From a virus: DNA of 39,366 nucleotides. The notes under the pieces are model-generated. The model saw nothing but the letters and a program-made list of their open reading frames with translations, ran no database searches and was not told where the DNA came from. Made by a program: the position numbers and the translations under genes. Within the stretch, counting starts at the first letter, position 1. Each line of letters opens with the position of its first letter. Positions 1 to 39,366 of the stretch are shown one piece after another. Where the stretch lies: positions 1 through 39,366 of IMG/VR virus record IMGVR_UViG_3300046387_000284. One strand, 5' to 3'.

Positions 1-2
1 TT

Positions 3-3000
3 GACGGAAGTGCAAAAGCAAACGCAGATATTACTGCTGCTAGACCTTCATTTAGTAGATGCCCATTACCTACATCAATGATTGCAGGTAATATTGAGTT
101 CTATGTACCAAGAATAGATAAAATCTTCTTACACAAAGGTGGTGAGTTCATAGTATCGCAAGGTAATCCTTCAATCACTCCATCTCGACCAACTAGAATT
201 GATGATTCATTAGAGATGTTTGAATTATTCATACCGCCATTTACTAAAAATGTAAAAGACATTAAAGTAAGGTCTAAAGACTATAGAAGATTTACAATGG
301 CAGACATTGGTAAAATCAATCAAAGAGTCACAAACTTAGAAAGAGTCACAGCATTATCTTTATTAGAGAAAGATACACAATCATTACAAGTATTAGATGC
401 AGATGGTTTCGATAGATTCAAATCAGGTTTCTTAGTAGATAACTTTAGAGGTCACAAAATTGGTAATGTGTCTCATCCTGATTACAGATGTTCAATCGAT
501 ACTAAAATGGGTCATTTAAGACCTCAATCATATTCACAATTCTTTGATATTGATATGAACACATCACAATCATCTGGTTATGCAAAAACAGGTGACTTGA
601 TTACTTTACCATTCTCAGAGATTTCATATGTAGACCAAAACAAGGCATCAAGACATATCAATGTTAACCCATATCATGTCTTTGCTTTCGTAGGTAATGT
701 TAAGTTAACACCTGGAACAGACATATGGAACGATACAGAACAATTACCAGAAGTTAGAATTAACAGAGAAGGTAATTTTGATGCTGTACTTGCAGAAAAT
801 ACAAATTCACTTGGCACAGTTTGGAACAACTGGCAAACAACATGGGCAGGTGAACCAACGGTTGTAGAAACAGAACAACAATCATCTACATCAGGTTCAT
901 GGTCAGGCGACCCTGCTCAAGGTGGTGAATGGTTGCAAGGTACAATCATCTCAACAGAATTAACAGAAACACCTGAAATACAATCAAGAACAGGTGTCAG
1001 AACATCAGTCGTAGAAGATTTCGTAGAAACTAGAAATGATAGAGTGGTATCAGTTTCAGTAATACCATTTATTAGAAGTAGAGAAATTGAGATTGATGCA
1101 ACAAACTTAAAACCAAATACAAAACACTTTATTTACTTTGATGGTATAAGAGTTGATGGTTATGTAAAACCATATAGTAGTACATTCTCGCAAGATGGTG
1201 GTACTACAACTTCTTCTGGTGTTCAATCAGATGGAAACGGAAGACTTCGTGCATACTTTAATATACCAAACGATAGATTCCAAAGATTCCCTACAGGTCA
1301 AAGAGAACTAAGGGTGACATCAAGTGTAAATAATTTAAGTAATCCAGATTCAAACGCTACAGGCGTATATCAGGCGCAAGGTCTTCTTAACAGTTCACAA
1401 ACTGAAATTGTTTCAACTAGAAACGCAAGAGTTATAACTGAAAGATTGACTGGCGAAAGAACTATAATGAGAAGAGGTGAAAGATTAAATGTGGAAACAG
1501 ATGGTTCAACACCACCTCCACCGCCACCTCCTCCACCACCTCCGCCGCCTCCACCTCCGCCTCCACCGCCGGTAGATAGACCAATTGTGAGTCCGCCGCC
1601 ACCACCGCCGCCGCCTCCACCACCGCCACCACCTCCGCCGCCTCCGCCGCCGCCGATTGTGTTGCCACCTCCACCGCCTCCGCCTCCGCCGATAGCTCCG
1701 CCTTTGCCAGAGCCTGTACTACCGAGGCCGCCGATAGAGGATAGAAGACCTAGAAGAAGAAGGGCAATAGAAGAGAGAGGTTGGGGAGACCCATTAGCAG
1801 AATCATTCTTAGTAGAAGCAGATGGTGGTATGATGTTGACATCAATAGACTTATACTTTAAATCTAAGTCTACTAACCTTCCTGTTTCTATAGAAGTTAG
1901 AAATATGGTAAATGGTTATCCAGGTCAAACAGTATTGCCATTCTCTATAGTGACTAAGAATCCTTCTGATGTAAACATATCAGATGACGGTTCTGCTGTG
2001 ACAACATTTACTTTCGAATCACCAGTATATGTTGAAGAGGGTTCTGAAATGTGTTTTGTAATTTACTCTAACTCGAATGATTACGAATGCTTCATTTCTA
2101 GAATGGGCGAACAAGATTTAATTACTGGTCAAACAATATCAGGACAACCATATGCTGGTTCATTGTTCTTATCTCAGAACGCATCAACATGGACTGCTGA
2201 ACAAACAGATGACTTGAAATTCAATATGAAAGTTGCTAAGTTTGATACTACAGCACAAGGTCAAGTTGTGTTCGAAAATGAACATTTACCAGAAACTAAA
2301 TTACAACCAAACTCAGTAGAAGTTTATGATAGTCAGTCATTTGTTAGATTCTATAACTACTCGCATGGCATGTATGATACACAATCAAATGTTATCATAT
2401 GGGGTGTAGAGGGAGATAAATCAGGTTCAGCATTAACTGCAACAGGTAATACAGGTACAGGTGCTGCCGCTGGAACTTATGATAACAGTGGTTCAAATCT
2501 CTACAATGATGCTATCTACACTTTGAATGGTGCTAGCACAGGTAAAGATTTAATCATTCATAGTTTCGTAGTAAATGACGATGGCGATATAACATCTGTT
2601 CAAATTGCAAATCCAGGTGTTGGGTATGCAGTTGGCGATTCTATTACAATACCAAACTTTGATGGTTCTGGCGCTAATGCTACCATAACAATTCAGTCAG
2701 TTGGAGATACATTAGGTGGAATACCTGTCGATGCAATTAACGGACAGTATTCATCAATTACTAATTATGGAATAGATTCATTTAGTATAACACCCGATTT
2801 ATCAGCATACAATCTTTCATACACCAATGCAGTTCAATCAACAATAGGTGGTGGTGAAAATGCTTACATAACTAAAAACTTGTATTATGATGTTTTACAT
2901 ACTATGATACCTTCACTCTTGTTTAAAGGCACAAGCATGATTACAAGTGTAAGAAGAACAGGTATAAATGCACCTGATGAAGATTCACCTGCTTTAGATA

Positions 3001-3650
3001 CTTCATATGTTATGAGGTCAACAAACGACTTTATAACATTGAATGATAATGTATTCTTTGAGAGACCAAGTATCGTTGCTTCTTCGATTAACGAACAAGA
3101 AGAAGTCACAGGTGGTCCAACTACTAAATCATTTGAAGCGAGATTGCAATTACAAACAGTTAATCAAAACATATCACCTGTTATTGATGTTTCAACAATA
3201 GGGTGTATCGGAATCATGAACAGAATCAATGATATTGATTCGTCTGATGACTTAGCGACAGAACTTGCTTATGTAGCTTCAACTGAACCTGATGGTGACA
3301 ACAACGCAAATGTTTATATCACTAGAAAAGTTAATCTAAAGAATCCTGCAACTTCTTTGAAAGTAATTTCAGATAACTTTAGACCTGCAGGTACAGATAT
3401 CAAAGTCATGTATAAGATATTGAAGAATGACGAAACAACACCTATTGATGATTTAGGGTTTGAATACTTTAATACAACAGGTGGTCCAGATGTTGCAATC
3501 GAACAAGATGCAAGAAACTTTAAGGAATATGAATACACTGCTGACGGTCTACCAGAGTTCACAGGATTTGTTGTTAAGATTGTAAGTCAATCAGACAATA
3601 CATCAATTGTACCTCTAGTGTCAGCACTTAGATGTATCGCTCTCGCATAA
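3..3650 (+). CDS. Giant virion structural protein, DUF4815-type, 5'-truncated
   Basis: The frame is open from the left edge of the window with no stop, so the gene starts upstream; the first internal ATG is at 78. Residue numbers here count from that ATG. The N-terminal part (IEFYVPRIDKIFL, then INQRVTNLERVTALSLLE) matches my memory of the DUF4815 proteins of T4-like cyanophages. Three uninterrupted proline runs of 20, 21 and 9 residues lie at about 479-498, 506-526 and 530-538. They are followed by a Pro/Arg-rich hinge and a beta-rich region beginning WGDPLAESFLVEADGG, typical of large T4-like virion proteins (baseplate or fibre associated). The stop overlaps the next start (TAATG), indicating translational coupling. 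A virion role is well supported by family resemblance; the exact location in the particle is not known. Confidence 0.85.
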   Translation, partial: DGSAKANADITAARPSFSRCPLPTSMIAGNIEFYVPRIDKIFLHKGGEFIVSQGNPSITPSRPTRIDDSLEMFELFIPPFTKNVKDIKVRSKDYRRFTMADIGKINQRVTNLERVTALSLLEKDTQSLQVLDADGFDRFKSGFLVDNFRGHKIGNVSHPDYRCSIDTKMGHLRPQSYSQFFDIDMNTSQSSGYAKTGDLITLPFSEISYVDQNKASRHINVNPYHVFAFVGNVKLTPGTDIWNDTEQLPEVRINREGNFDAVLAENTNSLGTVWNNWQTTWAGEPTVVETEQQSSTSGSWSGDPAQGGEWLQGTIISTELTETPEIQSRTGVRTSVVEDFVETRNDRVVSVSVIPFIRSREIEIDATNLKPNTKHFIYFDGIRVDGYVKPYSSTFSQDGGTTTSSGVQSDGNGRLRAYFNIPNDRFQRFPTGQRELRVTSSVNNLSNPDSNATGVYQAQGLLNSSQTEIVSTRNARVITERLTGERTIMRRGERLNVETDGSTPPPPPPPPPPPPPPPPPPPPVDRPIVSPPPPPPPPPPPPPPPPPPPPPIVLPPPPPPPPPIAPPLPEPVLPRPPIEDRRPRRRRAIEERGWGDPLAESFLVEADGGMMLTSIDLYFKSKSTNLPVSIEVRNMVNGYPGQTVLPFSIVTKNPSDVNISDDGSAVTTFTFESPVYVEEGSEMCFVIYSNSNDYECFISRMGEQDLITGQTISGQPYAGSLFLSQNASTWTAEQTDDLKFNMKVAKFDTTAQGQVVFENEHLPETKLQPNSVEVYDSQSFVRFYNYSHGMYDTQSNVIIWGVEGDKSGSALTATGNTGTGAAAGTYDNSGSNLYNDAIYTLNGASTGKDLIIHSFVVNDDGDITSVQIANPGVGYAVGDSITIPNFDGSGANATITIQSVGDTLGGIPVDAINGQYSSITNYGIDSFSITPDLSAYNLSYTNAVQSTIGGGENAYITKNLYYDVLHTMIPSLLFKGTSMITSVRRTGINAPDEDSPALDTSYVMRSTNDFITLNDNVFFERPSIVASSINEQEEVTGGPTTKSFEARLQLQTVNQNISPVIDVSTIGCIGIMNRINDIDSSDDLATELAYVASTEPDGDNNANVYITRKVNLKNPATSLKVISDNFRPAGTDIKVMYKILKNDETTPIDDLGFEYFNTTGGPDVAIEQDARNFKEYEYTADGLPEFTGFVVKIVSQSDNTSIVPLVSALRCIALA

Positions 3651-3847
3651 TGAGTAGAGTAGAAGGTCATATTGATTTAATGAGAGATGATGAAAGTCAT
3701 GCTATTGTTAATATCAATACTGAACACTATAAATTAGTAAAGAGAAGAAGAGAAGTGATGCAAATGCAGAAGAATGAAATAAATAGTTTAAGGGAAGAGA
3801 TAACTGAAATCAAATCACTCATGAAAGAGTTAATAGAGAAAGTATAA
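3650..3847 (+). CDS. Small coiled-coil protein of unknown function
   Basis: This is a 65-residue protein starting at the ATG that overlaps the previous stop (TAATG at 3648-3652). An in-frame ATG at 3632 exists, but it lies inside the upstream gene and has no better ribosome site. The second half (RRREVMQMQKNEINSLREEI and onward) is charged and heptad-like, which suggests a short coiled coil. The stop overlaps the start of the following fibre gene in the same TAATG way, so the three genes are probably translated as a coupled unit. It could be a small accessory or chaperone for the flanking structural proteins. That is a guess from position only; the family is not recognised. Confidence 0.7.
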   Translation: MSRVEGHIDLMRDDESHAIVNINTEHYKLVKRRREVMQMQKNEINSLREEITEIKSLMKELIEKV

Positions 3848-5439
3848 TGGCAAAAACAGTAGACAATTTTTCAACGATAGAAGAGTTTAGAAAGACTTAT
3901 AACGACCTAGCATTTGATGTCGGTGATGTCTCTGGTCTTCGAACATCATTAAAATCAGGCAATAATGATACACTTGTAGATGCAGTAAACTACTTAGAAG
4001 ATAAAGCATTCTTTTTCCAAGAGTATGTCTATTCAGCACCTGAACATAATATGAATGGTAAAGTTAGTTTTACAGGTGTTGATTCATTCGAAAACGATTT
4101 ACTATTCAGAAAAGACAAGATTCAAGTATTTTTAAATGATAAACACTTAATTGAAGATACAGACTTTATTATATCTTCGCCGACAGGAACAGGTGCTCAT
4201 ACAGAAATTATCTTACAAGGACCTTATGTAGGTGGTACAAACACAGGTGATAAACTATTCATCTATTCGTTCACAGGTTCATTTATTGGAACAAGTATCA
4301 ACACTGAGTTATCATCATTCTTTAACCAAACACCAGAGAATGCAATTTATAACTCTAACTCGGCAGGTGTAATTCTAAACGGTTCTAACTTAGGGGCAAC
4401 AACTCTCTTAGAATCAGGTTATACTTTACAACTTGCAGGTCGAACATTTGCAGAAGACGATATAACGCTCGCTGCTAACAAAACATTAACAGCACCTATA
4501 ATCACTGATGGTACTATGACAATACAGTCAGGTGCTATCTCAGGCGCTACAAACATCACTGCATCAGGAACAGTTCAAGCAGAACACATCTACACAACAG
4601 ACGATTTACAAGTAGGCGATGACGCAACATTTGGTGGTGATGGAACATTTGGTGGTGACATAACAGTCACAGGTTCTGCTACTGTCGGTAGTTTGACATC
4701 AAATGGAAATGTATCAGGTACAAACGCAACCTTTACAGGTAATGTAGACTTAGGAAATGCAACTTCTGATACTATCACAATGTCAGGTCGTGTAGATTCG
4801 CATATTGTTCCTAACAATACATCAAGAAATTTAGGTTCAAGTACTTTACCTTGGCAGAATGTATATGCAAGTGACTTTACAGGAAACTTAACAGGTAATG
4901 TTGTCGGAGATGTCACAGGTGATTTAACTGGTAATGTTTCTGGAACTGCAACACAGGCCGCTAACTTAAACAATCATGATACTACAGATTTAGCAGAAGG
5001 AAACAATCTCTACTATACTAACGCAAGAGCAGACGCTAGAATTGCTGCCGCTAGTATCGAAGATTTATCAGATGTTCATACATTAGGAACACCAAATGCA
5101 GGTCAGATACTTGCTTGGAACGCTTCAAACAATAGATTCGAAGTTCAAGACAATGCTACATCGTCAGGAAGTATTACTGAAACAACTAATAAATACTTGA
5201 CAGACGATAGAGTAAATGCAATGATATCTGCTGGTTCAGGTCTTGCTAAGTCTTACAATGCAGGCAATGGAGGCGACCCATTAGATGGTGTTGCTACCTT
5301 GTCAGTCAACACATCAAACGGAATCAAATTGGATGGCGATGATGTAGAATTAGATTATGAAGTTGTAAGTTCGTCTTCTCTATCAGGAACACCATCCGGT
5401 ACAGGTAAAGAAATCGGACATATATGGTTTGTGATATGA
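3847..5439 (+). CDS. Tail fibre-like structural protein
   Basis: This 530-residue protein has an N-terminal region (about 1-155) of the kind found in marine T4-like fibre proteins, with VFLNDKHLIEDTDF and GDKLFIYSFTGSF. A low-complexity beta region rich in Thr, Ser, Gly and Asn follows, with runs such as TGNLTGNVVGDVTGDLTGNV. Near residues 379-400 it has the fibre repeat TTDLAEGNNLYYTNARADAR, also present several times in the fibre at 12828-14828. The last residues (GTGKEIGHIWFVI) resemble the C-terminus of that fibre (SDGAVGDMWILYS), suggesting a shared C-terminal element. Start and stop are tightly packed against neighbours. It is probably a virion fibre or baseplate decoration; host binding is inferred. 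Confidence 0.75.
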   Translation: MAKTVDNFSTIEEFRKTYNDLAFDVGDVSGLRTSLKSGNNDTLVDAVNYLEDKAFFFQEYVYSAPEHNMNGKVSFTGVDSFENDLLFRKDKIQVFLNDKHLIEDTDFIISSPTGTGAHTEIILQGPYVGGTNTGDKLFIYSFTGSFIGTSINTELSSFFNQTPENAIYNSNSAGVILNGSNLGATTLLESGYTLQLAGRTFAEDDITLAANKTLTAPIITDGTMTIQSGAISGATNITASGTVQAEHIYTTDDLQVGDDATFGGDGTFGGDITVTGSATVGSLTSNGNVSGTNATFTGNVDLGNATSDTITMSGRVDSHIVPNNTSRNLGSSTLPWQNVYASDFTGNLTGNVVGDVTGDLTGNVSGTATQAANLNNHDTTDLAEGNNLYYTNARADARIAAASIEDLSDVHTLGTPNAGQILAWNASNNRFEVQDNATSSGSITETTNKYLTDDRVNAMISAGSGLAKSYNAGNGGDPLDGVATLSVNTSNGIKLDGDDVELDYEVVSSSSLSGTPSGTGKEIGHIWFVI

Positions 5440-5440
5440 T

Positions 5441-7189
5441 ATGGCAGATAAAATATACATTAAACACAATTTAGGGAACTTTAATCAACCTTACATAGCA
5501 AGGTCAACAGTTAATGCTCAAAACCCTATAATCGCTCAGCAGAATAGAAGACAACCTAGAATTCTACAAGTTCCTAGCACTTATCAAAATAGACAACCGA
5601 GCACCTATCGTGACCCTGTAAATGCTCAGCAACCTAATATTAGAAATAAACAACATCCGTTTAATAGAAGTTATAGAACACCAAACGCAGTAAGTAATCA
5701 GGTTCCGTTTACATATCCTGCAATAGGTACTGTGCCTGCGACTTATCAACATCAGAGTCCAAGTATATACACTGCTCAGACTCAAATACCTAGTCAATAT
5801 CAACATCAGAGTCCTTATATTACTAGAAGAAGTTATACTTTCCAAAGTCCAGCGATTTATCAACATCAATCACCTTATACATTTCGTTCGCCAGGAACAG
5901 TGCAACAACCAGGTACTTATCAACATCAACAACCCGCTTCGTATGACCATAGAAGTCCTTATACTATACCTAAAACTTATAGTCATAGAACGCCTGTAAG
6001 TAGACAAAACTCTATTGCTAATCCTGTTATTAGAACTAGAGATTATCAGAATCCTGTAAATTATCAGAATCCTGTAATTAGAAATAAACAAAGTCCAGTT
6101 ATTGCACAATCACCAACGCCTGTAATTATAGCAAACGGTAATGTAGGAACGACATATTATTACGGCGCCGGAAGAAATCGTATTAATAGTCCATTAGCAG
6201 CTACTAGAGTTCCAAGTATAGTCACAGGAGCTCAAAGTCCTATGGCCCCCATGTCTTGGAATGCATTTGGACTTTATAATCATCAATCATCTACCGTCAC
6301 AACTTATAATTCGCAGGTGGAAATTGCATTTAGATTAGATTGTAATTGGATTAACGGCAGTCCTTATTTCAATCTTTGGGTAAAAAGAGGACCCACTGCA
6401 ACTTCATCTCCTTATTCAAATGGAAGTTATTTCGGTTATGATGAGATAGATACTTCAACCGTTATGGGGTCAACAGCAGGTTGGTATATTGCTTCAAATT
6501 GGGATTTACCATCATCAATTGTAAATAGTGGTAGTGGGTTTAAGATAAACATGATATTACAAAGTTGGTCAGGTTCTAATGGAACGGTTACAGGTATTCA
6601 ACCTGTGACATCGTTTGATTATTCACATACAAATGTCAGTTATGGTACCGATATAAGTTCATCAGTAGGAACTTCTGACCCAAGTAGTATTTGGACAGGT
6701 ACTGGTACAGGCGCTTCGGCCTTTATGACTAAAACTGTTAATTCAGCTAACTCTACCTTTAATAATGGTGCAACTGCTTCTACAATATCATATCCAGCGG
6801 ATCCAGGTGGTTCAGGCGCTCAAACAGCATCAGCATTATCATGGGGTGTAAAAACAACAGCAATAAGACAGACAGGTGGTAATACATCAACATTTACTAC
6901 TAGTTCAACTATGGATATAATTGTGCAAATAGAATTAGAAGACCAGAACACTTCTAGTTCAAATGATTTACCATATCACTTAATTAGAACAAATAATTTA
7001 TTACAAAGAGTCACAACAGGCGGAGGCGGCGGAGGCGGCGGTGGGTTCACCCCATTTACTCCTACTTTCCAATCTTTCTATCAAGAACCTCTTCAACAAG
7101 AAATAAATAGATTCACTAGCAGTAGACAAGAAATATCTCAACCGTTAGACCCAAGTGTCACGAATCCAGTTTTCAATGAGGGCTTCTAA
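5441..7189 (+). CDS. Pro/Tyr/Gln-rich repeat protein A with C-terminal globular domain
   Basis: This 582-residue protein has residues about 15-225 built from 6- and 8-residue units with a central proline (for example YQHQSPYT, NAQQPNIR, RSPGTV). Residues about 230-525 form a non-repetitive, Ser/Thr/Gly-rich, probably beta-structured domain that I do not recognise. A run of nine glycines (527-535) then leads to a tail ending PLDPSVTNPVFNEGF. The start follows the previous stop by one base and has no clear Shine-Dalgarno sequence, so translation may depend on coupling. The next repeat protein begins three bases after its stop. It is probably a fibre or adhesin-like virion protein, by position among tail-fibre genes. 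The repeats have few acidic or lysine residues and no cysteine, and are Arg-, Tyr- and Gln-rich. Confidence 0.75.
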   Translation: MADKIYIKHNLGNFNQPYIARSTVNAQNPIIAQQNRRQPRILQVPSTYQNRQPSTYRDPVNAQQPNIRNKQHPFNRSYRTPNAVSNQVPFTYPAIGTVPATYQHQSPSIYTAQTQIPSQYQHQSPYITRRSYTFQSPAIYQHQSPYTFRSPGTVQQPGTYQHQQPASYDHRSPYTIPKTYSHRTPVSRQNSIANPVIRTRDYQNPVNYQNPVIRNKQSPVIAQSPTPVIIANGNVGTTYYYGAGRNRINSPLAATRVPSIVTGAQSPMAPMSWNAFGLYNHQSSTVTTYNSQVEIAFRLDCNWINGSPYFNLWVKRGPTATSSPYSNGSYFGYDEIDTSTVMGSTAGWYIASNWDLPSSIVNSGSGFKINMILQSWSGSNGTVTGIQPVTSFDYSHTNVSYGTDISSSVGTSDPSSIWTGTGTGASAFMTKTVNSANSTFNNGATASTISYPADPGGSGAQTASALSWGVKTTAIRQTGGNTSTFTTSSTMDIIVQIELEDQNTSSSNDLPYHLIRTNNLLQRVTTGGGGGGGGGFTPFTPTFQSFYQEPLQQEINRFTSSRQEISQPLDPSVTNPVFNEGF

Positions 7190-7192
7190 AAC

Positions 7193-8002
7193 ATGGCACA
7201 GCAATATACAGTAAATACTAGGGCATCATTCCAGTCTTCTACGCCTGTACAATATGGTCACAGAACTCCTGCGACTACAAGACAGCCTGCTATTCAACCT
7301 TATGGTAATCAGGAACCATATCAGTCACCTTCTACTTACAGACACCCTGTAATTAGAAACTATGATATGAATAGACAACAACCTAATATTAGAAACTACA
7401 GAATACCTTTAACAAATGTTGATTATCAAACAACTGTAGATTATCAACAACCAACTAGTGGGGGTGTTCCTTTTGATAGAAATTATAGAACGCCTTTATC
7501 AGGTAGATATCCATTTGCAAATAGACAACCTAATATAAGAGATAGACAAACTCCTTCTCCTTATGTTGCTAATAAACAGAATCCGTTTATCAGAAATTAT
7601 CAGAACCCATACGCTTATCAGGCAAGTGATAGACAACCTACAATTTATAATGCTCAAATAGCAGGTTCTTATCAACATCAATCTCCTTCTACTTATCAAC
7701 ATAGAAGTCCGTTCACTTATCAAAATCCTGTTAATGCTCAGAATCCTTATATTGCAAATGCACAATCGAATCAACCTTATCAGATTGTATATCAAGTTGC
7801 ATATTCTTACAGAAGTCCGTCAACTTATCAGGTAACATATAATAGTCAAAGACCTATTACGCAGGTTGCAGAAGCAAAAGCAATATACATCAAAGACGCT
7901 GATGGTGTGGTAAAGAAAGTTGATAAGGCATATGTAAAAAATAATAGTACAGATGTAGAACAAATACATCAAACTATACCTTATCCTAATCTAAACACTT
8001 AA
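7193..8002 (+). CDS. Pro/Tyr/Gln-rich repeat protein B
   Basis: This 269-residue protein is almost entirely repeats of the same kind as the upstream gene (RNYRTPLS, NRQPNIRD, YQHQSPST, YQHRSPFT), covering about residues 10-225. The C-terminal 45 residues are different: AKAIYIKDADGVVKKVDKAY and onward, resembling the short alternating hydrophobic/basic modules (KAIYVK..) of other phage fibre proteins. A related stretch (DQIYVKTPTGWN) occurs at the N-terminus of the repeat protein at 14861. It starts three bases after the previous stop, with a weak GAGGG upstream. Function is unknown; it is likely a structural partner or shortened paralogue of the preceding protein. Confidence 0.72.
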   Translation: MAQQYTVNTRASFQSSTPVQYGHRTPATTRQPAIQPYGNQEPYQSPSTYRHPVIRNYDMNRQQPNIRNYRIPLTNVDYQTTVDYQQPTSGGVPFDRNYRTPLSGRYPFANRQPNIRDRQTPSPYVANKQNPFIRNYQNPYAYQASDRQPTIYNAQIAGSYQHQSPSTYQHRSPFTYQNPVNAQNPYIANAQSNQPYQIVYQVAYSYRSPSTYQVTYNSQRPITQVAEAKAIYIKDADGVVKKVDKAYVKNNSTDVEQIHQTIPYPNLNT

Positions 8003-8006
8003 ATCG

Positions 8007-8014
8007 TATAAATA
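8007..8014 (+). promoter_or_regulatory. T4-type late promoter TATAAATA, leaderless type
   Basis: This is an exact TATAAATA followed by G. With the T4 late-promoter spacing (box at -13 to -6), +1 would be 8020, exactly the A of the ATG of the next gene. No Shine-Dalgarno sequence is present. Confidence 0.75.
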
Positions 8015-8019
8015 GTTGT

Positions 8020-8352
8020 ATGGCTATTATCGCAAACTTATTCATAGACCAAGGAACAGACTTTAGTGTGACTGTAGATGTCACTGGTGCTGATGGTGAA
8101 ATATTAAACCTGAATGGTTATAGTGCTTCAGCACAAATAAGAAAAACATATTCATCATCTACAACTGCTGCTACATTCTCTACATCTATCGCAGAATCAA
8201 CAGGTCAAGTCACATTATCACTAACAGATACACAAACATCTGCTCTATCTCACGGAAGATATGTCTATGATATGAACATAACAAGTGGTGGCGGTCAGAC
8301 AACAAGAGTTGTAGAAGGACAAGCTATCATAACACCAGGAGTCACACGATGA
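8020..8352 (+). CDS. Small beta-sandwich virion protein
   Basis: This 110-residue protein begins IANLFIDQGTDFSVTVDV, continues LNLNGYSASAQIRKTY, and ends RYVYDMNITSGGGQTTRVVEGQAIITPGVTR. From memory, proteins with this pattern (DQGT..., GY.A..QIRK, GRYVYD, EGQ..ITPGVTR) are common in T4-like marine phages beside fibre genes and look like an immunoglobulin-like or baseplate upper-protein N-terminal fold. The ATG lies six bases after a TATAAATA box and there is no Shine-Dalgarno sequence, so the message is probably leaderless. Its stop overlaps the next start (ATGA). It probably acts as a connector or adaptor in the tail; this is inferred. Confidence 0.75.
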   Translation: MAIIANLFIDQGTDFSVTVDVTGADGEILNLNGYSASAQIRKTYSSSTTAATFSTSIAESTGQVTLSLTDTQTSALSHGRYVYDMNITSGGGQTTRVVEGQAIITPGVTR

Positions 8353-8594
8353 GCAATATCAAGGGAGTTGTTTCTAGGGTTGCTACAATAGGTGGTAAAC
8401 TTTCTAACACAACAAATTTAAGAGCGAAACAAGTCGCAATAGGTAATTCATCTACTAATGTAAACTTATCTGCTAAATCTATTAATGAGTTATCAGATGT
8501 TGATGCAACAGAAACAGATGATGGACTTCTTTCATACGATGCCGAATCAGATAAGTGGACAACCACAACTATTTTAGACGGCGGAACATTTTAG
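8349..8594 (+). CDS. Small fibre-like protein ending DGGTF
   Basis: This 81-residue protein starts inside the stop of the previous gene (ATGA overlap at 8349-8352), implying coupled translation. It begins MSNIKGVVSRVATIGGKL and contains the phrase INELSDVDATETDDGLLSYD, similar to the 'LSDV...G.IL.W' elements of the fibre at 3847. It ends ILDGGTF, a C-terminal motif shared with the products at 8739-10346 (IDGGTF) and 12610-12828 (IDGGTI). It may be a short fibre tip or connector peptide. Function is unknown, but the coupling and shared terminus make it a credible gene. Confidence 0.72.
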   Translation: MSNIKGVVSRVATIGGKLSNTTNLRAKQVAIGNSSTNVNLSAKSINELSDVDATETDDGLLSYDAESDKWTTTTILDGGTF

Positions 8595-8597
8595 TTT

Positions 8598-8605
8598 TAT
8601 AAATA
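8598..8605 (+). promoter_or_regulatory. T4-type late promoter TATAAATA
   Basis: This exact TATAAATA directly follows the stop of the 8349-8594 gene. The predicted +1 is about 8611, giving a leader of about 128 bases for the fibre gene at 8739. Confidence 0.75.
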
Positions 8606-8610
8606 CTCAT

Positions 8611-8738
8611 ACAATCAAGGTGTCATTCATTGAGACACGACCCTCATAGTGAGAGGACTGTATATATTATGAATCTTCTCGAATAGTGCAGAGAATTAAG
8701 CTTAATTAATCATATAATCATTTTTTAGGAGAAAAAAA
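8611..8738 (+). promoter_or_regulatory. Long structured 5' leader of fibre gene
   Basis: This is the longest non-coding stretch in the window. It holds a stem GTGTC/GACAC (8620-8624 with 8634-8638), a CTCA-TAG-TGAG hairpin near 8643-8653, a perfect 14-base palindrome AATTAAGCTTAATT (8694-8707), and a strong AGGAG just before the ATG at 8739. It contains no convincing reading frame. Confidence 0.5.
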
Positions 8739-10346
8739 ATGGCAACAGTAATTCAAATTAAAAGAAGCACAGGAGCAACAGCGCCGACAGTCTCAGACTT
8801 GTCAGAAGGCGAATTAGCTTATGTGCAAGACCGTTCGAATTCAGGTGCTTCTGCTAAATTGTTCATAGAATCTGTAGACTCATTAGGGGCGGCAGTCATT
8901 CACGAAGTTGGTGGTAAATACTACACCGATATCGTAGATGGTTCATCTGCTACACCTAACGACTGGTTAGTCGGTAATGGGTCATCATCAGGTGGTACAT
9001 TAAAACTTATGGAAGATTCCGATAACGGAACAAACTTCATAGGTCTTAAAGCTGCTGATACATTAGGTTCTAGCATAACATTTACAGTGCCTAGTGCAGA
9101 CGGTTCAAACGGACAAGTTTTAGGAACAGACGGTTCAGGAAACTTATCATTCGTTTCAACAACATCAACACTTGAAGGTGCAGATGATACAGATATTTCT
9201 AGCCCAGCAGCAGGACATGTTCTTGTTCATGACGGTTCAGATTCATTTGATAATGTCGCAATTTCAGGTGACGCAACATTAGCTTCTAATGGTGCTCTAA
9301 CAATTTCTGCTAACGCAATTGAAAACTCAATGTTAGCAGGTTCAATCTCATACGACAAGATTGATTTCTTAGTTGATGAAGACAACATGGCATCTGATTC
9401 AGCTGTTAAAGTTCCTTCACAACAATCAGTAAAGGCGTATGTTGATTCACAATTAACTGCTCAAGATTTAGATATCGCTGGTGACAGTGGAACAGGTGCA
9501 GTTGATTTAGATTCACAATCTTTAACCTTAACAGGTGGAACAGGTGTGACAACAACTGCATCAAACCAAGCAATCACTTTTGCGATTGGTCAGTCAGTTG
9601 GAACAACCGACAATGTGACATTTAACAATGTCGATGTTGACGGTACACTTACATCAGATGATATTACATCAACTAACATTTCTGCTTCAGGAAACTTAAC
9701 TGTTTCAGGAAACTTAACTGTTAACGGTACAACAACTACAGTAAACTCAACAACTACATCAGTTGCTGACCCTGTTTTTGAAATCGGTGATGACGCTTCA
9801 GATGACAACCTAGACAGAGGTATTAAATTTAAGTATAACGATGGTTCTGCTAAAGTAGGTTTCTTTGGTTTAGACGATTCATCAGGTAAGTTTGTTGCAT
9901 TAAGTTCAGCGACAGATAGTTCTTCAACATTTACTGGTACAGCGATGAACGCAGTATTCGGTGGAATCGAAGGTACTGGTCTTGCATTAAGTGGTTCAAT
10001 CACTTCAATAGACGGTGCAGCTCCAACAGCAGGACAATTACTAATCGGTAATGGTTCTAACGGAGATATGGAACTTGCAGCTTTAACTGCTGGTGAAGGT
10101 ATTGATGTCACTAACGCTGACGGCGCAATCACAATTGCCGCTGAAGTTGGTACTGAATCTAACTTAGGTGCTGTTATCGTAGACGCCGGCGAAGGTATGG
10201 ATGTTTCATACTCAGGCGGAACAGTGACAGTTGCTGGTGAAGATGCAACAACATCTAATAAAGGTATTGCTTCTTTTGTAAGTGATAACTTTACAGTATC
10301 ATCAGGCGCAGTTTCAATTACTGCTATTGACGGCGGAACATTTTAA
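8739..10346 (+). CDS. Tail fibre protein with Mtd-like N-terminal motif
   Basis: This 535-residue protein opens MATVIQIKRSTGATAPTVSD and continues LSEGELAYV, the 'IKRS...P....L..GELA' signature of many phage fibre N-termini. The following fibre (10377) has the same opening and almost the same ribosome-binding context, so the two are N-terminal paralogues. Residues about 284-350 carry a module (VGTTDNVTFNNV, then NLTVNGTTTTVNSTTTSV) that recurs in the fibres at 11700 and 12828. The end is IDGGTF. It is preceded by AGGAG and a late promoter with a long leader. It is predicted to be a virion fibre, with host recognition inferred from family and composition (Ser/Thr/Gly/Asp-rich beta structure). 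Confidence 0.82.
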   Translation: MATVIQIKRSTGATAPTVSDLSEGELAYVQDRSNSGASAKLFIESVDSLGAAVIHEVGGKYYTDIVDGSSATPNDWLVGNGSSSGGTLKLMEDSDNGTNFIGLKAADTLGSSITFTVPSADGSNGQVLGTDGSGNLSFVSTTSTLEGADDTDISSPAAGHVLVHDGSDSFDNVAISGDATLASNGALTISANAIENSMLAGSISYDKIDFLVDEDNMASDSAVKVPSQQSVKAYVDSQLTAQDLDIAGDSGTGAVDLDSQSLTLTGGTGVTTTASNQAITFAIGQSVGTTDNVTFNNVDVDGTLTSDDITSTNISASGNLTVSGNLTVNGTTTTVNSTTTSVADPVFEIGDDASDDNLDRGIKFKYNDGSAKVGFFGLDDSSGKFVALSSATDSSSTFTGTAMNAVFGGIEGTGLALSGSITSIDGAAPTAGQLLIGNGSNGDMELAALTAGEGIDVTNADGAITIAAEVGTESNLGAVIVDAGEGMDVSYSGGTVTVAGEDATTSNKGIASFVSDNFTVSSGAVSITAIDGGTF

Positions 10347-10376
10347 TTAATTTTTTTAGTCAATAGGAGATAAGAA

Positions 10377-11204
10377 ATGGCAACAGTAATTCAATTTAAA
10401 AGAAGTTCTACTCAGAACGCTACTCCAGGAACAGGTGACCTTGCTCTTGGTGAATTAGCTGTCAACACTTATCACGGTAGATTTTATACCGAGAAGAATG
10501 ACGGTTCAGCAGCTGTAGTAGAGATTGGGTCTAACCCAAGTTCTTTGCAAATTAACGATGCTATTACTTTTCCTACTAGTGACGGAACATCAGGACAGGT
10601 CTTACAAACAAACGGAAGTGGAACACTTTCTTTTGCAGACCAACCAAGTTCTGGTATAGTCATTTATACATACTCAATCACTTCAACAGGTACAACCATA
10701 TCAGGTGCTGATGACAATAACAACACATTGTCTTACACACCTGGAAGTGAACAAGTATTCTTAAATGGTGTTAAACTAGTTGATGGCGGGGCAGATTATA
10801 CTGCAACTTCATCATCAGTCGTCACGCTTGCTGAAAATGCAATCAGCGGAGATACTGTACAAGTAGTCGCAATAACCAGTGCTGCTAATTTAGTAGAAGG
10901 TTATTATACTGCATCAAGTTTCTCCACAACATCATCTAATCAAGTGTTGTCAGCAAATGCAATTGCTAACAAAGCAATTAAATTTGTGATAAACGCAACA
11001 CACGCCTCAGCAGGTACACACGCCGCTGAAGTGTTATTGATAAATGATGGCAGTTCTGCTTATTTTGTACAATATGGTGATGTCTTTTCATCATCATCTT
11101 TGTTCTCATTGAGTGCAGATGTAGACTCAGGTAATATGAGATTACTAATTACACCTGCTAATACTAACACAACAGTGGATACATTCCAAATTAGACATTC
11201 ATAG
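10377..11204 (+). CDS. Tail fibre paralogue with C-terminal beta module
   Basis: This 275-residue protein opens MATVIQFKRSSTQNATPGTG and LALGELAVNTYHGRFYTEK, an N-terminal paralogue of the fibre just upstream. A middle part (SDGTSGQVLQTNGSGTLSF) matches the fibre at 11700. The C-terminal ~95 residues (LLINDGSSAYFVQYGDVF, then MRLLITPANTNTTVD) are a module repeated in the next two genes. An AGGAG lies 9-13 bases before the ATG. The gene follows the previous stop by about 30 bases and is probably on the same transcript. It is likely a short fibre or fibre head protein. Exact role unknown. Confidence 0.78.
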   Translation: MATVIQFKRSSTQNATPGTGDLALGELAVNTYHGRFYTEKNDGSAAVVEIGSNPSSLQINDAITFPTSDGTSGQVLQTNGSGTLSFADQPSSGIVIYTYSITSTGTTISGADDNNNTLSYTPGSEQVFLNGVKLVDGGADYTATSSSVVTLAENAISGDTVQVVAITSAANLVEGYYTASSFSTTSSNQVLSANAIANKAIKFVINATHASAGTHAAEVLLINDGSSAYFVQYGDVFSSSSLFSLSADVDSGNMRLLITPANTNTTVDTFQIRHS

Positions 11205-11213
11205 GAGTAAGAT

Positions 11214-11624
11214 ATGCCAATAACAAACGCATTTAAAATCGCTGAGTTGATTCGTCATATGTCCTATAATAGCACTGATGATGTAATTGAGATAACAAAA
11301 GGAACAACCGACTTAAATAAAGTAAAGGGAGATGCAACTTATACCGCAACTACCGAAGTCGCACTTGATACTTTTGCTCACGCATCATTTAGAGCTGCTC
11401 GATATATTGTAGCAATGTCTGAGGGAAGTAATTTCCATTCAACTGAAATCATGATTGTTCATGATGGAAGTGCTGTGACATTAACTCAATATGGTACATT
11501 GAAAGATACAACTTTAGCAACTTTTGACGCTGATATAAGTGGGGATAATGTAAGACTGTTAGTGACTCCAGCGAGCACTAACTCAACAGTCGTAAAATAT
11601 CAAGGAACACTGATAGACGCTTAA
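11214..11624 (+). CDS. Stand-alone copy of the fibre C-terminal beta module
   Basis: This 136-residue protein has a short unique N-terminus (PITNAFKIAELIRHMSYN), followed by the same ~95-residue module seen at the ends of the proteins at 10377 and 11700. It carries MIVHDGSAVTLTQYGTL and VRLLVTPASTNSTV and ends YQGTLIDA. A good AGGAG lies just upstream of the ATG, 9 bases after the previous stop. It is directly followed by a strong intrinsic terminator, so it ends a transcript. It may be an independent tip or trimerisation domain that assembles with the fibres. This is inferred from its being the bare module. Confidence 0.77.
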   Translation: MPITNAFKIAELIRHMSYNSTDDVIEITKGTTDLNKVKGDATYTATTEVALDTFAHASFRAARYIVAMSEGSNFHSTEIMIVHDGSAVTLTQYGTLKDTTLATFDADISGDNVRLLVTPASTNSTVVKYQGTLIDA

Positions 11625-11644
11625 TTATAAAAGATATTCTTTTA

Positions 11645-11670
11645 GGGGACTTTCGAGTCCCCTTTTTTTT
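11645..11670 (+). terminator. Strong rho-independent terminator
   Basis: It is a perfect 7-bp stem GGGGACT/AGTCCCC closed by a TTCG tetraloop and followed by eight T residues. It lies between the fibre module gene and the next late promoter. Confidence 0.93.
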
Positions 11671-11685
11671 GGCACTTTCAAATCG

Positions 11686-11693
11686 CATAAATA
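11686..11693 (+). promoter_or_regulatory. Late promoter CATAAATA, near-leaderless type
   Basis: This is a one-base variant of TATAAATA. The predicted +1 (11699) is one base before the ATG at 11700. No Shine-Dalgarno sequence is present. Confidence 0.65.
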
Positions 11694-11699
11694 GTTATC

Positions 11700-12533
11700 A
11701 TGGCATCAAAAGTAAAATTTTTTGCAGACTTAGGATTACAATCTGCTCTCAACACCCAAGTTGATGGAGACTTGACTGTTGCTGGTGATTTAACAGTCAC
11801 AGGTACTACAGTCACAGTAAATTCGTCAACAACAAGTGTTGAAGACTCAATGCTTGAACTCGCAAATTCAAATACGAGTGCAGATATAATAGACATTGGT
11901 ATTTACGGAAATTACAATGATGGTTTATCAGATGGCGGTGCATCAGAATATACAGGATTATTCAGAGATGCAACAGACTCAACATGGAAATTATTTGAAG
12001 GTCTAGAAGTAGAACCTTCTACATCTGTAAACACATCAGGTTCAGGATATACTCTTGCAGATTTACAAGTCGGTGACTTAACTGCAACTACAATTACAGC
12101 GACAAATTCATTAACTGGCGCTAGTATGACTTATCCAACCTCAGACGGAACAAACGGACAAGTACTAACAACTAATGGAAGTGGCACGCTTTCATTTCAA
12201 GACGCTTCAGGATTAGAGAGTGGAACAATCACAACAACATCTACCTCAATAACAGATTTAGATACATTTACTGTATCATCTTCAAGAGGTGGAAAATATA
12301 CAATAACATTGTCAGATTCGACATCAGGTGTATATCAGACTACAGAGATACATTTAATACACGATGGTTCTTCAAGTTCAATGTCTCAATTCGGTACAGT
12401 TCTTCAAGGTGGTAGTTCAGAACTCGCCACTTTCTCTACAGATGTATCGAGTGGGAGTGTCAGATTAAGAGTCACCCCTGCATCTACTAATTCTACAAAA
12501 ATAAGTTTCAAAAAAATACTCATAGATGTCTGA
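11700..12533 (+). CDS. Tail fibre paralogue, mosaic of shared modules
   Basis: This 277-residue mosaic opens MASKVKFFADLGLQSALNTQ. It then carries DLTVTGTTVTVNSSTTSVED, a module shared with the fibres at 8739 and 12828. A middle stretch matches the 10377 product (SDGTNGQVLTTNGSGTLSF). The C-terminal module (IHLIHDGSSSSMSQFGTVL, VRLRVTPASTNSTK) is shared with 10377 and 11214, and the protein ends KKILIDV. It is transcribed from its own late promoter just after a terminator and has no Shine-Dalgarno sequence, so its message is probably leaderless. It is predicted to be a virion fibre. The modular sharing is visible in the sequence; the function is inferred. Confidence 0.8.
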   Translation: MASKVKFFADLGLQSALNTQVDGDLTVAGDLTVTGTTVTVNSSTTSVEDSMLELANSNTSADIIDIGIYGNYNDGLSDGGASEYTGLFRDATDSTWKLFEGLEVEPSTSVNTSGSGYTLADLQVGDLTATTITATNSLTGASMTYPTSDGTNGQVLTTNGSGTLSFQDASGLESGTITTTSTSITDLDTFTVSSSRGGKYTITLSDSTSGVYQTTEIHLIHDGSSSSMSQFGTVLQGGSSELATFSTDVSSGSVRLRVTPASTNSTKISFKKILIDV

Positions 12534-12560
12534 TATGTACACTTTTAAAGGTACATGATT

Positions 12561-12568
12561 ACTAAATA
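12561..12568 (+). promoter_or_regulatory. Late promoter variant ACTAAATA
   Basis: This box resembles the CTAAATA-type late promoters I recall from cyanophages. The predicted +1 (12574) falls in the 5' arm of a hairpin GTGTTAA-G-TTAACAC (12572-12586). The leader to the ATG at 12610 is 36 bases. An inverted repeat ATGTAC...GTACAT (12535-12556), without a T tract, lies just upstream. Confidence 0.5.
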
Positions 12569-12609
12569 AAGGTGTTAAGTTAACACTAAACTATTAATAG
12601 GACACAATA

Positions 12610-12828
12610 ATGGCAACACAAAACACATTTGTAATAGAGTATGGGTTAACAGTCGGTTCAACAGAAATAATCACATCAGCAGGAAAACTCGTTGCTAGTG
12701 CAATTTCAGAGTTAGATACAGATGATTTATCAGAAGGTTCGACTAACCAATATTTCACAACATCAAGATTCAACACATCTTTTGATACGAGACTAGCGAA
12801 TGCTACAATTGACGGAGGTACTATCTAA
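12610..12828 (+). CDS. Mini fibre paralogue ending DGGTI
   Basis: This 72-residue protein has N-terminal residues FVIEYGLTVGSTEIITSAG that align with the start of the next, much larger fibre (FIIKNGLTVGSTEVIDSSG). The middle, DTDDLSEGSTNQYFTTSRFN, matches the LSEGSTNLYYTDAR repeat of that fibre. It ends ATIDGGTI, the same C-terminal motif as two other genes in this region. The stop overlaps the next start (TAATG), so the two are translationally coupled. It looks like a minimal fibre: N-terminal anchor, one repeat and a terminal peptide. It is probably a real small structural protein rather than a remnant, because both ends are intact. Confidence 0.72.
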   Translation: MATQNTFVIEYGLTVGSTEIITSAGKLVASAISELDTDDLSEGSTNQYFTTSRFNTSFDTRLANATIDGGTI

Positions 12829-14828
12829 TGTCAAGTAAGAATTTTATAATTAAAAATGGTCTTACTGTAGGTTCTACCGAAGTTATTGATTCTTCAGGTA
12901 TCATTCAAGGCGCCGCTGTAAATGAGGCGATTGATGATAGAGTAGATGCATTACTAACAGCGGGTGCAGGAATATCATTATCATATGATGACTCTGCTGG
13001 TACGCTAACAATCACAGGTAATGTCGGAGATATCACAGGAGTAAATGCTGGTGCAGGTCTAACAGGAACTGCAACATCAGGAGATGCAACACTGAATGTC
13101 GGTGCAGGTAACGGTATTACTGTAAACGCAGACGACATCGCAGTTAACATGGGTGCATTTAGTACCTCAGATTTAACAGAAGGTTCAAACAAATATTTTA
13201 CAGACGAAAGAGTAGACGATAGAGTTAATGCTTTAATCACAGCAGGTTCAAACATCACAACAACATATGATGACGCCGCTGGTACTTTAACAATCGCTGC
13301 TACAGAAGATAACCTTTCAAACAACGATACAGATGACCTTTCAGAAGGTTCAACAAACTTATACTATACTGATGCAAGAGCAAGAGCTGCTATATCAGCA
13401 AGTGGAGATTTGTCCTATAACTCCACAACTGGTGTAATCTCATTCACTAACGATGCTGGTGACATAGAAAGTGTAGTCGCAGGTTCTGGTTTAACAGGAG
13501 GCGGCACATCAGGTGATGTCACATTAAATGTTATAGGTGGTGACGGTATCACTGCTAATGCAAATGACATCGCATTGTCATCATCAGTTGCTGGCGATGG
13601 ATTAGGATACTCATCAGGTGTTCTATCAGTCGGAGTAGACGCTAGTTCAATCGAAATAGATTCAGATAACCTGCAAGTAAAAGCAGGTGGTATCACAAAT
13701 GCAATGTTGGCGGGTTCTATCGACCAATCTAAACTATCAGGTGGTATTTTAAATTCACAATTAGCAAATAGTTCAGTCACAGTCAATTCAAATACAGTAG
13801 CATTAGGTGCTTCTATAACTTTAGACACAGGCGACTTTGCAGAAAATGGAAATCTATTTTATACAGACGAGAGAGTTGATGATAGAGTTTCAAACTTACT
13901 AACAGCAGGTTCAAATGTTTCATTATCGTATGACGATGTAAACGGAACTTTGACAATTTCTGCTACAGAAGATAACTTGTCGAATAACACGACTTCTGAT
14001 TTAGCAGAAGGTACAAATCTTTATTTCACTAACGCAAGAGCAGATGCTAGAGTCAATGCTGTATTACCAAATACAGGAAGTTTAACAGAAGGTTCAAACT
14101 TATACTTTACAAATGAAAGAGTAGATGATAGAGTTAATGCTTTATTGGCAGCAGGTACAGGTATCACATTATCATATGATGACGCCGCTAACACTTTAAC
14201 AATTGGTGGTACTGCTCAATACGGAGATTCAGATGCTAGAGATGCAATCTCAGTCACAGATTCAGGTGGCGACGGTTCTCTTGCTTATAACAGTTCAACA
14301 GGTGTTATAACTTATACAGGACCTAGTGCAAGTGAAGTTAGAGCTCATTTAAGTGCAGGTACTGGTGTATCATATTCAAGTGGTCAATTCAGTATCGGTC
14401 AGGCAGTTGGCACATCAGACAATGTGACCTTTAACAATGCAGTTATATCAGGTGATTTAACAGTTAATGGTTCAACAACAACTGTATCTTCTACAAATAC
14501 AACAATCGAAGATTCATTGTTAGAATTAGGAACAGGAACTACAGGTTCTCCTTCTAACGATGCTGGTATTGTTATTGAAAGAGGAGATGAGTCTAATGTG
14601 TTTATGGGTTGGGACGATAGTGCAAGTGCATTTATGTTCGCTTCAACAACTGCAACAGGTTCATCAACAGGCGCTTTATCATTGACACACGCTGCTGTCA
14701 ATACAGGTGCTTTAACAGTGACTAACGCAACAAATAGTGGCGGTACAGCAAGAAATGTGTATCAATCAACTTCTGCTCCAACTGGTTCAGACGGTGCAGT
14801 TGGTGATATGTGGATTTTATACTCTTAA
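12828..14828 (+). CDS. Large repeat-containing tail fibre
   Basis: This 666-residue fibre starts in the previous stop (TAATG). The N-terminus is FIIKNGLTVGSTEVIDSSG. The body has multiple degenerate copies of LTEGSNLYFTNERVDDRVNA and AGTGITLSYDDAAGTLTI, alternating with GLTGGGTSGDVTLNV-type segments. Such repeats are common in fibres of marine T4-like phages. Near the C-terminus it carries the shared module VGTSDNVTFNNAVISGDLTV, then NGSTTTVSSTNTTIEDSLLEL, and it ends SDGAVGDMWILYS, like the fibre at 3847. Role: virion fibre, with receptor binding likely but inferred. DNA-level repeat similarity makes internal recombination plausible. Confidence 0.82.
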   Translation: MSSKNFIIKNGLTVGSTEVIDSSGIIQGAAVNEAIDDRVDALLTAGAGISLSYDDSAGTLTITGNVGDITGVNAGAGLTGTATSGDATLNVGAGNGITVNADDIAVNMGAFSTSDLTEGSNKYFTDERVDDRVNALITAGSNITTTYDDAAGTLTIAATEDNLSNNDTDDLSEGSTNLYYTDARARAAISASGDLSYNSTTGVISFTNDAGDIESVVAGSGLTGGGTSGDVTLNVIGGDGITANANDIALSSSVAGDGLGYSSGVLSVGVDASSIEIDSDNLQVKAGGITNAMLAGSIDQSKLSGGILNSQLANSSVTVNSNTVALGASITLDTGDFAENGNLFYTDERVDDRVSNLLTAGSNVSLSYDDVNGTLTISATEDNLSNNTTSDLAEGTNLYFTNARADARVNAVLPNTGSLTEGSNLYFTNERVDDRVNALLAAGTGITLSYDDAANTLTIGGTAQYGDSDARDAISVTDSGGDGSLAYNSSTGVITYTGPSASEVRAHLSAGTGVSYSSGQFSIGQAVGTSDNVTFNNAVISGDLTVNGSTTTVSSTNTTIEDSLLELGTGTTGSPSNDAGIVIERGDESNVFMGWDDSASAFMFASTTATGSSTGALSLTHAAVNTGALTVTNATNSGGTARNVYQSTSAPTGSDGAVGDMWILYS

Positions 14829-14834
14829 TAAATA
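14827..14834 (+). promoter_or_regulatory. Late promoter-like AATAAATA
   Basis: It overlaps the stop of the preceding fibre gene and is followed by G, as in the other boxes. The predicted +1 is 14840, 21 bases before the ATG at 14861. The first base deviates from consensus, so this is less certain. Confidence 0.45.
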
Positions 14835-14860
14835 GAGTATATACTTTGGGAAAATTATAA

Positions 14861-16477
14861 ATGGCAACAGGCTCACAGAAGGTAAAAACACCCACAGGTT
14901 GGAATTCAACGCAAGGGGCATGGGTAAAAACAGGAACATCAACTTGGAAGGCAGTCGACCAAATCTATGTGAAGACGCCTACTGGTTGGAATAATGCTTC
15001 TGGTCAAGAATCGGTTCAACAACCGTATCCTTACATCGCAAACGCCCAAGAGCCTAATATTAGAGATGCTCAACAACCTTATCCTTATATTGCAAATGCC
15101 CAAGAACCTAATATCAGAGATGCTCAGCAACCTTATCCTTATATTGCGAATGCACAAAATCCATTTATTAGAAACGCTCAACAACCTGCGATATATCAGA
15201 ATCCTGTAAATGCTCAAGAACCTAATATTAGAAGCGCTCAAGAACCGAACATAAGGTCAGCACAAGAACCTAATATTAGAAACGCTCAAACACCGTTTAC
15301 ATATCAACACAGGTCACCTTTTACATATAGAGACCCAAGGGCATATAGAAACCCATTTACATATCAACATAGGTCTCCGTTTACATACAGAAACCCTGTA
15401 GATTATAGAGTGCCTTCGACTTATAATCATAGGTCTCCATCTACATATAGAGACCCAAGGTCATATAGGGTTCCGTTTACATATCAACATAGGTCTCCGT
15501 TTACATATAGAGACCCAAGGTCATATAGAGTGCCATTCACTTATAGTCACAGGTCTCCGTTTACATACCGAAACCCTGTTGGTTATAATATGCCGTTTAC
15601 TTACAATCACAGGTCGCCTTTCACTTATCAGTCTAGACAACCGAATAATGCAAGACAACCAGTTGCATACAGGTCACCATTTACATACAGAAACCCTGTA
15701 TCAGCACAACAACCAGTTGCATTTAGGTCGCCGTTTACATACAGTGCTAGATATCCTGCAAACGCTCAACAACCTGTGACATTCCAATCACCGTTTACAT
15801 ATAGTGCTAGATATCCTGCAAACGCTCAGCAACCGAACAGTGCAAGACAACCTATCACATATCAGGCAAGACAACCCATATATTTACCACCCCCTCCAGG
15901 AGGCGGCGGTTTCGGTTGTTTCCCTGCTGGTTCAATGGTCTGGTTGGCAGATGGTTCACATGTTGCTATCGAAACTATCGAAGTTGGGCAAAATGTTTGG
16001 ACTTGGAACGAAGAACTCAATACATTGGAAATCAATGCTGTCGAATACTGTATGAAACCAAGAGTTATTTCAGTATGGGATATTCACTTGTCAGATGGTA
16101 GAGTATTACAAACATCAGATGACCACCCAATTAAAATTGCAGGTGTCGAAGGTTGGGGTGCTTTAAATCCTGAATTAACTGTAGAAAGACACGAATGGTT
16201 GTCGAATGATATGACACATACATTAGAAGTAGGAACTAGAATATTCACTATGACTGATGCAGTTCTATACGGTAAAGAATCAGAAGAAGTAGTAATAGAA
16301 AAAATAGAAGAAAATGATGAAATGGTAGTGTATAACTTATCAGCGATTGCTAATACAGGTACATTCTTTGTGAACGGAGTTTTAGTGCATAACTACTATA
16401 ACCCAATATATTCACAGTATGAGTTTAACCAAAACAAAGACCCACTAGACCCTGGTTTTGGGTTTCTACCGAAATAG
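14861..16477 (+). CDS. Pro/Tyr-rich repeat protein C with C-terminal Hint domain
   Basis: The N-terminus (1-50) has two copies of VKTPTGWN. Residues about 55-345 are repeats: first an 18-residue unit with NAQEPNIRDAQQPYPYIA, then a 20-residue unit of three subunits (8+6+6, such as QHRSPFTY, RDPRSY, RVPFTY). A PPPP-GGGG linker leads to a Hint (hedgehog/intein) domain at about 353-511. Cys353 begins CFPAGSMVWLADGS, SDDH with His422 is the block-B site, and the domain ends GTFFVNGVLVHN with His510-Asn511. The next residue is Tyr512, not Cys, Ser or Thr, so cleavage is more likely than splicing. The 27-residue tail contains PLDPGFGF, echoing PLDP in repeat protein A. It is probably a self-processing fibre protein (inferred). 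Confidence 0.82.
   Translation: MATGSQKVKTPTGWNSTQGAWVKTGTSTWKAVDQIYVKTPTGWNNASGQESVQQPYPYIANAQEPNIRDAQQPYPYIANAQEPNIRDAQQPYPYIANAQNPFIRNAQQPAIYQNPVNAQEPNIRSAQEPNIRSAQEPNIRNAQTPFTYQHRSPFTYRDPRAYRNPFTYQHRSPFTYRNPVDYRVPSTYNHRSPSTYRDPRSYRVPFTYQHRSPFTYRDPRSYRVPFTYSHRSPFTYRNPVGYNMPFTYNHRSPFTYQSRQPNNARQPVAYRSPFTYRNPVSAQQPVAFRSPFTYSARYPANAQQPVTFQSPFTYSARYPANAQQPNSARQPITYQARQPIYLPPPPGGGGFGCFPAGSMVWLADGSHVAIETIEVGQNVWTWNEELNTLEINAVEYCMKPRVISVWDIHLSDGRVLQTSDDHPIKIAGVEGWGALNPELTVERHEWLSNDMTHTLEVGTRIFTMTDAVLYGKESEEVVIEKIEENDEMVVYNLSAIANTGTFFVNGVLVHNYYNPIYSQYEFNQNKDPLDPGFGFLPK
15017..15178 (+). repeat. 54-bp in-frame tandem repeat in repeat protein C
   Basis: Units begin at 15017, 15071 and 15125 (CAACAACC(G/T)TATCC and CAGCAACCTTATCC), giving an 18-residue period. 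Differences are mostly synonymous and the last unit is diverged. Confidence 0.8.
15301..15624 (+). repeat. 60-bp in-frame tandem repeat in repeat protein C
   Basis: Five consecutive units start at 15301, 15361, 15421, 15481 and 15541, with a partial sixth at 15601. Each encodes a 20-residue unit of the form (Y)QHRSPFTY-RDPRSY-RVPFT. Nucleotide identity between units is high, for example a shared ATAGAGACCCAAGG. Confidence 0.88.
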
Positions 16478-16494
16478 GAGTATGAGAGAGTAAT

Positions 16495-17427
16495 ATGTCA
16501 AATATACAATCACCCTACATTGCAGTTGGTCAAAACCCATTTACATTTAGGGCACCATTCACATATAGAGTTCCTTACATTGCTAACGCAAGACAACCTG
16601 TAGCATACAGGTCACCGTTTACATATAGAGTTCCTTATATCGCTAATGCTCAGCAACCGAATACATACAGGTCACCTTTCACTTACAGAAACCCTGTAAG
16701 TGCTCAACAACCTGTGACATTTCAATCACCGTTTACATTCCAATCACCTTATATTGCGAATGGTCAAGAACCTAATATTAGAAGCGCACAAACTCCAAGA
16801 GGATATCGTGTGCCTGTTTCTGCTCAAGAACCGAATATCAGGTCAGCACAACAACCTGCTGGTTACAGATTACCTGTTAACGCTCAAGAACCGAATATCA
16901 GGTCAGCACAACAACCTGCTGGTTACAGATTACCTGTTAATGCTCAAGAACCTAATATTAGAAACAGACAAACACCTGCAAAATATCAGAATCCTGTAAA
17001 TGCTCAAGAACCTAATATTAGAAACGCACAACAGCCCGCTGGTTATCAGCATCCTGTAAATGCTCAACAACCTAATATTAGAGATGCAAGGCAACCATCG
17101 ACTTATCAACATAGGTCTCCGTTTACTTACAATCATAGGTCACCGTTTACATATCAACACAGGTCTCCGTTTACATATAGGGACCCTGTAAGTTATAGAG
17201 TTCCATTTACATATCAACATAGAAGTCCATCGACATATGCAACACAAGGTCAGACACCGTTTACATATCAACACAGGTCTCCTTTCACATATGCAAGACA
17301 AGGTCAAACACCGTTTACCTATCAACATAGAAGTCCGTTTACATATGCAACACAAGGAAGAACACCAGTAATCCGTTGGGATGGTGATTTGAATCAAAAT
17401 TGGCCAGGTACTCCAGTGTCGTCATAA
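16495..17427 (+). CDS. Pro/Tyr/Gln-rich repeat protein D
   Basis: This 310-residue protein is made almost entirely of repeats: RAPFTYRVPYIANARQPVAY near the start, then 20-residue units GYRLPVNAQEPNIRSAQQPA, then QHRSPFTY units and 18-residue units YATQGQTPFTYQHRSPFT. There is no Hint domain; it ends GDLNQNWPGTPVSS. The repeats are nearly free of Lys, Asp, Cys, Trp and Met and are rich in Arg, Gln, Tyr, Pro and Asn. An AGGAG lies about 17 bases upstream of the ATG, and a short ATG-TAA frame lies between them. It follows the Hint-containing repeat protein by 17 bases and is probably co-transcribed. It is a likely partner fibre or a substrate-like extended protein; no known family is recognised. 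Confidence 0.75.
   Translation: MSNIQSPYIAVGQNPFTFRAPFTYRVPYIANARQPVAYRSPFTYRVPYIANAQQPNTYRSPFTYRNPVSAQQPVTFQSPFTFQSPYIANGQEPNIRSAQTPRGYRVPVSAQEPNIRSAQQPAGYRLPVNAQEPNIRSAQQPAGYRLPVNAQEPNIRNRQTPAKYQNPVNAQEPNIRNAQQPAGYQHPVNAQQPNIRDARQPSTYQHRSPFTYNHRSPFTYQHRSPFTYRDPVSYRVPFTYQHRSPSTYATQGQTPFTYQHRSPFTYARQGQTPFTYQHRSPFTYATQGRTPVIRWDGDLNQNWPGTPVSS
16801..17100 (+). repeat. 60-bp in-frame tandem repeat in repeat protein D
   Basis: Five exact-length units start at 16801, 16861, 16921, 16981 and 17041. The first two share their last 41 bases without change, suggesting recent duplication or gene conversion. Confidence 0.88.
17236..17370 (+). repeat. 54-bp in-frame tandem repeat in repeat protein D
   Basis: Units begin at 17236, 17290 and 17344 (TATGCAA(C/G)ACAAGG) with an 18-residue period; the third is partial. 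Confidence 0.8.
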
Positions 17428-17430
17428 ATA
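17423..17430 (+). promoter_or_regulatory. Late promoter CATAAATA of the modification-gene operon
   Basis: It overlaps the stop of repeat protein D. The predicted +1 is 17436 and the leader to the ATG at 17458 is 22 bases with no evident Shine-Dalgarno sequence. It probably drives the five-gene block up to 22402. Confidence 0.6.
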
Positions 17431-17457
17431 TAGTTAACTAATAACTATTTTTATATT

Positions 17458-19041
17458 ATGCAACAGATAGACCACGATATTATTCTAAAACTTTTTAGCG
17501 AAGACAGAGAAGACTGGAAAGAAAAACATTTCTATAAACACATCGGTTCGATGAATCTTAGTGAAGATTGGGAGCAATCTACAACATGGAAAAATGTTTC
17601 ATGGTTGTATGAAAACAGATTACCCAAACTCAAAAAGGTGACATGGGGTGATGTTTCAAAACTTCAAAAAGAAGGCAAACTCATAGGTTGGAATCAACTA
17701 CAATCTCAAGCATTCGGTTATCATTATTTTCTACCCCTAGGTTGGACTGCTAAACCTGAATTTCCAGCACCTGGTAAATCGGGTATGGATTTCATAAACA
17801 TCAATGGCGAATATGAAAATATTTGTAATCATGTAAAATTTGATGATGTAGATTATGAACCTGATGAAGGTAAAAAAGGCAATTTAGATTCAGTATACTA
17901 TCATGATGCTAAAGCACATTGGTTAGTAGATAGTATTAGAAGAGATGGTCTTTGGAATCCTATTCAAGGTGTTGTAGCACCAGCACATGATGATAAGTAT
18001 AAACTATCAATACACCCAGGTTCTGTAAGGTCACCTGTATTCGAATGTCTCGATGATGAATCTTTACAAATGTGGATATGGGACGATTATAATTTATTTG
18101 ATTGGATACCTGAATATACTTTACATACATTACTATCTGATTTATCTAATCACCCAAAAATGGGTCAAAGAGATATGGGTAAAAAGAATGTCTCTTTTGG
18201 TTATACTCATGGTTATATGGAGATATCTACTGAACTACAACAATTAACTTTTAGAAGTGATGTCTATGAATTCAATGAAAGAATCGCAAAAATGGCACAA
18301 GGTAAAAGAATAAACATCTACATTGGTTATGATTCTCGTCACAAAGAAATTGCAGAACTGAACGCATGGACAATGTTGAAAACTATTCAACAAGGTTTCG
18401 GTGGCGGTGATGTTCACGGCACAATGAAACATTGGATACCTGAAATCAAATTCTTAGATGTATCAAAGATACCAGAATATACTAGAGAGTATGCCCAACA
18501 ATCAACAGAGTTTACATACAGTCGTTTCTTAATACCACACCTAGAAAACTACAAAGGGTTTAGTATTTTCTTAGATGATGATATACTTTTTACCAAGAGT
18601 ATACTACCAATGTTCTATTTCTTAAATCCAGACGATGCAGTTGCATGTATAAAATATGACTTTGAAAAACATAACGATACAAAATTTGATGGCGAAAAGA
18701 ATGTAAACTATCCCAAAAAGTTATGGTCTTCGTTGATGATATTCAATAATGGTCATGAAGATTGTAAAAGATTAACACCAGATGTAGTTAATACACAAAC
18801 AGGAAAGTATCTACATCAATTTGAATGGACAGATAAAATATCTGATATTCCTCAACACTATATATTTACAGAAGGATATGATACAGACGAATCAAGTTGG
18901 CGTCCATCTGCTATACATTATACAAGAGGCGGTCCATGGATTGATAACATGGACACAACTAACATTGACAAACTTGACGAGTACGAAAGATTGTATAATA
19001 AGTGGTTGAATTACAAAAAACAAAATGATATAATGGAGTGA
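17458..19041 (+). CDS. ParB-like / GT-A glycosyltransferase fusion
   Basis: This 527-residue protein has two parts. The C-terminal half (from about 283) is a GT-A glycosyltransferase, likely GT8-like: INIYIGYDSRHKEIAELNAW, STEFTYSRFLIPHL, the metal/sugar-nucleotide motif Asp373-Asp374-Asp375 in FSIFLDDDILF, PKKLWSSLMIFNNGH and AIHYTRGGPWIDN. From memory, stand-alone versions of this pattern occur in marine bacteria. The N-terminal half has DSIRRDGLWNPIQGVV and KLSIHPGSVRS (about 182-192), reminiscent of ParB-like domains (SIRxxGLxxPI, then G.R.), as I recall from related phage proteins. It is the first gene of a late operon with oxygenase and sulfotransferase-like genes. Acceptor unknown: virion protein or host surface glycan. 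The GT assignment is firm; the ParB-like one is tentative. Confidence 0.82.
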   Translation: MQQIDHDIILKLFSEDREDWKEKHFYKHIGSMNLSEDWEQSTTWKNVSWLYENRLPKLKKVTWGDVSKLQKEGKLIGWNQLQSQAFGYHYFLPLGWTAKPEFPAPGKSGMDFININGEYENICNHVKFDDVDYEPDEGKKGNLDSVYYHDAKAHWLVDSIRRDGLWNPIQGVVAPAHDDKYKLSIHPGSVRSPVFECLDDESLQMWIWDDYNLFDWIPEYTLHTLLSDLSNHPKMGQRDMGKKNVSFGYTHGYMEISTELQQLTFRSDVYEFNERIAKMAQGKRINIYIGYDSRHKEIAELNAWTMLKTIQQGFGGGDVHGTMKHWIPEIKFLDVSKIPEYTREYAQQSTEFTYSRFLIPHLENYKGFSIFLDDDILFTKSILPMFYFLNPDDAVACIKYDFEKHNDTKFDGEKNVNYPKKLWSSLMIFNNGHEDCKRLTPDVVNTQTGKYLHQFEWTDKISDIPQHYIFTEGYDTDESSWRPSAIHYTRGGPWIDNMDTTNIDKLDEYERLYNKWLNYKKQNDIME

Positions 19042-19043
19042 TT

Positions 19044-19595
19044 ATGAATATGTTAATTTATTGTGAGAACGGAAATCTCACTATCAGAAAACCAAACGGA
19101 CTACAATACACATTTGAGAATACAGATAAACCTGAATTAGGGTTTCATTATGATGTATTAATCTATGATGATATTGAATGTAAGATTTTAGAATGGGAAG
19201 ATAACAAACCTTTCGAAGAACAACAACAAATTGCTTTGAATGAACAAGAAATTGATGCTGTTGAATCGTATATTGAAAACTCAGTTCCACCTGATAATAT
19301 AAGTCTTAACGGTCAATACAGTGAAGACTTGAACAATCAAACGAAGCAGTATATAATAGAAATGTGTAATTCATATGGATTCGCACATGAAGTCGAAGTT
19401 CTAATGGCAGGTCGTGAAGGTTCAAATCACCCTTACAGGTCAGATGCAAGAAGAGTTATGGAATATATCGATGCTGTCTGGAATGTATATGTTAATGTGA
19501 TGAACGAAATAAGACAAACAAGAGAAGATACTTTAAAATCTTTTGAAGAATATAGTTCACAAATACCTGTACCTAGAAAAGCACAAACAAACTAA
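19044..19595 (+). CDS. Unknown protein in modification operon
   Basis: This ~183-residue protein starts at the ATG at 19044, six bases after GGAG (19035-19038). A GTG at 19038 in the same frame overlaps the previous stop and is less likely. The N-terminal third is beta-like (LIYCENGNLTIRKPNGLQYT), with an acidic middle. The C-terminal part has HPYRSDARRVMEYIDAVWNV followed by a helical tail ending QIPVPRKAQTN. I have a weak memory of DARR..EY.DAVW helices in other marine phage proteins near tail genes, but cannot name a family. Its stop immediately precedes the next ATG. It may be a partner of the flanking enzymes or a fibre-assembly factor; function unknown. Confidence 0.65.
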   Translation: MNMLIYCENGNLTIRKPNGLQYTFENTDKPELGFHYDVLIYDDIECKILEWEDNKPFEEQQQIALNEQEIDAVESYIENSVPPDNISLNGQYSEDLNNQTKQYIIEMCNSYGFAHEVEVLMAGREGSNHPYRSDARRVMEYIDAVWNVYVNVMNEIRQTREDTLKSFEEYSSQIPVPRKAQTN

Positions 19596-20840
19596 ATGAG
19601 AATTCTTGTAATTGCTACCATTAGGTGTGGTGGAACTTATTTCGCCGAGTCGATTGCAAACAATCACAATTTAGATTACATACATGAACCTAAGTATAAT
19701 AACTTAGGTGCAACAAATAAAAATAATGTTGTTGTTAAAATTTTAACACATGCACCATTTACAGACATAAAAGAGATTGTCAAATACTCTAAAAACTTTG
19801 ATAGAGTTTATGTATTAGATAGAAAGGATAAAGAAGAACAATTAAGGTCTGTTTATTCTCTCTATGAATATCCAAAAGAATCTGCTCATAGTAGTTATCA
19901 ATGGGATGATTCTATGTTCGAAAAAGAGAATCCTAAAGATACAAAAGAAGAGTATGAATCATGGATAAATAAGTTTACTAAACAAGTAAATACAATTTCT
20001 TCTATCTTAAATAAAGATATTCTATATTATGAAGACTTGTATTACGGTAAAGTTGATTTAAAAGATATAAAGTTTATGCCAGATACATCTGAAAGATTAA
20101 GAAAAGAACCTATAAAGATAGAACATAGAGATAGTCCTTTCAATGTAAAAGAATTACCTTTAGATAGAGTTTATGTATTCGATAATTACTTAGAAAATTC
20201 TCTTTGGAAATTTATAGATAAACAATTAACTCAATCATCCACATGGGCAAAAACAAATCAAGTAAACTCACAACATAAAACAGGTTTACCTCACCATAGT
20301 TTTTGGGGAACATCTATTCTAAGAGCAGATGAACATGGTAATGGATACTTAGATTATGATGCAGGTTGGACTGAATCATCAGGCGCATTGTTTAGATGGT
20401 TCAATAGAAGAGTATGCACCGACTTTGGGTTCAAATGGAAAAGATTTCAGTATATGGGTACGAATAGTCAAACCCAAGGTCTAGAAGGCACAACTCATGC
20501 AGATTGCCAAAAAGATGATGAATGGAATTTATCATTTCTATATTATTACAATAGTTATTGGAATGAAGAATGGGGTGGTGATTTAAGATTTTATGATGAT
20601 GTTCCACAACATGGTCGTATGGGTCGTGAAGAACATATAAAGAATCATCAAATCGGAAGTGTTGAGTTTGTTCCGAATAGACTTATAATGTTTGACGGTA
20701 GAATACCCCATGGTGCAGATGCCCCTAATAGTAAAGCAAGATATATGGACAGAAGGTCTATTGTATTGAGAGGAGACGAAGTTCAACTAGTAGACGAGGA
20801 GGAAATGTTTAATGCCAACGATAGATTTTACAACATTTAA
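19596..20840 (+). CDS. Sulfotransferase-like / 2OG-Fe(II) oxygenase fusion
   Basis: This 414-residue protein has an N-terminal domain (1-~165) resembling PAPS-dependent sulfotransferases. It has a phosphosulfate-binding-like loop ATIRCGGTYFAESIA (about 7-21), followed by HEP and by VYVLDRKDKEEQLRSVYSLY, the expected 3'-phosphate-binding region. The C-terminal domain (~190-400) is a 2-oxoglutarate/Fe(II) dioxygenase: His301-x-Asp303 in THADCQKDD, distal His372 in GRIPHGADAP, and Arg386/Arg387 as candidate 2OG-binding residue. WGGDLRFYDD fits the prolyl-hydroxylase-like subfamily. There is no Shine-Dalgarno sequence; the ATG abuts the previous stop. The substrate could be virion proteins or host surface. 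The oxygenase call is strong; sulfotransferase is moderate. Confidence 0.8.
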   Translation: MRILVIATIRCGGTYFAESIANNHNLDYIHEPKYNNLGATNKNNVVVKILTHAPFTDIKEIVKYSKNFDRVYVLDRKDKEEQLRSVYSLYEYPKESAHSSYQWDDSMFEKENPKDTKEEYESWINKFTKQVNTISSILNKDILYYEDLYYGKVDLKDIKFMPDTSERLRKEPIKIEHRDSPFNVKELPLDRVYVFDNYLENSLWKFIDKQLTQSSTWAKTNQVNSQHKTGLPHHSFWGTSILRADEHGNGYLDYDAGWTESSGALFRWFNRRVCTDFGFKWKRFQYMGTNSQTQGLEGTTHADCQKDDEWNLSFLYYYNSYWNEEWGGDLRFYDDVPQHGRMGREEHIKNHQIGSVEFVPNRLIMFDGRIPHGADAPNSKARYMDRRSIVLRGDEVQLVDEEEMFNANDRFYNI

Positions 20841-21732
20841 TGAAGACTCGTTAAGAGATTTCAAACCTGTTTTAGCAAAGACATATGCACCTGATTGGTG
20901 GAAATCAGCAAAGGTTTGGAACACTGTTAGAGGTCGTCACATACAAACAATTCGTGCCTGCCCAGCTATGGACGATTGGTTGAAGTCTGGTTGGTATATA
21001 CTTGCAAATAGAGATATGGAAGTATGTTTTGGTTCAGATAAAGAAGATAAGAATAGTAAGATATCTTTTACACAGGACCCCGAATGGGATTATCAAAAAA
21101 GAAGAAGAAAAGGTCTACCAGAAGAAGGTGAAGGTCCACATGCAGCTGGTTTTCCTGTATATCATTCACCATCTCACCCATCAGAACAATTCTATCATTC
21201 ATTTCAATACTTACCTGATTCTGAATCACCTGTAAGAGATGCATTCAAAATGAGAAGTGCCTGGAATATCAAAACGCCACCAGGTTATTCAACCTTATAT
21301 CTCGACCCATTTTTATTTCAGAACGAACACTTTGCAGTATGGCAAGGTATCATAGATACAGATACTTTTCAAACAAACTATGATAACTCTCAAATCATTC
21401 TTTACCCAAGACATAGTAAAGATTTTATAATTAAAAAAGGAACACCTTTAGTTCAGATTATACCTTATAAAAGAGAAAATTGGGTCGCATCATATCAATG
21501 CATGACAGAAGAAAGTTGGCAGACTAGTCGTAGTCACCTTACAAACGAACATGGATATTCAACAATGGACGAATGGGGTAGAACAAAATATGACATGTCA
21601 ACGGAAAGAGCAAACCCAACATTAGGTCCATATAGAAACGAAGGTTATTGGCAAGAAAAGGGTAAGATGTTTAAAGAAGATGGACCGCCACCTGAATGTC
21701 CATTTCACAAAGGGGAAGATGATGACAGTTAA
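20812..21732 (+). CDS. Conserved phage protein, DUF6065-like
   Basis: This 306-residue protein begins 29 bases inside the upstream gene, with a strong GAGGAGG (20796-20802) nine bases before the ATG, so the overlap is real. Features are YAPDWWKSAKVWN, IRACPAMDDWLKSGWYI, TPPGYSTLYLDPFLFQN and IKKGTPLVQIIPYKRENW, and an acidic C-terminus PPPECPFHKGEDDDS. This pattern (drug-like 'CPAM.DWL.SG', 'KGTPL.QIIPY.RE') matches my memory of DUF6065 proteins, found in phages and some bacteria beside 2OG oxygenases. No catalytic motif is visible. The product is likely soluble. Operon position suggests a role with the neighbouring modifying enzymes; the function is not known. Confidence 0.68.
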   Translation: MPTIDFTTFNEDSLRDFKPVLAKTYAPDWWKSAKVWNTVRGRHIQTIRACPAMDDWLKSGWYILANRDMEVCFGSDKEDKNSKISFTQDPEWDYQKRRRKGLPEEGEGPHAAGFPVYHSPSHPSEQFYHSFQYLPDSESPVRDAFKMRSAWNIKTPPGYSTLYLDPFLFQNEHFAVWQGIIDTDTFQTNYDNSQIILYPRHSKDFIIKKGTPLVQIIPYKRENWVASYQCMTEESWQTSRSHLTNEHGYSTMDEWGRTKYDMSTERANPTLGPYRNEGYWQEKGKMFKEDGPPPECPFHKGEDDDS

Positions 21733-22402
21733 AAAATTATTTCCAACATATGTCTTCGAATGGGATTTTCTAGGAGAAGATAGCAACGAATTGATGACAC
21801 CTGAATATTTTGGATTACTTAGAGAAGAAATGGACGCTATGAGAAGAAGAGACCCTGTAGGTCGTAATGTGTCAAATGCTTATACAGGTTGGCAATCAAA
21901 CGATAGAGTTGATGATAATCCTATCTTTCAAAAATGTATTAGACAAATTAAGAAAAAGGTCAGAGAAGAGATTGCCCCAACATTGGGTATGAAGAATACA
22001 ACAGTCAATTTTCATAATGCTTGGGCGAACATTAATGATAATATGGCATGGAACAAACCACATTTACATAATGGATGTATGTATTCAGGTGCTTTCTACA
22101 TACACAGCGATGGTGATGAAGGTCATTTTGTAGCAGTAGATACTGATTATAAGTTTGTCGGAAATGTTCCTAGAAGTCAATCTGCTGTAAGAGAATCTTA
22201 TAGTGTTGAACCCAAAACAGGTTTTTTAATAATGTTTCCGAGTGGTCTAATGCATATGGTCGAACCAAATCCTACTCAGAAAGATAGATATAGTATTTCT
22301 TTCAATTTAGACTTCGATGGCGATAGAAATGAAGAGAATCATAACTACAGTTTATCATATAAAATCAAAGACGAATACGGAAATCTTGCAATTAACGAGT
22401 AA
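21722..22402 (+). CDS. 2OG-Fe(II) oxygenase
   Basis: This ~226-residue protein starts at the ATG at 21722, with AGGGG six bases upstream and a short overlap with the previous gene. An earlier in-frame ATG at 21680 lies deep in the upstream gene and would add 14 unrelated residues. It opens KKLFPTYVFEWDF, then has FHNAWANINDN, KPHLHNGCMYSGAFYIHS (His114, His116), GFLIMFPSGLMHMVEPN (His178) and DRYSISFN (Arg189). This is the layout of the putative 2OG-Fe(II) oxygenase family (PF13759) common in marine T4-like phages. These enzymes hydroxylate proteins or small molecules; substrates in phages are unknown. It is the last gene of the modification operon. Confidence 0.88.
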   Translation: MTVKKLFPTYVFEWDFLGEDSNELMTPEYFGLLREEMDAMRRRDPVGRNVSNAYTGWQSNDRVDDNPIFQKCIRQIKKKVREEIAPTLGMKNTTVNFHNAWANINDNMAWNKPHLHNGCMYSGAFYIHSDGDEGHFVAVDTDYKFVGNVPRSQSAVRESYSVEPKTGFLIMFPSGLMHMVEPNPTQKDRYSISFNLDFDGDRNEENHNYSLSYKIKDEYGNLAINE

Positions 22403-22407
22403 TATAT

Positions 22408-22415
22408 TCTAAATA
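22408..22415 (+). promoter_or_regulatory. Late promoter variant TCTAAATA, leaderless type
   Basis: It is a CTAAATA-type box followed by G. The predicted +1 (22421) is exactly the A of the next ATG. No Shine-Dalgarno sequence is present. Confidence 0.55.
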
Positions 22416-22420
22416 GTAGT

Positions 22421-22684
22421 ATGGAAAGTTTAACTGTAGACCCCCATATTCTATGGGACATAATAATCACACTCGTAATTGTTCCAGCAGGTTTTCTGGT
22501 TCGTTCTCTCTTGGCAGAACAAAGAAGACTTGATATATTAGTCAATAAGACAAGAGAAGAAATCGCTAGAGATTATGTCACTAGACAATCAATGGATATT
22601 ACATTTCAACGAATAATGGATTCTATCGAAAGAATTGACGAGAAACTAGACCGCATTCAAACTAAAACTTATTTCCAAGATTAA
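22421..22684 (+). CDS. Small single-pass membrane protein, possible holin
   Basis: This 87-residue protein has a short N-terminus MESLTVDPHI, one strong hydrophobic segment at about 11-30 (LWDIIITLVIVPAGFLVRSL), and then a charged, helical, coiled-coil-prone tail (RRLDILVNKTREEIARDYV and SIERIDEKLDRIQTK). It has its own late-promoter-like box and a predicted leaderless start. It sits just before gp13. The size, single membrane segment and late expression fit a holin, spanin-like or membrane-anchoring protein; no lysis gene is otherwise visible here. The membrane segment is seen; the lysis role is a guess. Confidence 0.72.
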   Translation: MESLTVDPHILWDIIITLVIVPAGFLVRSLLAEQRRLDILVNKTREEIARDYVTRQSMDITFQRIMDSIERIDEKLDRIQTKTYFQD

Positions 22685-22690
22685 AATTCA

Positions 22691-22698
22691 TATAAATA
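22691..22698 (+). promoter_or_regulatory. T4-type late promoter TATAAATA upstream of gp13
   Basis: It is an exact match followed by G. The predicted +1 is 22704, 27 bases before the gp13 start at 22731. An out-of-frame ATG at 22717 lies in the leader. Confidence 0.72.
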
Positions 22699-22730
22699 GT
22701 TGTATATCATATTAAAATGGAATACAAACT

Positions 22731-23546
22731 ATGGCAGCCCCAAACAGTAAAGACACCTTAAAAGAATACATCAAAAGAAAACTTGGTGCGCCTGTCCTTG
22801 AAATCAATGTCGATGATGACCAATTTGATGATAGAATAGACGAGGCATTGCAGTATTTTCACAACTATCATTACGATGGTACCGTCAAAATGTATCTAAA
22901 ACATCAAATGACGAATACTAAGAAAAATGCTATGAAGACTAACGAAGACTTCGTTGAGAATTCAGCAGGACCACACGCTTATACAGACGAAGCATTCAAA
23001 CAACAACAGAACTATATCGTTCTACCTGAGTTTGTTATGTCTGTCCTAAACATATTCCCATTCAATGATAAACATAATCTAAACATGTTTGACCTTAGAT
23101 ATCAACTAAGACTGAATGATTTATATGACTTAACTGCAACTAATGTATTGTATTACGAACAAGTGCAACAACATATACAGTTATTAGATAACATTCTAGT
23201 AGGAAGAACACCGATAAGATATAATCAACATATGAACAGATTATACTTAGATATGGATTTCGCCGCTATAGAAGACAACGAATTCTTAATCATAGAGTGT
23301 TATAGAAAAGTAGACCCTAACGACTTTACAGATATCTACAATGATATGTGGTTGAAGAAATATGCAACTGCATTATGTAAATATCAGTGGGGTGAAAACT
23401 TATCTAAGTTTCAAGGTATCGCATTACCAGGTGGTGTGACACTAGATGGTCAACAGATAAAACAAGAAGCTCAAGAAGAAATACAAAGACTCGAAGAAGA
23501 GTCAAGACTAAATCATGACATGTTGCCAATGGACATGATTGGATAA
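22731..23546 (+). CDS. gp13: Neck protein gp13
   Basis: This 271-residue protein closely matches the gp13 pattern of T4-like marine phages: LKEYIKRKLGAPVLEINVDD near the N-terminus, then DDRIDEALQYFHNYHYDG, NIFPFND, DLRYQLRLNDLYDL and YRKVDPNDFTDIYNDMWLKK, ending in a charged helix. T4 gp13 (309 residues) forms the neck with gp14, closing the filled head and joining it to the tail. It is the first gene of the syntenic gp13-gp23 block. The start at 22731 is chosen because an ATG at 22717 is out of frame. It acts in late assembly after DNA packaging. Confidence 0.93.
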   Translation: MAAPNSKDTLKEYIKRKLGAPVLEINVDDDQFDDRIDEALQYFHNYHYDGTVKMYLKHQMTNTKKNAMKTNEDFVENSAGPHAYTDEAFKQQQNYIVLPEFVMSVLNIFPFNDKHNLNMFDLRYQLRLNDLYDLTATNVLYYEQVQQHIQLLDNILVGRTPIRYNQHMNRLYLDMDFAAIEDNEFLIIECYRKVDPNDFTDIYNDMWLKKYATALCKYQWGENLSKFQGIALPGGVTLDGQQIKQEAQEEIQRLEEESRLNHDMLPMDMIG

Positions 23547-23552
23547 AGTGAT

Positions 23553-24407
23553 ATGCCAACAAATGTTTTTTTCAACCACGCAGTTTCTACAGAGCAACAA
23601 CTATACGAAGATTTAGTTGTAGAGTCTCTTAGAATCTACGGACACGAAGTATACTATCTCCCTAGAGAGGTTGTAGAAGAAGATAGCATCTTAAATGAAG
23701 ATGTGCAATCTCGTTTCGGTGATGCTTATCAGGTTGAAATGTATTTAGAAAATACAGATGGTTTCGAAGGTGAAGGAGACCTTATGTCTAAGTTTGGTGT
23801 TCAAGTAAGAGACCAGGCGACATTTATTATATCACTTAGAAGTTGGGAGAGATTCATATCATTAGATTCTAATCTTGCAACTTCATTCAGACCAAACGAA
23901 GGAGACTTGATATATTTTCCATTATCAGGTTCAATGTTCGAAATCAAATTTGTAGAACACGAAGACCCATTCTATCAAGTTGGTAAACTCTTTGTGTTTA
24001 AACTTAGAACAGAATTATTTGAATACAGTCAAGAGGACTTTGATACAGGTATCGGTGATATCGACCTTATTGAAGACGAACAGGCATATACTATATCAAT
24101 GACCATGACGAATGGAAATAACATAGACTATATTGCTAATGAAAATATATCGTTCAATAGTAATGTGGTTGGCGAAGTAGTATCTTGGAACGATAGTAAT
24201 AACAAACTTACCATCAAAGATAATACAACAACACTTGCAGTTAACGATGTGTTAATAGGTGCTGAATCAACAGCAGAATTTACAATTAACTCTATTGATA
24301 GTGTATTAACATTTGAAAATGATGCAATGGCAGATAACTTAGAGTTTGAAAACAAAGATTCTGATTACTTAGACTTATCAGAAATCAATCCATTTGGTGA
24401 ACCATAA
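23553..24407 (+). CDS. gp14: Neck protein gp14
   Basis: This 284-residue protein has the conserved gp14 opening: FFNHAVSTEQQLYEDLVVES, then IYGHEVYYLPREVV and IISLRSWERFI, with GDLIYFPLSGSMFEIKFVEH in the middle. T4 gp14 is 256 residues and forms the neck ring with gp13. The C-terminal third (about 180-260: ENISFNSNVVGEVVSWNDSN and following) looks like an inserted beta domain with repeated VNDVLIGAES-type strands. The gene lies six bases after gp13 and its stop overlaps the gp15 start (TAATG), so translation of gp14 and gp15 is probably coupled. Confidence 0.92.
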   Translation: MPTNVFFNHAVSTEQQLYEDLVVESLRIYGHEVYYLPREVVEEDSILNEDVQSRFGDAYQVEMYLENTDGFEGEGDLMSKFGVQVRDQATFIISLRSWERFISLDSNLATSFRPNEGDLIYFPLSGSMFEIKFVEHEDPFYQVGKLFVFKLRTELFEYSQEDFDTGIGDIDLIEDEQAYTISMTMTNGNNIDYIANENISFNSNVVGEVVSWNDSNNKLTIKDNTTTLAVNDVLIGAESTAEFTINSIDSVLTFENDAMADNLEFENKDSDYLDLSEINPFGEP

Positions 24408-25441
24408 TGTTCGGTACATATTTTTACAACGAAACTATTAAGAGATGTGTATCAGTCTTTGGTACATTATTTAATAATATACAATACAAAAGAGTTAAAG
24501 CAGACGGCACTGTATTAACAGCAGGTATCGTTCCTATTTCTTATGGACCTGCACAAAAGTTTTTAGAAAGATTACAAGAAGAACCTGATTTAAACGATAA
24601 CAATAGAAGTGCAATATCATTACCTCGTATGGCATTTGAGATTACAGGTTTTGAATACGATGCACAAAGACAACAAAACAAATTGATTCGTTCAGTTAAG
24701 AATCAATACGAAACAGATGGTAGTAGAGGGTTTCAATACGCACCTGCACCATACAATTTAAACTTTACATTATCAATACTCACAAAGAATATGAGTGAGG
24801 CATTACAAATAGTCGAACAAATTTTACCTTACTTTCAACCTGAATATACAGTCACAATGAAAATTGTAGATAGTATGCCTGACCATAGAGATGTTCCGAT
24901 TGTTTTACAATCAGTTTCTATGTCAGATGATTACGAAGGTGGGTTTGAAGATAGAAGAATTATAGAATACACCTTAGATTTTCAAATGAAGACATATTTC
25001 TTTGGACCAATCTATACAGGTAATCTCATTAAGAATGTTGTTGAGAGAGACTATGTTTCTGCTGGAAACGGTTCATTTACATCTACACAAATCAATAATG
25101 CAGGTCTAGTAAAAGAAGTTAAACACTATGAACCCGCCTTTGATGCTTTTGCAAATGCAGTTAACAACTCTACAACAGTGACCTTTAAGAGTGCGATAAA
25201 TACTAAGATAAGTGAGGGAGATGAAGTATTTAATACAGGTGTGACACCTAACCCAACAGTTAGTAGTATACCAGAGGATAGATTATCACTATCATTAAGT
25301 AATGCTATAACCATACCTAATAATACTACACTCAAATTTGTGGGTTCAGTTGACCCAGGCGACAGTTTCGTAGTTGCAGAAAATGTGACATTCTACGATG
25401 ATGAAGCAGTATTCAACTATAGTGAAGAAAATAATAGTTAA
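24407..25441 (+). CDS. gp15: Tail terminator / sheath stabiliser gp15
   Basis: This 344-residue protein begins MFGTYFYNETIKRCVSVFGT and has PISYGPAQKFLERLQEEPDL and LPRMAFEITGFEYDAQRQQN, the hallmark motifs of gp15 in T4-like phages. T4 gp15 (272 residues) caps the sheath and tube and connects the tail to the neck. The extra length is mainly at the C-terminus (about residues 215-344), a Ser/Thr/Asn-rich beta region with TFKSAINTKISEGDEVFNTG, resembling the extra domain of gp14 (NISFNSNVVGEVVSWNDSN). It starts within the gp14 stop and ends two bases before gp16. Confidence 0.92.
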   Translation: MFGTYFYNETIKRCVSVFGTLFNNIQYKRVKADGTVLTAGIVPISYGPAQKFLERLQEEPDLNDNNRSAISLPRMAFEITGFEYDAQRQQNKLIRSVKNQYETDGSRGFQYAPAPYNLNFTLSILTKNMSEALQIVEQILPYFQPEYTVTMKIVDSMPDHRDVPIVLQSVSMSDDYEGGFEDRRIIEYTLDFQMKTYFFGPIYTGNLIKNVVERDYVSAGNGSFTSTQINNAGLVKEVKHYEPAFDAFANAVNNSTTVTFKSAINTKISEGDEVFNTGVTPNPTVSSIPEDRLSLSLSNAITIPNNTTLKFVGSVDPGDSFVVAENVTFYDDEAVFNYSEENNS

Positions 25442-25443
25442 TT

Positions 25444-25836
25444 ATGTCAAATGAAATAGATACAAAACTTGATGACTTATTGGATATAGAGTCAGACATT
25501 AAACAAAAAACAGAAGTAGTCAAGTTGCCTGAAAGAGGCGAAAACATCGAAACAGACTATCGATATGCTCGTGAGAATCTCTATAATCTCGTAGAACGAG
25601 GGCAAGATGCAATCGATGGAATCTTAGAACTATCCAAAGAAACTGAACACCCGAGAGCCTATGAAGTTGCAGGACAACTTATCAAAACGGTTGGAGAAAC
25701 AGCAGAGAAACTCATAGACTTACAAAGTAAATTAAAGAAGTTAGAAGGCGAAGAACAAAAAGTCGGAACTCAACACAATCACTTATATGTTGGGTCGACA
25801 TCAGAATTACAAAAGTTTCTGAAAAAGAACAAATAG
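25444..25836 (+). CDS. gp16: Small terminase subunit gp16
   Basis: This 130-residue, largely helical protein has IETDYRYARENLYNLVERGQ, AIDGILELSKETEHPRAYEV and AGQLIKTVGETAEKLIDLQ. This is the conserved core of T4-like small terminase subunits, with the paired helices that form the ring-assembling coiled coil. T4 gp16 is 164 residues; marine relatives are shorter, as here. It binds concatemer DNA and stimulates packaging by gp17. It sits between gp15 (two bases upstream) and gp17 (three bases downstream), the canonical position. Confidence 0.93.
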   Translation: MSNEIDTKLDDLLDIESDIKQKTEVVKLPERGENIETDYRYARENLYNLVERGQDAIDGILELSKETEHPRAYEVAGQLIKTVGETAEKLIDLQSKLKKLEGEEQKVGTQHNHLYVGSTSELQKFLKKNK

Positions 25837-25839
25837 ATT

Positions 25840-27417
25840 ATGGTACAACCTAAAAACGAGGGTTATCTAGGTAACAATCTGGTCAAAAGAGCAGGTATAG
25901 AAACCTCTTATACAGAAGAAGAACTAAAAGAATATCAGAAGTGTTCTGAGAATCCTACACATTTCATTGAAAACTATACTCAGATTATCTCACTTGATGA
26001 AGGTTTAGTTCCTTTTGAACTTCGTGGGTACCAAGAAAATCTAATCAATCACTATAATAATAATAGATTTAGTGTTGTTCTCGCTGCTCGTCAGTCAGGT
26101 AAATCAATTACCTCTTGTGCTTATCTCTTATGGTATTTACTATTTACACCAGAGGTCACTGTAGCAATTCTTGCTAACAAGGGTGCAATCGCAAGAGAGA
26201 TGATATCTCGTATCGTCACTATGTTAGAAACTGTACCTTTCTTTTTACAACCAGGTGTTAAAATATTAAACAAAGGTAATATCGAATTCGGAAACGATAG
26301 TAAGATAGTCGCCGCCGCTACATCGTCATCATCGATTCGTGGTATGTCAATTAACATGTTGTACCTTGATGAGTTTGCATTCGTAGAAGATGCAGAAACA
26401 TTCTATACTGCTACATATCCTGTAATCACATCTGGTAAAGATTCTAAAGTTATTATTACATCTACTGCAAATGGTGTGGGTAATATGTTTCATAAGATAT
26501 ATGAATCAGCAGTTCATGACCAATCAGAATATAAAAGTTTTTTAATTAACTGGTTTGATGTGCCAGGTCGTGATGACGAATGGAAGAAGATGACCATTGC
26601 AAACACATCTGAGGCACAATTTGAACAAGAGTATGGTAACAGTTTCTTAGGAACAGGTAATACACTGATTAATGCTGACACATTATTAGGCATGAAAGCA
26701 TGGGAACCTGAATGGCATAGAGATAATCTAAATGTGTATGAAAGACCTATCAAAGACCATCATTATGTCTGTACAGTCGATGTATCGCAAGGTAGAGGTA
26801 TGGACTACTCGACTTTCAGTATCTTCGATGTGACTTCTAAACCATTTAAACAAATTTGTACATACAGAGATAACATGATTAGCCCCATGCTATTTCCGGA
26901 TATTATAAATAAGTATGTAAGACCTTATAACGATGCATTAGTTATAATTGAAAACAATGCAGAAGGTTCTATGGTCGCTACTCAATTGCATTATGACATA
27001 GAATATCCGAATGTCTTTGTGCAAGGTATGACGAAATCTAGTGATATCGGTATTACCATGAGTAGAAAAATCAAAAGAATAGGTTGTTCAACACTAAAAG
27101 AGTTATTAGAAGAGAATAGATTATCAGTAATAGACCGTGCAACGATAACTGAAATGATGACATTCGTAAATAAAGGGTCATCGTTTGAAGCAGATAGAGG
27201 TTATCATGACGACATGGTAATGAATTGTATCTTATTTTCATGGTTTGTGACAACAGATTATTTTGTAAACTTGACCGATACACAGGTTAAAAACTTATTG
27301 TATTCAGAACAACAGAAGTTAATTGAAGACGATATGTTGCCACCAGGTGTATTCGGACAACAAGAAGAAGATGAGTCATTTGTTTCAGGTGGAGACAGAT
27401 GGTTCGTAGAAAAATGA
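25840..27417 (+). CDS. gp17: Large terminase subunit gp17
   Basis: This 525-residue packaging motor has an N-terminal ATPase with Walker A RQSGKS (Lys88), Walker B LYLDEF with Asp177-Glu178, and the coupling region ITSTANG. The C-terminal RNase H-like nuclease has Asp314 in CTVDVSQGRGMDYS, an acidic site near IIENNAEG, and Asp457/Asp458 in GYHDDM. Length is a little short of T4 gp17 (610) but normal for marine T4-like phages. It pumps DNA through the portal and cuts it at headful. A TATAAATA sequence occurs inside the gene at 26904-26911 but encodes conserved-looking protein and is probably coincidental. Confidence 0.96.
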   Translation: MVQPKNEGYLGNNLVKRAGIETSYTEEELKEYQKCSENPTHFIENYTQIISLDEGLVPFELRGYQENLINHYNNNRFSVVLAARQSGKSITSCAYLLWYLLFTPEVTVAILANKGAIAREMISRIVTMLETVPFFLQPGVKILNKGNIEFGNDSKIVAAATSSSSIRGMSINMLYLDEFAFVEDAETFYTATYPVITSGKDSKVIITSTANGVGNMFHKIYESAVHDQSEYKSFLINWFDVPGRDDEWKKMTIANTSEAQFEQEYGNSFLGTGNTLINADTLLGMKAWEPEWHRDNLNVYERPIKDHHYVCTVDVSQGRGMDYSTFSIFDVTSKPFKQICTYRDNMISPMLFPDIINKYVRPYNDALVIIENNAEGSMVATQLHYDIEYPNVFVQGMTKSSDIGITMSRKIKRIGCSTLKELLEENRLSVIDRATITEMMTFVNKGSSFEADRGYHDDMVMNCILFSWFVTTDYFVNLTDTQVKNLLYSEQQKLIEDDMLPPGVFGQQEEDESFVSGGDRWFVEK

Positions 27418-27437
27418 GTTGTTAGAAATAATAAACT

Positions 27438-27445
27438 TATAAATA
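27438..27445 (+). promoter_or_regulatory. T4-type late promoter of gp18
   Basis: It is an exact TATAAATA. The predicted +1 (27451) is the first base of a small hairpin GTAAA-CAACT-TTTAC (27451-27465). A good AGGAG at 27472-27476 precedes the ATG at 27483. Confidence 0.82.
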
Positions 27446-27482
27446 AGTTAGTAAACAACTTTTACATTAACAGGAGAAAAGT

Positions 27483-29492
27483 ATGGCATTTCAAGTTTCA
27501 CCAGGCGTTCAGGTCAGCGAAATTGACCTATCGAATGTTGTTCCAGCAGTATCCTCAACAAGGGGTGCTTTCGCTGGTATGTTTCAATGGGGACCTGTTG
27601 ATGAAGTAAAAACAGTTTCAGACGGACAACAATTAGTTGATGAGTTCTACAAACCAGCAGACTCAGACGCTGGGGCTGAAGACTTTTATTCAGCAGAATC
27701 TTTTTTAAGATATGGGTCTTCATTAGACATAGTTAGACTTCACACTACAGGTTGCTACAGTGCAAATGCTAGTGGGAATTCATCAACAATACTTAAAAAT
27801 TCTGATAGTTATGTAAATGATTTTAAAGATGGTTCAGAGGCAGGAACTGTAGGGTCTTGGATATCAAGATTCCCAGGCGCTTTAGGTAATTCACTTAAAG
27901 TTTCAGTTTGTGCATCTTCAAACGCATATTTCAACGATAATGCATCTGCTGTTAATTTAGAAGCAGGTTATTCAGCAGGAGATACTGCTGTAATCGTTGA
28001 CGATGCAACTGCTTTTGGAGTTGGGGACTTAATTAAGTTCTCAGGACACGATGCATTCTATAAAATCAGTGCAATAAATAACTCATCAAAAACACTAACT
28101 TTCGCAGTTGTAAATGAAGTATCAGCAGGTCTTCAAGTTGCTGTTGCAGATAATGTTCAAATCGATAGATATTGGGAACATTATGCATTATTTGATAAAG
28201 CACCAGGTTCATCAGCAGGCGCTGTTGCCGCTGGGGCAACAAATGATGAAATTCATGTAGTAGTAATAGACGAAGACGGCGAGTTCACAGGCACAGAGGG
28301 TAAAGTTCTCGAAACATATGGTTTCGTATCACTTGCTTCAGATGCTAAAGATTCATCAGGTAACAACAATTATTACAAAAATGTAATCGAAAGAAATTCA
28401 AATTACATCTACTGGTCAGGACACGAAACAACTATGTTGTCAAGTGTTGCAGAGAACAGAACATTAGCTACCGCTTCAGGTACACCGTTCTCTAGACCTG
28501 CATTACCAGTACATACATCACTTTCAGGTGGTGCTTCAGGTCGTTCACCAGTCGCATCAGACAAAGTAAGTACACTAGAAGAGTTCTTCCAAGACGGAGA
28601 GACATCAGACATCTCATTCATACTCATAGGTTCAACTAGAGTTGACGATGGTTCAGGTGCTGATGAGGTTAACACAGGTAATCTAAGAACTGCTCATAAC
28701 ACTATCGTAAATGGTGCTATAGCACTTGCAGAAGCAAGAAAAGATTGCATAGTAGTCGCATCTCCAATGAGAGAATCAGTAGTAGGACAAACCTCAGAAT
28801 CAACTCAGAAGACAAATGTTATTGATGATTTTGCATCAGTCACATCATCTTCTTATGCAGTATTAGATTCAGGTTGGATTTATCAGTATGATAGATACAA
28901 CGACAAATATTGCTGGATTCCAGGTAACGGACACACTGCCGGTATTATGGCAAGAAGTGACCTATTAAGAGACCCTTGGTTCTCACCTGCAGGTTTCTCT
29001 AGAGGACAATACCTAGGTATTACTAAACTTGCTTTCAATCCAAAACAAGCAAGTAGAGATGATTTATACCGTGCAAGAATTAACCCAATAGTGACATTCC
29101 CAGGACAGGGAACTGTTCTATTTGGTGATAAGACTGCACTAAGTAGTCCTTCAGCATTCGATAGAATCAATGTTAGAAGACTATTCATCGTATTAGAAAA
29201 GGCAATTGCAACTGCTGCTAAGGCACAACTCTTTGAATTCAACGATGCATTCACAAGAGCTCAGTTCCGTGCAAGTGTAGAACCTTTCCTAAGAGATGTT
29301 AAAAACAGAAGAGGTCTTGTAGATTTCTCAGTAGTTTGTGACGAAACAAACAATACTGATACAGTTATCGATAGAAACGAATTTGTATGTTCTATCTTTG
29401 TGAAACCTGCAAAATCTATTAACTTTATAACACTAAACTTCGTTGCTGCTAGAAGCGGTGTCGAGTTTGAAGAAATCTACGGAGCAGTTTAA
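27483..29492 (+). CDS. gp18: Tail sheath protein gp18
   Basis: This 669-residue protein (T4 gp18 is 659) has the N-terminal signature QVSPGVQVSEIDLSNVVPAV followed by STRGAFAGMFQWGPVDE. The C-terminal domain has WFSPAGFSRGQYLGITKLAF, RDDLYRARINPIVTFPGQGT and RINVRRLFIVLEKAIATAAK, ending NFVAARSGVEFEEIYGAV. These are diagnostic for contractile sheath subunits. The sheath polymerises around the tube and contracts on infection. It has its own late promoter, a leader hairpin and a strong ribosome site, as expected for an abundant virion protein. Confidence 0.96.
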   Translation: MAFQVSPGVQVSEIDLSNVVPAVSSTRGAFAGMFQWGPVDEVKTVSDGQQLVDEFYKPADSDAGAEDFYSAESFLRYGSSLDIVRLHTTGCYSANASGNSSTILKNSDSYVNDFKDGSEAGTVGSWISRFPGALGNSLKVSVCASSNAYFNDNASAVNLEAGYSAGDTAVIVDDATAFGVGDLIKFSGHDAFYKISAINNSSKTLTFAVVNEVSAGLQVAVADNVQIDRYWEHYALFDKAPGSSAGAVAAGATNDEIHVVVIDEDGEFTGTEGKVLETYGFVSLASDAKDSSGNNNYYKNVIERNSNYIYWSGHETTMLSSVAENRTLATASGTPFSRPALPVHTSLSGGASGRSPVASDKVSTLEEFFQDGETSDISFILIGSTRVDDGSGADEVNTGNLRTAHNTIVNGAIALAEARKDCIVVASPMRESVVGQTSESTQKTNVIDDFASVTSSSYAVLDSGWIYQYDRYNDKYCWIPGNGHTAGIMARSDLLRDPWFSPAGFSRGQYLGITKLAFNPKQASRDDLYRARINPIVTFPGQGTVLFGDKTALSSPSAFDRINVRRLFIVLEKAIATAAKAQLFEFNDAFTRAQFRASVEPFLRDVKNRRGLVDFSVVCDETNNTDTVIDRNEFVCSIFVKPAKSINFITLNFVAARSGVEFEEIYGAV

Positions 29493-29502
29493 GGAGTAAT
29501 AA

Positions 29503-30000
29503 ATGGCAACTATAGACCAATTTAAAGCACAACTTATAGGCGGCGGGCCAAGAGCTAACCGTTTTAGAGTTTTTATACCAAGGTCTGGTAATAAGATTGA
29601 ATTCTTATGTCAGTCAGCACAGATACCTGCTGCTCAGATAGGTGTTGTAGAACAACAATTCAGAGGTCATGTTCTGAAACTCGCAGGAGACAGAACATTT
29701 GAACCTTGGAATGTGACTATAATTAACGATGTTGAATTTTCAGCAAGAACTGCTCTTGAATCATGGCAAACTGATATACAAGAATTAGACAGTGGCGAAG
29801 GTATGACATCACTTGACTATCTAGTAGACAGAGCGTTTGTCGAACAATTAAATAAAGATGATTCTGTTCTAGCGAGATACGAGTTTTTTAACATGTTTCC
29901 AACCAATATTGGTGCAATTGACTTATCTTACGAAACAGTTGATGCATTGGAGACATTTGATGTTGAATTCCAGTATTCGCATTGGGAAAGAGTCCTTTAA
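29503..30000 (+). CDS. gp19: Tail tube protein gp19
   Basis: This 165-residue protein (T4 gp19 is 163) has FKAQLIGGGPRANRFRVFIP near the start, then EFLCQSAQIPAAQIGVVEQ, GDRTFEPWNVTIINDVEFSA and the terminal VDALETFDVEFQYSHWERV, the conserved tail-tube fold pattern. It forms the inner tube within the sheath. It follows gp18 by 10 bases with AAGGAG before the ATG and is probably co-transcribed with it. A hairpin AACACC-ATTTAA-GGTGTT lies 16 bases after its stop, at the edge of the next promoter. Confidence 0.96.
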   Translation: MATIDQFKAQLIGGGPRANRFRVFIPRSGNKIEFLCQSAQIPAAQIGVVEQQFRGHVLKLAGDRTFEPWNVTIINDVEFSARTALESWQTDIQELDSGEGMTSLDYLVDRAFVEQLNKDDSVLARYEFFNMFPTNIGAIDLSYETVDALETFDVEFQYSHWERVL

Positions 30001-30015
30001 AAAATTAGTGAAAAT

Positions 30016-30033
30016 AACACCATTTAAGGTGTT
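30016..30033 (+). other. Hairpin between gp19 and gp20 promoter
   Basis: It is a perfect 6-bp inverted repeat AACACC/GGTGTT with loop ATTTAA. Its last T is also the first base of the gp20 late promoter. There is no long T tract, so it is more likely a 3'-end stabiliser or weak terminator than a strong terminator. Confidence 0.5.
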
Positions 30034-30040
30034 ATAAATA
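30033..30040 (+). promoter_or_regulatory. T4-type late promoter of gp20, leaderless type
   Basis: It is an exact TATAAATA. The predicted +1 (30046) is the A of the gp20 ATG. There is no Shine-Dalgarno sequence. Confidence 0.78.
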
Positions 30041-30045
30041 TTATT

Positions 30046-31581
30046 ATGGAAATTTTTGGGTTTGAAATAACTCGTAAGAAAGAAGAATTACGAGGAAAAG
30101 ATGTACAGAAGACCTCAGCGAGGTCTTTTGTAGCACCTGTCGAAGATGACGGAACTCCTGTCATACAGTCGACTCCAGGTGGTTTCATATCAGGTGGAGC
30201 ATATGGTTCCTATGTTGATATGGAAGGCGGTATCAAAAATGAGGTTGCACTCATTAGAAGATACCGTGAGACATCTCTAGTACCTGAGTGTGATATTGCT
30301 ATCGATGATATAGTAAATGAATGTATAGTTTCAGATACCCAAGATAGAATTGTCTCACTCGATTTAAGAGATGTAGAACTCTCAGACAGCATCAAAGATA
30401 AGATGCATGATGAGTTTAAAACAATCCTATCTTTAATGAAGTTCAATCTGAACTCTCATGAACTATTCAGAAAATGGTATGTCGATGGCAGAGTATACTT
30501 CCATAAGGTTGTAGACTCTAAAAGACCTCAAGCAGGTATGGTCGATATTAGAAACATTGACCCTTTGAAAATTAAAAAGGTCAGAAATGTTGAAAAAGAA
30601 AAAGACCCTAAAACAAAAATTGAAGTAATTAAAAAAGTTGATGAATTTTATGTCTTCAACGATAAAGGTTTTGATAAAGGCAGTGCTTCAGAAGGAAACA
30701 CTGTTAAAATCGCACCAGAGGCAATAAGTTATACGACTTCTGGTATGTTAGACTACACTAAAAATGTAGTTATTGGTTATCTACATAAAGCATTGAAGAC
30801 TGCAAATCAGTTATCAATGATGGAAGATGCTCTTGTAATCTATCGTATATCAAGAGCACCAGAAAGAAGAATCTTCTATATTGATGTTGGTAACCTTCCG
30901 AAAGTCAAGGCGGAACAATACCTTGCAGATACTATGAACAAGTATAGAAATAAACTTGTTTATAATGCAGACACAGGCGAAATAAAAGACGATAGACGCC
31001 ATATGTCGATGCTAGAAGACTTCTGGTTACCAAGAAGAGAAGGTGGTCGAGGAACAGAGATTACGACTTTACCAGGTGGTCAGAATCTTTCTGAGATAGA
31101 AGATATAGAATATTTCAGAAAGAAACTTTACAGGTCATTAAATGTGCCTATTTCTAGACTTGAAGCAGATAACGGTTTCAACATGGGTAGGGCATCAGAA
31201 ATCAGTAGAGATGAACTTAAATTTAATAAGTTCACTAAGAGACTTCAAATGAAGTTTGCAAGAGTCTTTACTGATTTATTAAGAACTCAAATGGTTCTTA
31301 AAAATATTGTATCAGGCGAAGAGTTTGATATGATGAAAGATTTTATACATTATGATTTTGCTACAGACAACCACTTCACAGAGTTGAAAGAGCAAGAGAT
31401 TATCAGAGAAAGACTTGATATTCTCTCACAGGCAGAATCATATGTTGGACAGTACTTCTCAAAAGATTATGTTAAGAAGTACATTCTTCATCAAACTGAG
31501 GACGATATAGAAAGAATCCAAGGTGAGATTGACGCCGAAGGCGGAGGTGAAGAAGATATGGATAATGAAGGAGAGTTCTAA
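30046..31581 (+). CDS. gp20: Portal protein gp20
   Basis: This 511-residue protein (T4 gp20 is 524) has VALIRRYRETSLVPECDIAI, DDIVNECIVSD, RKWYVDGRVYFHKVVD, IDPLKIKKVRNVEKEKDPKT, VIYRISRAPERRIFYIDVGN and VPISRLEADNGFNMGRASEI, all hallmarks of T4-like portal proteins. This is the region used in cyanophage gp20 surveys. Twelve copies form the head vertex through which DNA enters and leaves and which nucleates prohead assembly. The C-terminus is acidic (EGGGEEDMDNEGEF). The start has no Shine-Dalgarno sequence, and the late promoter is placed so that transcription would begin at the ATG. The stop overlaps the next gene (TAATG). Confidence 0.96.
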   Translation: MEIFGFEITRKKEELRGKDVQKTSARSFVAPVEDDGTPVIQSTPGGFISGGAYGSYVDMEGGIKNEVALIRRYRETSLVPECDIAIDDIVNECIVSDTQDRIVSLDLRDVELSDSIKDKMHDEFKTILSLMKFNLNSHELFRKWYVDGRVYFHKVVDSKRPQAGMVDIRNIDPLKIKKVRNVEKEKDPKTKIEVIKKVDEFYVFNDKGFDKGSASEGNTVKIAPEAISYTTSGMLDYTKNVVIGYLHKALKTANQLSMMEDALVIYRISRAPERRIFYIDVGNLPKVKAEQYLADTMNKYRNKLVYNADTGEIKDDRRHMSMLEDFWLPRREGGRGTEITTLPGGQNLSEIEDIEYFRKKLYRSLNVPISRLEADNGFNMGRASEISRDELKFNKFTKRLQMKFARVFTDLLRTQMVLKNIVSGEEFDMMKDFIHYDFATDNHFTELKEQEIIRERLDILSQAESYVGQYFSKDYVKKYILHQTEDDIERIQGEIDAEGGGEEDMDNEGEF

Positions 31582-31766
31582 TGAACGACATAAGTAAAAA
31601 GATAGTAGACCAAATTGAAGCAGGTCAATTAACAGATGCCAGAGATTCAATCTTTGACGGTATCAAACAAAAGGCAGGCGAACAAGTAGACATGAAACGA
31701 GTTGAAATGTCTGTAGATTGGGCACAGGGAAAACATGAAGAAGTCTTGGACACAGATAACGACTGA
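31581..31766 (+). CDS. Small prohead core protein candidate (gp67 position)
   Basis: This 61-residue protein starts in the gp20 stop, with GAAGGAGAG just upstream. It has ISKKIVDQIEAGQLTDARDS, then IFDGIKQKAGEQVDMKRVEM and an acidic end. It lies between gp20 and gp21, where T4 encodes the prohead core proteins gp67 and gp68. The repeated short helical, charged composition fits a core protein, and marine T4-like phages have a similar small gene here. Direct homology to T4 gp67 is not visible to me; the assignment rests on position. Confidence 0.72.
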   Translation: MNDISKKIVDQIEAGQLTDARDSIFDGIKQKAGEQVDMKRVEMSVDWAQGKHEEVLDTDND

Positions 31767-32043
31767 GTTAAACGAGGCGAAATTCAAACTTCCTAAAGAC
31801 CAATCTGAGGTTAAAAAAGAAGTACAGAAAGTCGGCGGAAGAACTTTAGATATACGATTTGGGGAAGATAAAAGAGGTAAGATTCATGTGTATATCGATG
31901 GAATGCTAATGGGCGACCCATACAAGAACATGAAACTTGCACAAAAAGATATGAAGAATATTAAAAAAGTAATTATGCAAATGGGTGAAGAAAACATATC
32001 AGCAGAAGAAATACTAGGAGTTATAAATGAAACTAATATCTGA
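31735..32043 (+). CDS. Prohead core protein candidate (gp68 position)
   Basis: This 102-residue protein overlaps the previous gene by 32 bases and gp21 by 17. Its first ten residues (MKKSWTQITT) overlap the upstream frame; the core follows as ELNEAKFKLPKDQSEVKKEV and LDIRFGEDKRGKIHVYIDGM, then a helical basic segment KNMKLAQKDMKNIKKVIMQM. Proteins of this form occur between portal and prohead protease in marine T4-like phages and are often called gp68. The ATG at 31735 is the only early start. A role in the prohead scaffold is inferred from position. Confidence 0.7.
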   Translation: MKKSWTQITTELNEAKFKLPKDQSEVKKEVQKVGGRTLDIRFGEDKRGKIHVYIDGMLMGDPYKNMKLAQKDMKNIKKVIMQMGEENISAEEILGVINETNI

Positions 32044-32680
32044 ATTTGTAGATTACGCAATACAACCTGTTATCGTTGAATCAAACGACAAAGGTGGTAA
32101 AGATTACTTCATCGAAGGTATCTTCTTGCAAGCAGAGTTGAAAAATAGAAATGGTCGTGTATATCCCAAGAAAGTGATGCAGAAAGAAGTTGACCGATAT
32201 CGCAAAGAGTTTGTAGAGAAAGATAGAGCATTCGGTGAACTAGGGCATCCAGAAGGTCCAACAATTAATTTAGACAAAGTATCTCACATGATTACCAAAC
32301 TAGAAGAAGACGGTGATAATTTTGTGGGAAGAGCAAAGATTTTAACAACACCAAACGGTCAAATTGTAAGAAACTTACTTGATGATGGTGCAAAACTTGG
32401 CGTATCATCTAGAGGTCTAGGTTCCCTAGAACAGAAAGGTGGTGCTCAAGTTGTTAAAGACGATTTTCAGTTGGCAACTGCCGCTGACATCGTTGCAGAC
32501 CCCTCCGCTCCTGAAGCATTCGTAGAAGGCATTATGGAAGGAGTTGAATGGGTTATGGAGAATGGTATTCTAAAAGCGAGAGAAATGGAAGCAATGCAGA
32601 ACGAATTACGCAGTGCCAAGTTGAACAAACTAGAGGAAACCAAACTAAATCTATGGAAGAAGTTCGTTGAGAACATCTAA
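32027..32680 (+). CDS. gp21: Prohead protease gp21
   Basis: This 217-residue protein (T4 gp21 is 212) is a serine protease of the U9/herpesvirus-assemblin-like fold. It has LKNRNGRVYPKKVMQKEVDR, the His74 site in FGELGHPEGP and the Ser127/Ser128 site in LGVSSRGLGSL. It is also part of the scaffold and matures gp22, gp23 and other head proteins at (I/L)-x-E sites. The start overlaps the preceding gene, with AGGAG nine bases upstream. The sequence just before the ATG (TATAAATG) resembles the late box but differs in the last base. Confidence 0.94.
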   Translation: MKLISEFVDYAIQPVIVESNDKGGKDYFIEGIFLQAELKNRNGRVYPKKVMQKEVDRYRKEFVEKDRAFGELGHPEGPTINLDKVSHMITKLEEDGDNFVGRAKILTTPNGQIVRNLLDDGAKLGVSSRGLGSLEQKGGAQVVKDDFQLATAADIVADPSAPEAFVEGIMEGVEWVMENGILKAREMEAMQNELRSAKLNKLEETKLNLWKKFVENI

Positions 32681-32682
32681 CA

Positions 32683-32690
32683 TATAAATA
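32683..32690 (+). promoter_or_regulatory. T4-type late promoter of gp22
   Basis: It is an exact TATAAATA just after the gp21 stop. The predicted +1 (32696) falls within a small stem GAGT-TATT-ACTC (32694-32705). AGGAG at 32710-32714 precedes the ATG. Confidence 0.8.
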
Positions 32691-32720
32691 AAAGAGTTAT
32701 TACTCAAACAGGAGAAAACA

Positions 32721-34088
32721 ATGGCAGATTTAGAAAAAAACCTAGAACAAGCGATAGAGGAGGCTCTTCAGCCTGATTCTAAAGCTGAAAAGGGTGACTC
32801 GAAACCTGTTAAGCAAGGTTCATCTGACGCCGAGAAAATCGAATCAGGCAAAGGTGAAGTCGTCAAACCAGAAGAAAATCCTGTTGACAAAGCTGTTGCA
32901 TCTGTTAAGAGTGCTGAAAAAGGAACTAAAGAAGTTTCTGGTGATGCACAACAGAAAGGTGAATCTTCACCTGAAAAGCAACCTAAGTTGAAAAAAGTTT
33001 CAGAGGCAGAAGACTCAGAAGAAGAGAAACCTGGAAAGATGAAGCGAATCAAGGCAATGGTCAACGCTATGAAGGACATGGATAAAGAAAAGCTACAAGC
33101 TATGTATTCAGAAATGTCTGACAAGAAAAAGGATGACGAAGAAGACGAGTTGGACGAATCCTTGACTAAAGCAGAAATCGCAAGAAACATCGTTGAATTA
33201 ATGAAAAAGAAAGATGAAGACGAAGTTGAAGAAGGTTACTCAAAATTCTTTGTAGAAGAAGAAGAGAAAGAAGACGAAGACGAAGACGAAGATGAGAAAG
33301 ATGACGAGAAAGAAGTCAAAGAATCATCAGAAGTTGAATCTGAGTTAGTTGAGATGGAAATAGAAGACGACCTAGATAAAATCTCAGAAGCTCTCGAACT
33401 TTCAGAAGAGAATACAGAGAAAGCAAGAAACATCTTCAAAGCAGCTGTATCATCAAAAGTTTCAGAAATCAAAGAAGAACTCGAATCAGAGTTCGCAGAA
33501 AATTTAAAAACCTCAGTAGAAACTGTTAAAGGCGACCTTGCGGAAGCAGTTGACAAGTATCTATCGTATTGTGCAGAAGAGTGGACGAAAGAAAACGAAC
33601 TTGCAATTGAGAGAGGTTTGAGGTCAGAAATGACAGATAACTTCATCGAAGGATTGAAAACATTGTTCGTAGAACATTATGTTGAAGTTCCAGAAGATAA
33701 GTATGATGTTATTGATGAACTCGCAAATCGTCTTGACGAGATGGAAGAGAAACTAGACGCTGAAGTATCTAAAAATATGGAAGTAGTCGAAGAGAACGAA
33801 AATCTTAAAAGACAAAATGTGATAAGAGAGGCCTGTAAAGACCTATCAGAATCACAAAAAGAGAAAATGATTTCATTATCTGAAGGAGTAGACTTTTCAG
33901 ATTCAGAAGATTTCGCTGAGAAAGTTTCTGAGTTGAAGGAAGCATACTTCCCAAATGACGAAATCATATCTGAGGAAACAGTAATAGAAGAAGGTATTGG
34001 TGAATTATCAGAAGATAGAGACCCTGTACTAGACCCTTCAATTGCAAAGTATTCTCAGGCATTAAGTAAACTAAAACCATTAGGTTAA
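32721..34088 (+). CDS. gp22: Prohead scaffold protein gp22
   Basis: This 455-residue, very acidic and Lys/Glu-rich protein is longer than T4 gp22 (269) but like the longer versions of marine relatives. The N-terminal ~200 residues are low-complexity (SEEEKPGKMKRIKAMVNAM and EEEEKEDEDEDEDEKDDEK). The C-terminal half is helical and coiled-coil-like with LDEMEEKLDAEVSKNMEVVE, VIREACKDLSESQKEKMISL and VDFSDSEDFAEKVSELKEAY, the conserved gp22 portion. It forms the core around which gp23 assembles and is degraded by gp21. It is located between gp21 and gp23, with AGGAG and its own late promoter. Confidence 0.92.
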   Translation: MADLEKNLEQAIEEALQPDSKAEKGDSKPVKQGSSDAEKIESGKGEVVKPEENPVDKAVASVKSAEKGTKEVSGDAQQKGESSPEKQPKLKKVSEAEDSEEEKPGKMKRIKAMVNAMKDMDKEKLQAMYSEMSDKKKDDEEDELDESLTKAEIARNIVELMKKKDEDEVEEGYSKFFVEEEEKEDEDEDEDEKDDEKEVKESSEVESELVEMEIEDDLDKISEALELSEENTEKARNIFKAAVSSKVSEIKEELESEFAENLKTSVETVKGDLAEAVDKYLSYCAEEWTKENELAIERGLRSEMTDNFIEGLKTLFVEHYVEVPEDKYDVIDELANRLDEMEEKLDAEVSKNMEVVEENENLKRQNVIREACKDLSESQKEKMISLSEGVDFSDSEDFAEKVSELKEAYFPNDEIISEETVIEEGIGELSEDRDPVLDPSIAKYSQALSKLKPLG

Positions 34089-34106
34089 ATTTAAAGGAAG
34101 AAAGAA

Positions 34107-35417
34107 ATGTTCTTATCAGAAAATTTACAAGAAAAGTGGTCGCCTATTCTAGAACACTCCGATTTACCACAAATCGAAGATGGCTACAAGAAAGCGGTTA
34201 CTGCTGTTATCCTTGAAAACCAAGAGAAAGCTCTACAAGAAGAGAGAGTATCACTTGACGAAGCAGCACCTTTAAATGCTACTGGTAGTTCTGCTATCTC
34301 AAATTGGGATCCAATCCTAATTTCATTAGTTAGAAGAGCTATGCCAAATCTCGTTGCTTACGACATTTGCGGTGTTCAACCAATGACTGGTCCTACAGGA
34401 CTTATCTTCGCTATGAAAGCAAGATATCAAGACGACAACAATGCTGGAAGAGAAGCAAACTCTGAAGCATTAGGTATTAACGAACCAAGAACTGGATTCT
34501 CAGCAGGGAATTCAGGCGATATCGATAATACTGCGGACGCTGATCCAGAAGGCGACCCTTTTGCAGGGTCATCTGCTTATCAGAACGCAACATCGTCAGG
34601 CATGAGCACAGCATCAGCAGAATCTTTAGGAGATGGTGCATCTAACCATTTCAATGAGATGTCATTCACTATTGAGAAATCAACTGTGACTGCTGTATCC
34701 AGAGCATTAAAAGCTGAGTACACACTCGAACTAGCACAAGACTTAAAAGCAATCCACGGTCTTGACGCTGAATCAGAATTAGCAAACATTCTATCATCAG
34801 AAATTCTTGCAGAAATCAACAGAGAAGTTGTAAGAGAAGTAAACAACCAGGCAAAAACTGGTGCTTCTACAACTGCTTCTGCTGGTACATTCAACTTAGA
34901 TGTTGATGCAAATGGTAGATGGTCTGTTGAAAAATTCAAAGGATTGTTATTCCAAATCGAAAGAGAATCAAATGTAATCGCAAAAGAAACAAGAAGAGGA
35001 AAAGGTAACTTTATCCTTTGTTCTTCTGATGTTGCATCTGCTCTTTCAATGGCAGGCGTATTAGACTACGCTCCAGCACTATCAACTAACTTGAATGTTG
35101 ATGACACAGGTAATACATTTGCTGGTGTTCTTAACGGAAGAGTTAAAGTATACATTGACCCATATGCTGGTTCAAACTACTTAACAGTTGGTTACAGAGG
35201 GTCTAACCCTTATGATGCTGGTATGTTCTATTGCCCATATGTTCCACTTCAAATGGTGAGAGCAGTTGGCGAGAACACTTTCCAACCAAAAATAGGTTTC
35301 AAAACAAGATACGGAATGGTATCTAACCCATTTGTTGGAAGCACACCTGCTAACGGTTTAGCATCTGATGGTTCAAACCAATACTACAGAAAAATGGCAG
35401 TGTCCAACATTCTGTAA
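34107..35417 (+). CDS. gp23: Major capsid protein gp23
   Basis: This 436-residue protein has the HK97-fold gp23 core: ISNWDPILISLVRRAMPNLV, AYDICGVQPMTGPTGLIFAM, ALKAEYTLELAQDLKAIHGL, LSSEILAEINREVVREVNNQ, FKGLLFQIERESNVIAKETR, and QPKIGFKTRYGMVSNPF. A probable gp21 maturation site is Leu50-Asp51-Glu52 before AAPLNATG, fitting the (I/L)-x-E rule; T4 loses 65 residues. An AGGAAG lies before the ATG. A strong terminator follows. No gp24 vertex paralogue is seen in the window. Confidence 0.97.
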   Translation: MFLSENLQEKWSPILEHSDLPQIEDGYKKAVTAVILENQEKALQEERVSLDEAAPLNATGSSAISNWDPILISLVRRAMPNLVAYDICGVQPMTGPTGLIFAMKARYQDDNNAGREANSEALGINEPRTGFSAGNSGDIDNTADADPEGDPFAGSSAYQNATSSGMSTASAESLGDGASNHFNEMSFTIEKSTVTAVSRALKAEYTLELAQDLKAIHGLDAESELANILSSEILAEINREVVREVNNQAKTGASTTASAGTFNLDVDANGRWSVEKFKGLLFQIERESNVIAKETRRGKGNFILCSSDVASALSMAGVLDYAPALSTNLNVDDTGNTFAGVLNGRVKVYIDPYAGSNYLTVGYRGSNPYDAGMFYCPYVPLQMVRAVGENTFQPKIGFKTRYGMVSNPFVGSTPANGLASDGSNQYYRKMAVSNIL

Positions 35418-35435
35418 AAAAGTTCAGAACTTTTT

Positions 35436-35464
35436 AAAAGGGGTCTTTTTAGACCCCTTTTTTT
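35436..35464 (+). terminator. Strong rho-independent terminator after gp23
   Basis: Its stem AAAAGGGGTCT/AGACCCCTTTT has loop TTTT and a continuing T tract. A second inverted repeat AAAAAGTTC-A-GAACTTTTT lies just upstream. Confidence 0.93.
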
Positions 35465-35468
35465 ATGC

Positions 35469-35476
35469 ACTAAATA
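35469..35476 (+). promoter_or_regulatory. Late promoter variant ACTAAATA
   Basis: It is the same variant as at 12561. The predicted +1 (35482) starts a perfect hairpin GTATCA-TGA-TGATAC. An AGGAGG lies before the ATG at 35530. Confidence 0.5.
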
Positions 35477-35529
35477 TAATTGTATCATGATGATACAGAC
35501 ATAAACACACATACACACAGGAGGAAATT

Positions 35530-35748
35530 ATGTCAAATCAAGGAAAATCAGGTTACGAAATTCGTGCCGACTTACTATCTCTCGCCGAGAGCATTATTAT
35601 CAACAACATCGAGAATGAAAGACAAACCATTTATTCATGGAATGATAATCATTCTGAGACTAAAAAGGAAATACCTTTGAGAACTTATACTGCTCAAGAT
35701 GTTATTGAGACTGCAAAACAGTTTAATGACTTTGTAAACGAGAAGTAA
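35530..35748 (+). CDS. Small conserved T4-like phage protein downstream of gp23
   Basis: This 72-residue protein opens MSNQGKSGYEIRADLLSLAE and ends YTAQDVIETAKQFNDFVNEK. Proteins with 'QGKS.YEIRADLL.LA' and 'YT..D.I..A..F..FV' occur just after gp23 in marine T4-like phages, from memory; function unknown. It has an excellent AGGAGG and sits on a new transcript after the gp23 terminator. It is soluble, largely helical and without cysteine. A second frame over the same DNA (35480-35680) lacks a ribosome site and is discarded. Confidence 0.78.
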   Translation: MSNQGKSGYEIRADLLSLAESIIINNIENERQTIYSWNDNHSETKKEIPLRTYTAQDVIETAKQFNDFVNEK

Positions 35749-35750
35749 TG

Positions 35751-35758
35751 CATAAATA
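35751..35758 (+). promoter_or_regulatory. Late promoter CATAAATA, leaderless type
   Basis: The predicted +1 (35764) is exactly the A of the next ATG. There is no Shine-Dalgarno sequence. Confidence 0.7.
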
Positions 35759-35763
35759 GTAAT

Positions 35764-36309
35764 ATGGCATATAAATCAGATATCAATAAATCTATTCTAA
35801 ACAGAAATAACTTTCGTCTGTTGATTGATAAAGTTCCAACTGTAGAATACTATGTAAGAACAGTCAATGTTCCAGGTGTTCAATTCAGTGAAACTCAACA
35901 AGCGGCAGGTGTTGGTCTAGATGCATTCTTCCCAGGTGACAAAGCAACCTTTGATACCCTAGAAGTTTCATTCTTAGTTGATGAAGATTTAGAGAATTTC
36001 ATAGAGATATACAATTGGATGGATTCGATTGTACCTCTCAGTAATCCTGAATTATATGGTTCATATACTGAAACTGCAACAACTCAGACTAATGTGGTGG
36101 CAAGTATAGATAACGATTTGAATCAATACAGTGACATCACATTAGTCACTAATACAAACAAAAACATTCCTAACAGATACTTTAGATTTCATGATGCATT
36201 CCCTATATCATTAAGTGGAATAGATTTAGAATCAGGCGCAGATGCTGAACCAGCAATTTGCACGGTGTCGTTTAGGTTCACATATTACGAGATTAAAACC
36301 ACTTCATAA
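35764..36309 (+). CDS. Tail-tube-like protein, possible tail completion protein gp3
   Basis: This 181-residue protein has NNFRLLIDKVPTVEYYVRTV, NVPGVQFSETQQ, FPGDKATFDTLEVSFLVDED, LENFIEIYNWMDSI, RFHDAFPISLSGIDLES and a terminal CTVSFRFTYYEIK. This is the tail-tube (gp19-type) fold pattern: a beta barrel with 'LVDEDL.NY.EI..W'. T4 gp3 (tail completion and sheath stabiliser, 176 residues) has a similar length, and I recall cyanophage gp3 lying between gp23 and uvsY; a gp48/gp54-like tube initiator is an alternative. It has a probable leaderless message from the adjoining late promoter. Fold call is good; the specific T4 gene equivalence is tentative. Confidence 0.72.
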   Translation: MAYKSDINKSILNRNNFRLLIDKVPTVEYYVRTVNVPGVQFSETQQAAGVGLDAFFPGDKATFDTLEVSFLVDEDLENFIEIYNWMDSIVPLSNPELYGSYTETATTQTNVVASIDNDLNQYSDITLVTNTNKNIPNRYFRFHDAFPISLSGIDLESGADAEPAICTVSFRFTYYEIKTTS

Positions 36310-36312
36310 ATA
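36305..36312 (+). promoter_or_regulatory. Late promoter CATAAATA upstream of uvsY
   Basis: It overlaps the stop of the preceding gene. The predicted +1 is 36318, 20 bases before the uvsY ATG. It is followed by C rather than the usual G. Confidence 0.5.
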
Positions 36313-36337
36313 CTACAAAGTATAGTATAATTATAGT

Positions 36338-36781
36338 ATGACATTGGATGAAATAAAGGCGATGTGGTCTAACGATTGCGAAATCGATGACATAGAATTA
36401 GATAAATCTAGTTTAGATGTTCCTCGATTACATGCAAAGTATTCAGACTTACTAACAGATAACATTCTTAGATTAAAGAATGCTCAAATGCAATACAATC
36501 TACTTAGAAAAGATAAGTGGTTGTGGTTCAATGGCAAAATGGATGAATCACGAATCAAAGAGTTAGGTTGGTCAGATGACCCATTTGATGGTTTGAAGAT
36601 AATGAAAAACGACATGGATGTATTTTTCAATTCAGATGAAGACCTTACAAAACTCAAAGCGAAGATTGATTATCTACAAGAAGTTGTAGAGTATATCAAA
36701 AGATGTATGGATAACATTACATGGCGACATCAGACAATTAAGAACACAATTGAGTGGCGTAAATTTATGGCAGGTCAATAA
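36338..36781 (+). CDS. uvsY: Recombination mediator UvsY
   Basis: This 147-residue protein (T4 UvsY is 137) has LDEIKAMWSNDCEIDDIELD, VPRLHAKYSDLLTDNILRLK, then QYNLLRKDKWLWFNGKMDE and a C-terminal helix VEYIKRCMDNITWRHQTIKN followed by TIEWRKFMAG, all typical of UvsY. It helps load the UvsX recombinase on single-stranded DNA covered by Gp32, for recombination-dependent replication and repair. UvsX itself is not in the window. The stop overlaps the next start (TAATG). Linkage to uvsW is also found in T4. Confidence 0.93.
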   Translation: MTLDEIKAMWSNDCEIDDIELDKSSLDVPRLHAKYSDLLTDNILRLKNAQMQYNLLRKDKWLWFNGKMDESRIKELGWSDDPFDGLKIMKNDMDVFFNSDEDLTKLKAKIDYLQEVVEYIKRCMDNITWRHQTIKNTIEWRKFMAGQ

Positions 36782-37455
36782 TGATATTAGATAACTATTG
36801 TATCATATATGAAAATTACTTTACAGAATCAGAAGTAATGAAAATACATGCTTGTGCTAATCAAGTAGAAGAGATTGAAGGTCGAACAGGTTTCGGTGCT
36901 GACGAAGACGAAGACCCTAACAATATCGAAATGACATATGATATCAGACAATCTTCACAAAAATGGTTGCAACATCATATATTTCCCAAAGAGATACAAG
37001 ATAAAATAACATTGGGTATTAATACAGCATCTGCTGAAGGTGGTTGGAACTTTGCTTGGAATCATATCGAAGACCATCAATACACTATTTACAAACACAA
37101 ACCAGATAGACCTACAGGTGATTTTTATACCTGGCATACAGATGCAGCTAGCCCTAGTAAAATGCAGAGTCGATATGGAATAAGAAAACTAAGTTCAACA
37201 ATTCAACTATCACACCCCGAAGATTATGAGGGTGGTCATTTTCGTTGGTTAGAACCAGCACATATGTTTGATAATATCAGAAAAGGTCATTACGGTGTTG
37301 ATGTAGACCCATATATTCAAACAGCACCATTCAGTGCCAAAACAGTAGGAACTCTTATAGTATTTCCTTCTTTTGTTTGGCATGAAGTGAGTCCAGTATC
37401 TAGAGGTACAAGAACATCTCTAGTTAGTTGGTATCACGGTCCAACTTATGTCTAA
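36781..37455 (+). CDS. 2OG-Fe(II) oxygenase (PKHD/prolyl-hydroxylase-like)
   Basis: This 224-residue protein has YTIYKHKPDRPTGDFYTWHT with His119-x-Asp121, LSSTIQLSHPEDYEGGHFRW, GTLIVFPSFVWHEVSPVSRG with His201, and Arg211 in TRTSLVSW. The full Fe(II) and 2OG-binding set is present, as in PiuC/PKHD-type hydroxylases. It starts in the uvsY stop and overlaps uvsW by 8 bases. Such oxygenases are frequent in marine T4-like phages; possible substrates include proteins (proline) or nucleic-acid bases. Placement between two recombination genes raises the idea of a DNA- or repair-related substrate, as in AlkB relatives, but the motif spacing favours the protein hydroxylase type. Confidence 0.9.
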   Translation: MILDNYCIIYENYFTESEVMKIHACANQVEEIEGRTGFGADEDEDPNNIEMTYDIRQSSQKWLQHHIFPKEIQDKITLGINTASAEGGWNFAWNHIEDHQYTIYKHKPDRPTGDFYTWHTDAASPSKMQSRYGIRKLSSTIQLSHPEDYEGGHFRWLEPAHMFDNIRKGHYGVDVDPYIQTAPFSAKTVGTLIVFPSFVWHEVSPVSRGTRTSLVSWYHGPTYV

Positions 37456-38872
37456 AGTAATAGTATCTAAAGTAAACGAAGTCTTTATGAAAGTCGATTG
37501 TGATGATGGACTAGCAAGAGACCTTTACGACTTTTTTTCATTTACAGTTCCAGGTGCAAAGTTTATGCCTTCTGTTAAGAACAGATATTGGGACGGCAAA
37601 GTAAGACTCTTCTCTCTTAAAACTAAAAGAATCTATATTGGTTTATTACCATATGTCGATGAGTTCTGTAGAGAAAGAGGTTATGAGTTTGATGGCATAA
37701 CAGATGTAATCGGTGAGAAGACTGATATCAAATTCGATTTGAAAAAATACTTTATGAAAGAGTATAATCTTCCATTCGAACCTAGAGATTATCAAATGGA
37801 GGCAGTAGAGACTACGATAAAGTATGGCAGACAATTACTATTATCTCCTACTGCATCAGGTAAATCTCTAATCATATATCTACTCGCAAGATGGTATAAT
37901 AAGAAAACAGTTATCATTGTGCCAACAACATCACTTGTTGAACAGATGACAAAAGATTTTATAGATTATGGGTATACTGAACCTGTATGTAAGATATACA
38001 GTGGACAAGAAGTATTCGATGCACCCATAACAGTGACTACATGGCAAAGTTTTGCAAAAGCACCTAAAGAGGTGTTAGATAGTTTTGATGTAGTTATTGG
38101 AGATGAAGCACATTTATTTAAGGCGACAACATTAAAAGGCATCTTAGAGAAGATGAAGACTACTGCAATCAGAGTTGGCACTACAGGTACATTAGATGGA
38201 AGTGAAGTACATAGACTACAACTAGAAGGTCTATTCGGTCCTGTAAAAAAAGTTATTACATCAGCACAATTAATTGAAGAAGGAACTATCGCAAAGATTG
38301 ACATTGATTGTATCATACTTAAGCATCAGAAGTGTCATAAAATGTCATACCAAGAAGAAATGGATTATCTAGTTTCTAGTCAAGAAAGAAATCACTTCAT
38401 TACAAACTTAGTTGCAAACCTTAAAGGAAATACCCTTGTGCTGTTTCAATATATTGAGAAACATGGTCAACCATTATGGGAGATGTTCAACCCTAGAATA
38501 CAAGGCACATTACATTATGTTCATGGTGAAACAGATGTAGAAGACAGAGAATCAGTAAGAGAGATTGTAGAAAGGTCAGACGATAATGTCATACTAGCAT
38601 CATACGGTACATTCTCTACAGGCATTAATATTAAAAGAATTGACAATATTGTTTTTGCAAGTCCGTCTAAATCAAGAATACGAAATCTACAATCTATTGG
38701 TAGAGGTCTTCGTAAAGCAGATGGCAAAGATAGTATGAGACTGTTTGATATCGCAGATGACTTACAATGTGATAATTACACTCTTGCTCACTTAAAGGAA
38801 CGCATAAATATCTATAGTGAGGAGAATTTTCCATACGAAATAAAACAATTCAATTTACATGGCAACCCCTAA
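37448..38872 (+). CDS. uvsW: RNA/DNA helicase UvsW
   Basis: This 474-residue superfamily-2 helicase (T4 UvsW is 503) has PRDYQMEAVETTIKYGRQLL before motif I SPTASGKS, motif Ia IIVPTTSLVEQM, motif II GDEAHLFKA, motif III VGTTGTLDG, and motif VI QSIGRGLRKADGKDS. The N-terminal ~100 residues (KFMPSVKNRYWDGKVRLFSL) match the double-stranded DNA-binding domain of UvsW. It unwinds branched DNA and R-loops and shifts replication from origin to recombination mode. The start overlaps the oxygenase stop by 8 bases and the end overlaps the next gene by 14. Confidence 0.95.
   Translation: MSKVIVSKVNEVFMKVDCDDGLARDLYDFFSFTVPGAKFMPSVKNRYWDGKVRLFSLKTKRIYIGLLPYVDEFCRERGYEFDGITDVIGEKTDIKFDLKKYFMKEYNLPFEPRDYQMEAVETTIKYGRQLLLSPTASGKSLIIYLLARWYNKKTVIIVPTTSLVEQMTKDFIDYGYTEPVCKIYSGQEVFDAPITVTTWQSFAKAPKEVLDSFDVVIGDEAHLFKATTLKGILEKMKTTAIRVGTTGTLDGSEVHRLQLEGLFGPVKKVITSAQLIEEGTIAKIDIDCIILKHQKCHKMSYQEEMDYLVSSQERNHFITNLVANLKGNTLVLFQYIEKHGQPLWEMFNPRIQGTLHYVHGETDVEDRESVREIVERSDDNVILASYGTFSTGINIKRIDNIVFASPSKSRIRNLQSIGRGLRKADGKDSMRLFDIADDLQCDNYTLAHLKERINIYSEENFPYEIKQFNLHGNP
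38803..38810 (+). promoter_or_regulatory. Late promoter-like CATAAATA inside uvsW
   Basis: It lies within the 3' end of uvsW. The predicted +1 (38816) would give a 43-base leader for the gene at 38859. It could be coincidence, since it also encodes part of UvsW. Confidence 0.4.
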
Positions 38873-39359
38873 AGACTTAACACCTTCAAGATACGAAGTA
38901 ATCAAATTGAAAACAGGCACTGAGATAGTCGGAATGACTAGAGATATCGGTCCTTCATTAGAGGTTACTTTACCAATGATATGTCAGTTATCTTTGATAC
39001 CTGGAACTCCTCGTACACAAGCAATCTTTTATCCTTATTCGCCTTTGAGTTGTGATGAAAGGGTGAACATACCTAAGACTGAGGTCATGCATAGACAATT
39101 GATGAACGACCAGTTTATACCTTTCTATGATAATGCATCATCTAAATGGTTTGATATGATAGAGAATCAATCTATACCTCTTGCTAATGATGAAGACAAA
39201 AGAATCGGCAACATGATGAGAAAGTCTTTGAGTAAGATTATGGAAAGGGGTGAACCATTTGATGAAGATGATTTGATAGATGAGATTTTCTATGAGGCTG
39301 ATAGTGTCTCAGAGTTCGAATCAGCAGTTCCGCCGAAAGATAAAAAAAAGATTCATTAA
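38859..39359 (+). CDS. Conserved hypothetical protein, Sm-like N-terminus
   Basis: This 166-residue protein overlaps uvsW by 14 bases. The N-terminal ~55 residues (RYEVIKLKTGTEIVGMTRDI, then LEVTLPMICQLSLI) have the look of an Sm/Hfq-like beta barrel: 'V.LK.G..I.G...D......V..P....', as seen in a small conserved gene of marine T4-like phages. The rest is helical and acidic (EPFDEDDLIDEIFYEADSVS) and ends with Lys residues. The stop lies 7 bases from the window edge. Function unknown; a nucleic-acid-binding role is only suggested by the Sm-like look. Confidence 0.72.
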   Translation: MATPKDLTPSRYEVIKLKTGTEIVGMTRDIGPSLEVTLPMICQLSLIPGTPRTQAIFYPYSPLSCDERVNIPKTEVMHRQLMNDQFIPFYDNASSKWFDMIENQSIPLANDEDKRIGNMMRKSLSKIMERGEPFDEDDLIDEIFYEADSVSEFESAVPPKDKKKIH

Positions 39360-39366
39360 TTAATTC

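Follow-up and report, generated by a model that had tools for sequence, protein, structure and literature searches.

A proline-repeat protein family of an uncultured T4-like marine phage clade: probable adhesion-fibre shafts with exchangeable ends, one of them predicted to process itself

Repeat genes within the tail-fibre and neck block

The window analysed here is the whole stretch of 39,366 nucleotides of IMG/VR virus record IMGVR_UViG_3300046387_000284 (positions 1 to 39,366). Its genes run from a VrlC-like gene through fibre genes, repeat genes and an enzyme block to neck, terminase, sheath, portal and capsid genes (Table 1). Four ORFs (5441-7189, 7193-8002, 14861-16477 and 16495-17427) have the motif [RQ]-x-P-x-x in common. 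These repeat genes are sited between the VrlC-like gene and the neck genes gp13/gp14, amid genes of PHROG tail and structural families, and are encoded in the tail-fibre/neck block, as a phage tail fibre would be. In pelagimyophages, the same VrlC-to-neck location is the host-recognition cluster (PMC7029224). The VrlC-like protein itself has a long poly-proline insertion (1510-1655, with DNA repeats of 3-18 bp) between conserved parts.

The original prediction concerned the last two of these ORFs, which it described as an unrecognised repeat family. Both are open (538 and 310 aa) and contain the units that it named, QHRSPFTY, RDPRSY and RVPFTY, and its claim that the same unit types recur in 5441-8002 was confirmed in both ORFs of that region. 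It overlooked the Hint domain, which resembles bacterial intein-like (BIL) domains, the terminal modules and the gene block.

Downstream of the repeat genes, the enzyme block consists, in this order, of a GT8-like gene, a gene of unknown function, a prolyl-4-hydroxylase-like gene, a second gene of unknown function and the 2OG genes. Repeats and enzyme block are both present in 17/17 gp13-seeded loci of the clade and both absent from all 22 loci outside it, some of these loci being repeats of one contig. Of the loci seeded with the glycosyltransferase, 72 extend at least 600 bp upstream, and in every one of these a repeat gene is adjacent to or overlaps the glycosyltransferase gene, with, in a few of them, an intervening gap of more than 400 bp or an apparent overlap that results from the choice of start codon. 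As the association is confined to one clade, functional linkage is inseparable from common descent. Among isolates, the best full-length gp13 match has 53.7% identity. The predicted late-promoter motif ATAAATA was not enriched.

Table 1. Features of the repeat genes and their surroundings in the window
Feature	Position	Strand	Remarks
VrlC-like protein gene	3-3650		open at window start
Class C repeat protein, 582 aa	5441-7189	+	MADKIYI N-terminus, array, globular C-terminal region
Fourth repeat protein, 269 aa	7193-8002	+	C-terminal module VKKVDKAYVK...VEQIHQTIP
Class A repeat protein, 538 aa	14861-16477	+	anchor-like N-terminal domain, array, poly-Pro/poly-Gly linker, Hint domain (BIL-like), short tail
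Class A N-terminal domain, ~46-47 residues (VKTPTGWN...WKAVDQIYVKTPTGWNNA)	14861-15001	+	kept across class A
Class A proline repeat array	15011-15889	+	6-/8-residue units, 54-/60-bp DNA repeats
Pro/Gly linker PPPPGGGGFG	15890-15916	+	Gly precedes Cys1 in 29/29 relatives
Hint domain, BIL type A pattern, residues 353-511	15917-16393	+	Pfam, Foldseek
Short C-terminal tail beyond predicted cleavage site	16394-16477	+
Class B repeat protein, 310 aa	16495-17427	+	almost entirely array, conserved C-terminus RWDGDLNQNWPGTPVSS
Class B C-terminal cap (WDG..WP.TP) and stop	17377-17427	+	R294, W295, D296, W303, P304 and P307 invariant
GT8-like glycosyltransferase gene adjoining class B	17458-19041	+	D373 and D375 of DDD stretch invariant
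2OG-Fe(II) oxygenase, prolyl-4-hydroxylase-like, PF13640 type	19596-20840	+	H301xD303...H372 invariant
Conserved gene of enzyme block, phrog_7084	20812-21732	+	unknown function
Second 2OG-Fe(II) oxygenase	21680-22402	+	PF13759 / TIGR02466

The repeat unit and its candidate fold

Tandem Repeats Finder located arrays with a 60-bp period at 15296-15567 and 16821-17082, and arrays with a 54-bp period at 15016-15187 and 17141-17357. These lie near the predicted positions, but the units are not exact in DNA as had been claimed (74-84% match). The predicted unusual composition was found in the two arrays, which are rich in P (13.8%), Q (11.4%), R (9.9%) and Y (9.1%) and poor in K (0.9%), E (1.7%) and D (1.4%). 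The predicted absence of Cys holds for the repeats only, as the class A protein has two Cys, one of which is the first Hint residue. Across homologues, Lys makes up 0.2% of array residues; a tie between this depletion and the Hint domain was rejected, array Lys being 0.22-0.24% with or without Hint.

In the four window arrays, 134 of 137 proline spacings are even (44/46, 40/40, 27/27 and 23/24), compared with a mean of 46% after shuffling, and spacings of 6 or 8 residues number 40, 37, 19 and 15, where shuffling gives means of ~3-5. As even spacing is so far above that of the shuffles, the regularity is not due to chance. Like units differ mainly at third codon positions (171/263 and 153/243), and comparison with a close relative gave dN/dS values of 0.086 for the class A array and 0.078 for the class B array. 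The third-codon bias and the dN/dS of ~0.08 reveal that the frames are translated, which answers the doubt on this point that the original prediction had itself raised, and this signature indicates that the arrays are under purifying selection. Concerted evolution of the arrays received weak backing, as the best match of a class A array was the class B array of the same genome in only 16/66 genomes.

Homologues encoded on virus contigs, 107 non-redundant proteins in all, show the same pattern: their proline spacings are even in 3976 cases and odd in 324, R or Q occupies the position at -2 from Pro in 97%, and Tyr, Ala or Arg that at +3 in 90%. Units of 6 and 8 residues are both present, as predicted, within a wider spacing family of 6/8/10, all even and mixed within one chain, and unit number ranges from 23 to 70 across genomes. 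The proline phase is richer in Pro, Gln, Arg, Ile and Thr, and the opposite phase in Tyr, Phe, Ala, Val, His and Gly; Tyr accounts for 0.0% of the former and 19.0% of the latter. This strict two-residue alternation, with two distinct faces, is characteristic of an extended beta chain, and constitutes a simple structural rule that is open to direct testing.

The extended fibre of the original prediction is supported by this alternation and by the site among tail-fibre genes, whereas the beta-solenoid that it also proposed is not: a regular solenoid of constant coil is disfavoured by the mixture of 6-, 8- and 10-residue units in one chain, and no confident monomer model was obtained. A polyproline-II helix, having three residues per turn, does not fit the two-residue alternation. 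AlphaFold2, with alignments of 24-36 sequences, predicted no structure in the arrays (pLDDT ~28-43, monomer mean 39). Prediction on a single chain is a poor test for interdigitated fibres, and this result speaks neither for nor against an inter-chain fibre. A triple-stranded beta-helix or another beta structure formed between chains would fit better than a solenoid. We prefer a triple beta-helix of mixed unit length, because each beta-helix turn takes on average 6 residues in T4 gp12 and 8 in gp5 (PMC3004832). The arrays resemble the shafts of gp12 (~6 residues/turn) and gp5 (VxGxxxxx, 8/turn) in these unit lengths and in belonging to a T4-like tail region (PMC3004832, PMC4576200). Unlike those shafts, to which they have no sequence match, they are centred on Pro, carry Tyr/Phe on the other face and mix unit lengths.

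Searches of PHROGs, NCBIfam and PDB sequences gave no family match for the arrays, and the unit strings were not found in the literature searched, in line with the claim of an unrecognised family. The exception was a marginal match to Pfam Cementoin (PF10511; cut-off 27.0), for which two repeat proteins scored 27.1 and 18.3 bits over low-complexity array. The xQxPxx hexads of the arrays do recall the trappin hexapeptides of Cementoin, which are transglutaminase substrates. However, the arrays are from phage rather than mammals and have no GQDPVK, no WAP domain and almost no Lys, and given the margin of 0.1 bit we judged the hexads to be convergent. A match in Ruminococcus phage phiRM10 (locus L149, 4001-4444) was unrelated, as it is antisense to annotated gp34 and consists of a minisatellite whose antisense frame mimics proline repeats.

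A tblastn search of the arrays against phage isolates, in which BLAST masks low complexity, returned no relevant match, and a motif scan of the stretches fetched from the nearest isolates found at most one motif per ORF, compared with 16-36 in the window. The host-recognition tail fibres of the pelagimyophages HTVC008M and Mosig, and of Melnitz, are encoded at the same VrlC-neck position, with 2OG oxygenase and GT8 genes in the region, but no repeat in the stretches examined. Judged by sequence, the arrays are a new kind of shaft within a known kind of protein, the phage adhesin fibre. With them, the tail-fibre repertoire known from T4-like phages would gain an undescribed shaft repeat, which occurs on scores of distinct contigs of marine viruses.

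Exchangeable ends and a BIL-like Hint domain

The homologues fall into classes that differ at their ends. Class A proteins join a KTPTGWN N-terminus and an array to any of three endings, class B consists of an array and a WDG...WPxTP cap, and class C has a MADEIYI-type N-terminus, an array and a tip; a further repeat type ends in KVKGVFVN...EKIHQSVP. The N-terminal domain of class A weakly matches the tail protein family phrog_9983 (E 0.045) and has a weak beta prediction. Among distinct class A ORFs, 27 end in a Hint domain, 18 in a globular tip and 31 in a short tail. The globular tip of ~150 residues is usually near-identical to that of the class C protein of the same genome (86-95% over 130 residues in eight comparisons), whereas tips of different genomes are 25-59% identical, one sister pair excepted. 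Receptor-binding fibres typically combine a constant shaft with ends that can be exchanged. The C-terminal globular region of the class C protein in the window had no family match, and family searches with the terminal tips yielded nothing usable.

In the window, the class A protein ends in a Hint domain with the landmarks Cys353, SDDHP (residues 419-423) and His510-Asn511, followed by Tyr. The Pfam models Hint and Intein_splicing match it at 1e-4 and 1.5e-4, short of their curated cut-offs, while 21 of 24 aligned relatives match Intein_splicing, at best with 1.2e-11. The structural model of the domain (residues 351-515, pLDDT ~90) is closest to BUBL1 BIL2 (6tmm/6y75) and the Clostridium thermocellum BIL (2lwy), with Foldseek E-values of ~1e-9 to 8e-9; it has 61 PDB matches at E<=0.001, and the matches listed are BIL, intein and Hedgehog structures. 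Across distinct Hint relatives, Cys1, Gly at -1 and T/S-x-x-H-P are each present in 29/29 and the terminal His-Asn in 28/29, L169 being the single member that lacks it. None has Cys, Ser or Thr at +1 (0/28), a position taken by F, G, M, Y, L, I, A, R or K. The domain thus shows hallmarks of a type A BIL in predicted fold and sequence: a Hint fold, an N-terminal Cys with a block-B His, and a C-terminal His-Asn without Cys, Ser or Thr at +1. This last feature, together with a location towards the C-terminal end of a variable fibre rather than in a conserved protein, led us to reject a canonical intein.

Known type A BILs (2lwy; 6tmm, 6y75) share these sequence features and the predicted fold, and they too are located in variable proteins (PMC4031507, PMC7765530). 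The domain in the window differs from them in ending a phage fibre protein, after poly-Gly and with a short tail beyond, and in its low identity (17-24%), its activity being a prediction. As far as the searches made here show, the end of a phage fibre is a new place for a BIL. Type A BILs form an N-terminal thioester and cleave by Asn cyclisation, ligation via a free amine being possible but cleavage dominating; a Magnetospirillum BIL with Tyr at +1 did not splice in its native form (PMC4031507). Tetrahymena BIL2 was reported to join its N-extein, a ubiquitin-like protein, to lysine (PMC8616854). With an intact active site and no Cys, Ser or Thr at +1, the class A domain should cleave itself at the poly-Gly junction, a prediction to which transfer adds a novel possibility.

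The Hint module of these fibres has been gained, lost or swapped. Its state changes 6 times on the glycosyltransferase tree, at least 4 of these changes being forced, and the virus contigs L299 and L300 are 95% identical in glycosyltransferase and 43% in Hint (57% of Hint positions differ), which bespeaks a recent domain exchange.

Probable adhesion fibres and competing explanations

We consider it probable that the repeat proteins are paralogous adhesion-fibre shafts with exchangeable ends, one of them self-processing, in an uncultured T4-like marine phage clade. In each, [RQ]-x-P-x-x units would make up a shaft between an end domain typical of its class and a C-terminal module that can be exchanged, and the shaft would form an extended beta structure of several chains, most likely a trimer, on the virion. 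In the class A protein, Hint would form a thioester at Gly352-Cys353 and cleave after Asn511 by Asn cyclisation, so that the mature fibre would have a poly-Gly end, which might be free or be linked to the short tail or another amine. A predicted self-processing intein-like domain would then stand at the end of a phage fibre, the normal site of adhesion specificity. One variant, which we regard as a long shot, is that Hint acts as an ATP-free conjugator, transferring the poly-Gly end to an amine either of another protein in the virion or of the host surface. If the thioester were transferred in this way rather than hydrolysed, the fibre would be attached covalently without other enzymes or ATP.

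The arrays could instead be intrinsically disordered spacers between terminal domains, which would agree with their low pLDDT throughout, with a composition rich in Pro, Gln, Asn and Arg and with few large aliphatics, and with a unit number that varies from 23 to 70 between genomes. We think this rather unlikely, as neither a two-residue phase kept in more than 100 homologues (3976:324; Tyr 0.0% versus 19.0%) nor a dN/dS of 0.08 is expected where length alone is selected, and as single-chain prediction tests interdigitated fibres poorly. It is less likely still that the repeat proteins are made in the infected cell for its surface or matrix, off the virion. Such a role was proposed for the curli secretion cluster of pelagimyophages (PMC7029224), which HTVC008M has as well, and the adjoining glycosyltransferase and oxygenases would suit it, but the repeat genes are embedded in the tail-fibre/neck block, their N-termini have no secretion signal evident by eye, and their module swaps resemble those of phage receptor-binding proteins. 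For Hint, the patchy distribution with 6 changes on the tree and the lack of His-Asn in L169 might betray a decaying or selfish intein relic without a role in the fibre. This is quite improbable: the ~160-aa domain has no match to a homing endonuclease family, its catalytic positions are all kept in 28/29 relatives although pairs differ at up to ~70% of positions, and its site is constant, following Gly close to the C-terminal end of a protein that evolves fast, rather than lying in a conserved enzyme.

The enzyme block raises the question of whether the arrays are adhesives akin to hydroxyproline-rich, cross-linked glycoproteins, modified by the adjacent prolyl-hydroxylase-like enzyme and the glycosyltransferase. 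The PF13640 enzyme has an intact HxD...H, the GT8-like gene immediately follows the repeat gene in each of the 72 loci that reach far enough upstream, and the repeats are rich in Pro and Tyr and reach a marginal Cementoin score (27.1 versus 27.0). However, HTVC008M and Mosig show no repeats in the stretches examined although each has four 2OG oxygenases upstream of gp13, so that prolyl hydroxylation of the repeats stays a weak idea; the GT8 enzymes of these phages have been ascribed to host LPS modification (PMC7029224), and the arrays have almost no Lys for a transglutaminase-type linkage. As the association of repeats with oxygenases is complete but confounded with phylogeny, we retain it only as a weak rival and hold the adhesive to be highly unlikely. 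Within the preferred reading of adhesion fibres, the adjoining oxygenases and glycosyltransferase might still modify the fibres, on slender evidence.

Several proteins of the block have further features. The oxygenase at 19596-20840 has an extra N-terminal domain of ~180 residues (19596-20130; MRILVIATIRCGGTYFAESI...), sulfotransferase-like by eye, that is absent from aligned relatives. The N-terminal half of the GT8-like protein (17458-18300) had no family match and contains a conserved YYHxAKAHWL...SIxxxGLWxPIQG, ParB-like by eye. The protein encoded at 20812-21732 has relatives in the haloarchaeal tailed viruses HF1, HSTV-2 and HRTV (22-27% identity). One match in a bacterial genome, L330, proved to be a phage contig of 121 kb that had been binned into a Sphingobacteriales MAG; it has the same gene block and a Hint-like class A ending, with the order of classes B and A swapped.

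Follow-up and report, generated by a model that had tools for sequence, protein, structure and literature searches.

A single open reading frame at positions 19596-20840 of a T4-like phage fuses an N-terminal sulfotransferase-like P-loop domain to a C-terminal 2OG-Fe(II) oxygenase, and this gene belongs to a conserved module of marine T4-like phages. The window, i.e. the whole stretch of DNA that was analyzed (39,366 nucleotides; IMG/VR record IMGVR_UViG_3300046387_000284), is a T4-like phage fragment with neck, sheath stabilizer and terminase genes downstream. Among the matches listed, Phage C48C1 (Kyanoviridae) has the closest named terminase, at 56% identity, and Synechococcus phages come next. 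The fusion frame encodes 414 amino acids from an ATG start and has zero internal stops; this and all other window features described below lie on the plus strand. The sulfotransferase-like domain comprises residues 1-173 (19596..20114), as defined from an AF2 model, Foldseek, VIA and the standalone homologues in contigs L031 and L048, while the oxygenase domain covers residues 180-414 (20133..20837). Our preferred reading, which we hold tentatively and with a little less than even confidence, is that of a two-domain tailoring enzyme in a virion-gene cassette: the oxygenase would hydroxylate the repeat proteins of the cassette, a GT8-like enzyme would add sugar and the N-terminal domain would act as a minimal PAPS-dependent sulfotransferase.

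Its sequence identifies the C-terminal half as a 2OG-Fe(II) oxygenase, for which turnover of 2OG is predicted. It matches PF13640 (2OG-FeII_Oxy_3) in Pfam with 33.1 bits against a cut-off of 27 (E 1.2e-7). The original prediction had assigned a dioxygenase to His301, Asp303 and His372, and these iron ligands are indeed found there, as H301-x-D303 (20496..20504) and H372 (20709..20711), with the triad invariant in all 48 of the distinct relatives drawn from 81 loci. R386 (20751..20753), a candidate ligand of the 2-oxoglutarate carboxylate, is likewise invariant in 48/48. A full-length AF2 model from 11 sequences is poor over the oxygenase half (pLDDT 24-71 per ten-residue block from residue 181, mostly below 60); Foldseek with this poorly modelled full-length protein listed PtlH, SptF and PHD2 at low TM-scores. 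The window oxygenase shares with the PF13640 superfamily the Pfam match over the cut-off, the HxD...H triad, the conserved downstream arginine and remote cyanophage relatives, which were found in 62 records of named cyanophages at below 60% identity. What sets it apart from the superfamily is the fusion with an N-terminal domain that is unrelated to it.

Some of the cyanophage relatives carry the name 'DNA endonuclease V' (phrog_274; P-SSM2 denV). The proteins of this name from S-SSM4 and ACG-2014d and the denV product of P-SSM2 all match PF13640, the last of them with 27.3 bits against the cut-off of 27 (genes at L067 5710-6318, L068 5698-6306 and L066 3198-3767). Because these genes match a 2OG-Fe(II) oxygenase family, the label looks wrong, and a literal reading of phrog_274 as DNA endonuclease V was rejected for the members tested.

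A whole-protein scan of IMG/VR viral contigs yielded 28 loci. The full-length fusion was found in four other contigs, namely L001 and L004 (97% identity to the window copy) and L002 and L003 (75%), which brings the total to five contigs, window counted, in two lineages that are 75% identical. The concern that the fusion might be an assembly artefact, absent from close relatives, is ruled out by this search for the same architecture, since the joined protein recurs at full length in four further contigs of two lineages; the fusion is real. In L026, the first 63 residues are identical to the window copy and the contig then ends. The remaining 23 of the 28 loci show the oxygenase alone, with the contigs of L005 and L023 starting too near the gene to judge.

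The two domains are joined without a linker: the standalone homologues of the N-terminal domain end LRKK..EKKLV, and a PF pair conserved about 10 residues into the sister oxygenases corresponds to P181-F182 of the window protein. Near the junction, the in-frame start-type codons of the window are codon 161 (ATG) and next codon 265 (TTG). No ATG, GTG or TTG occurs between them, so the oxygenase half of the window protein lacks an independent start codon there; an ATG is present at codon 177 in L002 and L003. The protein is a fusion of known kinds of domain, and the combination itself is new to the literature searched, a limited open-access set in which no description of such a fusion was found.

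Sequence searches with the N-terminal 173 residues gave no Pfam family over its cut-off. No sulfotransferase family was found for this domain in Pfam, PHROGs or PDB sequences, with Pfam followed to E 10 for the window, L003, L031 and L048 copies. In particular, the Stf0 family PF09037 gave no Pfam match to the domain, PF13469 gave no match in the window, and PDB sequence searches with either a single sequence or a profile returned nothing meaningful. The unrelated family Smg4_UPF3 matched the L002 and L003 copies at 22.5 and 22.4 bits (E 1.3e-4 and 1.4e-4); being under the cut-off of 24 and absent from the window, L001, L031 and L048 copies, it was set aside.

Modelled alone with AF2, residues 1-171 reached a pLDDT of 79.9 and a pTM of 0.80, and the model predicts a P-loop domain of a fold common to kinases and sulfotransferases. 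The top Foldseek rows against the PDB were shared between shikimate kinases and tyrosylprotein sulfotransferases (TPST). Among the 50 matches listed, the highest query TM-score was 0.54 for a tick TPST; TPST1/2 spanned 0.50-0.54, and adenylate kinases also reached 0.50. By VIA-align, the P-loop proteins Rv1421 (Z 10.3; 135 residues, 3.3 A) and RapZ (Z 10.2; 138 residues, 3.4 A) and shikimate kinase (Z 10.1; 135 residues, 2.9 A) scored above TPST2 (Z 9.2; 148 of 171 residues, 3.2 A) and Stf0 (Z 9.1; 142 residues, 3.8 A). The matches in a viral structure library were kinases and unnamed phage proteins, mixed with some named sulfotransferases. As kinases score as well as TPST2 or slightly better, the fold alone does not decide the function. 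Structure prediction, which had been proposed as a check of the donor pocket, returned this P-loop kinase/sulfotransferase fold.

The top structural-alignment rows (Rv1421, RapZ and shikimate kinases, Z 10.3 to 10.0) would suit a P-loop kinase or other NTPase with no sulfotransferase activity, a reading that we consider very unlikely for three reasons. The Walker A motif GxxxxGK[ST] was absent, by eye, from every homologue of the domain aligned; a profile of shikimate kinases scored 15.6 against the domain, a value reached by 32 of 300 column shuffles; and the standalone homologues of contigs L031 and L048 each have a sulfotransferase gene two genes upstream. In the same profile comparison, the Stf0 score of 20.1 was reached by 1/300 shuffles and the phage PF03567 score of 18.4 by 15/300. 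The Stf0 alignment is limited to the 5' loop and the stretch that follows it (first 31 columns), and the comparison is weak, since its positive control, the phage PF03567 profile, scored only 15.0 against Stf0 and 14.1 against shikimate kinases. Use of hhalign with the domain and a single TPST2 sequence produced only a trivial six-column match, and global hhalign was uninformative.

Individual residues of the domain point toward sulfotransferases. Copies of the domain are invariant at R10, C11, G12, G13, E31, P32, K48, D75, R76, K79, E80, E81, Q82, L83 and the YYEDLYY strand, and four of these residues, R10, E31, K48 and R76, appear in sulfotransferase order. According to the alignments and the Stf0 profile, the R10-C-G-G13 loop (19623..19634), contained in ATIRCGGTYFAES (residues 7-19), lies where sulfotransferases have their 5'-phosphosulfate loop (RSGT/RSGS). 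The invariant E31 (19686..19688) is a candidate general base, placed 21 residues past R10 as E99 is past R78 in TPST2, and the invariant strand lysine K48 (19737..19739) is a candidate counterpart of TPST2 K158. The segment R76-x-D-K-x-x-Q-x-x-S85 (19821..19850), within VYVLDRKDKEEQLRSVYSLY (residues 71-90), has Stf0-type spacing and may represent a 3'-phosphate-binding motif. The 5'-phosphosulfate loop of sulfotransferases follows the pattern [KR]-S-G-[ST]-[ST], with RSGTT in TPST2 and RSGS in Stf0. Relative to this pattern, the domain keeps the arginine and the glycine, has cysteine in place of serine, and continues with glycine and then T, L or K. In the two stretches that the original prediction had fitted to PAPS-binding motifs, R10, G12 and R76 are kept, residue 14 varies among T, L and K, and residue 85 is Ser in the five fusion copies and Ala in the two standalone copies; the two donor-binding hydroxyl residues of the domain are unconserved. 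When both motifs were searched together, they occurred in 10 of 470 stretches, comprising seven copies of the domain and three of seven Stf0 proteins, with the motif written after both sets had been seen.

Two sulfotransferase families offer themselves for comparison. With Stf0 sulfotransferases (PDB 1tex) the domain shares the P-loop fold, the R-[SC]-G loop and the R-x-D-K-x-x-Q-x-x-S spacing; it differs in being about 80-90 residues shorter, in its unconserved loop Ser/Thr, and in lacking both a Pfam match and the C-terminal segment. With TPST1/2 it has in common the Arg-to-Glu spacing of 21, the invariant strand lysine and the highest query TM-scores among the 50 matches listed. In contrast, no sequence match to TPST1/2 is detectable, and most tyrosines of the putative repeat substrates lack acidic neighbors. 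The catalytic residues of TPST, as named in the published account, are R78, E99, K158 and S285 (PMC5562738). The last of these has no counterpart here because the domain, which is unusually short and has a very short region past YEDL, ends near residue 173. Altogether, the motifs favor a sulfotransferase over a kinase, and the domain may transfer sulfate. The sulfotransferase claim is plausible and tentatively favored: the P-loop fold, the Arg/Glu/Lys/Arg positions and the Stf0 profile (1/300) speak for it, but no sulfotransferase family matches and kinases score as well or slightly better in structure.

The domain could instead be a remnant of the sulfotransferase fold or a dead P-loop domain that binds a nucleotide, substrate or partner, leaving the oxygenase as the sole working enzyme. 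We judge this unlikely, although the unconserved loop hydroxyls and Ser85, the short C-terminus, the lack of the domain in 76 of 81 related loci and its rate of evolution are in its favor. In five of six comparisons, dN/dS was 0.28-0.42 in the sulfotransferase-like half versus 0.03-0.14 in the oxygenase half; the sixth, between the near-identical L002 and L003, gave 0.69 versus 0 from very few changes. Faster evolution of the N-terminal half is compatible with decay as well. On the other hand, R10, G12, G13, E31, K48, R76 and YYEDLYY are kept across sequences that are 48-67% identical, and values of 0.28-0.42, being below 1, indicate that this half is still under constraint.

Standalone homologues of the N-terminal domain, of 176 and 179 amino acids, occur in L031 and L048, in a different phage neighborhood. 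In both contigs (2/2), a PF03567 (Sulfotransfer_2) gene lies two genes upstream, and the resulting cassette consists of the PF03567 sulfotransferase, a SegE GIY-YIG endonuclease and the standalone homologue (L031 5002-6531, L048 3002-4540). This cassette is possibly mobile. The homologue is followed downstream by primase-like and SbcC-like AAA genes, which were tested in L048 and L031, respectively. The marine-phage Sulfotransfer_2 protein resembles the N-terminal domain in its small size (193 aa) and is encoded two genes upstream of the standalone homologues, but has the loop IPKTGGTS, is detected by Pfam and is encoded by a separate gene.

The GC content of the sulfotransferase-like part of the fusion gene is 27.7%, versus 32-37% in neighboring genes, and together with the faster evolution of this part it fits a recent capture, possibly aided by the homing endonuclease that neighbors the standalone gene. 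In this scenario, only one subclade would have acquired the domain, from a standalone phage gene, by an in-frame, linker-free fusion to the oxygenase start. No bacterial source of the domain was found in the genome-contig scan, and none among 295 genomes of one arbitrarily chosen class, a search that had no positive control. In named phages, the window copy had no match to E 10, L003 had five at E 7-8 and L031 one at E 0.3. Searches of four long, possibly incomplete sister records (146, 154, 151 and 140 kb) likewise gave no match to the domain. As sister phages have the oxygenase without it, the N-terminal domain is an optional and probably recent add-on.

The conserved module consists, in order, of P-x-x-Y repeat proteins, a GT8-like glycosyltransferase, a 185-aa protein, the oxygenase, a 306-aa protein and a second oxygenase. 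In the window, two repeat proteins are encoded at 14861..16477 and 16495..17427. They are followed by the GT8-like gene (17458..19041), which matches phrog_28018 of unknown function (E 1.3e-44) and, under the cut-off of 24.3, PF01501 (21.9 bits). The 185-aa protein (19038..19595) precedes the fusion, and the 306-aa protein (phrog_7084; 20812..21732) and the second 2OG-Fe(II) oxygenase (PF13759, E 1.4e-17; 21680..22402) come after it. We examined 81 module loci, namely the best 80 of 183 oxygenase relatives from an alignment-based scan and one contig of a Sphingobacteriales MAG. All 81 encode the second oxygenase and the 306-aa protein. The 65 loci with at least 2.9 kb upstream all have the GT8-like enzyme, the 185-aa protein and, judged by motif count, the repeat protein. 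In contrast to this constancy, the N-terminal domain was found in four loci (L001-L004) and was missing in 76, one locus (L088, on the same contig as L005) starting too near to judge. The oxygenase step therefore does not need sulfation, and the two-step modification of one target suggested by the original prediction is speculative. The Sphingobacteriales locus (L149) lies on a 121-kb contig that is probably a phage contig binned with a bacterium. Relatives of the 306-aa protein occur in haloarchaeal tailed viruses, which make up most of the 50 records with a match.

On account of this constant neighborhood, the repeat proteins are the best candidate substrate, although co-inheritance in one phage group is not proof. 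The spacings between prolines are even in 44 of 48 cases in one window repeat protein and in 40 of 42 in the other, values matched by none of 10000 shuffles, which suggests an extended two-residue register; PFTYQHRSPFTYRDP is an example of a repeat peptide. The usual TPST substrate is a tyrosine with acidic neighbors, and an acidic residue within four positions was found for 8/33 and 2/25 of the repeat tyrosines. The 14861-16477 protein has a Hint-like (hedgehog/intein) C-terminal domain with matches under the cut-off to PF01079 (E 1e-4) and PF14890 (E 1.5e-4); this domain starts CFPAGSMVWL and has VHN near its end. Judged by these features, the product is a possible self-processing fiber protein. 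Three cyanophage stretches of about 12 kb with remote oxygenase relatives (near gp17, or clamp-loader/dam) contained no repeat protein by annotation or motif count, so that this oxygenase family is not always accompanied by the repeats.

The GT8-like gene is placed between fiber-like genes and the neck gene. Pelagimyophages are described as having a host recognition cluster with glycosyltransferases between VrlC and the neck gene gp14; GT8 is the family most represented in these phages, and their glycosyltransferases are considered by the authors likely to modify the host O chain (PMC7029224). The window module has in common with this cluster its site before the neck gene and its content of fibers and glycosyltransferases. 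We also observed that Pelagibacter phage Mosig (L150 8013-10103) encodes a GT8-like enzyme related to the window glycosyltransferase, with a PF03567 gene two genes downstream, so that sugar-transfer and sulfate-transfer genes do co-locate in marine phages. From these parallels, the cassette including the fusion might alter host LPS during infection, for example to block other phages, and the sulfotransferase-like domain might sulfate sugars. We hold this to be improbable. The passage on the pelagimyophage cluster terms it nonsyntenic, while noting strong conservation of all modules for two phage groups compared (PMC7029224), whereas the content of the window module is constant in the loci examined (65/65 and 81/81). 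In addition, the module adjoins a repeat protein, and two oxygenases would be unexpected in O-chain synthesis. The constancy of the module argues for virion maturation rather than host LPS as the target.

In the preferred reading of a virion-tailoring cassette, the P-x-x-Y repeat proteins, whose genes lie just upstream, would be hydroxylated by the oxygenase, most likely at proline, and then glycosylated by the GT8-like enzyme. Less certainly, the N-terminal domain, as a minimal PAPS-dependent sulfotransferase, might sulfate the same virion proteins or the new hydroxyls or sugars. A more specific and rather unlikely version is an extensin-like fiber: two oxygenases would hydroxylate the P-x-x-Y repeats, the GT8-like enzyme would glycosylate them, and a sulfotransferase domain carried by the first oxygenase would sulfate them in a single subclade.

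Both 2OG oxygenases and sulfotransferases are encoded by marine phages, and their targets are mostly unknown; the text of a paper on OM43 phage calls the role of phage sulfotransferases unclear (PMC10580990). A conserved cassette in which a repeat protein adjoins a glycosyltransferase and two oxygenases supplies a concrete, testable substrate, and the fusion provides one purifiable protein for asking if hydroxylation is coupled to sulfation. The conserved module as a whole deserves no less attention than the fusion itself. If the extensin-like fiber were true, it would constitute a phage-encoded line of hydroxylation, glycosylation and sulfation for a virion protein.
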